Origin: Sulfurovum sp.
Lineage (GTDB): Bacteria > Campylobacterota > Campylobacteria > Campylobacterales > Sulfurovaceae
Direction of reading: 5' to 3'
DNA length: 64,000 nt
Assembly: GCA_027062365.1 (NCBI GenBank)
Contig: JAMOTK010000050.1
Span: 40,636 to 104,635, forward strand
Made by a program: the position numbers and the translations under genes. A model generated the notes under the pieces. The model saw only the letters and a list, made by a program, of their open reading frames with translations, searched no databases and was not told the DNA's origin. Positions 1 through 64,000 of the stretch are shown here, piece after piece (positions within the stretch are counted from its first letter, which is position 1; each line of letters begins with the position of its first letter).

Positions 1-381
1 TACAGAGATACGTGCTTGTGTATCTAAGTTAGGTCCACCGAAGCCTCCAAAGCCCCCTTGTCCTCCAGAAGAGCCACCTCCTCCTCCAAACATCTGACGT
101 AGTATATCATCTAAATCTACACCACCACCTTGCCCTTGAGCAAAATCATGAAAATTTTGACCACCAAACATAGCATCACCATGCTGGTCATATTGTGATT
201 TTTTATCGTTATCAGAAAGTACTTCATACGCAGCATTAATTTCTTTAAATTTATCTACAGCAGATTCATCTTTATTTATATCGGGGTGATATTTTCTTGC
301 GAGTTTTCTATATGCTTTTTTGATTTCATCAGCAGAGGCTTGTTCGCTCACACCGAGTGTTTCGTATAAACTTTTTGACAT
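1..381 (-). CDS. cbpA: DnaJ-family co-chaperone (CbpA-like), 5' part only; runs off the window start
   Basis: Minus-strand translation from 381: [40 protein letters not shown]... with J-domain HPD motif followed by a Gly-rich region ([18 protein letters not shown]). Confidence 0.85.
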
Positions 382-421
382 ATTTTATCCTAAATAATAA
401 TTTTATTTTATATATAGATAA

Positions 422-456
422 ATTATATCAAAAAGGTTGAGTCAATGTCAATCAAG
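422..456 (-). promoter_or_regulatory. Sigma70-type promoter (TTGACA-18 bp-TATAAT) overlapped by an HspR/HAIR-like inverted repeat (CTTGATT-N7-ACTCAAC)
   Basis: Minus strand reads CTTGATTGACATTGACTCAACCTTTTTGATATAAT; HAIR consensus CTTGAGT-N7-ACTCAAG is matched 6/7 in each half with exact N7 spacing; sits just upstream of the DnaJ-family start. Confidence 0.7.
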
Positions 457-476
457 TTTGACACTATTTGGAGATA

Positions 477-872
477 TTACTGTATATATGGTACTGTTTT
501 ATACCCTTCATGTATCATTTTCATGATTCCACCTTTGAGATTGATGACTTTATAGTTCAATTTTTCAGATAAAAATTCTGAAACCATCCCCGTACGAGAC
601 CCGACACGACACACAAGAGCAAACGTTTCATCTTTACCCACAGCCATATCTAATTGTTTTAAAAACATTTCTACATCAAAATTACCTGCTTCATCAAAAA
701 ACATAATCGTATAAGAATCCTTGATAATACCCGTTTCTTTCCACTCTGCTGGTGTACGTATATCAATAATTTTTATCTTTTTATCCACAAAACTAGGTGT
801 CGACCAAACATGCGTCAACTCAGCCATCAACATCGTACCCACAAAAAGTAATCCAAATACTATTTTTTTCAT
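477..872 (-). CDS. Periplasmic rhodanese-like domain protein
   Basis: Signal peptide; IIDIRTPAEWKETGIIKDSY and ALVCRVGSRTGMVSEFL (rhodanese active-site Cys loop CRVGSR). Confidence 0.85.
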   Translation of the reverse strand: MKKIVFGLLFVGTMLMAELTHVWSTPSFVDKKIKIIDIRTPAEWKETGIIKDSYTIMFFDEAGNFDVEMFLKQLDMAVGKDETFALVCRVGSRTGMVSEFLSEKLNYKVINLKGGIMKMIHEGYKTVPYIQ

Positions 873-940
873 ACAAATTTCCTTTTTTCTTATAATATTT
901 AAAATTATAGCTTATTTTGGTAAATGTAGTACTATTTCAC

Positions 941-3037
941 TTAAACCTCTTTCAAGCTCAATCCTACTTTATTTTTGTCTCTTTCTATCTTGATGACTTC
1001 TATGCGTGGTAAATATTGGTTGACACTAAGTATTTCTAGGGGATGAGAGATACGTTTTTGGCTCATTTGAGAGATATGAATCATACCATCATTTTTGAGT
1101 CCTATATCTACAAATGCTCCAAAGTCTGCTATGTTTCGTACGATACCAGAGACGATACTGCCCTCATGTAGCATCGCAATATCGGTCAATTTATCGCTAA
1201 ATGGGATAGCAGGTAGCTCTTCTCTAGGATCAAACCCTGGTTTGGCTAATTCTTTGATGATGTCTTTGAGCGTTAGCTCTCCTATCCCCAATTTGTGGGC
1301 TATTTCTTTGGTATCGCTTACCTCATCATAGTGAGCCAATTTTTGGGCTACATCATAGCTCTCTGGGTGTATGCCTGTGTTGTCAAAAAGGTTTTTTCCT
1401 TCTCGTATGCGTAAAAATCCTGCTGATTGTTCATAGGCTTTATTCCCTAAGCCTTTGACTTTGAGTAGTGCACTTTTACTTTGAAACTTTCCCTCTTTTT
1501 CTCTATGTGTCACAATATTTTGTGCCACTTTCATCCCAATACCTGCAACAAAAGAGAGTAAAGAGGCTGATGCTGAATTGACATCTACACCCACGGCATT
1601 GACCAAACTTTCTACCCCCTCATGAAGCTTACGTTCCAAAAGCTTTTGGTCAACATCATGCTGATACTGTCCTATGCCTAGAGATTTTGGGTCTATCTTG
1701 ACCAAGGTAGCCATGGGGTCACGTACCCTACCCACGATAGAGATAGCCCCTCGAATGGTCACATCCAAATCAGGATACTCTTGTGCTGCGATAGCCGAAG
1801 CCGAATAGACCGAAGCCCCTGCTTCTGATACGACTGTATAGGGTAAATCAAACCCCTCTTCATTGAGCTTAGCAAAAAAGGCTTGTGTTTCATTGGACGC
1901 AGTACCATTGCCTATGGCTACCCCTTTGATATTATATTTTTTGACCATTTTAGCGACTACATCACGAGATTTCTCATACTCATCACGTGGAGGTACAGGG
2001 TAGATAACAGCATGTGCTAGATAAGTACCATTTTCATCTATGACGGCTAGTTTACACCCTGTTCTGTACGCAGGGTCTGCACCTAAAAGTACTTTTCCTA
2101 CCACAGGAGGAGTCATAAACAGTTGTGTTAAATTTTGACCAAAGACAGAGATAGCAGACGTATCAGCACGTACTTTGAGCAAAGCAAATACTTCTCTCTC
2201 TATAGAAGGATAAAGCAAACGTTTAAACCCATCTTTATACGCATCAAACAATAAATTTTGACTGCTTCCCATCCATGCTTTTAGTTTGTATTTTTTGAGT
2301 GTATCAAGGTAGCGTTGCACATCAATAGTCATCTTTACAGAAAGTTCTTTGGCTTTCTCTCCACGCTTGATAGCCAAATAACGATGAGAAGGGACAAATG
2401 CTACTTTTTCACAATGGCTTTTATAATTTTTGTATGCACCATTCTCAGCAAAGGTTTTAGTACTTTTTACCTCTAGCATACCATGACGTTGTATCATCTC
2501 TCTAAGGACTTCACGCTCTTTAGGCATATCAGCATAACGCTCAGCTAAGATATATTGTGCGCCACCCAAAGCCCCTGCCACATCTTTTACCTCTCCTTTG
2601 ACAAATCTTTTTGCTTCAGCCATAAAAGCTTCTTTAGAAAGTTTAGCAGATGCTAAAATATTTGCCAAAGGTTCTAATCCTTGTGCTATAGCAATGGAAG
2701 CTTTCGTATTTTTCTTTTCTTTATAAGGTCTATATATATCTTCTAAGCGTGTCATCGTACTGGCATTGGCTATAGCACTTTGTAGCCCAGAGTCTAAGAG
2801 TTCTCTCTCTTTTAAGATATGAAGTATCTCTTCTTTACGTTCTAAAAGTCGCTTGGAAGAGAGATATATGTCATAAAAGGTACGAAGTTGTTCATCATCA
2901 GCCCCTCCTGTTAACTCTTTACGATACCGTGCAATAAAAGGGATAGTATCTCCTTTATCCAAGAGTATGAGTATCTGTTTGATTTGATTTTCATCTAGTG
3001 TGGTCTTTTGAGCCAAAAGTGTTATAAGTTTTTGCAT
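941..3037 (-). CDS. tex: Tex-family S1 RNA-binding transcription accessory protein
   Basis: 698 aa; LLDKGDTIPFIARYRKELTGGADDEQLR, ... C-terminal S1 domain GSIVSGIVRNIADFGAFVDIGLKNDGMIHISQMS. Confidence 0.93.
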   Translation of the reverse strand: MQKLITLLAQKTTLDENQIKQILILLDKGDTIPFIARYRKELTGGADDEQLRTFYDIYLSSKRLLERKEEILHILKERELLDSGLQSAIANASTMTRLEDIYRPYKEKKNTKASIAIAQGLEPLANILASAKLSKEAFMAEAKRFVKGEVKDVAGALGGAQYILAERYADMPKEREVLREMIQRHGMLEVKSTKTFAENGAYKNYKSHCEKVAFVPSHRYLAIKRGEKAKELSVKMTIDVQRYLDTLKKYKLKAWMGSSQNLLFDAYKDGFKRLLYPSIEREVFALLKVRADTSAISVFGQNLTQLFMTPPVVGKVLLGADPAYRTGCKLAVIDENGTYLAHAVIYPVPPRDEYEKSRDVVAKMVKKYNIKGVAIGNGTASNETQAFFAKLNEEGFDLPYTVVSEAGASVYSASAIAAQEYPDLDVTIRGAISIVGRVRDPMATLVKIDPKSLGIGQYQHDVDQKLLERKLHEGVESLVNAVGVDVNSASASLLSFVAGIGMKVAQNIVTHREKEGKFQSKSALLKVKGLGNKAYEQSAGFLRIREGKNLFDNTGIHPESYDVAQKLAHYDEVSDTKEIAHKLGIGELTLKDIIKELAKPGFDPREELPAIPFSDKLTDIAMLHEGSIVSGIVRNIADFGAFVDIGLKNDGMIHISQMSQKRISHPLEILSVNQYLPRIEVIKIERDKNKVGLSLKEV

Positions 3038-3051
3038 AAGTATCCTAAGTG

Positions 3052-3624
3052 TTAAATATTGGCAGAAAGTGCCAAAAGTCTACAAGAGTTTTCTAAGATA
3101 GAAATCTTTTTTGCCATTTCGCCAATATCTCTATCATAAGAGATGACCCCAAAGCCTTTGATGAGTAACAAATGCGTATCATGCTTTTGAAAAAATTGAG
3201 GTATCTCATAAGGGGCACGTTCTAGCCAATCATCTATACTTTTGGGGTCATAGACCAGTATATCCCCTAAAATCTTTTTGCCAAAAAAGTCTTGTGGAGA
3301 GACTTTACCATGTTTTAGTGAATACGCTGTAGCATACGGTGGCATCGTATAAGAGACGTATTTGGCATTGGGTATGGTCTCATAAATATGCTCGTGGATA
3401 TGCACATCAGCATTTGCCATACTCCAACGGTAGTCACGTTTTTGACAGTCTAAGCGTACCAATGATTCTTCGGTCACTTCATTTAAAATCGTATCTTTAC
3501 TGTTGATGATAAAGCTATTGGTAGAGATACGTGCAGAGATAGAACCATGATACACGCCAAAAAAGTTTTTGTTAAAAAGTGAAAGAGAGACATGCTTAAT
3601 GTCATCAATAAGATGTTTATCCAT
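3052..3624 (-). CDS. Class II aldolase/adducin-family protein
   Basis: MDKHLIDDIKHVSLSLFNKNFFGVYHGSISARI... HIHEHIYETIPNAKYVSYTMPPYATAYSLKHGK; start chosen at the internal Met (ORF track extends to 3690). Confidence 0.7.
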   Translation of the reverse strand: MDKHLIDDIKHVSLSLFNKNFFGVYHGSISARISTNSFIINSKDTILNEVTEESLVRLDCQKRDYRWSMANADVHIHEHIYETIPNAKYVSYTMPPYATAYSLKHGKVSPQDFFGKKILGDILVYDPKSIDDWLERAPYEIPQFFQKHDTHLLLIKGFGVISYDRDIGEMAKKISILENSCRLLALSANI

Positions 3625-3688
3625 GAATGAAAAACCTTTAATTAGGATTATTTCGCTATTATAACATGAATTAAAATAAAGGATAGCC

Positions 3689-4612
3689 ATGCAAATACCT
3701 CATGTACCCGTACTTTTAGAAGAAGTCTTAAAAAGTTTTAAGGATGTGGACACAGGTTATTTTGTAGATTGTACCTTAGGCTACGCTGGGCATAGCTCAG
3801 AAATGTTAAAACAATATACCCATCTCAAACATATAGGCATAGACAGAGATGATGAGGCATTAATATTTTCTAAGCAACGATTAGAACCTTTTACAAAGAG
3901 AAGTACTTTATATAAAGGCACGTTTGCCACGGTATTTCCTCTTTTACAAGAGCGTCCCATTATGGCAGTATTAGCAGATTTTGGTGTCTCTTCTTTACAG
4001 CTTGACAAAAAGCAAAGAGGTTTTTCTTTTCATTCAGATACCCTAGATATGCGTATGGATGCCACGGCTAGTCTCAGTGCCTATCAAGTGGTCAACGAAT
4101 ACCCACAAGACAAACTAGAATATATTTTTGATGCCTATGGTGAAGTACGTTTATATAAAGCTCTTGCTCGTGCTGTCATAGAAAGTAGAGCCATAGCCCC
4201 CATACAAAGTGCCAAAGAGCTAAGTGAGATAGCCAAATCTGTCATCCCAGCAGGGGGTAAGATACACCCTGCTACGCTGATGTTTCAAGGTATTCGTATC
4301 GAAGTGAACAATGAACTAGGTGAGATAGAGGGCTTACTCGATGCCCTAGAAAAACAGCATCACAAAAATGAGGTAGTCTCACTTATCTCTTTTCACTCTT
4401 TAGAAGATAGATTGGTCAAAAATCGTTTTAAAAAGTGGTCGAGTGCTTGTATCTGTGATGCCTTAGTTATGCGTTGTACCTGTGGCAAAAACCATGCCAT
4501 AGGCAAAGCATTCTCTTCCAAACCCACCACAGCTACCAAAGAAGAATTACACCTCAATCCACGTAGCCGTTCGGCAAAACTAAGAAGCTTTAGGTTCAAT
4601 AAAGATGCCTAA
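3689..4612 (+). CDS. rsmH: 16S rRNA (cytosine(1402)-N(4))-methyltransferase RsmH
   Basis: HVPVLLEEVLKSF...DCTLGYAGHSSEML...GVSSLQLD..RGFSF..DTLDMRMD...FHSLEDRLVK. Confidence 0.95.
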   Translation: MQIPHVPVLLEEVLKSFKDVDTGYFVDCTLGYAGHSSEMLKQYTHLKHIGIDRDDEALIFSKQRLEPFTKRSTLYKGTFATVFPLLQERPIMAVLADFGVSSLQLDKKQRGFSFHSDTLDMRMDATASLSAYQVVNEYPQDKLEYIFDAYGEVRLYKALARAVIESRAIAPIQSAKELSEIAKSVIPAGGKIHPATLMFQGIRIEVNNELGEIEGLLDALEKQHHKNEVVSLISFHSLEDRLVKNRFKKWSSACICDALVMRCTCGKNHAIGKAFSSKPTTATKEELHLNPRSRSAKLRSFRFNKDA

Positions 4613-4874
4613 TACTAAAAAGAATCCACCCAATGGTATCACTTTGGGTATGTTTTCTGTGGTGATGATGTCTATGGCTATTGTCTTGATTTTAGCTTCA
4701 GTGAAGATTTATCTAGCCAATCAAATCTATTATCAATCTAAAGTAGTCAATAAGGTACAACAAGAAGTCTCTACCTTAAAAATAGAAAAAATTATGCTCG
4801 AAGAAAATGTAGAAGCCCTTACTTTTAAACACAGAGTTACAGATACTATCTTTACCATACAAGCCAATGATTAA
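4605..4874 (+). CDS. Small single-TM protein in FtsL position (FtsL-like)
   Basis: Overlaps rsmH end; one TM helix plus short coiled-coil-like segment; location downstream of rsmH. Confidence 0.5.
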   Translation: MPNTKKNPPNGITLGMFSVVMMSMAIVLILASVKIYLANQIYYQSKVVNKVQQEVSTLKIEKIMLEENVEALTFKHRVTDTIFTIQAND

Positions 4875-4885
4875 ATGATTAAGAG

Positions 4886-7800
4886 ATGAGAAACTTTATA
4901 CGTTTTGCTGTAACAAAGCCCATTATCAACCATATATTTATGCTATTTATGCTCGTGCTTTCTTTTTTGGCATATCAAAATATTGCCAAAGAGATTTTCC
5001 CTCCTTCGGCTCTTGATGTTATCTCTATACAAGGGGGCTATGTAGGTGCAAGTGCTGATGTCTTAGACAAGATGATAGTCAATGCCATAGAAGATGAGGT
5101 CAAAAGTCTTTCAGAGATAGACACCATTTATACCAGTATCCAAAATGGTAGCTTTAGCATACAAGCAGACATCAAATCTGGAGAAGATTCTCAAACCGTC
5201 TTAGCCGATGTCAAAGATATTATCGCCAAAACCAAGCGTGATATACCCTCTGATATGGATGAGCCTTTGGCACGTGTGATGATACAAGATTATCCTCTCT
5301 TACTTGTGGCAATCTCTGGAGATATAGAAAAAAAAGCACTCATAGAAGCAGGAAATACCCTCAAAAGTAAACTAGGTCTCATTGATGCCTTAAGCAGTAT
5401 AGAGTTGCGTGGGGATACCGATGAAGAGGTACTCATACAGATAGACCAAAAGAAATTAGATGCCTATGATATAGATAAAATATCACTCTATAGGGCTATC
5501 TCCAATATCTCTAGTATCTTCCCAGCAGGTACACTCGATGGTCAAGGGGAACACCTCTATATCTCAACTATCAATGGTGAAAAAGATGCCACTATGTTAG
5601 GCAATACACTCTTAACCGTAGGCACTAAACATTTTTATCTCAAAGATATAGCCAAAGTATCGTATGCCTTAGCTGCCCCTATACAAATCTCTCATTATAA
5701 TGGCAAACAAAACCTTTCACTCAATATCAACAAAAGCAAAGAAGGCAATGCCATTGCTTTGAGTAAAGAGATAAAAGAGATACTCATAGAGTTTAATAAA
5801 AAATATAAAGATATACATTTTAAAGCCTATACCGATACCTCTGTATGGATTAAAAACCGTCTTAATTTGGTCTCTTCCAATATTTTATTTGGATTAATCC
5901 TTGTCTTTTTGGCTCTGTTGCTTTCTTTGAATGTCCGTATCGCGATGGTCGTAGCCATAGGGATACCTGCTAGTTTTATGATTACCCTTATCTTTGCTGA
6001 CCTCATTGGCTATAGTCTCAATATGCTCACACTTTTAGGGGCATTGATAGCCTTAGGGATGCTCGTAGATGAAGCCATAGTAGTCGCAGAAAATATTTAC
6101 CGACACATGGAAATGGGCAAGACCCCCACAAATGCCGCCATAGATGGAGCAACAGAGATGCTCCCTGCTGTCATCACGGCTACACTTACTACTGTTTTTG
6201 CTTTTTTACCTCTACTTATGATGTCTGGAAAGATGGGGGTTTTTATGCAAGTATTGCCTATCATGATTTCGGTTTTACTCCTCTCTTCTTTGTTTGAAGC
6301 GTTTTATTTTTTGCCTCTTCATGCCAAAGAGTTCTTTTCTATGGGGACATTCACAGCCCACAAGCACGATGATAGATTTTGGACAAAGTTTATCGCATGG
6401 TACGAAAATTTTATTATGATACTTTTAAACTACAAAAAGACTTCTCTTTTGCTACTAGTTTCGGCTATTATAGGGGGAACTATCGCCGTGGGGTCGGTCA
6501 CAAAGTTCCAACTTTTTCCCGAATTTGATGCCCAACAAATCTATCTCAACGGAAAAATAGACATCAACAATAACCTAGAAGAGACAGAAGTATATGTCAC
6601 ACAGATAGAAGAAGCCCTCTTAGAGTTACTCAAAAGCAAAGATATGGACTCGGTGACTTCCATTATAGGCTTCAAACTCAACAAAGACCAAAGCTTTGAA
6701 GTAGGCGAAAACCTCTTTCAAATCTTTATCAATTTGCACGAAAAAGCCCCAGAAAATTTCTTTGATAAAAATATCAATCCTATCTTTTCTTTGGAGTATG
6801 ATGACTCTGATATGATACGCTATACCCTATCACAAGACTTAGCCAAAGAGATACAAGAAAAGATTGTCAATACCTTAAAAGATAAAGAAATCAATGGTAA
6901 AAAAATCTATGAAGAGTTCAACGTCTATGTACAACAAGCAGGGATAGTATCCAATGATATAGAGATAGGCTTCGAGCATAAAGATAAAAATATAATGCTC
7001 CAAGCGATGCAAAAAGTTTCAGAAAAACTCTCTGCTATCAAAGGTGTAGAAGAGGTTGCTAACAATGCCAACATAGGAGAACGTGAACTCAAACTCCGTG
7101 TCAATGAATATGGACAATCTTTAGGCTTTAGTGAAGCTGTTGTAACCTCCACCCTAAGAGGTGCATTTCTCAAAGCAGAATATGGGAAAATGTTCAATGA
7201 CACAGGCTTAATCCGTGTCAAGATAGAAGACCTCTACAAACAAGATATAACGGCTCTAAACAACTTCCAACTCAGCACCCCCGATGGAAGTAGACGTGTA
7301 CGGCTAGCAGATATATGTGACTTTAGCTATCAAAAAAGTTTTGTTAAGATATTTAAAGAAGATGGCGAAAAAGTACGCTCACTCTTTGCACGTGTAGAAA
7401 AAAAGATTATTACCCCCGTAGAAGTTATGAAAGAACTCAAATCTCTATTAGATACCTTAGAACAAGAGGGCATCAAAATCATCATCAAAGGCGAAGAAAA
7501 AGAAAACAACAAACTCAAAAAAGAGATGAGTGAAGCCCTACTTATCGCTGTTTTTCTTATCTTTATTACCTTAGTATGGATGTTCAATTCTCTCATCCTC
7601 CCACTCATCATCCTCTCGACCATCCCTCTTTCACTCTTTGGAGCATTACTAGGGACATACCTCATGGGTATCAATATGACCATGCCTGGTATGATGGGTG
7701 TGATAGGATTGGCAGGGGTTGTTGTCAATGATGGTCTCATCATGTTAGACTTCATCAAAAAAGGAAAAGACCACAGCACTGTAGCTAAACAAGCAGGTAT

Positions 7801-7999
7801 GCGATTACGCCCTATACTACTCACCTCCATCACTACAGTATTAGGACTCTCTTCTCTTATGTTCTTTGCCTCAGGACAAGCCCTCATCCTCCAACCCATG
7901 GCAATTAGCTTAGGTTTTGGCGTAGCATGGGCAACTATCCTCAATCTATATTATGTACCACTTATGTATGCTGTGATTTATAAGGTCAAGATATTTTAG
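4886..7999 (+). CDS. RND-family efflux transporter permease (AcrB/hydrophobe-type)
   Basis: 1037 aa, 12-TM RND pattern: FAVTKPIINHIFMLFML..., LGMLVDEAIVVAENIYR, GVIGLAGVVVNDGLIMLDFI. Confidence 0.88.
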   Translation: MRNFIRFAVTKPIINHIFMLFMLVLSFLAYQNIAKEIFPPSALDVISIQGGYVGASADVLDKMIVNAIEDEVKSLSEIDTIYTSIQNGSFSIQADIKSGEDSQTVLADVKDIIAKTKRDIPSDMDEPLARVMIQDYPLLLVAISGDIEKKALIEAGNTLKSKLGLIDALSSIELRGDTDEEVLIQIDQKKLDAYDIDKISLYRAISNISSIFPAGTLDGQGEHLYISTINGEKDATMLGNTLLTVGTKHFYLKDIAKVSYALAAPIQISHYNGKQNLSLNINKSKEGNAIALSKEIKEILIEFNKKYKDIHFKAYTDTSVWIKNRLNLVSSNILFGLILVFLALLLSLNVRIAMVVAIGIPASFMITLIFADLIGYSLNMLTLLGALIALGMLVDEAIVVAENIYRHMEMGKTPTNAAIDGATEMLPAVITATLTTVFAFLPLLMMSGKMGVFMQVLPIMISVLLLSSLFEAFYFLPLHAKEFFSMGTFTAHKHDDRFWTKFIAWYENFIMILLNYKKTSLLLLVSAIIGGTIAVGSVTKFQLFPEFDAQQIYLNGKIDINNNLEETEVYVTQIEEALLELLKSKDMDSVTSIIGFKLNKDQSFEVGENLFQIFINLHEKAPENFFDKNINPIFSLEYDDSDMIRYTLSQDLAKEIQEKIVNTLKDKEINGKKIYEEFNVYVQQAGIVSNDIEIGFEHKDKNIMLQAMQKVSEKLSAIKGVEEVANNANIGERELKLRVNEYGQSLGFSEAVVTSTLRGAFLKAEYGKMFNDTGLIRVKIEDLYKQDITALNNFQLSTPDGSRRVRLADICDFSYQKSFVKIFKEDGEKVRSLFARVEKKIITPVEVMKELKSLLDTLEQEGIKIIIKGEEKENNKLKKEMSEALLIAVFLIFITLVWMFNSLILPLIILSTIPLSLFGALLGTYLMGINMTMPGMMGVIGLAGVVVNDGLIMLDFIKKGKDHSTVAKQAGMRLRPILLTSITTVLGLSSLMFFASGQALILQPMAISLGFGVAWATILNLYYVPLMYAVIYKVKIF

Positions 8000-8031
8000 C
8001 TATAATCATTAAAATTATTTGGTAAGGTAGC

Positions 8032-9894
8032 ATGATGAAGCACTTTGGGTTAGATATTTGGGGTGAGGATAATTTTATTATCAAAGAGGGGTTGATTCAT
8101 GTCAATTATGCTTCTGAGCCTTCGTTGTTGAGTATTACCAAGGCATTGAGAGAACAGGGGTATAAAGGTCCTTTACTTTTGCGTTTTCCTCATCTTATCA
8201 AAAAGCAAATTAAAACCCTTTTTGATACATTTGAGACTGCTAGAAAAACCTTTGGGTATACAGGTTCATTTCATGCTGTATTTCCTCTCAAAGTCAATCA
8301 ATTTCCTAATTTTGTATCGTCTCTTATTGCTGTATCTAAAGAGTATCACTATGGACTAGAAGCTGGGTCAAAAGCAGAGCTTATTATCGCCATGACCCAG
8401 ACCCCTATAGGCGCACCTATTACGGTCAATGGGTTTAAAGATAAAGAGATGATTTCTCTTTGTTTTATTGCTTCCAATATGGGGCATGACATTACGATAA
8501 CCATAGAAGGACTAGAAGAGTTAAAAACAATTATACAGATACACAAAGAGTTCAATGCTTCTATGCATAATACGCTCTCACCTAAGATAGGTATGCGTAT
8601 TCGTTTGCATAGTTCGGGTATTGGTATCTGGGCAAAAAGTGGTGGATATTCTTCTAAGTTTGGATTGACCTCAACAGAGTTACTCGAAGCGTATGAGATG
8701 CTTAAGAAAGAAGATTTATTAGAGTATTTGTGGATGGTTCATTTTCATATAGGTTCACAGATGGGAGATATAGCCCCTCTGAAAAAAGCCTTACGTGAAG
8801 CAGGAAACATTTATGCCGAACTCAAAAAACGAGGGGCTACTTCCTTGGGTGCTATCAATATCGGTGGGGGGTTAGCTGTAGAGTATAGCCAACATGAGGG
8901 GAAACAAGAACGTAACTACTCCTTGCAAGAATTTGCCAATGATGTGGTCTACCTCATGCAAGATATTGCACGAAGTAAAGGAGTAGAAGAACCTGATATA
9001 TTTACCGAATCAGGGCGTTACATCGCAGCTTCTCATAGTGTGCTAATTGCTCCTGTGTTGGAGCTTTTTTCACAAGAGTATCATGAAAAAGGCTTACGTC
9101 TAAAAGAGAAAAATCCACCTCTTATAGAAGAGTTACATGATTTGTATCGCTCTTTGACACCCAAACATGCACGTGAGTATCTCCATGATACGCTTGACCA
9201 CATGGAGAGTTTACTGACACTTTTTGATTTGGGATACATTGATTTAGAAGACCGTTCCAATACAGAGATATTGGTCAATCTCATTATCAAAAAATCAATA
9301 GTCTTACTTCAAACCCAAGGGAATAACGAACTCAAAAAACTTCAAGACCGTATCCAAGAAAAATACCTTGTCAATTTTTCTACCTTTCAATCTTTACCTG
9401 ATTTTTGGGGGTTGGCACAGCAGTTTCCTATCGTGCCTTTGGATAAGCTTGATATTGAGCCTAGTAATCCTGCTAGTATTTGGGATATTACCTGTGATAG
9501 TGATGGAGAGATAGGGTTTAAGCCTGAGTTACCTCTGTATCTACATGATATTGATGTGAGTAAAGAAGAGTATTTTTTGGGCTTTTTTCTTACAGGGGCG
9601 TACCAAGAAATATTGGGGATGAAACACAACCTTTTTACCCATCCTAGTGAAGCCGTTATTACCTTTGATGACAAAGGTGAGTATAAGATAGAGCATCTCA
9701 TAGAAGCACAAAATCTTATGGATGTACTAGAAGATTTGGACTATGATGTAGAAATGATAGACACAACACTCAAAGAGCGTATTCAAGCATCACTCTCTAT
9801 TAATGATAAAGAAAAAGAAGTGCTTTTAAGTAAACTTTATCTTTATTTAAGTGAAAATAGCTATCTTAAAACGATTCAAGCCAATAATGAATAA
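8032..9894 (+). CDS. speA: Biosynthetic arginine decarboxylase
   Basis: 620 aa; [19 protein letters not shown]...[13 protein letters not shown]...[24 protein letters not shown]. Confidence 0.93.
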
Positions 9895-9911
9895 TAAAGG
9901 ACATAGCAACT

Positions 9912-10613
9912 GTGAATATATTTAGCCTCATCAAAGAAGATTTTACCAATGTCAAGAAAAATGACCCTGCTCTACACTCTAGCTTTGAACTCTTTTTTAA
10001 CTATCCTGGGTTATGGGCATTATTTTTTCATCGTATATCCCATAAGCTCTATAATCTAGGATTACGTTTTTTACCACGTTTTATCTCTGCTATTGGGCAG
10101 TTTTTGACAGTAATAGACATACACCCTGCTGCACAAATTGGTCATAGGGTATTTATAGACCATGGGGTAGGTGTGGTTATTGGAGAAACGGTTATTATCG
10201 GTAATGATGTCATTATCTACCAACAAGTGACACTAGGAGGGGTAAGTACTAGCAAAGGCAAACGCCACCCTACACTAGAAGACAATGTAGTCATAGGAGC
10301 AGGAGCTAAAATCTTGGGCAATATCACCATAGGTAAAAACTCCAAAGTAGGAGCGAACTCTGTGGTGGTCAAAAATGTCCCTGCTGATTGTACTGCTGTG
10401 GGGATTCCTGCACGTATTATCAAAAGAGGCTACGACAAAACCCCACTAAGCCACAATAAAATACCCGATGTCAACAAAGAGATTTTTGAATATCTTATCA
10501 AACGTATCGAAGTACTAGAAGAAGCCCTACCACAAGGCAAACAATCTATGATAAAGAAAAAAGACCATGATTTAGATGAAATTTATGATAATTTCATTCA
10601 TAGTATGGATTAA
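9912..10613 (+). CDS. cysE: Serine O-acetyltransferase
   Basis: HRISHKLY..., [43 protein letters not shown] left-handed beta-helix. Confidence 0.93.
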
Positions 10614-10704
10614 AGTTTTTTTTATGAAAGTCATAACAAAATATTAGTCATTTATCAAGCACTTTTTGCTATAATTATTGTATTCTAATTACCAAAGGTT
10701 TTTA

Positions 10705-11901
10705 ATGATTCTCTCCGATCGCATACAAATTCTTTCTCCCTCTATTACTATTGCTATCTCTTCACTTGCTCGTGACTTAAAAGCTCAAGGAAGAGATATA
10801 CTCTCTTTTGCAGCAGGAGAGCCAGATTTTTCTACCCCTCTAGGTATCAAAAATGAAGCGATTAAAGCTATTAATGATGGATTCACACGCTATACAGCCG
10901 TAGCTGGTATCCCTGAAGTACTCAACGCCATTGCGATCAAACTCAAAAGAGATAACAATCTAAGTTATGAGTCGTCAGATATTATCGTGAGTAATGGTGC
11001 AAAACAATCACTTTTTAATCTCTTTCAAGCCACACTCAATCCCCAAGATGAAGTCATCATCCCTGCACCATATTGGGTTACCTATCCTGAACTAGTCAAA
11101 TACGCAGGGGCTGTACCTATTACTATAGATACCAATGAACGTAGTGGATTCAAAATTACAGCTGACCAACTCCAAGAGGCGATTACAGCGAAGACAAAAA
11201 TGCTTATCTTGACCACACCATCTAACCCCACAGGTTCAGTCTATTCTAAAAAAGAGTTAAAAGCATTGGCTGAAGTGCTTAAAGGTACAGATATTATCGT
11301 AGCCTCAGATGAGATGTATGAGAAACTTGTGTATGGTATCGATTTTGTAGCCTCTGCTAGTATCTCTGAAGATATGTATCAACGTACGGTAACTATCAAT
11401 GGTCTTAGTAAATCTGTAGCCATGACAGGGTGGCGTTTTGGATATTTGGCAACCCCAAATAAAGAACTCATTTCTGCGATGAATAAGCTCCAAAGCCAAA
11501 GTACTTCGAATATCAATTCTATTACACAAAAAGCAGCGATACCTGCCCTTTTGGGAGAAGTAGATACAGAGATAGAAAGCATGAGAAGAGCGTTTGAGTC
11601 TCGTGCTACAGAAGCTGTAGAGCTTTTTAATGAGCTTGATGGTATCTCCGTACTCAAACCCCAAGGTGCATTTTATCTTTTTGTCAATATTAAAGATATT
11701 TCTAATGATTCTTTGCAGTTTTGTGAAGAGTTACTGCAAAGCACTGGTGTAGCAGTTGTCCCAGGTATAGGCTTTGGGTCAGAGGGATACTTTCGATTTT
11801 CATTTGCTACAGATATGACTACCATACGTGAGGGCATTAGACGTATTGAAAAATTTTTAAAACAAAGAAAACGAACACTAGAAAAGAAAAGTAATGTATA
11901 A
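10705..11901 (+). CDS. PLP-dependent aspartate aminotransferase
   Basis: FAAGEPDFSTP...SNGAKQSLFNLF...TPSNPTGSVYS...NGLSKSVAMTGWRFGYL (PLP Lys); start at ATG 10705. Confidence 0.9.
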   Translation: MILSDRIQILSPSITIAISSLARDLKAQGRDILSFAAGEPDFSTPLGIKNEAIKAINDGFTRYTAVAGIPEVLNAIAIKLKRDNNLSYESSDIIVSNGAKQSLFNLFQATLNPQDEVIIPAPYWVTYPELVKYAGAVPITIDTNERSGFKITADQLQEAITAKTKMLILTTPSNPTGSVYSKKELKALAEVLKGTDIIVASDEMYEKLVYGIDFVASASISEDMYQRTVTINGLSKSVAMTGWRFGYLATPNKELISAMNKLQSQSTSNINSITQKAAIPALLGEVDTEIESMRRAFESRATEAVELFNELDGISVLKPQGAFYLFVNIKDISNDSLQFCEELLQSTGVAVVPGIGFGSEGYFRFSFATDMTTIREGIRRIEKFLKQRKRTLEKKSNV

Positions 11902-13999
11902 TTTCTTTAAGATTATTCTTTTCGTCTCTATTTTATTTGGAGGGCTTCATGCTGAAGACAATAACACACGTAAAGATATAAACTTTTCACTCATTATCTC
12001 TGGTGGGGTCAGTTTAGGTGCCTATGAAGCTGGGTATAATTGGGCTGTTATCAAACTACTATCAGATATTAAAAATAACAGTACCTTAGTCAATCCATAC
12101 CTCAAATCTGTAGCAGGTGCATCTGCTGGGTCTATCAATGCTTTGCTCTCTGCTATGTATTGGTGTCAAAAAGATTCTATACCTTTACACAATAGCATTG
12201 ATGACAATCTTTTTTATGAAACATGGGTGAATCTAGGCATAGAAGATTTGATTATCAAAGGAAAAGACCCCGAAAATAAAAGTTCTCTCTTTACCCGTAA
12301 AGGCTTAGAATCCAAAGGTAGAAAAATCATCAAACACATGAAAAAGCCTATCTTTAAAAAAGGCTGTGAAGTACCTCTAGGCGTTTCAGTCACCAAGGTC
12401 AAGCCTATCATCGAAAAAATACATGGTATCAAAATTAAAAATCAAAACTTTTCTGTACCGTTAGCCTTTAAAGAGCAAAATGGTAAAGGTATCGTAATCA
12501 ATAAACCTTTACCTGATACAGGAGATTTTTACCTCTCCATCCCTGATATAGACAAAGACAGACAAAAGCTTGTCACTCTTCTTTTTGCTTCGGGGGCTTT
12601 CCCTGGGGCGTTTCAACAAGTAAAACTTGATTATGAATATAAAGGCATTAAGCACTCCAACTACTTTATCGATGGTGGAATCTATGATAATGTACCTTTA
12701 GATTTGGCAATAGCACTAAGTGCTGAGGCTTCGACTTTTTTCTTTATGGACCCTAGCAATATGCGAAAAGAGAAAGAGGTAGAAGATATTGATGCCAAAG
12801 AAGAGATACCCTTAGGATTTATCCAAACCAATCTTATGCCTGTATTTAGTAGTTTTGATATTATGCAATCGATGAAACTCTATGAAGCTATCAATCAAAA
12901 TTTTAGAGGAGATAGCGATAAAAAATTAGTACTCTCTTCACGCTACCATCCTATTACAGGTAAATACTTAGGGCATTTTGGGGCATTTTTAGACCAAAAC
13001 TTTCGTATCTATGACTACTATGTCGGTGTCTATGATGCTATATATCATTTATCAAATGCTTTTCAACGTCAGTATCCAGAAAAATTTTCTGCGATGACAC
13101 AGGTTGATGTAATGAACTTTCTTAAAGAATCACTACACATGGCACAAGGCTCTGAAGCATTACAAGCCTATACACTCTTTTTAAATACAGAATTTCACCA
13201 TAGTAAACCCAAAATAACCAATCGTTTTTCTGCTATTTATAATGCTTTTAATATAGAAAAAACCGATGCAAAACGTTATGAAACAGATGATTTTAAAGCA
13301 TTCCTTAGTAAACTAGATATGCGTTATCTTAAAACACAGAATAATAGTTTTGTGCAACATGCCAAAGAAGATATAGACAACTGGCACAAACGTCCATTAC
13401 GATTTATAGTAAATCGTGTAACAAGTATAGAAAATGATAGAGCAGAAATTCATGAAGACCATAGTGGTTTTGCTAATCTTACGAGCTTAACAGCATGGGC
13501 TGCTAGTACCTATCTCAAAGAAAAAAATGGATGGCAACTTTTTCCTTTAGATGTCCCTCACGACAAAGGACTAGAAGATTATCGTACAGCACTCAAATTT
13601 ATCCCTAGTGAGATTGCTACTGATTTAAGTAACGGTGGTTTGAGTTTAGGATATACAGCAATATACTATGAAAAGATGGATTTTCTTAGTGGATTTGAAG
13701 TAAAAGGGTCTTATGTTGTAGCAGATAAGACCACCAATTTTGTACGTATAGATACCAATGCATTTAAAGAGTATGATGATACATTTAAGTTAGGAGGGGG
13801 ATTGAGTTTCTTTGCAAATACCCAAGGTGATTTATACAATAAAGATACGGCGTATGGGTTTAATGCCTATGTCGATGTCTTAGACATCTTTAGGTTAACA
13901 TATGTCATCAGAGCAGGAAATAGCGATGAGACAGACAGAAACTATCTCTACTTTGGGATAGAAAACATCCCAAGTCTTATCTACTGGCTCACAAGATAA
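11894..13999 (+). CDS. Patatin-like phospholipase family protein, exported
   Basis: Signal peptide; SLIISGGVSLGAYEAGYNWAV, GASAGSINALLSAM (GxSxG), YFIDGGIYDNVPLDLA; overlaps preceding gene by 8 bp. Confidence 0.85.
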   Translation: MYNFFKIILFVSILFGGLHAEDNNTRKDINFSLIISGGVSLGAYEAGYNWAVIKLLSDIKNNSTLVNPYLKSVAGASAGSINALLSAMYWCQKDSIPLHNSIDDNLFYETWVNLGIEDLIIKGKDPENKSSLFTRKGLESKGRKIIKHMKKPIFKKGCEVPLGVSVTKVKPIIEKIHGIKIKNQNFSVPLAFKEQNGKGIVINKPLPDTGDFYLSIPDIDKDRQKLVTLLFASGAFPGAFQQVKLDYEYKGIKHSNYFIDGGIYDNVPLDLAIALSAEASTFFFMDPSNMRKEKEVEDIDAKEEIPLGFIQTNLMPVFSSFDIMQSMKLYEAINQNFRGDSDKKLVLSSRYHPITGKYLGHFGAFLDQNFRIYDYYVGVYDAIYHLSNAFQRQYPEKFSAMTQVDVMNFLKESLHMAQGSEALQAYTLFLNTEFHHSKPKITNRFSAIYNAFNIEKTDAKRYETDDFKAFLSKLDMRYLKTQNNSFVQHAKEDIDNWHKRPLRFIVNRVTSIENDRAEIHEDHSGFANLTSLTAWAASTYLKEKNGWQLFPLDVPHDKGLEDYRTALKFIPSEIATDLSNGGLSLGYTAIYYEKMDFLSGFEVKGSYVVADKTTNFVRIDTNAFKEYDDTFKLGGGLSFFANTQGDLYNKDTAYGFNAYVDVLDIFRLTYVIRAGNSDETDRNYLYFGIENIPSLIYWLTR

Positions 14000-14012
14000 A
14001 ATATATAAGTTT

Positions 14013-14037
14013 CAAAGAAGCAACTAACGCTTCTTTG
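14013..14037. terminator. Hairpin between convergent genes (probable bidirectional terminator)
   Basis: caaagaagc-aactaac-gcttctttg, 9-bp perfect arms, between patatin (+) and DedA (-). Confidence 0.55.
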
Positions 14038-14578
14038 TCATATACTCCATGAGGTACCATACCGACCCAACGATAGAAAAGAGTATCACAGGTGCTATCC
14101 ATGGATTTTCTTTAATATAAGAAAACATTGAGATGATACCTTCACTCGAATAATAAGCCGAAAGCCCAATCGTACATACAAAAATAATAGAAGCAAAAAT
14201 ATTATAAAACCCAAATTTCTTAAAGTCATACTTTGAAAGAGCCATAGAGAGTGGTACTAATGTTTTGATACCATATAAAAACTTTTGTATAAAGATAGCC
14301 CATATCCCATACTTACGCATAATCAGTGTTGCCAATGCTATCTTACGTTTGTGCTTTGCAAAATAAGGTTGTATCTCCTTTTTTTGATAACGTCCAAGAT
14401 AAAAAAGAAACATATCTCCTAAATAATTAGAAACCGTAGCCACTACCAACACCGTCACTAAATCCATCTTTCCCATATAAGCAAAAACCCCAGCCGCAGC
14501 CACAATAAACAAAGAACCCCCAAAAGCAAAAAAAGCAACAGCAAAATAGCCCCACGTTTCCAATGACGAAAAATCCAT
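14024..14578 (-). CDS. DedA-family membrane protein (SNARE-associated Golgi protein family)
   Basis: AVFFAFGGSLFIVAAAG...NYLGDMFLFYLGRY...FIQKFLYGIKTLVPLSMALSKYDFKKFGFYN. Confidence 0.8.
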   Translation of the reverse strand: MDFSSLETWGYFAVAFFAFGGSLFIVAAAGVFAYMGKMDLVTVLVVATVSNYLGDMFLFYLGRYQKKEIQPYFAKHKRKIALATLIMRKYGIWAIFIQKFLYGIKTLVPLSMALSKYDFKKFGFYNIFASIIFVCTIGLSAYYSSEGIISMFSYIKENPWIAPVILFSIVGSVWYLMEYMTKKR

Positions 14579-14726
14579 AAAATATCCTAAAATTAAAGTA
14601 AGAAATCATAGCTAAAATACAATATGATTTCTCTTTTTATCGTATTTGAACTTAAAATCTAAGAAAATTATGATTTATATCTAGTTTAAGCTATAATCTT
14701 TTATCATATACAAGAAAGTAACCCTT

Positions 14727-15782
14727 ATGAAAATACTCGTCTCAGCCTTAGAACCTTCCTCTAATCTTCATCTCAAAGAAGTGATTAAACATACACAAGG
14801 CATTGAGCTTATTGGTATTTTTGATAAGAGTATCAAAGAAGGTATACCTCTTTATGATATTTCACAAATGGCTATTATGGGTATCGTAGATGCACTCAAA
14901 AAATTGCGTTGGTTTTTTAAAGTAGCTGATGAGATGGTAGCATTGGCTTCTGAGGCTGATAAGATACTACTCATGGACTCTTCTGGGTTTAATCTACCTT
15001 TGGCTAAAAAGCTAAAAAAAGCATACCCAAATAAAGAGATAATCTACTACATCTTACCCCAGATATGGGCTAGTCGTCCCAAACGTGCTGTAGCCCTAGA
15101 AAAGTACTGCGACACTCTCTTAGGGATACTTCCCTTTGAGATAGACTATTATCCACAAGGAAAGGCTAGGTATGTGGGGCATCCTTTGCTTGATGAGATA
15201 GATATACATAGAGATGAATCTAAGGTTCAAGGGTGCATTGCCTTTATGCCAGGGAGTCGCAAATCTGAAATTACACGATTAATGCCTATATTTTTAGAAC
15301 TCAGACGTAAACTAGGCAATGATATATGTCCTATTTTAGTCATTCCCCCCTCTTTTGACCGTCATAAAATTGCCAAACTCTACAAAGGCTATAGAGAATT
15401 TGAAATTGTTAGAGATACACATAAAGCACTAACACGTTCAGAATTTGCTTTTATATGTTCAGGGACGGCTACCCTAGAATCTGCACTCATAGGCACACCT
15501 TTTAGCTTGGTATATATCGCTAAAAAGATAGATTTTTTTGTAGGCACAAGACTACTAGGCATCACACAAGTAGGCTTAGCCAATATTATACTTACCCACC
15601 ACAATCAAAGTACCTTACACAATGAGATACTACAAGAAGATGTCACGGTAGATAATCTCCTAAAAGAGTACCAGCAAACAGACAAAACGATTTTTAACCA
15701 AAAAGCCAAAGAGTTAAAGAACTATCTTTCTCATGGTAGCTCTAAAAATGTGGCTAAAGTATTGATGAATAAAATAGTATAG
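14727..15782 (+). CDS. lpxB: Lipid-A-disaccharide synthase
   Basis: MKILVSALEPSSNLHLKEV..., LPQIWASRPKRA, YVGHPLLDE, FMPGSRKSEI, CSGTATLESALIGTP. Confidence 0.93.
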   Translation: MKILVSALEPSSNLHLKEVIKHTQGIELIGIFDKSIKEGIPLYDISQMAIMGIVDALKKLRWFFKVADEMVALASEADKILLMDSSGFNLPLAKKLKKAYPNKEIIYYILPQIWASRPKRAVALEKYCDTLLGILPFEIDYYPQGKARYVGHPLLDEIDIHRDESKVQGCIAFMPGSRKSEITRLMPIFLELRRKLGNDICPILVIPPSFDRHKIAKLYKGYREFEIVRDTHKALTRSEFAFICSGTATLESALIGTPFSLVYIAKKIDFFVGTRLLGITQVGLANIILTHHNQSTLHNEILQEDVTVDNLLKEYQQTDKTIFNQKAKELKNYLSHGSSKNVAKVLMNKIV

Positions 15783-15911
15783 TGTCTCTTTTCTATTTTA
15801 TACGACAACTTTAATTAACATAATAACAATTCTATCAATAATATAGTAATAAATGAAATGAAAAACAGATTATCCTTGTCAAGTTTTATAAATTTAGATA
15901 AAATACATCTT

Positions 15912-16502
15912 ATGAAAGAAAAAATAAAAATATTTACAACAACCATCACAGCAGGTACACATAAGGGTAAGAAAATTGAGATACCTGATATATTTACGAC
16001 TCGTAGTTCTAAAGGTATCCTCAAAGAGTCACTTTTTAATACCTTACAGTTTGACATTATAGACAAAAACTTTGTAGAGGTTTTTTCTGGGTCGGGGTCT
16101 ATAGGATTAGAGGCGTTAAGCCGTGGAGCGAATGAAGCCTACTTCATCGAGTATAATCGTATTGCCTTCAAATGCCTAGAAGCCAATGTTCAACGGATAG
16201 CACCTTATAAGTCTCATCTATTTTTTGGGGATAGCTTTGAAAAGTTTGAAATGATTCATACGATGATAGAAAAGTCTAAAGTAAAAACATACTTTTACTT
16301 CGACCCTCCCTTTGCTACTCGTGATGGGATGGATGATGTTTACGATAAGACTATTACACTGATAGAAAGTATTTCTCCTGAGATTTGTGAGATGGTGATA
16401 GTAGAACATATGTCTAATCTAGACATGCCTCAAAGTATCGGTAAACTGACACAAAGTAAACGTAAAAAGTTTGGTCGTAGTACAATGACATATTATAAAT
16501 AG
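15912..16502 (+). CDS. rsmD: RsmD-family 16S rRNA (guanine(966)-N(2))-methyltransferase
   Basis: TRSSKGILKESLFNTLQFDI...FVEVFSGSGSIGLEALSRGA...YFYFDPPFA; start chosen at ATG 15912. Confidence 0.88.
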   Translation: MKEKIKIFTTTITAGTHKGKKIEIPDIFTTRSSKGILKESLFNTLQFDIIDKNFVEVFSGSGSIGLEALSRGANEAYFIEYNRIAFKCLEANVQRIAPYKSHLFFGDSFEKFEMIHTMIEKSKVKTYFYFDPPFATRDGMDDVYDKTITLIESISPEICEMVIVEHMSNLDMPQSIGKLTQSKRKKFGRSTMTYYK

Positions 16503-16512
16503 TATTTTAATT

Positions 16513-17076
16513 TTATGCTAATTTATGTTTCCAGTAAGTAATCCATGTACTTCGTAGTTTTGACTTTTTGACTTTGCTTAGTTTTTTGGGAAGATTTTGA
16601 CGCAAGTTTTTTTCAAGTGTTTTGGTAAGTTTTTTGTTTTTCATAATGGCATTAAATCCACCTGCTCCTTGTTGATGTGTTGCGTAAAGTGTAAAGGCTG
16701 ATACTTTATAACCACGTTTTTTTAGACTTTTAATATTGTCTCTCATAATTGCTCTAAAAATTTTATCTTGGTTGTATGATATTTTCCATAAATATTTAGG
16801 GATATTTAGTTTTTTAGCATAGTATGTAGCAGTACTAGGCATTATCTGATAACGTCCATAGGCACCTGAACGGTGATTTTTGACATCATAGGCACCTGAT
16901 GTTGTCTCTAGCTTTACAAGTTTTTCAACAATGATTTTTAGGTTTGCTTGTTTCATGCCCGAAAATTTTGCTAATTTAGCACAAGAAGCTTGTGCCGTAC
17001 TACTTACAAAAAGCATTACTAGTGGTACAGAGAATTTTTTAATCTTTCTTTTTATTATATTTTTTAATCTTTTCAT
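16513..17076 (-). CDS. Exported lytic transglycosylase-like protein
   Basis: Signal peptide; KLETTSGAYDVKNHRSGAYGRYQIMPSTATYYA (Glu + GRYQIMP SLT-like motif). Confidence 0.7.
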   Translation of the reverse strand: MKRLKNIIKRKIKKFSVPLVMLFVSSTAQASCAKLAKFSGMKQANLKIIVEKLVKLETTSGAYDVKNHRSGAYGRYQIMPSTATYYAKKLNIPKYLWKISYNQDKIFRAIMRDNIKSLKKRGYKVSAFTLYATHQQGAGGFNAIMKNKKLTKTLEKNLRQNLPKKLSKVKKSKLRSTWITYWKHKLA

Positions 17077-17243
17077 ATTAGTTTACCCCAAATATTTGAT
17101 AATTTATATTCTTTATTATAGCATGTTATAATTAATATCTACACTCTTGTAAAATATCGAAAAAAATGACCTCTAAATATAATGTATTAAAATACATTAG
17201 GGTACAATAATATAGTATATTTTAGATTTTAAGGAAAAGCAAT

Positions 17244-18623
17244 ATGATGCCTACAGAACGATACGAAAAACTTAAAGAATATCTCTCAGAAGAGAATCCT
17301 ATTTTATTAGATGTGATTAGTAAATATGAAGATTTGGATACAATAGGACATAAAATGGGCTTTATTAGCGCTGATGAAACCTATACTAGCCACATTTCAT
17401 GGTGGCCTATGATTTCTATACTTGGTACTTTTTCAGCAGGAAAATCAACATTTATCAATCAATACATGGGAGCAGATATTCAACAAAGTGGTAACCAAGC
17501 TGTAGATGATAAATTTACCGTCTTATGCTATGGTCACAATGAAGAGCCTGTAACCCTACCAGGACTAGCTCTTGATGCTGACCCTCGTTTTCCTTTTTAC
17601 AATATCAGTAAAGAAGTCAATAAAGTAGACCCAGGAGAAGGCAATCGTGTCAATCTTTATCTACAACTCAAAACATTAAAATCAGAGAAGATAAAAGGGA
17701 AAATTCTTATAGACTCTCCAGGATTTGATGCAGACAGCCAAAGGGATGGTGTTTTACGTATTACCAATCACATGGTAGAAATGTCTGATTTGGTCTTGGT
17801 CTTTTTTGATGCACGTCATCCTGAACCAGGGGCTATGCGTGATACACTCAAACACTTAGTTGCTACAACGATAGAACATAAAGATGCCAATAAAGTACTC
17901 TATATCCTCAATCAAATAGACACATCAGCCAAAGAAGACAACCTTGAAGATGTCATAGGTTCATGGCAAAGAGCTTTGGCAAATGAAGGTCTAATCTCAG
18001 GTAATTTTTATGCTATTTATAATGAAAATGCTGCCAATGCTATAGAAGACAAAGCCTTAGAAGAGCGTCTAAAAAGAAAAAAAGATACAGACTTAGCACA
18101 AATTATGGAACGTATGGATCAAGTAAGTGTAGAACGTGCCTATCGTATTGTTAAATCTCTTGAAAATTTTGCCAAAGAGATGAAAGAAGAGAAAATACCT
18201 TTACTTAAAGAGGCACTTCATCTATGGTGGAAGAAAGTACTCTTTGCAGATTTAGGTATGTTAATCTTAATTATTTTAGCATTGGCTTTTAGCCATTCTC
18301 AGTTTGATGCCTTATCAAATGTTTTGACTTCTCCTTTACAATTTATGAGTATCGCAGGTATTTCTTCTATACTTCTATTGATTACACATATCAAGGCACG
18401 TAGTATTTTTGCAAATAAAGCAGCCAAAAAATGGGAATCAAAAGACATCGCTATCTCTCAAGCGATAGAACACAATACACGATGGTGGAAACATACAGTA
18501 GGTATAGGTGGACGAAGTTGGCATAAAAAGACTAAAGCTAAACTTGCAGTACTTGAAGCACAAGGAAGAACATTGATACAAAAGCTCAATGATCAATATG
18601 TAAGTCCAAATGGTCAAAAGTAA
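17244..18623 (+). CDS. Dynamin-family (EHD-like) membrane GTPase
   Basis: P-loop GTFSAGKSTFIN, G3 DSPGFDADSQRDG, G4-like NQID; two C-terminal hydrophobic helices (VLFADLGMLILIILALAF, SIAGISSILLLITHI). Confidence 0.82.
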   Translation: MMPTERYEKLKEYLSEENPILLDVISKYEDLDTIGHKMGFISADETYTSHISWWPMISILGTFSAGKSTFINQYMGADIQQSGNQAVDDKFTVLCYGHNEEPVTLPGLALDADPRFPFYNISKEVNKVDPGEGNRVNLYLQLKTLKSEKIKGKILIDSPGFDADSQRDGVLRITNHMVEMSDLVLVFFDARHPEPGAMRDTLKHLVATTIEHKDANKVLYILNQIDTSAKEDNLEDVIGSWQRALANEGLISGNFYAIYNENAANAIEDKALEERLKRKKDTDLAQIMERMDQVSVERAYRIVKSLENFAKEMKEEKIPLLKEALHLWWKKVLFADLGMLILIILALAFSHSQFDALSNVLTSPLQFMSIAGISSILLLITHIKARSIFANKAAKKWESKDIAISQAIEHNTRWWKHTVGIGGRSWHKKTKAKLAVLEAQGRTLIQKLNDQYVSPNGQK

Positions 18624-18627
18624 AAAG

Positions 18628-18647
18628 TGTGCGACTATCGTCGCACA
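18628..18647. terminator. Hairpin between convergent genes (probable bidirectional terminator)
   Basis: tgtgcgac-tatc-gtcgcaca, 8-bp perfect arms, GC-rich, between GTPase (+) and pckA (-). Confidence 0.55.
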
Positions 18648-18660
18648 TTAGTAAAGAGTA

Positions 18661-20250
18661 TTATATTTGTGGTCCTGCTGATGAGTAGTCAAATTCTCCA
18701 CCGTTATCATCATAACGAGCAAAGTTTTCTTTAAACATTTTAGCTAATTTGTGTAGCATTGCATCATAATCTTCTTTATTTTCCCAAGTATTTCGAGGAT
18801 TTAGGACAGCTGTATCCACACCTGTGAGGGTAGTAGGAATAGCCAGATTAAAGATGTCAAGCATCTCAAACTCTGTATGGTTGATAGCACCAGATAAAAT
18901 ACCATCAATACATGCTCTTGTATTTTTGATACTCATACGTTTTCCTATACCATAAGGCCCACCTGTCCAACCTGTATTGACAAGATATACATTCACTTCA
19001 TGCTTATCTATCTTTTCACCTAAAAGCTTTGCGTAAGCCGTAGGATGTAACGGTAAGAATGCCTCACCAAAACATGCAGAGAATGTAGCCATAGGCTCCG
19101 TAATCCCTCTTTCGGTTCCTGCTACTTTAGCTGTATATCCTGAAAGGAAGTAATACATCGCTTGTTCTTTATTTAGCTTAGATACAGGAGGTAAAACACC
19201 AAAAGCATCTGCTGAAAGGAAGATAATATTATTTGGATGCCCTGCTTGTAAATCTTCTTTATGATTGACAATATGTTCTATAGGGTAAGAAACACGTGTG
19301 TTTTCTGTCTTAGAACCATCTTCATAGTCTACTTTACCATTTTCATCACAAACCACATTTTCTAGCAACGCATCTTTAACGATAGCCCCATAAATTTCTG
19401 GTTCTGATTTGGGGTCAAGGTTAATAACTTTCGCATAACATCCACCCTCAAAATTGAATACACCATGGTCATCCCATCCATGTTCATCATCACCTATTAA
19501 AGCTCTGTGAGGGTCTGTTGAGAGGGTAGTTTTTCCAGTACCTGAGAGTCCAAAGAACAAACATACATCTTCATTTTCCCCTACATTGGCAGAACAGTGC
19601 ATAGAAAGTTTACCTTCTAGTGGTAGCCAGTAGTTCATCATAGAAAAAATACCCTTTTTCATCTCACCACCATACCATGTACCACCGATGATAGAAGTAT
19701 TTTCTTCTACATTAAAGAGTACATACACATCAGAATGCATCCCATGTTCTTCATACTTTTCATTGGTTGTTTTACATGCGTTATAAACTGTAAAATCAGG
19801 TTCAAATTTTTCTAATTCAGACTCTGTAGGACGAATAAACATATTTTTTACAAAATGTGCTTGCCATGCTACTTCAGAAATAAAACGAATAGAACGCTTA
19901 GAAGCTGCACTAGCCCCTGCATAGACATCTGTGATATAAATATTTTTACCTGAAAGTTGTGTAAGCGTAATATCAAGAAGCTCATCATAGATTTTTTTGT
20001 CTATTTTGGTATTAATATTACCCCAAGAAATATTTTCATTAGAAGGTGATTGATCGACAAAATATTTATCTTTAGGACTACGTCCTGTGAAGATACCTGT
20101 GTCACACATGGCTGTGCCTGTTGTAGAGATTTTACACTCTGCATTTTTTACTTCGTGCTTTTGCAACTCATCATAACTCAAATTGTAGTAAACATCTCCG
20201 ATGTTTTTTAAACCTAGATTATTAAGTCCGTTGGGCATTTTAGTACTCAT
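18661..20250 (-). CDS. pckA: Phosphoenolpyruvate carboxykinase (ATP)
   Basis: [12 protein letters not shown]...[29 protein letters not shown]...[16 protein letters not shown]; start at MSTKMPNG. Confidence 0.96.
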
Positions 20251-20398
20251 AGTATCCTCTTTTGTACAAATATTTATAACATTAAACAAATTATATCCAT
20301 TTAACTTTATTACATGCTAAAGCATACATTAAAAAACACACATTCACTTATATTTTCTAATGTATACTTCCTCCAAAGAGAAAGCATTGTACGACTCT

Positions 20399-21727
20399 TT
20401 ATTTGAAGATAGAGAGTAACACACCAGCTGCGACAGCTGAACCAATCACACCTGCAACATTTGGACCCATTGCATGCATGAGCAAAATATTACCTGGTTT
20501 AGCATCAGAACCAACCTTAGAGACAACCCTAGCTGACATTGGGACAGCAGAGACACCTGCTGCTCCAATCAATGGGTTGATAGGTTCTTTACTATATTTA
20601 TTCATAACCTTAGCCATCAATACTCCTACAGCCGTACCAGCAGAGAAAGCCAAAAGACCAATAACCATAATCCCCATAGTCTCAGCTACCAAAAATTTAT
20701 CAGCTGCTAATTTAGATCCTACACCTAAACCAAGGAAGATAGTAACAACATTAATCAAAGAATTTTGCATCTCATTTGAAAGTCTATCAACCACACCTGA
20801 CTCTTTTGCAAAGTTACCAAATGTAAATGCCCCAATAAGTGGTGCTGACTCAGGTATGATAAAGATGGTAAGCATTAAAACAATGATAGGAAAGAAAAGC
20901 TTTTCAAGTCTATGTACTTTTCGTCCTGTCTTCATGACAATTTTACGTTCTTCTTCTGTAGTAAGCCACTTCATTATCGGAGGCTGAATTACAGGTACTA
21001 GAGCCATATATGAATAGGCTGCAACGGCAATAGCCCCTAGCATATCAGGTGCTAATCTATTGGCAATAAAGATAGAAGTTGGTCCATCTGCTCCACCGAT
21101 AATAGAGATAGCAGATGCATCTTGTAAAGAAAACCCAATCGCAACTGCTCCAATAAGTGAACCAAAGATACCAAACTGAGCAGCCCCACCAAGGATAGCT
21201 GTTTTAGGGTTTGCCAAAAGTGGACCAAAGTCTGTCATTGCTCCTACACCCATGAAAATCAGAAGAGGGAAAAATTCATTGGCAATTCCCATATTGTAAA
21301 TAATACCTAGCATACCATGCTCTCCACCCATCCCTGCTAGAGGAATATTGGCAAGAAGACCACCAAAGGCGATAGGAATTAAAAGTAAAGGTTCAAAGTT
21401 TTTAGCAATAGCCAAATAGAAAAGAATGAATACTAAGATAATCATAATAATACGACCCAAAGAAGATTCAAACCAATTCATTTCTCTTTCATAGTTAGCG
21501 CCTTTAGGTTCTGACGTTTTTTCACCATCATTTAAATCGATAATGGCATTAATTCCCGTAGTTTCCCAAAAACTAGATAAAAGCTGTGTGATTGTTTTTG
21601 GTTCATAGTGCTTTTCTACTTTTTCGATAGGTGCAGTAGGAGCTGTAGGCTCACTACTTGCTTGTACCATAGAAGTAGATGCCCAAAAGACAAATAGTAA
21701 CGACAGTAAAAGGTGTTTGAGCTTCAT
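20399..21727 (-). CDS. oadB: Sodium ion-translocating decarboxylase beta subunit
   Basis: [37 protein letters not shown]...[36 protein letters not shown]. Confidence 0.94.
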
Positions 21728-21729
21728 GC

Positions 21730-23508
21730 TTACTCCATTGTGGCTAAAAGTTGTGCATCTGCGACAGAGTCATTAACATTGACATTGATAGAGGCAATTT
21801 TACCTGCTTGTGGTGCAGTAATATCAATTTCCATTTTCATCGCTTCGAGAATCATAATAATATCACCTTCAGCGACACTATCCCCTGGATTTTTAAGTAT
21901 TTTCCATACATTTCCTGGTGTTTGTGAATTAATTTCTACCGAACCTGCACCTACTGGTCCACTAGGCACGGCTACCTCTGTCACTGTTGATGGTGCAATT
22001 TGAATATCACCCTCACCCTCTGCTACTTGTACACTATATTGTTTACCATCGACTACTACTGTATAATTTCCTGCCATTTCATTCTCTCCACTACAATTAT
22101 TTTTACCTTTTCTTATCATGAGAGGGCCTTCACCCTTCAAGAACGCAATACCTTTTTGATCACAAGCTCCTGCGATGAAAATATTTTCATCAGAGGCTTC
22201 TAATCCTTCTTCTTCCAACACTTTAGTCCAGTGAGCGATAGACTTTTTCTCATCTCTATCTGAAATATCAAGAGGATTTTCTGTGGTTGGATCTAGCTTC
22301 AATTTTTGAGATGCTAATTCCATAATCTCTTTGTCTGCTTGTACTGGTGTTTTACCAAAGTATCCTAAAACCATACGTCCATATCCAGGAGCAATTTGCT
22401 TCCATGGACCAAACATAACATTGGCATACGCTTGTTGCCAGTAAAATTGACTCACAGGTGTTACAGAAGTACCATAACCACCACGTTCTACTACTTCTTT
22501 CATCGCTGCGATGACTTCGTCAAATTTCTCTAAATCACCCGAGTCTCTCATCATTTGCGTGTTGGCTGTTAATGCACCACCAGGCATAGGAGAAAAAGGA
22601 ATAAGAGGAGAAACTTGTGTGGCTTCTGGTGGAATCATATATTCAGCTAGACATTCTTTTAGTCTCTCTTCATATTTCAAAATTTTATCTAGTTTTAAAT
22701 CACCTAGATTATAATTAGTCCCTTTAGTTGCATGAAGCATAGTCAAAATATCTGGCTGTGATGTACCACCACTTACAGGTGATGCGGCCAAATCTATACC
22801 ATTGGCTCCTGCATCAAGTGCTGCAAGATAAGAAGCTACAGAGACCCCTGCTGTCTCATGTGTGTGTAATCTCAAATGTACAGAATCACCCAATAGCTTT
22901 CTAGCCATTGCAATGGTTTCATATACTTTATGAGGGTTCGCCGTCCCTGAGGCATCTTTGAAACATACGCTATCATAAGAGATACCAGAATCTAAGATTT
23001 TTCTCAATGTTTTTTCATAAAATGCTACATCATGTGCACCTTTACATCCTGGTGGTAAGTCCATCATTGTGACGACTACTTCATGATCTAACTTATGTTT
23101 TTTAATCATTTCAGCTGAAAATGCCAAATTGTTTACATCATTGAGTGCATCAAAGTTACGTACCGTAGTTGTACCATGTTTTTTGAACATTTTAGCAAAG
23201 AGGTCTATCATTTCACGGCTACCCGTGTCTAACATAACGGTATTGATACCACGAGAAAGGACTTGAAGGTTTGCTTCTTTTCCTACAATTTCTCTAAAAC
23301 CATCCATCATTTCAAATGCATCTTCTTGTAAATAGAAGTACAAAGATTGAAATCTTGCTCCACCACCAAATTCAAAGTGATTAATACCTGCATTTTTCGC
23401 AGCTTCAACTGCTGGAAAAAAGTCATCCATAAGTACACGCCCACCAAAAACAGATTGAAATCCGTCTCTAAATGTTGTGTCCATTATATCAATATATTTT
23501 TTAGCCAT
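21730..23508 (-). CDS. oadA: Oxaloacetate decarboxylase alpha / pyruvate carboxylase subunit B-type protein with C-terminal biotinyl domain
   Basis: [16 protein letters not shown]...[15 protein letters not shown]...biotinylation motif LEAMKMEI at C-terminus. Confidence 0.92.
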
Positions 23509-23523
23509 TTACGATACCTTATT

Positions 23524-23757
23524 TTATGATTGTTTTCTAAATTCAGTTACAGCAGCGATTATCGCTGCAACATGCTCTGCTTCATTAGCCTGAGGCTGTG
23601 TAGTAGAAGCAGTGGGTATTTCTTCAGGGAAAAATTTCTTAATTAACTTTGCCTGAATATTTACAACGATAATAAGTAAGGTTAAAAATGCAAAGACAAC
23701 GGTCATTCCCAACATCATAAACTTTACACTCTCAAGTATCAAATTAACATCTTCCAT
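23524..23757 (-). CDS. oadG: OadG-type small membrane subunit
   Basis: 77 aa, single TM (MMLGMTVVFAFLTLLIIVVN), directly upstream of oadA. Confidence 0.8.
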   Translation of the reverse strand: MEDVNLILESVKFMMLGMTVVFAFLTLLIIVVNIQAKLIKKFFPEEIPTASTTQPQANEAEHVAAIIAAVTEFRKQS

Positions 23758-23832
23758 ATACGCTCACTTTCTCTAGTTTATATAACTCAAATTTTAAAAT
23801 AACTTTGCTTGTTATTAGTTAAAAAAAAGTTA

Positions 23833-25215
23833 TTATTTTCGTTTTCGTCTTCGATTGTTATTTCGAGTAGCTTTTTTTTCACCATTATAGCCTTCTATCA
23901 TCTCATCTACCGTATTTTGGTCAAAACCTATTTGTGTACCAATATACTGTTTTTTTTGCTCTATAAGATGAGAAATAAGCTTTTCTAGTAACAGTTCTTT
24001 ATCCATATCTTCCAAGTAGCTGAGCATATCTAAGGCATCATTATGTATCGAGATGGCACGTATTTCATCTGCTAAATATTCACGTCCTCTATCATCGAGT
24101 CCATCTCCTCCTTGCAAAGTAGCAAGACGCATTTCTGCCCCTACTTCTTTTTGGATACGTTGAAGCTCTCGAAATTCTCCTGTGGTCACAAGCGTAATGG
24201 CTTGACCACTTTTTCCTGCACGTCCTGTACGACCAATACGATGCACATAAGACTGTGGATCAAAAGGAATATGGTAGTTAAAGACATGCGTCACATCTTT
24301 CACATCGAGTCCACGAGCTGCTACATCTGTGGCTACCATTATCTTGCTTTCTCCACGTCTATAGGCTTTGATAACTCTCTCTCTGTCTATCTGCTCTAAG
24401 TCACCATGCAATCCTGTTGCATTAAATCCTAAAGCTTGAAGATGTTCTGCCAATCTATCTACTTCACGCTTCATACGACAAAAGACGATACATTTGTTGG
24501 TTTCTTCTGTTTCAAGGAGTTTAACCAATGCCTCATCTCTTTGATTTTCATTAATCATATAATAACGTTGGTCTATGATATTGTTGGTCGTTTCATCCTC
24601 TCCTACTACAGAGATAAATTTTGGCTGATACAAGATATTGGATGCCAGTTCTTTGATAGGCTCTGGCATCGTTGCTGAAAAAAGCAATGTTTGTCTATTT
24701 TGTGGGATATACTCAAAAATCTCTTTTATCTCTTCCAAAAATCCCATATCAAGCATTTCATCTGCTTCATCTAATACGACTATTTCAGGATTGAAAACAT
24801 CTATTTTTCCTTTTTTATAAAGGTCTTTTAGTCTTCCAGGTGTGGCAACAACGATTTGTACACCTTTATGAATGAGTGCAATTTGTCTTCCATACCCTAC
24901 ACCACCATAGACGGTCAATGTTCTAATACCTGCAAAACGTCCTAAATGATACAGCTCATCAGCTACTTGTGTGGCTAATTCTCTTGTAGGTGTAATCACC
25001 AATGCACGTTCAATTTCACCTTTGGCTAATTTGTCCATCATAGGCAAACCAAAAGCTGCTGTTTTTCCTGTACCTGTATGGGCTTGTCCCACAAGGTCTG
25101 ACCCAGAAGCGATAATGGGTATTGCCTCTTCTTGTATAGGGCTAGGTTCTCTAAAACCTGCTATCTTCACACCCTTAAATATATCAGGATGAAAATCGAA
25201 TTCACTAAATTTCAT
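23833..25215 (-). CDS. DEAD-box ATP-dependent RNA helicase
   Basis: AHTGTGKTAAF, PTRELATQ, VLDEADEML, FSATMP, ATDVAARGLDV, HRIGRTGRAG; basic C-terminal tail. Confidence 0.95.
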   Translation of the reverse strand: MKFSEFDFHPDIFKGVKIAGFREPSPIQEEAIPIIASGSDLVGQAHTGTGKTAAFGLPMMDKLAKGEIERALVITPTRELATQVADELYHLGRFAGIRTLTVYGGVGYGRQIALIHKGVQIVVATPGRLKDLYKKGKIDVFNPEIVVLDEADEMLDMGFLEEIKEIFEYIPQNRQTLLFSATMPEPIKELASNILYQPKFISVVGEDETTNNIIDQRYYMINENQRDEALVKLLETEETNKCIVFCRMKREVDRLAEHLQALGFNATGLHGDLEQIDRERVIKAYRRGESKIMVATDVAARGLDVKDVTHVFNYHIPFDPQSYVHRIGRTGRAGKSGQAITLVTTGEFRELQRIQKEVGAEMRLATLQGGDGLDDRGREYLADEIRAISIHNDALDMLSYLEDMDKELLLEKLISHLIEQKKQYIGTQIGFDQNTVDEMIEGYNGEKKATRNNNRRRKRK

Positions 25216-25303
25216 ATTTTGCCTTTGAGATACATACACGATGTATCCCTGCGTAAATTTGTCCAAAATGTTTTGAACTTAAAAGAACTTCTCGTAAGAA
25301 ATT

Positions 25304-26065
25304 CTATAAATTCAATAAAATGACCCCAAATACTATCCTATAAATACCAAAAGGTAAAAAAGAAAACTTTTGTATAAAAGATAAAAAAAGTTTAACCGTA
25401 ATATAGGCGATAATAAATGCAACAATAAACCCTACGATAAATGGTGTCAAATCCACAGAAGCAAAGGCTTGATAATTTTTGAGTAAATCATATCCTGCTA
25501 CTGCACCCATCACAGGAATAGCCAATAAAAATGAGAAATCAGAAGAGGTTTTTCTATCTAGTCCTGTAAGCATACCCCCAATAATCGTAGCCCCTGACCT
25601 ACTAGTCCCTGGGATAAAAGCAAAAAGTTGTGCAAAGCCTATCCACATCGCTTGGGGGTAAGAGACTTTTTCTACTTCTTTGATATGATGGGGTTGTTCT
25701 TTATAAAAATACTCTACAATGAGAAAGACAACACCCCCAATAATAAACATCCATGCCACAATCTCCACAGAAAACAAAGCTTTAATCTGGTCTTTCAAGA
25801 GATAACCAATCACTGCTAGTGGCAAAAATGCCACCATGAGTTTCATCCATAAGTCTATTTTTTTGAGGGTAATTTTTTCTTTGTAGATAAGCATAACAGC
25901 TAAAATAGCTGCAAATTGTATGATAACTTCATAGGCTTTCATTGTTGCATCTTGAGGAAGTCCCAAAAATTCAGAAGCAATAATCATGTGACCTGTAGAC
26001 GAGATAGGTAAAAACTCGGTAAAACCTTCAATAATACCTATAATTATAGCTTGAAAAATATCCAA
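25304..26065 (-). CDS. uppP: Undecaprenyl-diphosphatase
   Basis: [45 protein letters not shown]. Confidence 0.95.
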
Positions 26066-26144
26066 AAACTGTCCTTTAATGAGAAGTATAGTATACCATT
26101 AAAAAGTTTATAAAACACTTCTAAGCCATACTTACAAATACCTA

Positions 26145-26876
26145 TTATTTATTTTCTTTTATCATCTGAATTATTTCATACTTTACAAACATCAAATTCT
26201 TATAAATCCCTTTTAAATCTCCTATCTTTGTACTATCATAATTTTCACTTACAAAATATTGATATTTGTCTTTACCCAATTTCTCCAAAATCACAAAATT
26301 CCAAATAGCTCCTACGATATATGCCCCTCTCATAGAAGTCTCATTATTTAGTTCAACAGCAGAGATAAGCTCTGCTAAAAGTTGTGGTTCTGGGTCTGTA
26401 TTTACTTTGCCTTTTTTAAACTCTTGTATAAAGAAATATGGTTTTTCAGAATATTCTAACCCTTTTGATACTGTAAAGTCAGTTGTACCATTAAAAATAA
26501 ATTTATCTGTTTCATATAAGACAACATCTTCATAAAAACCTGAAATTTCATATTCTATTGATTGAAAATCTACTCTATTTATGATAGGAATGATGAAGTT
26601 TGCTTTTAAGGTCTCTTCTTTAAATCCTTTTAAAAATTTTCCATATTTACTTAATAATCTTACTAAAAACTTAACCTCTTTGCTTGATATATTTATATTA
26701 TTATTTAACCACAATTTAAATTTATCATCTTTAAAAGATTTTTTTATATCTACTAATTTTTTAAGCTCATTATCTGTAATTTTACTAAAACTATAGGTAG
26801 GAATACCCTCTTCATTCAAACCTTTAAGCTCTCTAATCTCTCTTTCTAAGGCTTCAATTCTTTCTAATTCACTCAT
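26145..26876 (-). CDS. Putative PD-(D/E)XK nuclease-fold protein adjacent to RM fusion
   Basis: FKEETLKANFIIPIINRV (HsdR_N-like Glu helix), FNGTTDFTVSK (Asp), YFFIQEFKKGK (E-x-K), QLLAELI; start chosen after AAGGAG RBS. Confidence 0.6.
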   Translation of the reverse strand: MSELERIEALEREIRELKGLNEEGIPTYSFSKITDNELKKLVDIKKSFKDDKFKLWLNNNINISSKEVKFLVRLLSKYGKFLKGFKEETLKANFIIPIINRVDFQSIEYEISGFYEDVVLYETDKFIFNGTTDFTVSKGLEYSEKPYFFIQEFKKGKVNTDPEPQLLAELISAVELNNETSMRGAYIVGAIWNFVILEKLGKDKYQYFVSENYDSTKIGDLKGIYKNLMFVKYEIIQMIKENK

Positions 26877-26928
26877 TTTCGATTCTCCTTTTTTAATGTT
26901 CATCTACCTATTAGAAGTTTTTTAAGTA

Positions 26929-29900
26929 TCATGAAAACTCCCTCAAAACCTCTTCTTTCCTAAAACTAGCACCCTCAACAATCTCTTTAGCCGAAGCTAT
27001 TTTAGTTTCTAATTTTTCTATTTTTGAAATGATTTCTTTTTGGGTTTCTAGGGTTGGAAGTGGGATTTTAATTGATTCCATTTTACTCCAAGAAGTTCTA
27101 GGTAATTGAGACCCTGCAACGCCTTTTAAAACTTCATTATTAAATGGTTTATTCAAAAAATAATGTTTATATATTTTTGCTAAATCATTATTTTTAAATC
27201 TAAAGACTAAAATATCAGTAGAACATATACCATCTAGTTCAGCTAAATAAACTTTATTTAAGTTGGGTCTTAATTTTCCATATAAAATATCACCCTTTTT
27301 AAAAATAGTTTTTGAACTTTTAATATCTTGATACTCACTTTCCAGTGTTCCTACCAATATGCCACTATTAGATTCTATATTTTCTAAACCAATATAACTA
27401 ACAAGTCCTTCATATTCTTGTGGCTTTAAAGAATCTGATACTTTCAAGGCAATATTTCCTAATCTATCAAACTTTTGACTCACAGAACTAATCTCTTCTT
27501 CTATTTTCCTTTTAATCTCCTCTATCATCTCATTCGCTTTTCCCACCTCATCATCTACTTTCTGACAAGCTTTCACTATCTCTTCTTGAATATTTAGAGG
27601 AGGGAGAGGGATATTCAAAGATGAATAAATTTTTCCATTAATATTTGGTTGAGAAGTACCAGTAATATTTTGATGTACCCAATCCCAATATAAAACTGTT
27701 TCAGTAAAATATTTTAAATATTTAGGTAAAATACTTTCATTTTTTAGTCTAAATCTAATTAAATATCCTGCATATAAGCATTTACCGTATTTATTTTCAT
27801 AAAGAAATGTTTTTCCAACAGTATTTCCAGATCTTGCAAATAGAAAATCATTATTTTTTAACATAAATTTTTCTTCTATATTTTCTGCCGTTTTAAATTC
27901 ATTATTTAAACTTCCATTTTCATTAATATCAGTAATTCTAATATATCTTACATCTTCTTCTTTTCCATCTATTGCTTTTTCATTTGCACCATATTGTGGT
28001 ATTGTTGATAGATTACCAAGCTTTACTAATGGGTATTTACTTTTTATTTCAATCTTTACCTTGCCTGTTAAGCTAATACTTTTATTAAACTCAACCCGAG
28101 TAAAATCAAGCATATCCACTAATTTAGCTTTAAATACAAACTCCTCTAAATCTTTAGGTATTTCTAGCTCTTCATTAGAAAAGTTCCTCGTAATGAGCGT
28201 GTTTATTTTACTCTCATCATTTTTATCTATAGGATTATAAAGCACAGTGTTTATACTGTTGAGTGTGCCTCCGTTGTATTGTATGCCTTCGTTTCCTTTT
28301 CGCCCACTCCATTCATAACCCAAAAACTTTTTATTGGCTTTGTTGTCTGTGGGGGCTTTGATGATGAGGACTTTTTGGCTGTTTTCACAAGAGAGTACGA
28401 AATAGTAAAACTTATCGGCTTCTATGGCTTTGACATAGGCGATAAAGGCTTTTTTTTCTGTTTTGTATCTTTTTATTTTTGAGAATTTTTTATAATAGGT
28501 GGCTTTTCTTCGGTGTTTGGTCTCTGTGGATTTTTCAAAGGCTGATAAATAGGCTTCTACGATTTCTATTTTTAAGCACTTTTTAGAGGGTTTATCTTCT
28601 AAGAAACTTAGATAGTAGTCATAGTCTATACCTATATGTTGGGTGTATTTTTTGAGTATTTCTTTGTCTGTAAATTGACCTTGTATATATATATTTCCTT
28701 TGAAGATATTTTGTGTTAAATCATCATATTTTTCTACGATATTTTCTAAATCATTTCTTCTTCTTAGAAAAAGCGTTACGGTGTTTGTGCCTGTTTTGCC
28801 AAATGTACCACTTCCAAACTCGGCAATGGCTATGATGTCAAAATATTTTAATATTATCTCTCTTGTACCTACATAAGTATTTGTACCCTCGCCTTTGGAG
28901 AGTATAGAAGAGGGCAAGATAATCCCTGCTACGCCGTTGGTTTTGAGTAGCTGTTTGGCTCGTTCTATAAAGAAACATTCTATAGAATTGTTGGCTGTGT
29001 AGCTTTTTGCTTCTATGCTTTTGATGAGTTCAAACTTTTCTCTCTCTTCTTTGGGCAATGTTTCCAAAAATCCTTTGACAGAATAAGGAGGATTGGCAAC
29101 AAGGAGTGAAAAACTATCATTTGGGATATTTTTGTCCTCTTTGAGTGCGTCATTATAGATAATATTTATATTTTCTTGTCCATACATCAAAGCAGAGACT
29201 TTGGCGACTTTGGAAAGCCTATACTCTTTTTCTATGCCTACGACTTCATCTGTATCAAATATTTTGGCAACTTCATTGAGAAAATGTCCTGCTCCACAAG
29301 CATAATCTATGGCTTTGGGTTTGTCTTCTTGCTTTTTTATATCTTCTAGGGGTAAGGCATTGATGATAAATTTGACAATAGGCATAGGCGTAAAAAACTG
29401 CCCCTCGCTTTGCTTGACTCCATTGTCCAAAAACCCTTCAAACATATCACCTAAGAATTGATTGTCTTCTACGCCAGTAAGCCGTATATCTTGAAAAAGT
29501 TCAATCACTTTGAGTAGGACTTCAAAATTTTTATAAAAAAGCATTTCGCTATGCACATCTAAAAATGAAAAATCATTATTGGTAAAAAACTTCTGCTCTC
29601 TAAAACTTTGTTTTACTTGTACTTTGATAGAATTTATATCGGTTTTGGCAAACATTTTATCAATCATGCTATCAGAAATATAGGTTATCTTTTCATTGAG
29701 AAAATTAAACATTCCTGCTTGATACAACTCTTGAAGTCTATCTTGAAGCCCAAAAGCATCATCATAAGCCACACCTTTCCAATAAAATTTGAGTTCACTC
29801 TCTTTGTTCTTTTGATTGCTATTTTCATCAATTATTTTACATAAAAAGAGATTGACCAAGACATTAAAGGCTCTTTCAGGACTACCGATATTATGCTGTC

Positions 29901-30660
29901 TCATAATCGTTGCAAAGGCATTGTATTTGCCTTGAATATCTTTTGAATAAACGATATTTAAGTCATCAATATTCGTCTTTTCTAATCCTATAAAATAGGC
30001 TTTGTTTGATTCAAAAATCCCTTTAGTTTTAAATGCTTTTCTATAAGTCTCACTCCATGCTTCATAAATATCTTCTAGTGTTTGGGCTTTTTTATAAGAT
30101 TTTTTTAAGTGGTTTTCATAGAGATATTTTTCATCATCAACTAAGTTAATGAGGTAATAATCTGATACAAGTTTTTTATCCAAAAAGTCACTGGCATAAA
30201 GGGCAATAAACTTAGTATCTCCATCTTGCTTTGCATAAGAAAAAACTTGCGTAGGTTTCACCAAAGTACTATCCCACGCTTTTTTGAACTCACTACCTGC
30301 TGTTTTACACTCTATAATCAGTAAGGCTTTATGCTCATTGTCTCTGATAAGAATATCAGCTTTCCCACCACTCGCCCCATGTCCTAATTGCCATTTGGGT
30401 TCAAGCTCTATATGTTTGGGATTATAGCCTTGGGCTAAAAGTCTATGCACACATTCAAAGACCACAAAATTTTCATTAGAAGAGAAGTTAGAAGTTGTTT
30501 TATCATGAATGGTCAAGGCTTTTGGATAAAGGAGTTTTTGATTTTTGAAATCTACCTTTAATTCACAATCAAAGCTGTCAAATTTTTTGCTATATATTTC
30601 TTGATTTTGGGTAAATTCTAAGGTTTTTAATAGTGCTTTTAAATTGTCTTTGCTTATCAT
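26929..30660 (-). CDS. Single-chain restriction-modification enzyme: N-terminal nuclease + N6-adenine methylase + two HsdS-like target-recognition domains (Type IIG/BcgI-like)
   Basis: 1243 aa; nuclease motif KADILIRDNEHKALLIIECKTAG; methylase QFFTPMPIVKFIINAL, DYACGAGHFLNEV, VANPPYSVKG; C-terminal repeats of HsdS type (PLVKLGNLSTIP..., LPPLNIQEEIVKACQKVDDEV..., PLPTLETQKEIISKIEKLE). Confidence 0.9.
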   Translation of the reverse strand: MISKDNLKALLKTLEFTQNQEIYSKKFDSFDCELKVDFKNQKLLYPKALTIHDKTTSNFSSNENFVVFECVHRLLAQGYNPKHIELEPKWQLGHGASGGKADILIRDNEHKALLIIECKTAGSEFKKAWDSTLVKPTQVFSYAKQDGDTKFIALYASDFLDKKLVSDYYLINLVDDEKYLYENHLKKSYKKAQTLEDIYEAWSETYRKAFKTKGIFESNKAYFIGLEKTNIDDLNIVYSKDIQGKYNAFATIMRQHNIGSPERAFNVLVNLFLCKIIDENSNQKNKESELKFYWKGVAYDDAFGLQDRLQELYQAGMFNFLNEKITYISDSMIDKMFAKTDINSIKVQVKQSFREQKFFTNNDFSFLDVHSEMLFYKNFEVLLKVIELFQDIRLTGVEDNQFLGDMFEGFLDNGVKQSEGQFFTPMPIVKFIINALPLEDIKKQEDKPKAIDYACGAGHFLNEVAKIFDTDEVVGIEKEYRLSKVAKVSALMYGQENINIIYNDALKEDKNIPNDSFSLLVANPPYSVKGFLETLPKEEREKFELIKSIEAKSYTANNSIECFFIERAKQLLKTNGVAGIILPSSILSKGEGTNTYVGTREIILKYFDIIAIAEFGSGTFGKTGTNTVTLFLRRRNDLENIVEKYDDLTQNIFKGNIYIQGQFTDKEILKKYTQHIGIDYDYYLSFLEDKPSKKCLKIEIVEAYLSAFEKSTETKHRRKATYYKKFSKIKRYKTEKKAFIAYVKAIEADKFYYFVLSCENSQKVLIIKAPTDNKANKKFLGYEWSGRKGNEGIQYNGGTLNSINTVLYNPIDKNDESKINTLITRNFSNEELEIPKDLEEFVFKAKLVDMLDFTRVEFNKSISLTGKVKIEIKSKYPLVKLGNLSTIPQYGANEKAIDGKEEDVRYIRITDINENGSLNNEFKTAENIEEKFMLKNNDFLFARSGNTVGKTFLYENKYGKCLYAGYLIRFRLKNESILPKYLKYFTETVLYWDWVHQNITGTSQPNINGKIYSSLNIPLPPLNIQEEIVKACQKVDDEVGKANEMIEEIKRKIEEEISSVSQKFDRLGNIALKVSDSLKPQEYEGLVSYIGLENIESNSGILVGTLESEYQDIKSSKTIFKKGDILYGKLRPNLNKVYLAELDGICSTDILVFRFKNNDLAKIYKHYFLNKPFNNEVLKGVAGSQLPRTSWSKMESIKIPLPTLETQKEIISKIEKLETKIASAKEIVEGASFRKEEVLREFS

Positions 30661-30690
30661 TTTATCTCGTTCCCTTAATTATCTTTAACC

Positions 30691-30948
30691 CTATAAATTC
30701 GTTTGATTATAATCTGTAATCTCACAATATTTAATTTGTAATCGGACATAATTTGCCAATGTTACATGGGCGTGTTCATCGTCTCTCATTGTTTCTTTAT
30801 ACTTTTTTATTTTTTTTGTATAAATGCTACACATTCTTTCATTTTCTATCTTTTCAGCTATTGCACCTTTATCTTCTTGACCCCATACTGCCATCGCAGG
30901 ACTCATTATCGATATGCTTAGTACACATGTTATTAAAATACTTTTCAT
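30691..30948 (-). CDS. Small secreted protein, unknown function, first gene before the RM fusion
   Basis: Signal peptide MKSILITCVLSISIMSPAMA; RBS AAGGAAT upstream of ATG. Confidence 0.6.
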   Translation of the reverse strand: MKSILITCVLSISIMSPAMAVWGQEDKGAIAEKIENERMCSIYTKKIKKYKETMRDDEHAHVTLANYVRLQIKYCEITDYNQTNL

Positions 30949-30970
30949 CTTTATTCCTTAAATTTATAAT

Positions 30971-31010
30971 TAATATTAATATTAATATTAATATTAATAT
31001 TAATATTAAT
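30971..31010. repeat. Hexanucleotide tandem repeat (TAATAT)x6.7
   Basis: Direct reading: taatat repeated six times plus taat. Confidence 0.98.
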
Positions 31011-31051
31011 TATAATAATTTAAAAAAGAAATAGTATTGACATATATCAAG

Positions 31052-31204
31052 TTATACTAAAAACATTCCTAATATCAAAAAGATAAAAGGAAGTGTTGCT
31101 AACATATAGCGTGTTTCTTGGGTCTTCATTGATTTGTACGTACCCCAAAAGAAAGAAACGATAGCTAGTATAAAAAGTCCTAAAATAGTAGCATTGTTCA
31201 TCAT
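31052..31204 (-). CDS. Small two-helix membrane protein, unknown function (not in ORF track)
   Basis: MMNNATILGLFILAIVSFFWGTYKSMKTQETRYMLATLPFIFLILGMFLV*; start overlaps stop of upstream gene (ATGATGA), suggesting coupling. Confidence 0.6.
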   Translation of the reverse strand: MMNNATILGLFILAIVSFFWGTYKSMKTQETRYMLATLPFIFLILGMFLV

Positions 31205-31413
31205 TTAGCTAACTCTTCTTTGCCTAGTGTATCTACCATTTTGATACTATCTAAGGCATTATCTAATATCTTTTTAGTAGAAGTCAGAGGTTTCATGTGT
31301 AGATTTGTTTGCTTTTTATCTAAGCTCTCATCCATCAATACCTCCATCACTTCTTGTTCCAATACTTTTATAATTTCAGCCAATTTACCCTCTATAAATG
31401 CTATATCCATCAT
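31201..31413 (-). CDS. Conserved-looking small protein, unknown function
   Basis: 70 aa ORF packed between mog and the 31052 ORF. Confidence 0.5.
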   Translation of the reverse strand: MMDIAFIEGKLAEIIKVLEQEVMEVLMDESLDKKQTNLHMKPLTSTKKILDNALDSIKMVDTLGKEELAK

Positions 31414-31415
31414 GG

Positions 31416-31949
31416 CTACTTTGCTTTAGGTCTAAAGATTTTTATCACCGATGCATCGACTTGCATATACTTGCCACCAATAAGGTCGATACAGTAAGGT
31501 ACAGCAGGAAAAACAGCATCTAAGCATTCACGGATAGACTTTGGTTTACCTGGAAGATTGATGATGAGTGCACCGTTACAAATACCTGCTGTTTGACGTG
31601 AAAGTATCGCTGTTGGTACATACTGTAAACTCACAGCTCTCATCTGCTCACCAAACCCAGGAAGAAGCTTTTGACAGACATTTTCAGTGGCTTCTGTAGT
31701 TACATCTCTCATAGCAGGACCTGTGCCTCCTGTCGTAACGATAATGTCACATTTCTCATCACGAGAGAGTTTTATCAATGTGGTTTCTATGAGACTTTGT
31801 TCATCAGGGATACATCTATACTCATACTCACATTCATTGAGTAAATATTCTTTCATCGTATCCATGATAGCCACACCTGAAATATCTTCATAAATCCCTT
31901 GGGATGCTCTATCGCTTGTGGTAATTACACCAATTTTTATCTTATCCAT
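31416..31949 (-). CDS. mog: Molybdopterin adenylyltransferase
   Basis: IGVITTSDRASQGIYEDISG; IIVTTGGTGPAMRDVTTEAT; NLPGKPKSIRECLDAVFPAVPYCIDLI. Confidence 0.92.
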   Translation of the reverse strand: MDKIKIGVITTSDRASQGIYEDISGVAIMDTMKEYLLNECEYEYRCIPDEQSLIETTLIKLSRDEKCDIIVTTGGTGPAMRDVTTEATENVCQKLLPGFGEQMRAVSLQYVPTAILSRQTAGICNGALIINLPGKPKSIRECLDAVFPAVPYCIDLIGGKYMQVDASVIKIFRPKAK

Positions 31950-31951
31950 AT

Positions 31952-32767
31952 TTATCCTATTTTTATTAATAATTTATCCAATATACTCGTACTCACAATT
32001 CTTTTGATATAGCCCAAAAGATAGGTTGCTTTTGTAATATAATAACGTGGTTTTGGCTTTTTTGCAAGTATTATCTTGTGTACCACTGCTGCGACTGAAG
32101 TTGCTTCTTCATTAAACGGTACTTTTTTACTTTTACCTTCTAGGCTTTTGGTATATCGGGAGCTAAAAAAAGAGTGTTCTATATCCACATTCGCACGAAG
32201 CTTTTTCATCGCTGTTTTTCTAAAATCACTGCTAATTGGACCCGTATTGAGTAAAGATACAGAAATATCTGTACCTAAAAGCTCTAATCTTAGGGTATCA
32301 CTGAGTCCTTCTATGGCATATTTACTAGCATTATATGCACCTCTACCAAATAAAGAAACAATCCCTAAAACAGAAGAGTGTTGTATAATCTTACCATAAC
32401 CCTGCTCACGCATGATAGGTATGACTTGACGTGTACATTCATGTAAGCCAAATACATTGGTCTCAAACTGAGATTTGAGTGTCTCTGTTGTGATGTCTTC
32501 TACTGCCCCTGCTTGTCCAAATCCAGCATTGTTAAACCATACATCGATATGACCCTCTTTTGCCATGACTGTTTTTATTGCTTGGCTAATTTGTGTAGGG
32601 TCTGTCACATCTAAGAGCATCGTATCTTCAAAACCTAAACTTTTGAGCATCTCTACATCTTGTGCGTCTCGTGCTGTAGGATAGACTTTTACAAATCTCT
32701 CTTTGAGATACTTAGCTGTGGCTAGTCCTATCCCTGTAGAACATCCTGTGATGATAATATTTGTCAT
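31952..32767 (-). CDS. Short-chain dehydrogenase/reductase
   Basis: IITGCSTGIGLATA, NNAGFGQ, YNASKYAIEGL. Confidence 0.9.
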   Translation of the reverse strand: MTNIIITGCSTGIGLATAKYLKERFVKVYPTARDAQDVEMLKSLGFEDTMLLDVTDPTQISQAIKTVMAKEGHIDVWFNNAGFGQAGAVEDITTETLKSQFETNVFGLHECTRQVIPIMREQGYGKIIQHSSVLGIVSLFGRGAYNASKYAIEGLSDTLRLELLGTDISVSLLNTGPISSDFRKTAMKKLRANVDIEHSFFSSRYTKSLEGKSKKVPFNEEATSVAAVVHKIILAKKPKPRYYITKATYLLGYIKRIVSTSILDKLLIKIG

Positions 32768-33301
32768 TTACTGCTCCAATATATGTCCATAATTTTTAAT
32801 GCTATACGTCGTACATAGTGGACGAAAAAAACAAAGCACGGCTTCTACATCAACTATCTTATCTTCTAATCCTACAAATATTTCTATCTTGACACCTCTG
32901 TCTAAGACTTCTTGTATCTTCTTCTCATCCCATTGATAGGTGAGTAACTGATGTAACTCTTCTTTTGTTCCTATCTTCAGATACGATGCCAAATCTAGCG
33001 TACAAGGGTAGCTTACATTGGCTAGAAATTGCTTGATATAAGATGCTTTATCTGCTTTAAAATAGCGTAATTGTGTACGCACAAATGAAGACTTTTGCAT
33101 CTGAAAAAAAGCAGGAGAGAGGAGTATCAGTCTATCAATACGTGCAGTACTCTCATACACATACTCAAAAGCCTGTTGTGCGCCATAAGAGAACCCTGCT
33201 ACATGATAGTCACTCTTTGTCAGATAGCTATCAAATAAAATTTGCTCACTCTCTAAAGAGAATCCACTAAAATATTTCACGTAAAATATCTCTACACTCA
33301 T
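32768..33301 (-). CDS. bioV: Alpha/beta-hydrolase, BioV-type pimelyl-ACP methyl ester esterase candidate
   Basis: MSVEIFYVKYFSGFSLESEQILF..., nucleophile elbow AGFSYGAQQA, terminal NYGHILE. Confidence 0.65.
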   Translation of the reverse strand: MSVEIFYVKYFSGFSLESEQILFDSYLTKSDYHVAGFSYGAQQAFEYVYESTARIDRLILLSPAFFQMQKSSFVRTQLRYFKADKASYIKQFLANVSYPCTLDLASYLKIGTKEELHQLLTYQWDEKKIQEVLDRGVKIEIFVGLEDKIVDVEAVLCFFRPLCTTYSIKNYGHILEQ

Positions 33302-34940
33302 CAGGCTTAATGGTCTCATGGCTCAAAATATGACCCTTTACTTCTGTTAAAGCCCCATCTAAGGTCTCTAATAAAGTTTTCACTTCTGCAACTGATTCTC
33401 TTAAAAGTACTTCTTCTTGTTGTGGCGTAACGATAAAATCATCAGCCATTGCATACTCATAGATTACTTTGGAGATGAGTGCCTTAGCTTGAGCAATATC
33501 TGTAGATGCATTGGTAAACTGCTCTTTATATCGTTTTTGTGTAGCAAGGCTTCCTGCAAGATAGACTTTGATACGAGCAAGAAGCTCACTCTTAGAAAGT
33601 ATCTCTTGTTCTTGTGTCAAAAATGGTGTATTGACGATACTAATCTTATCAAAATCTACATCAAGCCATGTGGCTACTAGTGCTTTAGCTCCTTGATATA
33701 TAGCCTGTATTTCACGCTCTTCTTTACTAAAAGAAAGAAGCTTTCTTTTGCCTAAAAGTACCTTGTCTTTGACTGCTTCAAAGTCTGATGTTTCTATCAT
33801 CGTTCCTTTGAGTCTCATGGCATGTAGTGCTGCTTCATTGGTCAGCGTATCCAAGGCAGCTGCATTAAAACCTACTGTCATGTGGGCTACTTCTTCGATA
33901 TTGACCATATTGGGTTTATTTTTAAGATAGAGTTCAAGTATTTTAATCCTATCTGGCAAATCAGGCAAAGAGATATGGATACGTCTATCAAAACGCCCTG
34001 CTCTAAGCAGTGCTTCATCTAGCATCTCTATCTTATTGGTAGCACCAATGATAATCACCCCTTCACTCTCTTCAAAGCCGTCCATCTCTGTAAGAAGTTG
34101 ATTGAGTGTAGCTTCACGTTCATCATTTCTAAATTCACCTCGGCTTTTGCCCACAGCGTCTATCTCATCAATAAAGATAATACTAGGTGCCATCTCTTTG
34201 GCTTTTTGAAAAAGTTCAGAAACACGTTTTGCACCCATACCTACATAAATATGTACAAAACTAGCCCCACTTTGGTAAAAAAACGGCACATTGGCTTCTC
34301 CTGCTACAGCTTTGGAAATAAGTGTTTTTCCTACACCAGGGGGTCCTACAAGTAACACACCTTTAGGAAGACGTATATCTAAGTCACGGTACTTCTTTGG
34401 CTCTTTTAAAAAATCTATAATCTCTTCTAACTCTTCTTTGACATCATGGATACCTGCTACATCAGCAAATGTCACTTTAGAACGCAAAGCTTCTACCGTA
34501 TCATTAGAACCTAGCTCTTTTTCTTCCACTTTAATCATTTTTTGTTCTCGTTCTTCTTGCTGTTTTTTATTTTGTTGCATCATTCTATATAGAAATCCAA
34601 ATCCAAGCATCAAAAATAAAAAATAAAAAATATCCAACAAGTAAGAATTATCTTCAATGACCTCTACAGGATACTTTTGAAAAAATGCTGTTTTATTGAT
34701 AGCACCTTTATAAATCTTATAACTATCTGCTTCTGTTTTGAGACGTATAAAGTCACCATCTATGATGACTTTTGTTATCTTATCCTCGACATAAAGCGTA
34801 TTGGCTTGTTTATGCGTAATTAAAGTATCGCCATCTCTTACGATACCAAAAATAAGTAATACTATCAGTACTACAAGTAATCCTATAATAATACGCATAT
34901 TTTTAGCTATGGGTATATTTGCGTTAAATTTGTGCTTCAT
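33267..34940 (-). CDS. FtsH-family AAA protein lacking the HEXXH protease motif
   Basis: Walker A GPPGVGKT, Walker B IIFIDEID, SRH GRFDRRIHI; region expected to be HEAGHALV reads IYQGAKALV; N-terminal TM segments. Confidence 0.88.
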   Translation of the reverse strand: MKHKFNANIPIAKNMRIIIGLLVVLIVLLIFGIVRDGDTLITHKQANTLYVEDKITKVIIDGDFIRLKTEADSYKIYKGAINKTAFFQKYPVEVIEDNSYLLDIFYFLFLMLGFGFLYRMMQQNKKQQEEREQKMIKVEEKELGSNDTVEALRSKVTFADVAGIHDVKEELEEIIDFLKEPKKYRDLDIRLPKGVLLVGPPGVGKTLISKAVAGEANVPFFYQSGASFVHIYVGMGAKRVSELFQKAKEMAPSIIFIDEIDAVGKSRGEFRNDEREATLNQLLTEMDGFEESEGVIIIGATNKIEMLDEALLRAGRFDRRIHISLPDLPDRIKILELYLKNKPNMVNIEEVAHMTVGFNAAALDTLTNEAALHAMRLKGTMIETSDFEAVKDKVLLGKRKLLSFSKEEREIQAIYQGAKALVATWLDVDFDKISIVNTPFLTQEQEILSKSELLARIKVYLAGSLATQKRYKEQFTNASTDIAQAKALISKVIYEYAMADDFIVTPQQEEVLLRESVAEVKTLLETLDGALTEVKGHILSHETIKPDECRDILREIF

Positions 34941-36171
34941 TTCCAACATCTGTGACCTCCACGTCATTTAAAAAGACCCAGTTTGCACTTAAATCTTCTT
35001 CACTTTTGACCGTAACTTTGTTAAAATATTGATCAAATCCTTGGTAAATACCTTCTTTACCACTTTCTAATAATACTTCTAAACCACTGCTATGCGTACG
35101 TCTAAATGCATGGTTCTTTGCTTTGATTATCGCTGTAAGTTCTCGGTGTCGTTCTTTGGCTATATTGCCTCTAATCTCTGGTTTCATAGTCGCTGATGCT
35201 GTGTTGTCTCGCTTAGAATACGAAAAAGCATGGATATGTGTCAAAGGCAATGCTCTCACACGTGCCATCGCTTCTGCCCATGTAGCCTCATCTTCTCCAG
35301 GATGCCCTACGATGAAGTCTGTACCCAAAGCATAGCCCTTACTCCTAATCTTTTCAAAGAGTTTTACATCTGTTTCATAGCGATTACGCCTATTCATCAC
35401 TTGAAGCATTTTATCTGATGTATGTTGTAGGGCAATATGCAACTGCTTTGCCATCCATGGCTCAGATAAAAGTTCTAAAAACTCATCATCTATCTGTATA
35501 GGCTCTAGGCTTCCTATACGTATACGTCTTACCCCTCGGATTTGACTCATCTTTTTGAGTAGCTTTGCCATAGAGGTATCATGGTCTTTCCCATAAGAGC
35601 CTACATTGGTACCTGTTAAGATAAATTCGCCAAAACCATTGGATGCTAGTTTGCTTATCTGCTCTAAGATAGTCTCTTCTGAATGCGAACGAGCCATACC
35701 TCTTACTTGGGGGATAATACAGTAAGAACAAGCAAAATCACAGCCCTCTTGTATCTTGATAAATGCCCTACTTTTACCTACAAACTCTTCTACGATAGTA
35801 GAATCTATATGTTCAAGGTCACCTATTTGATAAAAGGGATTTGCATTTTTAAGTACAGCATTAATATTTTCTTTTTCAGAATGCCCTATGACACCAAAGA
35901 CTTTTTTGGATGCAAAAAGAGTTTCGCCTTTAGAGTGTGACCCACATCCTGCGAGTATTACCTTTGCATCAGGATTTTTACGTTTCATTGAAGAGATATA
36001 ATTACGTACAGAAGAGTCTGCTCCATTGGTCACCGTACAAGAATTGACGACAATATAATCTGAATTTAATTCATCGCTTGTAAGTTCATAGTCTTTGAGT
36101 TTTGACATCATTACTTGTGTATCAAACTGATTGGTACGACATCCAAAGGTTTTAAAATATACTTTTTGCAT
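34924..36171 (-). CDS. mtaB: tRNA t6A37 methylthiotransferase MtaB
   Basis: VYFKTFGCRTNQFDTQVM; radical-SAM CDFACSYCIIP; TGTNVGSYG. Confidence 0.93.
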   Translation of the reverse strand: MQKVYFKTFGCRTNQFDTQVMMSKLKDYELTSDELNSDYIVVNSCTVTNGADSSVRNYISSMKRKNPDAKVILAGCGSHSKGETLFASKKVFGVIGHSEKENINAVLKNANPFYQIGDLEHIDSTIVEEFVGKSRAFIKIQEGCDFACSYCIIPQVRGMARSHSEETILEQISKLASNGFGEFILTGTNVGSYGKDHDTSMAKLLKKMSQIRGVRRIRIGSLEPIQIDDEFLELLSEPWMAKQLHIALQHTSDKMLQVMNRRNRYETDVKLFEKIRSKGYALGTDFIVGHPGEDEATWAEAMARVRALPLTHIHAFSYSKRDNTASATMKPEIRGNIAKERHRELTAIIKAKNHAFRRTHSSGLEVLLESGKEGIYQGFDQYFNKVTVKSEEDLSANWVFLNDVEVTDVGNEAQI

Positions 36172-37815
36172 CTAAAAAGTCTCCTCACCCATAGGCATCG
36201 CCTCTGGTTCTGGCATTGGTTTTGGTACGTTTTTATCCATATAGATAGACTGTGTAGGAAAGGCTAGTTGTATATTCTCTTCATCTTGTATACGCTTGAT
36301 AATCTCTACAGAAATCGTACTTCGTAACGTAAGAGTCGCATACGAATTGGTAAGATACCATGCAGAAATCTTCATCCCATATGGTTCAATAAATGTTAAG
36401 ATACGTGGTTCAACATTGGTATTTTTCATATGGTACTGACTTCTAAGCTTATTGAGCTGTTTTCTTGTAATATCGGTGTACCCTTTAGAGTATTTTTTGG
36501 TTACCTCTTTTGCAATAGAAGCAGCTTTTTGGATGTCTGAATCAAAAGTAACCATAAAATCTATCCCATCCCATACGGTCTTTAATCCTGCATGAGAATA
36601 GTTGGCTATCATATCAGTAAATATAAAATTATTTGGAATAAAAATAATACGCCCTGCTCTACGGTTGTGCATATACGCAGTGAGTGTCACATCTTCATGC
36701 ATGGTCATACGTAACATAGAAATATCTACAATATCCCCAATATACTCGATACCACCTCTTTGGAATTTTACCCTATCTCCTACATGGATAGCACCACCCA
36801 TAACGATAGTAGCCCACCCCATCAAAGACATAAACCAATCCTTCATCGCAATAGCAATACCTGCTGAAGCAAATCCTAAAATAGTCACAAGATAAGATAC
36901 GTTTTCAATATATGCCAAGAGTAAAGTCAAAATCAAAATCGTTATAAAAGAGATATTGAGTGCTTTGTTGATACTATAAAAACGGTCATTATCTGACATA
37001 TATCTCTTGACTAGATACTTGATAAGTAATAATAAAAATACAAAAAATACAACAATAGAGCCAATAACCATCGTTCTTTCTATCTCTCGTTGTACATCTA
37101 TTTTTAGATTAAGTTCAATCTCATCAATTTTTTTGCTATACACTTTTTCTGTGGTTTTAAATATATCAATCACAGGAGCAAAGGTTTGGATTTGACTTTG
37201 TGTATCTTTGAGTGCCTCTTGATACGATGTATTGGCACTATCATTATCTAAAAGCTGTTTGATAATACTTTCTAATTTTTGAAACTTTTTCATAATATGC
37301 TCCAAAGAGATATAACGGCTATGATATTCATCTTGATTAGAGGTAATCTTCTCTCGATAAGAGAGTGCTGATATAACAGAAAATGGACTTTCTATCTTAG
37401 GTACTTCCTCGATAATAGGAGGGGTTAAAAACTTTTTAAAAGGGTCTTGTTCATACTCTCCTAGTAGTTGTAGCTTTCCTTTGAGTGTCTCTAAAAGTCT
37501 CTTGTTATCTTCTAATTCTTTTATTTGTTCAATAGTTAGTTTTCTTTTATTTTCTAAAATTTTTATCTTTTGAGAAAGCAATATTTTTTGGGTTTTCAAT
37601 CCTTGATAGGTATGGTAGTTACTGTATATTTTTGACCATATATTATTTTCGGTTAGTTCAAACTCTATACGTTCCTTTGTTGCTAAAAGTGCCGTATATT
37701 TATCCTTTTGAAGACTTGTTTCATTACTATCTACCGTAGGTAAAGCCCATGCTATCGTACTACCAAGCATGAGTATCAGTATAAACAATGCTCTACGTGT
37801 CATTATGTTTTCCAA
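36172..37815 (-). CDS. MscS-family mechanosensitive ion channel with N-terminal coiled-coil region
   Basis: SAGIAIAMKDWFMSLMGWATIVMGGAIHVGDRVKFQRGGIEYIGDIVDISMLRM; NNFIF. Confidence 0.88.
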   Translation of the reverse strand: MENIMTRRALFILILMLGSTIAWALPTVDSNETSLQKDKYTALLATKERIEFELTENNIWSKIYSNYHTYQGLKTQKILLSQKIKILENKRKLTIEQIKELEDNKRLLETLKGKLQLLGEYEQDPFKKFLTPPIIEEVPKIESPFSVISALSYREKITSNQDEYHSRYISLEHIMKKFQKLESIIKQLLDNDSANTSYQEALKDTQSQIQTFAPVIDIFKTTEKVYSKKIDEIELNLKIDVQREIERTMVIGSIVVFFVFLLLLIKYLVKRYMSDNDRFYSINKALNISFITILILTLLLAYIENVSYLVTILGFASAGIAIAMKDWFMSLMGWATIVMGGAIHVGDRVKFQRGGIEYIGDIVDISMLRMTMHEDVTLTAYMHNRRAGRIIFIPNNFIFTDMIANYSHAGLKTVWDGIDFMVTFDSDIQKAASIAKEVTKKYSKGYTDITRKQLNKLRSQYHMKNTNVEPRILTFIEPYGMKISAWYLTNSYATLTLRSTISVEIIKRIQDEENIQLAFPTQSIYMDKNVPKPMPEPEAMPMGEETF

Positions 37816-38851
37816 ATGTGGCTAAAACTTTTTTGACCACTGTAGCATCTATATCACTAAGTATCGTATGTCCACCCATACCATGAGGTAAGATAAACTT
37901 GATACGCCCTTTAGCCGATTTTTTATCTAAGAAAAAATGCTCATAAAAAGCATCTACATCTTTGATGAGATACTCTACAGGCAAGTCTGCTGATACTAAA
38001 AATGTTTTAACTTCATCGGCTTCTTCTTGCGTGAAGAGTCCTAGCTCTACAGCTAAAGCATTTGCCATAACCATACCAATAGCCACAGCCTCACCATGTA
38101 AGTACTCTGTATAGCCTGTTTCATTTTCTACCACATGACCAAAAGTATGCCCATAATTGAGTACAGCACGGATACCTGCTTCTTTCTCATCTTGATTGAC
38201 CACCCATGCTTTGAGTTCTACAGATTGGCGTATCATCTCTTTGATAGTCGCTAAGTCATTGAGCCTCGCACTTTGAAGATAAGCAAAAAACTCTTTGTCA
38301 AACATCACAGCCATCTTGATCACCTCAGCAATCCCTGCTGCAAACTCACGTGGAGGTAATGTATCTAAAAATGAAGGGTCAATATAGACAGCCTTAGGCT
38401 GATAAAAAGCCCCTATAAGATTTTTGCCATAGCTATTATTGACCCCTGTTTTGCCTCCTACACTAGCATCTACTTGGCTAAGTAGCGTTGTAGGTATCTG
38501 TATAAAATCTATCCCTCTTTGGTACAAAGAAGCACTAAACCCCGTCATATCCCCTATCACACCCCCACCAAAAGCGATAAGCAAAGATTTTCTATCTAGC
38601 TTATGTTCAAAACAATCATTGAGTATCTTCTCTACCGTATCCAAAGTTTTGTATCCCTCTCCATCAGGTATGGTCACGACATGTAAAGAAGTAGCACTTA
38701 CCTTAGAAAGCAATGTATCAAGATGATACCCTGCTACCGTAGGATTGGTCACGATAACAACCGAGGTATCAAAAGTAAGTGATGCCAATGTATCAATAGT
38801 AATATCATATCTAATGCTCTGCGTTTGAGCCAATGCTATAGGAACAATCAT
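37793..38851 (-). CDS. aroB: 3-dehydroquinate synthase
   Basis: GGGVIGDMTGFSASLYQRGIDFIQIPTTLLSQVDASVGGKTGVN; NYGHTFGHVVE. Confidence 0.96.
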   Translation of the reverse strand: MIVPIALAQTQSIRYDITIDTLASLTFDTSVVIVTNPTVAGYHLDTLLSKVSATSLHVVTIPDGEGYKTLDTVEKILNDCFEHKLDRKSLLIAFGGGVIGDMTGFSASLYQRGIDFIQIPTTLLSQVDASVGGKTGVNNSYGKNLIGAFYQPKAVYIDPSFLDTLPPREFAAGIAEVIKMAVMFDKEFFAYLQSARLNDLATIKEMIRQSVELKAWVVNQDEKEAGIRAVLNYGHTFGHVVENETGYTEYLHGEAVAIGMVMANALAVELGLFTQEEADEVKTFLVSADLPVEYLIKDVDAFYEHFFLDKKSAKGRIKFILPHGMGGHTILSDIDATVVKKVLATFGKHNDT

Positions 38852-39106
38852 CTAAATAACCCTTACATAAAAATTAGACTGATTTTATCTTATTTGTGAT
38901 TAAATCCGAATGATACACAAGATATTTCATCAGAATTTCAATTAGAAAGAGTAAAAAACAAGCTTCAAAATGACATTAATAAAAACATTATTATTTAAGT
39001 CTTTATACTGCTATGATTTCTAAGGTATTTAAAGATAAAACATAAAACATTTGGATAAAATCGATAGTACATTTGAAATAAAAATACAGGAATTAAGGAA
39101 TAAAGG

Positions 39107-40141
39107 TTGATTAACAAAAAAAATAATAATTTTGATTTATTAAGACTATTATTAGCCACTATCGTTGCCATTGTTCATGCTGGTCAACTATCAGGAAATA
39201 TACATATCAATACAATAAGTCAACACTTTAATTCAGGTTTAGCCGTTGATAGTTTTTTTATCGTTAGTGGATTTTTAATATTTATGAGTTATGAATCTAG
39301 TAGTTCTATCTCTACTTATTTTAATAAACGTATTCGCAGAATCTTACCAGGATACCTATTTGTAATCACTTTCTTTTCTATCATTTTATATTTTACTTCC
39401 ATTTGCACTTTTAAAGAATATTTCAATTTAGAATTTCTTAAATATATTTTGGCTAATTTTTTGACATTAAACTTTATACAGTCCACTTTACCAGGTGTTT
39501 TTGAAACCAATAATGTACATGCCGTAAATGGTGCATTATGGACAATTAAGATAGAGATAATGTTTTATATTTCTATACCATTTATTGTCTATTTTATAAA
39601 AAAAATAAAACATAAATATATTATATTAGTCAGTATATATATATTATCCATACTCTATTCTATAGTCATGTTACATCTATATAATAAAGATAATAATCTA
39701 CTTTTCTTACAGTTAGAAAAACAATTACTTGGTCAATTTGCATTTTTTATATCAGGAGCTATGCTGTTTTATTACTTTAAATATTTTCAAAGGTATTCAT
39801 TATTGCTTCTTATTGGTGCAATATTTATTTTAATATTACACAGATATTATATCAATATTTATTTTTTATATCCCATTTCCTTAGCAATAATAATACTCTA
39901 CTTTGCAACTGTCTTTAAATACCTTGGAAACTTCGGACGATATGGTGATTTATCCTTTGGTATTTATATATGGCATTTCCCAATTTTACAAATTTTTATT
40001 TATTATAATCTATTTTCAAATTTAGCTTTTAGCATACCATTTTTAATATGTATCATCTTATTCATGTCCTATTTATCATGGCATCTTATTGAGAAAAGAT
40101 ACTTATTTTCTTCTTCGTATTATATTAAGTCCAATCCATAA
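39107..40141 (+). CDS. Acyltransferase family 3 membrane protein
   Basis: NFDLLRLLLATIVAIVHAG..., FFIVSGFLIFMSYESS, LWTIKIEIMFYISIP, FGIYIWHFPILQ; TTG start. Confidence 0.9.
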   Translation: MINKKNNNFDLLRLLLATIVAIVHAGQLSGNIHINTISQHFNSGLAVDSFFIVSGFLIFMSYESSSSISTYFNKRIRRILPGYLFVITFFSIILYFTSICTFKEYFNLEFLKYILANFLTLNFIQSTLPGVFETNNVHAVNGALWTIKIEIMFYISIPFIVYFIKKIKHKYIILVSIYILSILYSIVMLHLYNKDNNLLFLQLEKQLLGQFAFFISGAMLFYYFKYFQRYSLLLLIGAIFILILHRYYINIYFLYPISLAIIILYFATVFKYLGNFGRYGDLSFGIYIWHFPILQIFIYYNLFSNLAFSIPFLICIILFMSYLSWHLIEKRYLFSSSYYIKSNP

Positions 40142-40153
40142 ATTGTACTGATT

Positions 40154-40846
40154 TTAAATTGTTCCAAATAATCCATTGACTACGCTAACCGTCCCTTGTA
40201 ATAATAAGGGTTGTTTTTTTACATCTAGCCATTGGATAATCTCTTTTATTTGAGATTCTTTCATGACGGTACATCCTGCTGTGGGAACTTTTTTGATATG
40301 GATAAATATGCATGACCCTGCACCTTTTATCGCTCCTTTTTCATCTATGTGATTGTGGTTTACTACGATACCGTATTTGTAGTAGTCCTTTGGAAACCTC
40401 ATGTGTTCTTTGCTTTTATAATCTATGGGTGTTTTACTGCTGTCTACTATTTTGTTGTAGTATTTTGAGTGAATGTCATCTACGCAATGGTTTATGGATT
40501 TATAGACGGTATAGGGATAGTCTACTAAAAAAGGATGATACCCAAAGGCTTGTTTGAGTGCAAAAATACCTGCTGGGGATTTACCATCGCCCTCTTTTTT
40601 GATATGCTTGGCATGGGGAGGGGTTTTGTGTAGTCCAATGCCCCACCCTAGTCCATTGCGTCCTAGTTTGATGGCGATAGATTTGCCTACTTTGTGCCAT
40701 TGTTTATCTTCTCGTTCATAGCGTTGTAAGACACCTTTGGAAGTTGACCAGTTTTGGGTACTCACGATGATGAGTTGTTTCGTATTTGGTATTTGTGCAT
40801 CCAATGTCATGACTAGCAAAGAAAGTCCGAGTAAAATTTTTTTCAT
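40154..40846 (-). CDS. L,D-transpeptidase (YkuD)-like exported protein
   Basis: Signal peptide; VVNHNHIDEKGAIKGAGSCIFIHIKKVPTAGCTVM (YkuD H...GC-type catalytic region). Confidence 0.82.
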   Translation of the reverse strand: MKKILLGLSLLVMTLDAQIPNTKQLIIVSTQNWSTSKGVLQRYEREDKQWHKVGKSIAIKLGRNGLGWGIGLHKTPPHAKHIKKEGDGKSPAGIFALKQAFGYHPFLVDYPYTVYKSINHCVDDIHSKYYNKIVDSSKTPIDYKSKEHMRFPKDYYKYGIVVNHNHIDEKGAIKGAGSCIFIHIKKVPTAGCTVMKESQIKEIIQWLDVKKQPLLLQGTVSVVNGLFGTI

Positions 40847-40883
40847 TGTGTTATAATCCTTGTATCAATTATGAGGTATATGT

Positions 40884-42266
40884 ATGGAATATGGAATCAT
40901 CTCAATAGTCATCCCACTATTAACAATCATTTTAGCTATTATAACCAAAGATGTCATCGTCTCTCTTTTAGGAGGGATTTTTGCAGGGTTATTGGTACTC
41001 AATGCGTATAATCCTTTCTTGGCTTTTATCCAGCTATTTGATGGGATTATCGCTCTTTTTTCAGAAGGATGGATAACCAAAACTTTGATTTTTTCTCTTA
41101 TGATAGGGTCTGTCATTAAGCTACTCTCTTCTTCTGGAGCTGTAGATAGTTTTGTCCAATGGTTAAGCCTAAAATCTCAAAAGATAGACTCACCCAAAGG
41201 AGCAATGCTCTTAGCCTATAGTATTGGGGTAGTGATATTTATAGAGTCTTCTATCACTTCTTTGGTCGCAGGGACAGTAGCCAAACCTTTGTGTGATAAA
41301 AATGCTATCAGCCGTGAAAAACTAGCCTACATCTGTGACTCTACTTCTGCACCTATTTGTTCTCTTATCCCTTTGAATGCTTGGGGTGCTTTACTCTTGG
41401 GACTTATCGTCACGGCTATAGACTCACACGTTATCTCTGGGGATGGGGTGTCACTTCTGATTGCCTCTATCCCTTACAATTTTTATGCCTTTTTTACCTT
41501 AGGTATCGTCTTACTTGTTATCTTTTTTGATATAAATATCGGAACGATGAAAGACAGTATCCCCAAAGTGTATCATAAAAAAGAGCAGATAGCCCATAGT
41601 AAAAGTAGCCCTTTTCCTATGCTATTACCTCTTATCGTTATGGTGATAGCCGTACCTTTTGGACTCTATCTTTCAGGAGGTGGTGACCTCTTCAAGGGGT
41701 CAGGTTCGACCTCGGTATATTATGCTATTATCGTGACACTTTTGTTTATGTATCTCTACTATGTTAGTACCAAAATGCTCTCTCACAAAGCATATTTCAA
41801 AGGCTTCTACCAAGGATTAAGCGATATGATACCCATCATGCTTATACTACTTTTTGCTATATTTATAGGCAAAATCATAGGTGAGCTTGGTACGGCTCAA
41901 TACTTAGCAGACTTACTCTCTGGTAATATTTCTCCTATATTTATCCCTCTTTTAATCTTTTTGGTAGCAGGAATAACCTCATTTTCGACAGGTACAAGTT
42001 GGGGTACATTTTCTATTATGATGCCCATAGGCTTGGCATTGGGTGCAAGTATGGATATACATATCCCCCTCATCATAGGGGCTGTTATCTCTGGGGGTAT
42101 ATTTGGTGACCACGCTTCCCCTATCTCGGACAGTACCATTATCTCTTCTATGGCAGCAGGATGTGAGCATGTAGAACATGTCAAAACACAACTGCCCTAT
42201 GCCTTAATAGGTGGAGGATTGGCAGGGATTGGATTTTTGATAGCTGGGTATGTGAGTATGTGGTAA
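40884..42266 (+). CDS. Na+/H+ antiporter NhaC-family protein
   Basis: 460 aa; FSTGTSWGTFSIMMPIGLALGASM, GGIFGDHASPISDSTIISSMAAGCEHVEHVKTQLPYAL. Confidence 0.85.
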   Translation: MEYGIISIVIPLLTIILAIITKDVIVSLLGGIFAGLLVLNAYNPFLAFIQLFDGIIALFSEGWITKTLIFSLMIGSVIKLLSSSGAVDSFVQWLSLKSQKIDSPKGAMLLAYSIGVVIFIESSITSLVAGTVAKPLCDKNAISREKLAYICDSTSAPICSLIPLNAWGALLLGLIVTAIDSHVISGDGVSLLIASIPYNFYAFFTLGIVLLVIFFDINIGTMKDSIPKVYHKKEQIAHSKSSPFPMLLPLIVMVIAVPFGLYLSGGGDLFKGSGSTSVYYAIIVTLLFMYLYYVSTKMLSHKAYFKGFYQGLSDMIPIMLILLFAIFIGKIIGELGTAQYLADLLSGNISPIFIPLLIFLVAGITSFSTGTSWGTFSIMMPIGLALGASMDIHIPLIIGAVISGGIFGDHASPISDSTIISSMAAGCEHVEHVKTQLPYALIGGGLAGIGFLIAGYVSMW

Positions 42267-42358
42267 AGATAACTTAATTTTTTACGCCATACTCCTGATA
42301 AGGAGTTATCGTTATCACCTGATTCTTACTCTTCTTTTTGTATTTTTTAATAATAAAT

Positions 42359-42526
42359 AAAAACTCGTAACCATTCAGCATCACTCCAAAAAACCTCTAA
42401 TTAGAGTACATTTATGTACTTTTTAGCTTAAACAATAAGCTTTTTCTATATTAATAGTGACTTTTTATTTAAAATAGATATTAGTTTAAGAAAAAATTGT
42501 TGTATGCTGAATGGTTACAAAAACTC
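42359..42526. mobile_element. 152-bp MITE (42367-42518) with 15-bp perfect TIRs and 8-bp target-site duplication; IS66-type ends
   Basis: TIR gtaaccattcagcat (42367-42381) / atgctgaatggttac (42504-42518); flanking direct repeats aaaaactc at 42359-42366 and 42519-42526; no ORF inside. Confidence 0.88.
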
Positions 42527-42569
42527 TTTATGATAAAATCTATCTAACCCTCATACCCAAGGAATTTTT

Positions 42570-43316
42570 ATGTCTCATTTCAAATCATTGACCACACTTT
42601 CAATACTTACTTTTACTTGTTTGGCTATGTATGCTAGTACGCCTTCGGATGAGCTTGTAAGCGTAAAAAGCCTAAAGTCCGACAAAGAAGAAGCCTCTCA
42701 AAAAGCTGTCTTGGCTATCATCACCAATTTGATTCTTAGCTCCCCTAGAGCCAACACTCCAGCAACTTTTGATGGAGACACAACAGGAGAAGTAACAGAA
42801 GACACAACTTTAACTACTACAGGAACACTAGACGTGACTGACCCAGATGAAAACCAAGAAGCAATGCAAGCAGGAACGTATAACGGAACATTCGGTTCGA
42901 TACTAATGGACGCAGAAGGAGAGTGGAGGTACACCCTTGACAACACAAACGCAACCGTACAAGCATTAGATGACGGAGAAACGGTAACCGATCTCGTAAC
43001 CGTGAGATCGCTTGATGGAACAGCAAAGATTATAACGCTTACGGTAAATGGAAAAAACGAAGTGGCTATTGATACCCTTCCAACTTATAACGTAACAATA
43101 ATAGACCTTGGTCCAGATTCTGCATTAAATATGGAAATTACAGATGTAAATAACGGAGTATCAAAAGTGGTTATTTCGTATGATAGCGGAACCACCACTC
43201 AAACATATACGAGTGGAATAATTAGTACGGGAGCGGAGATGAAGGGTACAAAAGCAACAGTTGTTGTAACTGATGGAGATGGAAATGTTGCGCCTGCTAA
43301 AGTTTTTACTTTTTAA
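42570..43316 (+). CDS. Secreted small protein with one VCBS-type repeat
   Basis: Signal peptide; GDTTGEVTEDTTLTTTGTLDVTDPDE...GTFGSILMDAEGEWRYTLDNTNATVQALDDGETVTDLVTVRSLDGTAKIITLTVNG (canonical VCBS repeat). Confidence 0.8.
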   Translation: MSHFKSLTTLSILTFTCLAMYASTPSDELVSVKSLKSDKEEASQKAVLAIITNLILSSPRANTPATFDGDTTGEVTEDTTLTTTGTLDVTDPDENQEAMQAGTYNGTFGSILMDAEGEWRYTLDNTNATVQALDDGETVTDLVTVRSLDGTAKIITLTVNGKNEVAIDTLPTYNVTIIDLGPDSALNMEITDVNNGVSKVVISYDSGTTTQTYTSGIISTGAEMKGTKATVVVTDGDGNVAPAKVFTF

Positions 43317-43685
43317 AAAATAGAAAAAATCCAGAAAAAAATAAAATTTCCAGAAATTTTCTGGGAAAAATGTGAGAAAAGTATCGTGAGGAAGTGAAAA
43401 ATTGTTTTTTTAACCCAAGTGAAGTATAAATACACCCCTGCCGTTCAATCTCCACTTTTATGATATGCAAATGTAAAGCGACTACGCCTAGATTTAGTCT
43501 TGGAAATGGGTATGAAATCTACCTCATTTTATAGCAAATGTGAAAATGCAAAACAAAACCATCACTTCATAAAAGGGTCAGGCGTTAAAAATACACTTTT
43601 TGTATTATCCCCCAAAAATCCCCATAGCCTCCTCCACACTAAACAACTTATCCATCCTCTTTGAAAGGAGACGGATTAATCCTTT

Positions 43686-43772
43686 ACTCGTTCCCATCGC
43701 TCCTGCGTGGGAATGCATATCAGAGTTTATTGAGTTAATCATATTAATTCCCACAAAGGATGGATGGGAATG
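43686..43772. repeat. REP-like palindromic dispersed repeat, copy 1
   Basis: actcgttcccatcgctcctgcgtgggaatgcatatcagagtttatt... ttcccacaaaggatggatgggaatga; near-identical to 61812-61900. Confidence 0.9.
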
Positions 43773-43779
43773 AACAAAG

Positions 43780-44667
43780 TTATCTTATAGATTTTATCTC
43801 TGCTACAGTTAATCCTGTTGTTTGAGATATAAACTCCATATCCATATTGGCATTTAATAAGTTTTTTGCAATTTTAATTTTTTCTTTTAATTTTCCCTCT
43901 TCTAGTCCTTGCTCTAAACCTTCTTCTCTTCCCTTTTCCAATCCCTCTTTCATTCCATCCTCTTTAGCAGTCTCAATCATACTCAACCTCTTCCACGTCT
44001 GTTTAAAGTGCCAGTCGTAGACTTCCATCTCTTTTTTGCTCCAATTATACTGTTTAGCAATCTCAAATGCTTTTTTAAATGCTTCTATATTCTCATACTC
44101 TTGGGGTATCATATCGAAGCTTGAAGCATTTTGTATAAAGTATATCCATTTTTTAGCTATTGTATCACACTCACTAAGTTTTAATTTAAATTTCTTTAAT
44201 TCTATAAAGGTAAATTCAAAGTCTGCTATATCTTGTTTTAGGGTTTTTTCATCTAGTATGAGGTGTCTTGATATATAGTCTTTAGTTTCTAGTATTTCAA
44301 AATCAAGTATTCCTATAAAATATACTTTTTGTAGTTCTTTATAATTCACACCTTTATCAATCTGTTCTACATAAGATTTTGATGTATAGTATAGGCTTCT
44401 TTTAGCGAACTCTTTATCTTTTTCTACTTGCATCTCTACTATAAAGTGTTCATCATTTTGGTTTATTGCTTTTATATCAAGTATTGTGTTTTTTAGCTCT
44501 TTTATTTTGGGTACTTGGTATGGATTGGCTATTGTTACACTTTTTATCTCTTTATTTCCTTTGAAGTCAAGTATTGAGTTTAGGAATGATATTAGCACTT
44601 CTGTTTTATTCTCATCTCCAAATATCTTTTTAAATGCTATATCATTTGTGGGGTTTGCGAACTTCAT
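43780..44667 (-). CDS. Rpn/PD-(D/E)XK nuclease family transposase-like protein
   Basis: MKFANPTNDIAFKKIFGDENKTEVLISFLNSIL..., ILDIKAINQNDEHFIVEMQVEKDKEF; C-terminal KEGLEKGREEGLEQGLEEGK; start at Met 44667. Confidence 0.88.
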   Translation of the reverse strand: MKFANPTNDIAFKKIFGDENKTEVLISFLNSILDFKGNKEIKSVTIANPYQVPKIKELKNTILDIKAINQNDEHFIVEMQVEKDKEFAKRSLYYTSKSYVEQIDKGVNYKELQKVYFIGILDFEILETKDYISRHLILDEKTLKQDIADFEFTFIELKKFKLKLSECDTIAKKWIYFIQNASSFDMIPQEYENIEAFKKAFEIAKQYNWSKKEMEVYDWHFKQTWKRLSMIETAKEDGMKEGLEKGREEGLEQGLEEGKLKEKIKIAKNLLNANMDMEFISQTTGLTVAEIKSIR

Positions 44668-44849
44668 ATTTATAGCCTTTTTTAGGTTATTATAGCATAA
44701 GTTATTTGGAGTTGGAGAGACTGTGGAATGTATATCAGCATATAGACTCACTATAACTTTAGTGACCCTAACTTTCGAACTACACATCCCCTACACAAAA
44801 ATCATCTATACTATCTCTTAGTTAAACTTTATATTTAGGAGAATGTTTT

Positions 44850-46052
44850 ATGCGTATAATATTTTTAATTTTATGGCTCGTGAGTTTTGTGGATGCACAA
44901 AGGGCTGATACTATAGATGGGCTTGTTGCTCATGCTATGAAGGTGCATCCTTCACTTCAGGCGATAAAACATCGTTTGTCTGCAATGGATACACGTATTG
45001 AGATGAGTCAAAATTTTGAAAATCCAGATATCTCTTTGATGGTCAATGATATACAATTTGATGACCCTCTTAATCGTAGGCTTGAACCAATGCAATTTAC
45101 CTCCCTCAATGTCAAACAAAAACTCCCATGGTTTGGTAAACTTGAAGCAAAAAAAGTCTATACCCAATCTAAAAAAAATCTAGTATTACACTCTTATGAT
45201 GGGGCAAAGGTGGCATTGGCTAAAGAGATACGCCTTAGTGTCTATACCATACGAGAGTATGAAGAACGCCTAAAGATACTTTCTGAATACAAGAAAGTTG
45301 CCAAACAAAATAGAGAGCTGTATACTGCCTATGCTTCTACCCAAAACAAAAGCCATAGCAGTAGTATTCAAGCTTCGTTATTGCTTTCTAATCTCAAAAT
45401 ACGTGAACAGAACTACCAAGCGATACTCAAAAGCCAAAAGTCTAAGCTCAAATATCTTGTACAACGTGACATAGGCTTACTAAAGGCTTCATTGAAGATG
45501 ACCGTACCTCTTGGCACAAAGTATTACCTCAACAAACTTAAAAATAATCCCAATTATCGTCTTAAAACATCTCAAAAACATGTAGCAGATGCCCAAAAGG
45601 TTCTAAGTGACTTGGCTCATACCCCTGACCCTTATGTAAAAGTTGGGTACTATAATCGTGTCGATTATCCTGATTATGCCTCGGTCACAGTAGGGATGGC
45701 TTTGCCTTTGTATGGAACAGAAAAGAGCAATTCCGAACTAGCTCGTAAAGAGATACTCCAAGCACAAAGTAGTATCATTGATTATAAATATATGCTCATG
45801 AATGAGATAGAGACAATGGGTATAAAGCTTCATGAAGCCTATACTATTTATAAGATTATCCAAGAACAGAGCCTTCCTCAAATTGCACATATGTTTGACC
45901 TTTTGCAGTCTAGTATCCAAAATGGTGGAGACCTCTTTGCGTATATGCGTCTGCTCGAACAAAAATTAGCCCTAGAAGAAGAAGGTATCTCTATCAAAGC
46001 GATATACTTTAGAACCCAAGCCAAACTCAATTCACTCATTGGAGAACTATAA
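44850..46052 (+). CDS. TolC/CusC-like outer-membrane efflux protein
   Basis: Signal peptide; two repeated coiled-coil OEP blocks (HPSLQAIKHRLSAMDTRIEMS..., ELARKEILQAQSSIIDYKYML). Confidence 0.85.
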   Translation: MRIIFLILWLVSFVDAQRADTIDGLVAHAMKVHPSLQAIKHRLSAMDTRIEMSQNFENPDISLMVNDIQFDDPLNRRLEPMQFTSLNVKQKLPWFGKLEAKKVYTQSKKNLVLHSYDGAKVALAKEIRLSVYTIREYEERLKILSEYKKVAKQNRELYTAYASTQNKSHSSSIQASLLLSNLKIREQNYQAILKSQKSKLKYLVQRDIGLLKASLKMTVPLGTKYYLNKLKNNPNYRLKTSQKHVADAQKVLSDLAHTPDPYVKVGYYNRVDYPDYASVTVGMALPLYGTEKSNSELARKEILQAQSSIIDYKYMLMNEIETMGIKLHEAYTIYKIIQEQSLPQIAHMFDLLQSSIQNGGDLFAYMRLLEQKLALEEEGISIKAIYFRTQAKLNSLIGEL

Positions 46053-47155
46053 TGTACCACTACCTACTCATCCCCCTACTACTCTCAAATTTAGCATGGG
46101 GAGATATGAAATGCTCTGATGGTAAATGTGGGTCAAGCATGAAAGAGACAACACCCAAGATAGAAAAAGTGATGAGCAAAGCAGATGTAATCAAAAAAGA
46201 GTCTAATAAAAAACCTACCATCACACAACTTTTTAATGTGACCACCGTTAAAATCAAATCTGTAAACCGTGCCAAAACCCAAGTAAACTATGGCTATATC
46301 GTAGCCTCAGATGATGCAAAGGTAGATGTCACGGCATGGTATTCTGGTTTTGTAGAAAAGCTTTATGCTGATACGCTTTATACCTATGTCAAAAAGGATG
46401 AAGCCTTAGCCAAAGTCTATTCTCCTGAAGTGTATAAAGCCAAACAAGATTATCTCAACTCTTTGACATTTAACAACACACATACCTCTAGTGGGATGCT
46501 CAAAAGTGCAGAAACCAAACTTTTATTATTAGGTGTAGACAAAAAAGAAATAGCACAGATACGCAAATCACGAAAAGCCGATACCTTGACCACGATTTAT
46601 GCCCCTATATCAGGGTGGATATTTGAGAAAAATATCTCTCAAGGTTCTTCTTTTTCTTCTAAAAAAAGATTGTTTCAGATAGTCAATCTTGATAGCGTAT
46701 GGATGGAAGTGAAACTTTTTCAACATCAATTAAAAGAGTTACATCTCTACCAAGACTTTAGCGTAACTATCAAAGGGATAGAAGAGGTGTATCTAGCCAA
46801 AAAGTCTCTGCTTTATCCTATCATCAATCCCAAAGAGGCTACCACTACCCTACGCCTCATCTTGGATAACAACAAAGGCAAACTAAAAGTAGGTATGTAT
46901 GCCAAAGTCTCTTCTCGTACTCTCAGCAAAGAACGTCTAAGTATCCCTCGTACTGCTGTCATACGCAAAGGTGGTAAGTGGTATGCCTTTTTGGCTACAG
47001 AGTTTAAAGGCGAATATGAGCCTATCGTCATAGAGGTCAAGCCTTTAGACAAACTCTCTTATCAAGTGACCAAAGGACTAACCCTGCAAGATACAGTGGT
47101 CAATAATGCTCTGTTTATGATGGATTCAGATGCTCAAATCAATAGTATTTATTAG
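46052..47155 (+). CDS. CusB-like efflux RND periplasmic adaptor with N-terminal MKCSDGKCGSSM motif
   Basis: GYIVASDDAKVDVTAWYSGFVEKLYADTLYTYVKKDEALAKVYSPEVYKAKQDYLN; APISGWIFEKNISQGSSF. Confidence 0.88.
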   Translation: MYHYLLIPLLLSNLAWGDMKCSDGKCGSSMKETTPKIEKVMSKADVIKKESNKKPTITQLFNVTTVKIKSVNRAKTQVNYGYIVASDDAKVDVTAWYSGFVEKLYADTLYTYVKKDEALAKVYSPEVYKAKQDYLNSLTFNNTHTSSGMLKSAETKLLLLGVDKKEIAQIRKSRKADTLTTIYAPISGWIFEKNISQGSSFSSKKRLFQIVNLDSVWMEVKLFQHQLKELHLYQDFSVTIKGIEEVYLAKKSLLYPIINPKEATTTLRLILDNNKGKLKVGMYAKVSSRTLSKERLSIPRTAVIRKGGKWYAFLATEFKGEYEPIVIEVKPLDKLSYQVTKGLTLQDTVVNNALFMMDSDAQINSIY

Positions 47156-47164
47156 GAGTATCTG

Positions 47165-50100
47165 ATGATTGAAAAATTAATAAGCTTTTCTATTCGCAAT
47201 CGTTTTGTCGTCTTGATGATTACATTATTTACCATATTGGGTTCTATTTGGGCTATGAAAAATACCCCTTTAGATGCACTACCTGACCTCTCTCCTCCAC
47301 AGGTCATCGTACAAGTCACATGGAAAGGGCAAAGCCCTCAAATCATCGAAGACCAAGGGACGTATCCTCTCGTATCACAATTTTTGGCTATATCCAATAT
47401 CGAAACGGTACGAGGATTTTCTACCTATGAGAATGCTTTGATTTATATCATCTTTAAAGAAGGTACGGATTTGTACTGGGCTAGAAGCCGTGTACTAGAG
47501 CAACTCGCTTCCATACAAAGCCAACTTCCTAGTAATATGGAGATTGGCTTAGGTCCTGATGCTTCTGGTGTAGGTTGGGTCTATGAGTATGCCCTCACAT
47601 CAAAGACCAAAACACTCGCAGAGCTACGCACGATACAAGACTATTATTATAAATATGCTCTCATGGGTGTCGATGGAGTAAGTGAAGTAGCAAGTATAGG
47701 GGGATTTGTACCTACCTATCAAATCACTATCAATCAAGACACCTTGGTACAATACAATCTTTCTATCAATGACATTGCCAAGACGCTTAAAGACAACAAC
47801 AATGACACAGGAGGACGTATCGTCATCCAAAATGGCTATGAATGGATGGTTCAAGCCAAAGGATATATCAAAGATTTAGATGAGATAGGACAACTGGTCA
47901 TTACCACCAAAGGAGGCGTACCTTTGACCTTGGCAGAAGTGGGGCGTGTAGAGATAGTACCCTCAGCACGGCGTGGTATCGCCGAACTCAATGGCGAGGG
48001 TGAAGTCGTTGGGGGTATCGTTATGGTACGCTATGGCGAAGATGTCTATTCTGCTATCAAACGCATAGAAAAAAAGATGGAAAAGCTCAAAATAGACGGT
48101 GTTGAAGTCGTCACGACCTATAACCGTTCAGGACTGATAGAGAGTGCCATCAAAACCCTACAGACCACCCTATTAGAAGAGAGTATTATTGTGATTATCA
48201 TCATAGGGCTTTTTTTGATGCACTTTCGTTCTACACTTATTATGATTATTATTTTACCTCTTACGATTGCTTTTCCTTTTTTACTCATGAAGCTTTTTGG
48301 GATTGGCTCAAATATTATGAGTTTAGGAGGGATAGCCATAGCCATTGGGGCGATGGTCGATGCCTCTATCGTGATGATAGAAAATGCCCACAAATCCATA
48401 CACAAGCAAGAGAGCAAACTAGGCAAACCCCTAAGTGAGAAAGAACGCATAGAGACTATCTTAAAGTCTTCACAGCTGGTAGGTCGTCCTATATTTTTTG
48501 CTTTGGCTTTGGTTGTGGTCTCCTTTTTACCTATCTTTGCACTTTCAGGTCAAGAGGGTTTGCTCTTTAGCCCCTTAGCATTTACCAAAACCTTTGCCAT
48601 GACAGCAGGGGCATTACTCTCTATTACCCTTGTGCCTGTATTGATGATATTTTTTATCAAAGGTAAGATTATCCCTGAAAACAAAAACCCTATAAATCGT
48701 TTTTTTATTTGGCTCTACCACCCCATCTTGGTCTATGGACTCAAACTAAAATACCTTGTGATAGTTCTTTCTATAGGTGCGTTGGCGTTTGCTGTACCCA
48801 TATACCAAAAGCTCAACTGGGAATTTATGCCTATGCTTGATGAACAAACGATGATGTATATGCCTGTGACACCGTATGGTATCTCTGTAGCCCAAAGTAA
48901 AGCCCTCACACAAAAGACCGATAAAATTATCAAATCCTTTCCTGAGGTAGAGACAGTATTTGGTAAAGGAGGACGTGCCAATTCGCCTACAGACTCTGCT
49001 CCTTTGGGTATGCTAGAGACCATTATCACGTTTAAGCCCAAATCACAATGGCGTAAAGGCATGACCCATGAAAAGCTTCTAAAGGAAATGGAAGAAGCCC
49101 TACAAGTAGCAGGATTGGTAAACTCATGGACATACCCTATCAGAGGGCGTATTGATATGCTTTTATCAGGTATCCGTACCCCTATTGGTATCAAGCTTTA
49201 TGGCAAAGATGCCTTAGGGTTACAAAGTGTAGCCTTAGAGATAGAGCATATCTTACGTAATCTAAAAAGCACACAGTCTGTATTTTCTGACCAAGCGAGT
49301 GCAGGGTTTTTCATAGATATAGATATAGACACCCAAGCCCTACAACGCTACAATATTTCTAAAAAACTACTCTTAGACTACACCTCTACAGCCATAGGAG
49401 GCAAAAAGATAACTACCATGTACAAAGGACTAGAACGCTACCCTATATCCTTACGTTTTGAAGAAGATGAAAGACGCAACCTAGAAGACATACGCAATAT
49501 CCAAATCAAAACCCCTCTAGGATTTGCTCCTCTTTCTACCTTTGCTACGGTCTCCTACACAGAGAGTGCTTCTGTGATAAAGTCCGAGATGGCTACCCCT
49601 GTAACCTTTGTCTATATCACACCCCAAACAGATATTTCAGCTACCCAATACAAGACCCAAGCCATAGAAGCACTCAAAGACTTGAAGCTTCCTTTGGGCT
49701 ACTATATCGAGTGGGCAGGTCAATCAGAGTATTTAGAGTCTGCTATGCAAAAGATTGTTTGGATAGTACCTACGGTGTTGCTTGTTATCTTGCTTCTTAT
49801 CTATTTTGCACTCAAACGCATGACCCCTACGCTCATCGTCTTTTTTACCCTACCTTTTGCTTTGTTAGGGGGCATTGTCTACCTTGATATGCTAGGATTT
49901 TCTATGAGTATTGCCGTCATTGTAGGCTTTTTGGCACTCTTAGGGGTCGCTGCTGAGACTGCCATCGTCATGATAGTTTATCTCCAAGAGTCTGTACAAG
50001 AACGCAAAGACCAAGAGAAAGAAAACTTTACACTCTTGCATCTAAATGAAGCTATCTATGAAGGTGCTGTCCAACGGGTACGCCCTAAGCTCATGACCGT

Positions 50101-50290
50101 CTTTGCTATATTGGCTGGACTTTTACCCATCATGTACACCACAGGTGTAGGCTCAGAAGTGATGCAACGAATCGCAGCACCAATGATAGGGGGAGTCGTA
50201 AGTTCTGCTATACTTTCACTCTTACTCATCCCTATCTTTTATGAAATGTATGAGAAAAAACAGATAACAAGGAAAAACTATGATAAATAA
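47165..50290 (+). CDS. CusA/CzcA-family heavy-metal RND efflux permease
   Basis: 1041 aa; RNRFVVLMITLFTILGSIWAMKNTPLDALPDLSPPQVIVQVTWKGQSPQIIEDQGTYPLVSQFLAI (HME-RND signature), MVDASIVMIENAHK. Confidence 0.93.
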   Translation: MIEKLISFSIRNRFVVLMITLFTILGSIWAMKNTPLDALPDLSPPQVIVQVTWKGQSPQIIEDQGTYPLVSQFLAISNIETVRGFSTYENALIYIIFKEGTDLYWARSRVLEQLASIQSQLPSNMEIGLGPDASGVGWVYEYALTSKTKTLAELRTIQDYYYKYALMGVDGVSEVASIGGFVPTYQITINQDTLVQYNLSINDIAKTLKDNNNDTGGRIVIQNGYEWMVQAKGYIKDLDEIGQLVITTKGGVPLTLAEVGRVEIVPSARRGIAELNGEGEVVGGIVMVRYGEDVYSAIKRIEKKMEKLKIDGVEVVTTYNRSGLIESAIKTLQTTLLEESIIVIIIIGLFLMHFRSTLIMIIILPLTIAFPFLLMKLFGIGSNIMSLGGIAIAIGAMVDASIVMIENAHKSIHKQESKLGKPLSEKERIETILKSSQLVGRPIFFALALVVVSFLPIFALSGQEGLLFSPLAFTKTFAMTAGALLSITLVPVLMIFFIKGKIIPENKNPINRFFIWLYHPILVYGLKLKYLVIVLSIGALAFAVPIYQKLNWEFMPMLDEQTMMYMPVTPYGISVAQSKALTQKTDKIIKSFPEVETVFGKGGRANSPTDSAPLGMLETIITFKPKSQWRKGMTHEKLLKEMEEALQVAGLVNSWTYPIRGRIDMLLSGIRTPIGIKLYGKDALGLQSVALEIEHILRNLKSTQSVFSDQASAGFFIDIDIDTQALQRYNISKKLLLDYTSTAIGGKKITTMYKGLERYPISLRFEEDERRNLEDIRNIQIKTPLGFAPLSTFATVSYTESASVIKSEMATPVTFVYITPQTDISATQYKTQAIEALKDLKLPLGYYIEWAGQSEYLESAMQKIVWIVPTVLLVILLLIYFALKRMTPTLIVFFTLPFALLGGIVYLDMLGFSMSIAVIVGFLALLGVAAETAIVMIVYLQESVQERKDQEKENFTLLHLNEAIYEGAVQRVRPKLMTVFAILAGLLPIMYTTGVGSEVMQRIAAPMIGGVVSSAILSLLLIPIFYEMYEKKQITRKNYDK

Positions 50291-50633
50291 ATTATACGCA
50301 TTATCACTCACACTACTACTCTGTGCTTGTAGTGGTGAAAAACAAGCTAAATCTATCACAGAAGGTGGTATGAAATGTGGGGCAGGTAAATGTGGAGCAA
50401 GTATGGTAGATGGCTCTGCTACCCTCGTCAAAAAAAAGATGAATATATTAGACCAACTCAAAGAAGAAGACAATAGAAGAGATTGCGTCCTCAACGCAAG
50501 TAGTAGTAAAGCCCTCTATGACTGCGTAAGGGTAGAAAAAAACCAAAGACTCAGTACAAAATGTAACACTAAAAATACTCAAAAGAGTAAAGAGGAAGCG
50601 ATGAAATGTGAAGCAGGTAAGTGTGGAAGTTAG
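50280..50633 (+). CDS. Small lipoprotein with two MKCxAGKCG motifs; candidate metal-binding partner of the efflux system
   Basis: Lipobox LLLCACSG; MKCGAGKCGASM (50370-50405) and C-terminal MKCEAGKCGS (50601-50630); start overlaps end of the permease gene. Confidence 0.75.
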   Translation: MINKLYALSLTLLLCACSGEKQAKSITEGGMKCGAGKCGASMVDGSATLVKKKMNILDQLKEEDNRRDCVLNASSSKALYDCVRVEKNQRLSTKCNTKNTQKSKEEAMKCEAGKCGS

Positions 50634-50648
50634 CTAAAAAAACAACGT

Positions 50649-51053
50649 CTACCACTTTCTCACAAGTGCGTGACAGGTTACACATCTATTTAAGACTTGA
50701 TTAAACTCTTTCATTACTGCTTCTTTGTCACCTTTATCAAAATCTTCTATAATTTTTGATGCCATTGTATCTAATGCTTTGGTTTCTGTAGTGGCATACA
50801 CTTTTGCATTAAATTTGACATCTGCATCATTTGTAATAAGAAAAGAATCAATATTTTTCAAATCTCTTCTCAATGATACAATACCACCTTTAATCCTAGC
50901 TCTACTGTTGTATAAAAACCCTTTTTGAATTTTAGACATAGATCTTTCCAAGTTTTGCATTGTTTTTTTAATCATCTCTGTATTTGGTGCTTCTGCACTT
51001 GCCATCAAAAGACTAGACCCCAATAGTGCTGATACTAATAACATTTTTTTCAT
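50649..51053 (-). CDS. Exported c-type cytochrome-like protein with C-terminal CxxCH
   Basis: Signal peptide; helical sequence ending VLNRCVTCHALVRKW, cytochrome c'-like layout. Confidence 0.65.
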   Translation of the reverse strand: MKKMLLVSALLGSSLLMASAEAPNTEMIKKTMQNLERSMSKIQKGFLYNSRARIKGGIVSLRRDLKNIDSFLITNDADVKFNAKVYATTETKALDTMASKIIEDFDKGDKEAVMKEFNQVLNRCVTCHALVRKW

Positions 51054-51254
51054 TTTTTTCCTTATAATAGTAAATATATTTATATTATAGTTTAATATTA
51101 TTTAAAGACTATTGATATATATCAATTATTTTGTATAAAGATTATAATATTGCTAAAAAGTTTATAGCTATGTAGACTAGATGATAAATGAAGACATTTA
51201 AAGCTATAATTTCATTATATTTATAATTGAAAACTATATAGCAAGGAGAGACAA

Positions 51255-52466
51255 ATGATAAACCCACTTAGAGGCATGAAAGACCTTACTTTTGATGAGA
51301 GCCAACGCTTTGTACATATCGTCACGACAGCGATAACTATAGCAAAGAGATATGGGTATGGCTATATCGAAACCCCTATTCTTGAAGAGACGGCACTTTT
51401 TAAGCGTTCGGTAGGAGATAGTTCTGATATTGTGAGTAAAGAGATGTATCAGTTTGAAGACAAAGGGGGCAATGATGTGTGTATGCGTCCTGAGGGGACA
51501 GCTGGTGTGGTTCGTGCTTTTGTTCATGCCAAACTTGACCGTCAGCCTAGTAAACAAAAGTTTTATTATTATGGTTCAATGTTTCGTTATGAGCGTCCTC
51601 AAAAAGGTAGACTAAGAGCGTTTCATCAGTTTGGGTGTGAGAGCTTTGGAGAGGGTTCGGTCTATGAAGACTTTACTATCATCACCATGATAAGCCAAAT
51701 CTTTGAAGCCCTTGGTATTGGTTTTGATTTACAGATAAATTCTTTGGGATGTACTGAATGTATGCCTCCTTATAAACAAGATTTAGTGGGCTTCCTTACC
51801 CAAATAAAAACAGACCTTTGTGAAGACTGTAACAGACGTATCGACACAAACCCTATCCGTGTACTCGATTGCAAAAACAAAACATGCCAATCGCTTTTAC
51901 TCAATGCCCCAAAACTGATTAACAATCTTTGTACTAGCTGTGATACAGACTTCAAAAAATTAACTGTCCTACTAGACAAAGCTTCTATCAAGTACCAAGT
52001 AGATACTCACCTTGTGCGTGGATTAGACTACTACAACAAAACAGCCTTTGAATTTGTAAGCAATGAAATAGGCGCACAATCAGCCATCGCAGGAGGTGGA
52101 CGCTATGACAAACTCGTAGAATTTTTAGATGGTAAGCCCACCCCTGCTGTAGGCTTTGCTATAGGGATAGAGCGTATCATGGAACTTGTTAAAATGCCAG
52201 AAAGTGTACGTGAAGGTATCTACCTAGGAGCAATGGTAGACGAAGCTGTAGAAAAACTCTTTGCCATCGCTACAGCAAAACGTAAAGAGACAAAAGTAAC
52301 CCTAGAATACACCTCAAAAGGATTCAAAAGCCACATGAAAGGTGCAGATAAAGTCCATGCCCGTTATGTAGTCCTCATCGGAGAAGATGAACTAAGTAAT
52401 GGCACAGTATGGCTTAAAGATTTGGAGACTAAAGAAGAGAAGACGCTTTTAATTGAGGCATTTTAG
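51255..52466 (+). CDS. hisS: Histidyl-tRNA synthetase
   Basis: NPLRGMKDLTFDE, MYQFEDKGGNDVCMRPEGTAGVVRAF, FRYERPQKGRLRAFHQFGCE, VRGLDYYNKTAFEFV. Confidence 0.95.
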   Translation: MINPLRGMKDLTFDESQRFVHIVTTAITIAKRYGYGYIETPILEETALFKRSVGDSSDIVSKEMYQFEDKGGNDVCMRPEGTAGVVRAFVHAKLDRQPSKQKFYYYGSMFRYERPQKGRLRAFHQFGCESFGEGSVYEDFTIITMISQIFEALGIGFDLQINSLGCTECMPPYKQDLVGFLTQIKTDLCEDCNRRIDTNPIRVLDCKNKTCQSLLLNAPKLINNLCTSCDTDFKKLTVLLDKASIKYQVDTHLVRGLDYYNKTAFEFVSNEIGAQSAIAGGGRYDKLVEFLDGKPTPAVGFAIGIERIMELVKMPESVREGIYLGAMVDEAVEKLFAIATAKRKETKVTLEYTSKGFKSHMKGADKVHARYVVLIGEDELSNGTVWLKDLETKEEKTLLIEAF

Positions 52467-52484
52467 AAAGGCTATACACTTCTA

Positions 52485-54206
52485 TTAATGGGTGATAAAT
52501 AACATACAAATCCGTATGTCATCATAACTCACCTCAGCGTCTAATGCCTCATAAATAGGCTTCAGGCGTAACGTTCCATCCTCTGAAAAGTTCTCTTTTA
52601 GATTTTTGGTTTTTAACGTTAGTACGCTATCATCTACACGTGTCAAAAGTACATCATTAGGTTTATATTTACTTAAATCTACTGTGCTATAGGCTTCTTT
52701 TATAGCAAATAAATGTTGGATAATAGTCCCTTTACTCAATCCTCTTTTAGTAGCTAGTTGTATCAAGGTATTAGAATCTTTTATAAGATTTTTTGTTTTT
52801 ATATAGGTCGGTGTGGCATAGTCAGAACCTGTGGGTTTTCTTACTTTGATGTTTTGTATCTCTTCTTCTATTTTTTCTTTACTTACTATACCACCTAGAT
52901 GTGATATATGGTTTTCAAATACTTTTGTTCGCTCTTCTGCTGATAATGCATGAATCTTATCAAAAGACTTTACCGATGCCATCTTTATACGCTCATCTAC
53001 ATGCAAGATAAGTGGGTCTACACGTAAAGCCATGGTATTTAAGCCCATAAGGCGTAACCCTTCTATATTTTTAATACGCGAAAGTGCTACATACCCTTGC
53101 CCCGTTTCAAAGGTTTTAGAGAGGTCAATCTCGGCAGCATCTAGCGTCATACCTTGTGATTTATGTATCGTTATTGCCCATGCTAAACGTAGAGGCACTT
53201 GTGACACCGTAGCAATAACCTTAGCACTATCATTTTCAAGTGACCACTCTTCTAATTCTAATTTTATTTTTTTGCCATTGCTTGTGCGTACTATTGGCAT
53301 ATTGTCGATGGGCGAAAAACTTTCTACCTTACCTGTCGTACCATTCACATACCCTAGCTCTTGGTTGTTTTTGATAAAAAGTACCATTGCACCTTTTTTG
53401 AGTACTAACTTTTCTAAAACCAAAGAAGATTTAAATATCTTCTCTATGTTTTTTTCACTTCCTTTATGCGTACATACAAATAATCTAGCTTCCGTATCTA
53501 GCTTGTCTAACTCACTTAGGTTGATACGGTCTACATCTACATTGTGTGTATAAAGCTTGGTAGGGGTGGCGATACTTAACTCTTTTTCATGCCTACTTGC
53601 TAATAATTCTTCGGACAATGGGGAAATAGTCCCTGAACGTATATCATCTAGTATCCTAATAAGTCTTTCATCATCTTGTCGAAACTTCTCTTGTAAGTAA
53701 CATGTTTGTAAGTCTAGTGCTTTCCATACAGGAGATTGCCATGCAAAACGTTTGGATTTTGCTACTTTAGAAATGGGTGGTAATTGAAAAAAGTCACCAG
53801 AAATGACCACTTGTACCCCACCAAAAGGAGCATCTGTCCCCTTAAACCCACGCAATATCAAATCCATAGAAGAAAATAATTCTGGGGAAATCATAGAAAC
53901 TTCATCGATAATAAGTAGTTTAAGTTTAGCAAAACGTGCTTTGAGGTATTTTTTATCTAATAAAAAATCTACATACCCCTCATCAATACTCTCACGTATG
54001 CCTAAAGAAAAAAATGAATGTATCGTCTGTCCACCCAAATGTGAAGCTGCTATACCAGTGGGTGCTACGATAGTTGGGTACACCCTACGTTCTTTGAGGT
54101 ACTGAATATAGAGGTTGAGCAAATACGTCTTACCTGTCCCTGCTGAACCTGTAATAAATACATTTTTGCCTGATTTTAGTATCTCTAGTGCTATATTTTG
54201 TTTCAT
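52485..54206 (-). CDS. PIF1/RecD2-like superfamily 1 helicase
   Basis: FITGSAGTGKTYLLN, APTGIAASHLGGQTIHSFF, LIIDEVSMISPE, AITIHKSQGMTLDAAEIDL, GYVALSRIKN. Confidence 0.88.
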   Translation of the reverse strand: MKQNIALEILKSGKNVFITGSAGTGKTYLLNLYIQYLKERRVYPTIVAPTGIAASHLGGQTIHSFFSLGIRESIDEGYVDFLLDKKYLKARFAKLKLLIIDEVSMISPELFSSMDLILRGFKGTDAPFGGVQVVISGDFFQLPPISKVAKSKRFAWQSPVWKALDLQTCYLQEKFRQDDERLIRILDDIRSGTISPLSEELLASRHEKELSIATPTKLYTHNVDVDRINLSELDKLDTEARLFVCTHKGSEKNIEKIFKSSLVLEKLVLKKGAMVLFIKNNQELGYVNGTTGKVESFSPIDNMPIVRTSNGKKIKLELEEWSLENDSAKVIATVSQVPLRLAWAITIHKSQGMTLDAAEIDLSKTFETGQGYVALSRIKNIEGLRLMGLNTMALRVDPLILHVDERIKMASVKSFDKIHALSAEERTKVFENHISHLGGIVSKEKIEEEIQNIKVRKPTGSDYATPTYIKTKNLIKDSNTLIQLATKRGLSKGTIIQHLFAIKEAYSTVDLSKYKPNDVLLTRVDDSVLTLKTKNLKENFSEDGTLRLKPIYEALDAEVSYDDIRICMLFITH

Positions 54207-54394
54207 TAGCCCTCTGTCTTAAAACGACAAGAACCAAGGGTAATCACTTTACCCTTAGCAATTTCAGAGACAATATATTCCAAAGTACCTTGGGCATCGG
54301 TCTCAGGCATCTCTTCGCTTATCATGCGTAAGGCATCTTTGCTTGATGTTTTCATCCACTTTTTTTCGTAAGAGTATTGTGTGTATATGTCCAT
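54206..54394 (-). CDS. Small protein of unknown function, abutting helicase gene
   Basis: 62 aa ORF, end/start overlap with helicase gene at 54206. Confidence 0.5.
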   Translation of the reverse strand: MDIYTQYSYEKKWMKTSSKDALRMISEEMPETDAQGTLEYIVSEIAKGKVITLGSCRFKTEG

Positions 54395-54397
54395 ATT

Positions 54398-54592
54398 TTA
54401 GACTAAACCTATATCAGCAAAGATAGGTTCTACTTTGAGCCACCATTCTTCTAGTGCATTGCTAAGGTCTGCTATTGCTGTTTTTTCTTCTCTCCACTCT
54501 TCTATCTTTTGGATAACCATAGGCTTCTCTTCTTCTGTGAGTGAAGTTGTGTTTTTGATACCTTCGAGGACTTGATTTATTTTTTGTTCCAT
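54398..54592 (-). CDS. Small protein of unknown function
   Basis: 64 aa ORF tightly packed upstream of 54206-54394. Confidence 0.5.
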   Translation of the reverse strand: MEQKINQVLEGIKNTTSLTEEEKPMVIQKIEEWREEKTAIADLSNALEEWWLKVEPIFADIGLV

Positions 54593-54701
54593 AATAATTC
54601 CTTTTTCTTTATTTTAGTTTATTCTGTGTATCTTGTCAATAGCTAGGGATTGATTAGTAAAATTTTGATAAAATACGTGTACTTAAATACTAGGAAATAC
54701 T

Positions 54702-55883
54702 TTGAGACATACTATTCAAGATTTTATCAAAAAAGACTCCTCCTCTGGTATCTTGCTGATATTGGTCACTATTTTGGCATTATTTTTACAAAACTCTGCC
54801 TTCTCAACACTCTATACAGGCTTTTTGCATACGCCCGTGGAGATACGATTTGCTGACCTACATATTGCCAAACCCCTACTCCTTTGGGTCAATGATGGTC
54901 TTATGGCTATCTTTTTCTTTGTCATCGGATTAGAGGTCAAACGCGAAGTCATGGAAGGACATCTCTCTACCCTCTCCCAAGTCACCCTTCCTGCTATCGC
55001 TGCCATTGGGGGGATGCTTATTCCTGCTTTGGTGTTCGTGGCATTTAACTATGATGATGGGTCATTTGCAATGGACGGTTGGGCTATCCCCACAGCTACA
55101 GACATCGCCTTTGCCTTGGGTATCTTGTCGCTTTTGGGCAACCGTGTGCCTGTGTCGCTCAAAATCTTCCTTATGGCACTAGCCATTATAGATGACCTTG
55201 GGGCGATTGTGATTATTGCTCTATTCTATACCTCTGAACTCTCCACTACTTCTATCACCATCGCAGGGGTTTCTTTGGTCATACTCTTTGTTATGAACCG
55301 TATGAATGTGGCCAAACAATCTTTTTATATCATCATCGGTATTATCTTATGGGTTTCTGTACTCAAATCAGGCGTACACGCCACCCTAGCAGGTGTTGCC
55401 CTAGCCTTTATGATACCTCTATACTCCAAAGACAAAGAAGGCAAGACTTTCTCTATGGCAAAAAGCATGGAACATAACCTGCACTATTGGGTAGCCTTCT
55501 TCATCTTGCCTCTTTTTGCCTTCGTCAACGCAGGAGTAGATTTACGAGGTATTTCCTTAGAAGAAATGGGAGGAAGCGTCCCCCTTGGTATTATGTTAGG
55601 ACTGTTCATCGGTAAACAAGTTGGAGTCTTTGGCTTCTCGTGGATAGCTATCAAAATGGGCATTGCCACTCTACCCAAAGGGGCAAACTGGACAACACTC
55701 TACGGCGTAGCAGTCCTCACAGGTATAGGATTTACCATGAGTTTATTTGTAGATACCCTTGCCTACAATGATACAAAGATATTCCATTATGCCGATAAAT
55801 TAGCCATCTTGTTAGGTTCATTCTTCTCGGGAGTAGTTGGATATATTATTTTGAGAATGGCTACAAAATCTAAAGAGAGTTAA
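54702..55883 (+). CDS. nhaA: Na+/H+ antiporter NhaA
   Basis: LLLWVNDGLMAIFFFVIGLEVKREVMEGHLS, PTATDIAFALGILSLLG, IIDDLGAIVIIALFYT; TTG start. Confidence 0.95.
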   Translation: MRHTIQDFIKKDSSSGILLILVTILALFLQNSAFSTLYTGFLHTPVEIRFADLHIAKPLLLWVNDGLMAIFFFVIGLEVKREVMEGHLSTLSQVTLPAIAAIGGMLIPALVFVAFNYDDGSFAMDGWAIPTATDIAFALGILSLLGNRVPVSLKIFLMALAIIDDLGAIVIIALFYTSELSTTSITIAGVSLVILFVMNRMNVAKQSFYIIIGIILWVSVLKSGVHATLAGVALAFMIPLYSKDKEGKTFSMAKSMEHNLHYWVAFFILPLFAFVNAGVDLRGISLEEMGGSVPLGIMLGLFIGKQVGVFGFSWIAIKMGIATLPKGANWTTLYGVAVLTGIGFTMSLFVDTLAYNDTKIFHYADKLAILLGSFFSGVVGYIILRMATKSKES

Positions 55884-55904
55884 AAAAGAGGGAAGTTTAA
55901 AAGA

Positions 55905-55933
55905 GATACATACCCTATAAAAGAGTATGTATC
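55905..55933. terminator. Hairpin between convergent genes
   Basis: gatacatac-N11-gtatgtatc, 9-bp perfect arms, between nhaA (+) and 55951-56316 (-). Confidence 0.45.
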
Positions 55934-55950
55934 CCAAGAGGATATGAAGA

Positions 55951-56316
55951 TTATCCTAATTCTACTATTGCTTTATCAAGCATCGTACCCAATGCCATTT
56001 TAGCCAAAGCATGACTACCATTTTTAGACATAATGACAAATGCGTGTAAGTGATTTCTTGATTCCACTCCACTACATGTCATAATCACAAGTGCATTTTC
56101 AGCTTCTACATTCATAGAGTGTGCATGTCCAAGACCTAGATTATCTGTAAGGTCATGAATCGTTCTAAATGTTTCGTTAAAGTGCATAGATGTTTCATCT
56201 AGCTTTTTAATCTTTGCTGTATCCGATACTAAAACTTCTCCTGTATAATCACTCAATACTGCACCCATATAACCACTTACTTTTGACAAATCTTCAAATA
56301 TAGTAATATCTACCAT
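55951..56316 (-). CDS. Roadblock/LC7-like small protein
   Basis: VSGYMGAVLSDYTGEVLVSDTAKI...NALVIMTCSGVESRNHLHAFVIMSKNGSHALAKMAL, matches the roadblock fold pattern. Confidence 0.55.
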   Translation of the reverse strand: MVDITIFEDLSKVSGYMGAVLSDYTGEVLVSDTAKIKKLDETSMHFNETFRTIHDLTDNLGLGHAHSMNVEAENALVIMTCSGVESRNHLHAFVIMSKNGSHALAKMALGTMLDKAIVELG

Positions 56317-56426
56317 TTCTTTCCTTTTTAACTATTAAATTTATTTATACATTATATAATAATATGTAATCCATGTCAAGACTTAGACATGATTTTACTA
56401 TGATTTATTATAGTATGTACACTTTT

Positions 56427-56597
56427 TTAAACTTTGACTACTTCACCTGTACCATGACAGCCAAAACCAGAAGGTGACTTGTCCATACATTTACCACTTC
56501 CTAAACAAGGTTTACAATCTTTTCCATTGGTATCTTTACCTGTGCCTTCGCACGTTTTACATTTACCAGAACCTTTACAATTTGGACATGTTTCCAT
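56427..56597 (-). CDS. Small CxxCxGxG zinc-finger (DnaJ zinc-finger-like) protein
   Basis: METCPNCKGSGKCKTCEGTGKDTNGKDCKPCLGSGKCMDKSPSGFGCHGTGEVVKV. Confidence 0.75.
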   Translation of the reverse strand: METCPNCKGSGKCKTCEGTGKDTNGKDCKPCLGSGKCMDKSPSGFGCHGTGEVVKV

Positions 56598-56732
56598 TTT
56601 AAATCCTTTTAGTTGAACTTTGAAGAACATCCTAATTATAGCAGTAAACAGATAAAAAACATAATTAACGTACTATTTACTGATATTGTGATAAAGTTTT
56701 ATTTATGAATATATATATAGGGACATATTACA

Positions 56733-58787
56733 ATGATAGATAAAGAATTTAATCAATTAATCAAAAAACTTTTAGTAGATTTGTCTACTATAGATGAATA
56801 TCCTGCCATGTTTAAGCTTATTTCTAAAACGATTAAAGTATTTCTTCCTTCTGATAGTGTTCATATCCTTTCTATAGACGAGAGTAATCATACTATAAGC
56901 AGTAGAGAAGACAATTCTCTTTCGTTTTCTCTTGATACAAAAGGGATTATTACAGAGTGTTACAAGTCACATCAACCACTCATCGTCAATGATATTAATC
57001 GTAGTCTACTTTATAATGCCAAGATAGATACTTTAGGCAATGATAGTATTTATAAAGTACTTGTTTTTCCTATCATTGACAACAGTAGCTCTAAAAAATT
57101 ATTGGGTATTTTATGGTTAGGTATCAAAAAAGGATTCAAACAATTTATACAAAAAGATATTGATAGACTTTTGGTATTTTCTAATGCGATTAAGTATAAA
57201 CTTTTTTCCCTCTCTTCTCCCTCTAAAGATAGTTGCCATTTAGATGGATTGCTCATCTGTCAAGAAGCACAAAATAAATTAAAAATCAAACTAGCACGTG
57301 CAGAGAAATATTTTGCTACCACTGTCCATGATATACGTACCCCTATGAATGCTATCATAGGATTTATGGAACTAATGCTACTCAATGAAAAAGATGAACA
57401 AAAAAAAGATTATATTGATGCTACGCTTAAAAGTGGAGAGCATATTATTGCGTTGATTAATGATGCTCTTGATATGAGTAAAGTCCAAAATGGTAAAATG
57501 ACTTTAGAAAAAACTTCTTTTTCTCCTATGGAGGGGATAGCTGATATTGCAAAACTTTTCTACAATAGCATGTCTGCAAAAAGTATCACTTTTAGTATAT
57601 ATATTGACCCATTAATGCCTACATTTATTGTATCTGACTTACACCGTATCAAACAAATTATCAACAATCTTTTGAGTAATGCGATAAAATTCACCTCTCA
57701 AGAAGGTACGGTATCTTTAGAAGCACACTATGATAAAACCAAAGATACCTTAGCCATCAGTATCTCTGATACAGGCATAGGTATCGCCAAAGAAAAACAA
57801 AAAAGTATTTTTAACCCCTATACACAAGAAAAAGACTCTACTGCTTCACAATATGGTGGTACAGGTCTAGGACTGGCTATTTCTCAGCAACTTAGTATCC
57901 TACTCAATGGTACACTCAAACTTGAAAGTGAACAAGGAAAAGGAAGTAATTTTATATTTACTTTCCCATGTTATACTCCAAAAGATAGCAAAGAGGCTAT
58001 TGAAAATACCCCTTTCAAAAATACTTCTATACTTCTTTATTATTCTCTCTCTGAGTACTCTGCATTAAAAAATATTGACCGTTATTTAAATGATTTAAAC
58101 ATTAAACATAGACATATAGGACATGGTCAAGCATTCACATTGGATATCAAGACACATACACTCTTCATCATAGAGAAAAAAAATGCTATACACTATGTCA
58201 ATGAAATTCAAGACTTTATGAATAACGGTGGTAAAGTTATCTTTATTAAAAACAATTTTGACTCTGAGAAATGTATGTTTATCGGTGAGTATCAAATGAT
58301 GTATAGACCATTAATCCCAAATGTATTTTTTGACTCCTTGCATCAATTAATAGACCCAAATATCCAAAGTAAACTCAAAAATATTACGAAATCAGACTAT
58401 AAGACCTTTAAAGGACACTCTATATTGGTTGTGGATGATAGTAGAATCAATCTCAAACTTTTAAGTGAAGTACTTAAAAAATTTGAGATAGATGTAAGTA
58501 CAGCAGTCAATGGCAAAGAAGCACTTGAAATCTTTAAAACTAAAACATTTTCGGCTATTTTTGTCGATCAAAATATGCCTATGATGAATGGAGATGAAGT
58601 GATTAAAAAGATGCGTACCCTAGAAAAAGAAATGCTACAAAAAGCAACAGTCATCTACGCCCTCACAGGAGATGCACAAGAAGAAGTATCAGAGCAACTC
58701 ATCAATGCTGGAGCCAATAGTATTTTACACAAACCCATCCACATCAATGAAATCAATGAAGCTATTAGTAAGGCTATTAAATCATAG
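56733..58787 (+). CDS. Hybrid sensor histidine kinase with C-terminal receiver domain
   Basis: H-box TVHDIRTPMNAIIGFMELM; N-box NNLLSNAIKFT; DTGIGI; GGTGLGLAIS; REC ILVVDDSRIN...FVDQNMPMMNGDEV...LHKPI. Confidence 0.92.
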   Translation: MIDKEFNQLIKKLLVDLSTIDEYPAMFKLISKTIKVFLPSDSVHILSIDESNHTISSREDNSLSFSLDTKGIITECYKSHQPLIVNDINRSLLYNAKIDTLGNDSIYKVLVFPIIDNSSSKKLLGILWLGIKKGFKQFIQKDIDRLLVFSNAIKYKLFSLSSPSKDSCHLDGLLICQEAQNKLKIKLARAEKYFATTVHDIRTPMNAIIGFMELMLLNEKDEQKKDYIDATLKSGEHIIALINDALDMSKVQNGKMTLEKTSFSPMEGIADIAKLFYNSMSAKSITFSIYIDPLMPTFIVSDLHRIKQIINNLLSNAIKFTSQEGTVSLEAHYDKTKDTLAISISDTGIGIAKEKQKSIFNPYTQEKDSTASQYGGTGLGLAISQQLSILLNGTLKLESEQGKGSNFIFTFPCYTPKDSKEAIENTPFKNTSILLYYSLSEYSALKNIDRYLNDLNIKHRHIGHGQAFTLDIKTHTLFIIEKKNAIHYVNEIQDFMNNGGKVIFIKNNFDSEKCMFIGEYQMMYRPLIPNVFFDSLHQLIDPNIQSKLKNITKSDYKTFKGHSILVVDDSRINLKLLSEVLKKFEIDVSTAVNGKEALEIFKTKTFSAIFVDQNMPMMNGDEVIKKMRTLEKEMLQKATVIYALTGDAQEEVSEQLINAGANSILHKPIHINEINEAISKAIKS

Positions 58788-58896
58788 GTTCGATTTCATC
58801 GAACGATTAAGATATCTCTAATTTACTATTTATTGTTCAATAAAAGCCACCTTACGCTATAATCACAACAATTAACACTCCACGAGGAAAGCCCAC

Positions 58897-61539
58897 ATGA
58901 GCGAAAAAGTAGTAAACAAATATGACCCTAAAGCTGTAGAAGACAAGTATTATGCCCTTTGTGAAGAACGAGGGTATTTTGAGATTGATGGAAATGAAGA
59001 TATTCAAGAAAAAGATGCTGATGGAAAGACGAAGACTTTTTCTATTATGATGCCTCCTCCTAATGTGACGGGGAGTCTTCATATTGGTCATGCTCTTACT
59101 TTTACGCTTCAAGATATTATTACGCGTTACAAAAGAATGGACGGATACAAGACGCTTTGGCAACCTGGGACTGACCATGCAGGGATTGCGACGCAAAATA
59201 TTGTAGAGAAGCAACTCATAGCAGAGGGTACGACCAAAGAAGCACTTGGGCGTGAGAAGTTTCTTGAACGAGCGTGGCTTCAAAAAGAGACGAGTGGTGG
59301 TAATATCGTGCATCAAATGCGTAAGCTTGGTGTGACTCCTGCGTGGAAACGAGAACGATTTACGATGGATGAGGGGCTAAAAGAAGCTGTCAAAGATGCT
59401 TTTGTGAAGCTTTTTGATGAGGGGCAGATTACACAAAATACTTATATGGTAAACTGGTGTACGCATGATGGGGCTTTGAGTGATATTGAGGTAGAACACG
59501 CAGAGGTGCATGGTAAGTTTTATACGATGATTTATAAATTTGCCGATGGTTCGGGGGAGCTTGAAGTAGCCACGACACGACCTGAGACTTATTTTGGGGA
59601 TACGGCGATTATGGTGCATCCTGATGATACGCGTTATGCTAATATTGTGGGCAAAGAGGTGTGTTTGCCACTCACCGATAGAACTATCAAAGTCATTACC
59701 GATAGCCATGTTGATATGGGAGTGGGAACTGGTGTGGTAAAAGTGACCCCTGCTCATGACCAAAACGATTATGCCGTAGGGAAACGACACAATTTAGATG
59801 CGATTAAAGTCTTTGATGAAAAAGGGATTTTAAATGATTATTGTGGAGAATTCAAAGGATTAGAACGCTTAGAGGCTAGACCTATTATCGTAAAAGCCCT
59901 AGAAAACGCAGGGCATATTGCCAAAATAGAAGACCACAATCATCAAGTAGGACACTGTTATAGATGTAAAAATATCGTTGAGCCTTTCATCTCTACACAG
60001 TGGTTTTTGAGCGATAATATTGCCAAAAAATCCATAGAAGAGACCAAAAAGCACAACAACTTTCACCCACCACATTGGATAAACTCCTACACAGCGTGGA
60101 TGGACGAGCTTCGCCCTTGGTGTATTAGCCGTCAATTATGGTGGGGGCATAGAATACCTGTCTTTACTTGTGACTCTTGTCATCACACTTGGGCAGACAA
60201 AGCCGATGAGCCTGATGCTTGTCCTAAATGTGCGTCCAAATCTATGAGTCAAGACCCTGATGTGCTTGATACTTGGTTTAGCTCGGCTTTGTGGGCGATG
60301 AGTCCTTTGGGTTGGGGAAATAATGGAGCATTAGAAGAGCTTTATAATGAAAGTGATATGGCTGATTTTTATCCTAATTCTTTGCTCATTACGGGCTTTG
60401 ATATTATGTTCTTTTGGGTAGCAAGAATGATGATGATGGGCGAACACTTCACCAAAGAACTACCATTTAAAGACATCTATATGCACGCTTTAGTTCGTGA
60501 TGAAACGGGTGCGAAAATGTCTAAATCCAAAGGCAATGTCATAGACCCTCTTGATATGGTCGAAGCACATTCTGCTGATATTATCAGGTTTACACTTGCT
60601 TATTTGGCAGTTCAAGGGCGTGATATTAAGCTCGGCGAAAAGAACCTAGAGCAGTTTAGAAACTTCACCAACAAGCTTTATAATGCCACAAATTATCTTC
60701 AACTCAATCACGATACTTTCCCTGAACTTTGTGACATAGAAATCAAAACCCCTCTAGGACGCTATATGCAAAGCCGTCTTAGTAAGGCAGTTGAGAGTAT
60801 TAGAGAGAAGATTGAGGCATATAAATTTGATGAAATGGCAAAAGAGTTGTACAACTTTACTTGGAATGAGTTTTGTGATTGGGGTATAGAATACTCAAAA
60901 GCAGACAAAGAAAGCATCATAGAATTAGGGGCTATATTCAAAGAGACTTTAAAAATGATAAGCCCAATCATGCCATTCATCGCCGACCACCTCTATCATA
61001 AACTTTCAGGCACAACACTTGAAGAGGGAAAATCACTCATGATTATGTCCTTCCCAAAAGCCATCAAAGCCGACGAAGAGTCCGAAGCGATGTTCGCCAT
61101 CATAGAAGAATCCATCACAGCCCTTAGACGAGCAAAAGTCATCATAGACATGGGAAATAGCAAAATAGACAAAGCCTACATCAAACTTGACAGCAATATA
61201 GACATAGACATGGCAAAACCATTTATCCAAAGACTTGGAAAAGTCATAGAAATAGAGTTCGTAGATGCCAAAGTAGAAAACTCAATCACCGATGTATCTG
61301 ACAATCTTGAAGTCTATTTACCAACGGGCGAAATAGATATGCAACCGATTATTACGAAGCTTACAAGACAAAAAGAGAAGCTAGAGAAAGAGATAAATAA
61401 GCTTAAGGGGATGTTGAATAATGAGCGATTTGTAGCCAATGCCCCTGCTGAAGTGTTGGCTGTGAATAAGAAAGCTTTGGGGGATGCTCAAAGTAAAATT
61501 TCTAAGGTTGAGAGTGAGTTAAGAGGGTTTGGGGTATAA
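58897..61539 (+). CDS. valS: Valyl-tRNA synthetase
   Basis: PPPNVTGSLHIGHALTFTLQD (HIGH), GTDHAGIATQ, KMSKSKGNVIDP (KMSKS), C-terminal coiled coil. Confidence 0.96.
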   Translation: MSEKVVNKYDPKAVEDKYYALCEERGYFEIDGNEDIQEKDADGKTKTFSIMMPPPNVTGSLHIGHALTFTLQDIITRYKRMDGYKTLWQPGTDHAGIATQNIVEKQLIAEGTTKEALGREKFLERAWLQKETSGGNIVHQMRKLGVTPAWKRERFTMDEGLKEAVKDAFVKLFDEGQITQNTYMVNWCTHDGALSDIEVEHAEVHGKFYTMIYKFADGSGELEVATTRPETYFGDTAIMVHPDDTRYANIVGKEVCLPLTDRTIKVITDSHVDMGVGTGVVKVTPAHDQNDYAVGKRHNLDAIKVFDEKGILNDYCGEFKGLERLEARPIIVKALENAGHIAKIEDHNHQVGHCYRCKNIVEPFISTQWFLSDNIAKKSIEETKKHNNFHPPHWINSYTAWMDELRPWCISRQLWWGHRIPVFTCDSCHHTWADKADEPDACPKCASKSMSQDPDVLDTWFSSALWAMSPLGWGNNGALEELYNESDMADFYPNSLLITGFDIMFFWVARMMMMGEHFTKELPFKDIYMHALVRDETGAKMSKSKGNVIDPLDMVEAHSADIIRFTLAYLAVQGRDIKLGEKNLEQFRNFTNKLYNATNYLQLNHDTFPELCDIEIKTPLGRYMQSRLSKAVESIREKIEAYKFDEMAKELYNFTWNEFCDWGIEYSKADKESIIELGAIFKETLKMISPIMPFIADHLYHKLSGTTLEEGKSLMIMSFPKAIKADEESEAMFAIIEESITALRRAKVIIDMGNSKIDKAYIKLDSNIDIDMAKPFIQRLGKVIEIEFVDAKVENSITDVSDNLEVYLPTGEIDMQPIITKLTRQKEKLEKEINKLKGMLNNERFVANAPAEVLAVNKKALGDAQSKISKVESELRGFGV

Positions 61540-61566
61540 TCTCTAAACTTAATAAGGAGAATTTAA

Positions 61567-61776
61567 ATGCGTATTGAAAGAAAACAACTTGGAACAGATA
61601 TAGAAAAGAGCGATGAGACAAATAAATGGCGTTATGTCATAAGAAGAAATAATAGCTACGATAATAGTGAATTATTTAAAACAGATTATATCTATAATAC
61701 TCATATTGAAGCAACAAAAGCTGTAGAGATAGATGGTAAATTTGATGAATATCTAAATAAAATGACATTTGAATAA
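61567..61776 (+). CDS. Small protein of unknown function
   Basis: 69 aa ORF with RBS aataaggag upstream. Confidence 0.5.
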   Translation: MRIERKQLGTDIEKSDETNKWRYVIRRNNSYDNSELFKTDYIYNTHIEATKAVEIDGKFDEYLNKMTFE

Positions 61777-61811
61777 TTTAACAAGATAAAATCCGTAGGG
61801 TGCTGTTTTTA

Positions 61812-61900
61812 ACTCGTTCCCATCGCTCCTGCGTGGGAATGCATATCAGAGTTTATTAAGCTAATTATATTCATTCCCACCGAGGACGGATGGGAACGAG
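61812..61900. repeat. REP-like palindromic dispersed repeat, copy 2
   Basis: actcgttcccatcgctcctgcgtgggaatgcatatcagagtttatt... cattcccaccgaggacggatgggaacgag; near-identical to 43686-43772. Confidence 0.9.
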
Positions 61901-61919
61901 AGAAAAAAGGATATAAAAT

Positions 61920-62078
61920 ATGGAAGCTTTTTTAATTATTATATTGCTTATAGGAGCTTTATTTTTTGCTTTTAGAGGTGCTGATTATAGTTCAACTACA
62001 AATTATGATACAAATTATGAATATGATGATGATTCTAGTTGGGGAGACTCAGGTGGAGATTCTAGTAATGGAGATTAG
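61920..62078 (+). CDS. Small single-TM protein with acidic/Ser/Gly tail (not in ORF track)
   Basis: MEAFLIIILLIGALFFAFRGADYSSTTNYDTNYEYDDDSSWGDSGGDSSNGD*. Confidence 0.5.
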   Translation: MEAFLIIILLIGALFFAFRGADYSSTTNYDTNYEYDDDSSWGDSGGDSSNGD

Positions 62079-62185
62079 ATATTGCTATAAAAATTTCACC
62101 AAAGCAACTCTTTTATTTCTTAATTTCCCTATTTTACTTTAACATATTTTGATGTATAATCCAAAAATTTACATTTGGAGCATAG

Positions 62186-62624
62186 ATGCAGACGATAATA
62201 CAAGAAGCCTATAAGGCGTTGATGGCGAAAGAATATGATAAAGCATTAGAACTTTATATGGCTTTGGAAGCAAAAGAAGAAGCGACAAGCTTTTATTATT
62301 TGGGTTTTCTTTATTTTAGAGGGCATGGGGTGCTTCAAGATACGAAGAGGGCTTTTGAATATTATCTAAAGTCGGCTACGCGTGAAGTGCCTTTGGCTCA
62401 GTTTGAAGTGGCTTTGATGCTTGAAAATGGTGAGGGCTGTGAGAAAGTTTTTAGTACAACTCTCAGGACGGCTCATTGAGAAGAACAAAGAATTTACCAC
62501 ACCTGCTTTACTATCAGGTCTTTGGGTTTTTATGAAGATGATGAATGTTTTAAGTATTTACGATGTTGAATCACTTTTTACCTTTAAAGAACAAATCGGG
62601 GATATGATGGGTATGGAACTTTGA
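62186..62624 (+). pseudogene. Sel1/TPR-repeat protein, apparently truncated/frameshifted
   Basis: Sel1 repeats EATSFYYLGFLYFRGHGVLQDTKRAFEYYLKSATREVPLAQFEVALMLENGEGCEK, then frame ends at 62479 while an overlapping frame continues 62421-62624. Confidence 0.5.
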
Positions 62625-62662
62625 GTTGTGTAGAAAGGTATGATTATATCATATATATTAAA

Positions 62663-62908
62663 TTATCTAAAAAACTCACATACATCAACTTCTAAAACAT
62701 CAGCAATTTTTATAAGATGTTCAATATTAAAATGCTTATTATTCAAACACAATTCAGCCATAGAAACTGTACCCACAGCTTTATGACCAATCGCCAAAGA
62801 GAGTGCAAGTTGAGATACGCCTTTTGATTTACGAGCATTCTTGACATTGATACCAATCTGCTTATAAATTTCTAGCATTTCTTCACTACCAATACTACAC
62901 TCTTTCAA
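62663..62908 (-). CDS. XRE-family helix-turn-helix regulator
   Basis: GINVKNARKSKGVSQLALSLAIGHKAVGTVSMAELCLNNKHFNIEHLIKIADVLEVDVCEFF. Confidence 0.88.
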   Translation of the reverse strand: MKECSIGSEEMLEIYKQIGINVKNARKSKGVSQLALSLAIGHKAVGTVSMAELCLNNKHFNIEHLIKIADVLEVDVCEFFR

Positions 62909-62964
62909 AATACCTACCTATAGTTAAACTTACTAGAAGTATATAATTGCTAGAATATTTATTC

Positions 62965-62982
62965 AACTAACTATGGTTAGTT
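62965..62982. promoter_or_regulatory. Perfect palindrome between divergent XRE gene and secreted-protein gene; candidate operator
   Basis: aactaac-tatg-gttagtt. Confidence 0.5.
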
Positions 62983-63007
62983 AGATTTTTTTAAAGAAGG
63001 TTTTTTG

Positions 63008-63301
63008 ATGAGAAAGATTTTATTTGTATTGCTTTTAATGAATACTTTTATTCTAGCTATAGGTCCTGGTGATTATGTATGTAACTATTATGATAGAGCT
63101 AAAGATTCTAAATGGTGTGGTACTGTAGTCCAAACAGCTGGAGATAAGTTAAAAATAGATGTTACAAAAGTAAATTGTAATTCAGGTGGTTTTCTAGGTA
63201 TATGTGTTCAGTTTAATGAAGGTACTTGTACGGGTAATATAGTTTTACAAAATAATCAACAATATTCTATATGGGTACCAAAATATTGTGTTAGCTCATA
63301 A
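63008..63301 (+). CDS. Small Cys-containing secreted protein, unknown function
   Basis: Signal peptide MRKILFVLLLMNTFILA; six Cys in mature part. Confidence 0.6.
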   Translation: MRKILFVLLLMNTFILAIGPGDYVCNYYDRAKDSKWCGTVVQTAGDKLKIDVTKVNCNSGGFLGICVQFNEGTCTGNIVLQNNQQYSIWVPKYCVSS

Positions 63302-63428
63302 CAAAGCTCCTGCTTCGTTATTCCTTATCGGTATTTCAATTGCTCAATAAAATTTAATTTTGATAGCTGTTTTCAACGCACCTTTGAATGATATTTTAAA
63401 TTCAGATTTTTTCTTTGTGTGAGGTTTT

Positions 63429-63446
63429 GGTGCGTGATTACGCACC
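63429..63446. repeat. Short palindrome ggtgcgt-gatt-acgcacc followed by ctacg; probable dispersed-repeat unit
   Basis: 7-bp perfect arms; related tccgtagggtgc string also precedes the REP copy near 61790. Confidence 0.5.
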
Positions 63447-63907
63447 CTACGAAATTTCTGCGATTTTCCATTTATATTTTACTGCGAAATATGCGATAAC
63501 TCCTGCTAATATAATTTTTTTTAGCTATAATTTATATTAAAAATAAAGTATTAGGTAAATAATGACAGATGAAGAAATAAAATCTAAATTGTGTAATTTG
63601 GTTGAATTTTCTATAGAAAATAATTAATTACAAGAGTTATTAAATTAAACATAAGTAGAAAAAAAGTGTTAAAGCTAAAAACTTTATTTAGATAGTTATA
63701 GCAGACCAAAAACTGCTATATTTTTACGGTTATTGAGAGTTTTCATCCTAAAAATGATACAAGTCATTCACTCCGATGGTCTTTAAATAACAAAAGAGTA
63801 ATAAAACTTTTTGTACATTTTTATTATACATTTTTTATTTAAATAATACAAGGTGTTTTTATTAGGTTCCTTCTAACAACACCATAGCCAAAAAAACCCA
63901 AAAATCA

Positions 63908-64000
63908 TCAAGCACTATCCCTATAAATCATAGAGAACTGGGCGATATGATTAATAGCCTTGCTAATTAAAATATCATCCACTTTTTGCCCATAGAATTT
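63908..64000 (-). CDS. Partial ORF, C-terminus only, unknown
   Basis: Minus strand ...KFYGQKVDDILISKAINHIAQFSMIYRDSA*, open to window edge. Confidence 0.3.
   Translation of the reverse strand, partial: KFYGQKVDDILISKAINHIAQFSMIYRDSA

Follow-up and report, generated by a model that had tools for sequence, protein, structure and literature searches.

The window, which is the whole 64,000-nucleotide stretch of Sulfurovum sp. DNA that was analysed, carries four genes on the plus strand that overlap or are separated by a few bases: cusC, cusB, cusA and a gene for a small lipoprotein (Table 1). An overlap of the lipoprotein gene with cusA had been remarked in an earlier note on this DNA; it measures 11 nt, from the start of the former to the end of the latter, and the positions given in the note for the genes and motifs are all correct. 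A nine-residue pattern, MKCxxGKCG, lies at the mature N-terminus of the adaptor and at both ends of the mature lipoprotein. A promoter scan gave a signal no better than that of shuffled sequence.

Table 1. Genes and sequence features of the efflux locus (positions in the window).
Feature	Position	Strand	Evidence
cusC-like outer-membrane factor, 400 aa	44850..46052	+	Pfam OEP 7.6e-19, ORF
cusB-type periplasmic adaptor, 367 aa	46052..47155	+	Pfam HlyD_D23 2e-49
Adaptor motif MKCSDGKCGSSM, residues 19-30	46106..46141	+	ORF translation
cusA-type HME-RND permease, 1041 aa	47165..50290	+	TIGR00914, PDB CusA
CusA Met triad M566 (E. coli M573)	48860..48862	+	Alignment to CusA
CusA Met triad M616 (E. 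coli M623)	49010..49012	+	Alignment to CusA
CusA Met triad M665 (E. coli M672)	49157..49159	+	Alignment to CusA
Lipoprotein, 117 aa, lipobox L-C-A-C17	50280..50633	+	ORF
Lipoprotein N-terminal motif MKCGAGKCGASM, residues 31-42	50370..50405	+	19-row alignment
Lipoprotein conserved helical core, residues 47-84, with C69 and C82	50418..50531	+	Alignment, AlphaFold2
Lipoprotein C-terminal motif MKCEAGKCGS, residues 108-117	50601..50630	+	ORF translation, alignment

At 1011 bits the permease clears the TIGR00914 cut-off of 701, which identifies it as a CusA/CzcA-type permease, and it matches the PDB CusA structures 3k07/3t51 with E=7e-284. Its residues M566, M616 and M665 pair with the CusA methionines of YMP, MVETT and RIDML, so that all three Met ligands are kept. 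The adaptor matches PDB CusB (3t51) and the NF007303 CusB model, the latter at 3.3e-29 and under that model's cut-off. Its motif MKCSDGKCGSSM starts approximately one residue past the likely signal peptide, behind a signal-like N-terminus, and includes its only two cysteines, C21 and C26; by residue count, CusA and CusC contain no cysteine at all. From these similarities the operon is predicted to encode a CusCBA-type Cu(I)/Ag(I) efflux pump, and the assignment to this pump type made in the earlier note is upheld by the TIGR00914 score and the conserved Cu/Ag Met triad.

The lipoprotein contains nine Cys, no His and five scattered Met. No family was found for it in Pfam (E<=0.1), NCBIfam or PHROG, and no CusF_Ec match was obtained in Pfam at that threshold; its lone weak NCBIfam match, to ShyC (E=0.037), is explained by the letters of the motif. 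Neither the lipoprotein nor the adaptor matches the HvfA models NF050137 and NF050188 at E<=0.1, and a search of the available literature found no description of the MKCxxGKCG motif or of the lipoprotein. In a 19-row alignment (A1) C17 is invariant, as are M31, K32, C33, G34, G36, K37, C38, G39 and M42; the linkers vary and the motif residues are fixed. One copy (L311) has the divergent N-terminal motif MQCGPGKCSASM. This motif is retained in family f16 and is the most constant part of the protein, while the C-terminal motif is missing in G428 and in several f16 orthologues, including those of genus g60 and G325. An AlphaFold2 model built on an alignment of two sequences, with a mean pLDDT of 52 and values of 70-90 solely in residues 47-84, predicts a helical core and motif arms that lack resolved structure.

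Of the 21 lipoprotein loci examined first, among them that of the window, 20 have the lipoprotein gene behind cusA, and so does every examined Sulfurovum locus in which the upstream gene is present. Beyond the genus the lipoprotein is found in family f16. There it again follows cusA in genus g60, is separated from cusA by just a small metal-binding-type ORF in G325, and in G051 lies immediately after a copper P-type ATPase and beside a CopA-type multicopper oxidase; G089 shares the ATPase arrangement by sequence. The earlier note had staked its interpretation on the motif recurring in orthologous operons, which holds for 16 of the 18 Sulfurovum adaptors with a readable N-terminus, the linker behind the motif being of very different length among them, but fails for the f16 adaptors of G238 (read from L336), G325, G089 and G051, none of which has the motif. 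Distant paralogous adaptors (26-27% identity) also lack it. The lipoprotein is still encoded beside the two motif-free Sulfurovum adaptors (G003 copy 2 and G028), and it remains in the cusA cluster of G238 and G325 although their adaptors are without the motif; a private adaptor-lipoprotein pairing was therefore rejected. The distribution suggests that the older and wider element is the lipoprotein bearing a single N-terminal motif, and that the motif of the adaptor and the C-terminal one of the lipoprotein seem to have been added later. Since the tie of the lipoprotein to copper export does not depend on a motif in the adaptor, hand-over to that motif cannot be the whole story, and retention of the lipoprotein where the adaptor is motif-free implies that in its older role it probably served the pump, or CusA itself, as a chaperone or buffer.

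A degenerate DNA pattern for MKCxxGKCG occurs at five sites in the 2.3-Mb genome from which the window derives, and the reversed pattern at none. Across 60 genomes, this one among them, the pattern has 128 sites and the reversed control 0, which excludes a chance origin of the motif. These sites are spread over 34 of the 60 genomes, 32 of the 34 belonging to the same genus; in a phylum sample of 397 genomes the motif is present in 48 genomes and 13 of 68 genera (control 0). Within the genome itself the strict motif is carried by the adaptor, in two copies by the lipoprotein, and further by a DsbD_2 membrane protein and a cytochrome c; the looser KCxxGKC adds two small HvfA-like or membrane-anchored proteins on contig 17 and one match on contig 9 that falls outside any motif ORF. 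The regions from relatives together with the window yielded 123 KCxxGKC ORFs, which, clustered with the motif masked, split into many unrelated families, approximately ten of them exported ones in the genus. The carriers comprise DsbD_2 membrane proteins, the lipoprotein, NosL-like proteins, CusB adaptors, cytochromes c, a ferredoxin-type (Fer4_5) membrane protein, DUF4395 and DUF2059 proteins, small HvfA-like repeat proteins and a Met-rich Spy-like group that has no Pfam assignment. A hydrophobic N-terminus or transmembrane segment was detected in 119 of the 123 motif ORFs versus 431 of 825 (52%) neighbouring ORFs, by a crude test under which the adaptor of the window falls below threshold despite its signal-like N-terminus. 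The earlier claim of a motif common to adaptor and lipoprotein stands, but the motif is not private to them.

The clearest example of a portable motif is the DsbD_2 tail. MKC[AT]PGKCG forms the last nine residues in 26 of the 28 Sulfurovum orthologues, behind freely variable linkers, and the two exceptions (G033 and G034) come from genomes without any motif site; remoter homologues, a single one of which (L302) was read through to its end, are alignable to about residue 247 at most and have shorter reading frames. Such dispersal could also mean that the motif works as a minimal bufferin-like thiol, an undirected sponge that buffers periplasmic copper on whatever protein it sits, with no hand-over from lipoprotein to adaptor. 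Repeats of the motif do make up the small HvfA-like proteins of the genus, some of which, like some small repeat proteins of family f16, exceed the NF050137 cut-off; the placement of the motif varies among its many unrelated carriers (N-termini, C-termini, repeats), and the adaptor and lipoprotein motifs do not strictly co-occur. However, a single copy on a DsbD_2 tail or an adaptor would make a poor sponge, and precisely this copy is retained in nearly all DsbD_2 orthologues and mature adaptor starts (in the proportions given above), so that we consider the sponge a serious but rather unlikely explanation.

The CusF domain (PF11604) occurs in none of the 60 genomes, the E. coli and Caulobacter controls being positive, and the possibility that the lipoprotein is CusF in disguise was rejected on this ground. 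The MNIO enzyme domain PF05114 is missing from the genome itself and from all 37 genus genomes, but does occur in four genomes from three other genera. An MNIO-made modification is accordingly unlikely in the genus, an MNIO-modified HvfA or bufferin was rejected for it, and recognition by MNIO is not the reason for the invariant Lys and Gly of the motif in this genus; these residues may adjust the acidity of the thiols or serve to dock a partner. As the Lys and Gly are conserved no less strictly than the Cys, MKCxxGKCG might instead be a recognition tag for a periplasmic modifying or sorting enzyme or another partner. Yet the carriers vary in class and in the position of the tag, and to our knowledge no sorting step is common to them. 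The precedent for such a tag, the EGKCG repeats of HvfA and the bufferins, which are substrates modified by MNIO enzymes (PMC12452194), does not extend to a genus without MNIO, and the tag is in our view highly improbable.

The [2Fe-2S] loop of sulfhydrogenase-gamma/PyrK-like reductases, RRMKCGVGKCGHC, is written with the same letters, MKCGxGKCG, and among the matches listed for named genomes, 80 loci in all, 68 belong to the reductase type by sequence; these matches, being mostly the reductase loop, are therefore no measure of the spread of the motif. That the motif is itself an iron-sulphur ligand loop would agree with these identical letters and with ShyC being the one weak NCBIfam match of the lipoprotein. 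PyrK/ShyC-type binding, however, requires CX4CX2C and a fourth Cys (CxxGKCGxC...C), whereas the motifs of the window read CxxGKCGxS, the third Cys being replaced by S, and their CX4C stands alone on exported proteins. With the third and fourth Cys missing, the iron-sulphur loop was rejected as an exceedingly remote prospect.

The interpretation that we favour, with a probability of roughly 0.6, is that the operon encodes a CusF-less CusCBA pump in which an unmodified Cu(I)/Ag(I) thiolate motif is used and the lipoprotein acts as a periplasmic chaperone or buffer. The two cysteines of MKCxxGKCG, together with the flanking Met, would provide an unmodified CX4C thiolate site for Cu(I)/Ag(I), and two- or three-coordinate binding by CX4C and the adjacent Met is plausible. 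The lipoprotein, probably anchored in the outer membrane, would have a small helical core with flexible arms that present one or two of these sites, and would serve the pump as chaperone or buffer. In Sulfurovum the N-terminal tail of the adaptor may have acquired the motif of the lipoprotein, and metal could then pass between identical ligands of the two proteins by ligand exchange, comparable to that between the Met ligands of CusF and CusB; hand-over to the adaptor tail would be a Sulfurovum refinement. In E. coli, CusF passes Cu(I) on to the disordered N-terminal segment of CusB via an intermediate to which both proteins contribute ligands (PMC6235853), and identical motifs on lipoprotein and adaptor would suit an exchange of this kind. 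Copies on NosL-like, DsbD_2, cytochrome c and HvfA-like proteins might give these access to one periplasmic copper pool. Reuse of the motif across the genus suggests a common copper-handling ligand where CusF is missing, and we put forward tentatively, at odds clearly short of even, that MKCxxGKCG has been grafted repeatedly in Sulfurovum onto unrelated exported proteins, namely the pump adaptor, the lipoprotein, NosL-like and DsbD_2 proteins, cytochromes c, DUF4395 proteins and ferredoxin-type membrane proteins, as a common copper-exchange site with identical ligands that operates without CusF or MNIO modification.

Several observations speak against parts of this interpretation. Metal ligation alone does not account for the invariant Lys and Gly, and periplasmic Cys pairs may be oxidized to disulphides. 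The lack of an adaptor motif in G003 copy 2, G028 and the f16 operons that have the lipoprotein, and the absence of the lipoprotein C-terminal motif noted above in G428 and several f16 orthologues, likewise weigh against it. Thiolates also bind Zn, Cd, Hg and As, and the site might therefore serve another soft metal, or be a redox thiol/disulphide pair to which copper is incidental, a view with which the presence of the motif on cytochromes c, DUF4395 proteins and the Spy-like group, none of them established copper proteins, would be in keeping. The Cu/Ag Met triad in CusA and the f16 lipoprotein gene placed after a copper P-type ATPase and beside a CopA-type multicopper oxidase point the other way, and we regard this alternative as unlikely. 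The proposal in the earlier note that the lipoprotein takes the place of CusF gains from the missing CusF domain and from the linkage to cusA, and is curtailed as far as hand-over to the adaptor motif was meant to be its whole function; the direction of that interpretation is right and its scope too narrow.

Cus pumps without CusF require an alternative way of metal loading, for which the lipoprotein offers a defined candidate with a short ligand. The Sulfurovum operon resembles E. coli CusCFBA in its CusC/B/A order, in the Met triad of CusA, in the flexible N-terminus of the adaptor with its known or, in Sulfurovum, candidate metal ligands and in its small exported protein. It differs in that CusF is absent, a Cys-rich lipoprotein that has no His is the additional protein, and the adaptor bears a CX4C motif in place of the Met cluster M21/M36/M38 of E. 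coli (PMC6235853). SilE of the SilCFBA silver-resistance system is a further precedent, an extra disordered metal-binding periplasmic protein beside a pump, and may hand metal to the adaptor (PMC8686694); its sites are of Met/His type and SilF is kept, whereas the Sulfurovum sites are Cys-based and neither CusF nor SilF is present. Helicobacter pylori CrdAB-CzcBA combines a campylobacterotal copper RND pump with a small exported copper protein, but CrdA is CopC-like, Met-rich and contains neither Cys nor His (PMC9182242), while the lipoprotein has nine Cys and no Met-rich MXXMPGM site (CrdA being compared by its description). HvfA and the Buf_EGKCG (oxazolin) bufferins share with the motif carriers export, repeated GKCG motifs and a link to copper, and fusions of bufferin domains to cytochrome c or MerC have been reported (PMC12452194). 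Sulfurovum, in contrast, has no MNIO, and its MKCxxGKCG is mostly a single-copy tail on other proteins. If the proposed function is correct, one peptide placed on unrelated, partly copper-related proteins would constitute a natural portable metal-exchange module. The motif is in addition an MNIO-free counterpart of the EGKCG bufferins, which could reveal the role of the KCG motif before or without modification. The system is a known pump in a CusF-less variant, with a motif akin to that of HvfA and an unusual genus-wide reuse of it.

Neither an MKCxxGKCG site nor a CusB match was found in the Sulfurovum genomes G033 and G034, and the DsbD_2 orthologue of each is without the tail; the motif set seems to have been lost, or to be absent, as a whole in both. 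At locus L156 (match near 3087, minus strand), from another MAG of the Helicobacteraceae, a DsbD_2-like protein has a repeated tail, MKCGAGKCGAGKCGMGKCGSRE, at its end. This membrane protein is similar, and its tail is apparently a separate one.

The pump operon is flanked 3' of the lipoprotein gene by a convergent cytochrome c'-like gene and immediately 5' by a transposase gene divergent to cusC.

Features around the operon and at loci L333 and L329
Feature	Location	Strand	Remarks
VCBS/cadherin-like exported protein	window 42570-43316	+	TIGR01965, 1.5e-24
PD-(D/E)XK nuclease-family transposase	window 43780-44787	-	PF12784
Cytochrome c'-like protein	window 50649-51053	-	heme motif CVTCH; sub-threshold match to PF01322 (E=0.0014)
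Small repeat protein	L333 4414-4641	+	MKCQAGKCG; Arcobacter-like genome G096
DUF4395-type membrane protein	L333 4709-5401	-	MKCQAGKCG; G096
Two small KCxxGKC proteins	L329 2955-3164, 3311-3490	both -	own genome, contig 17

MKCQAGKCG is common to both convergent L333 genes. The two L329 genes, which adjoin a GMC-oxidoreductase-like pair, encode one protein with an N-terminal membrane helix and a MKCEAGKCSTGKCGGK tail and another that is secreted and HvfA-like.
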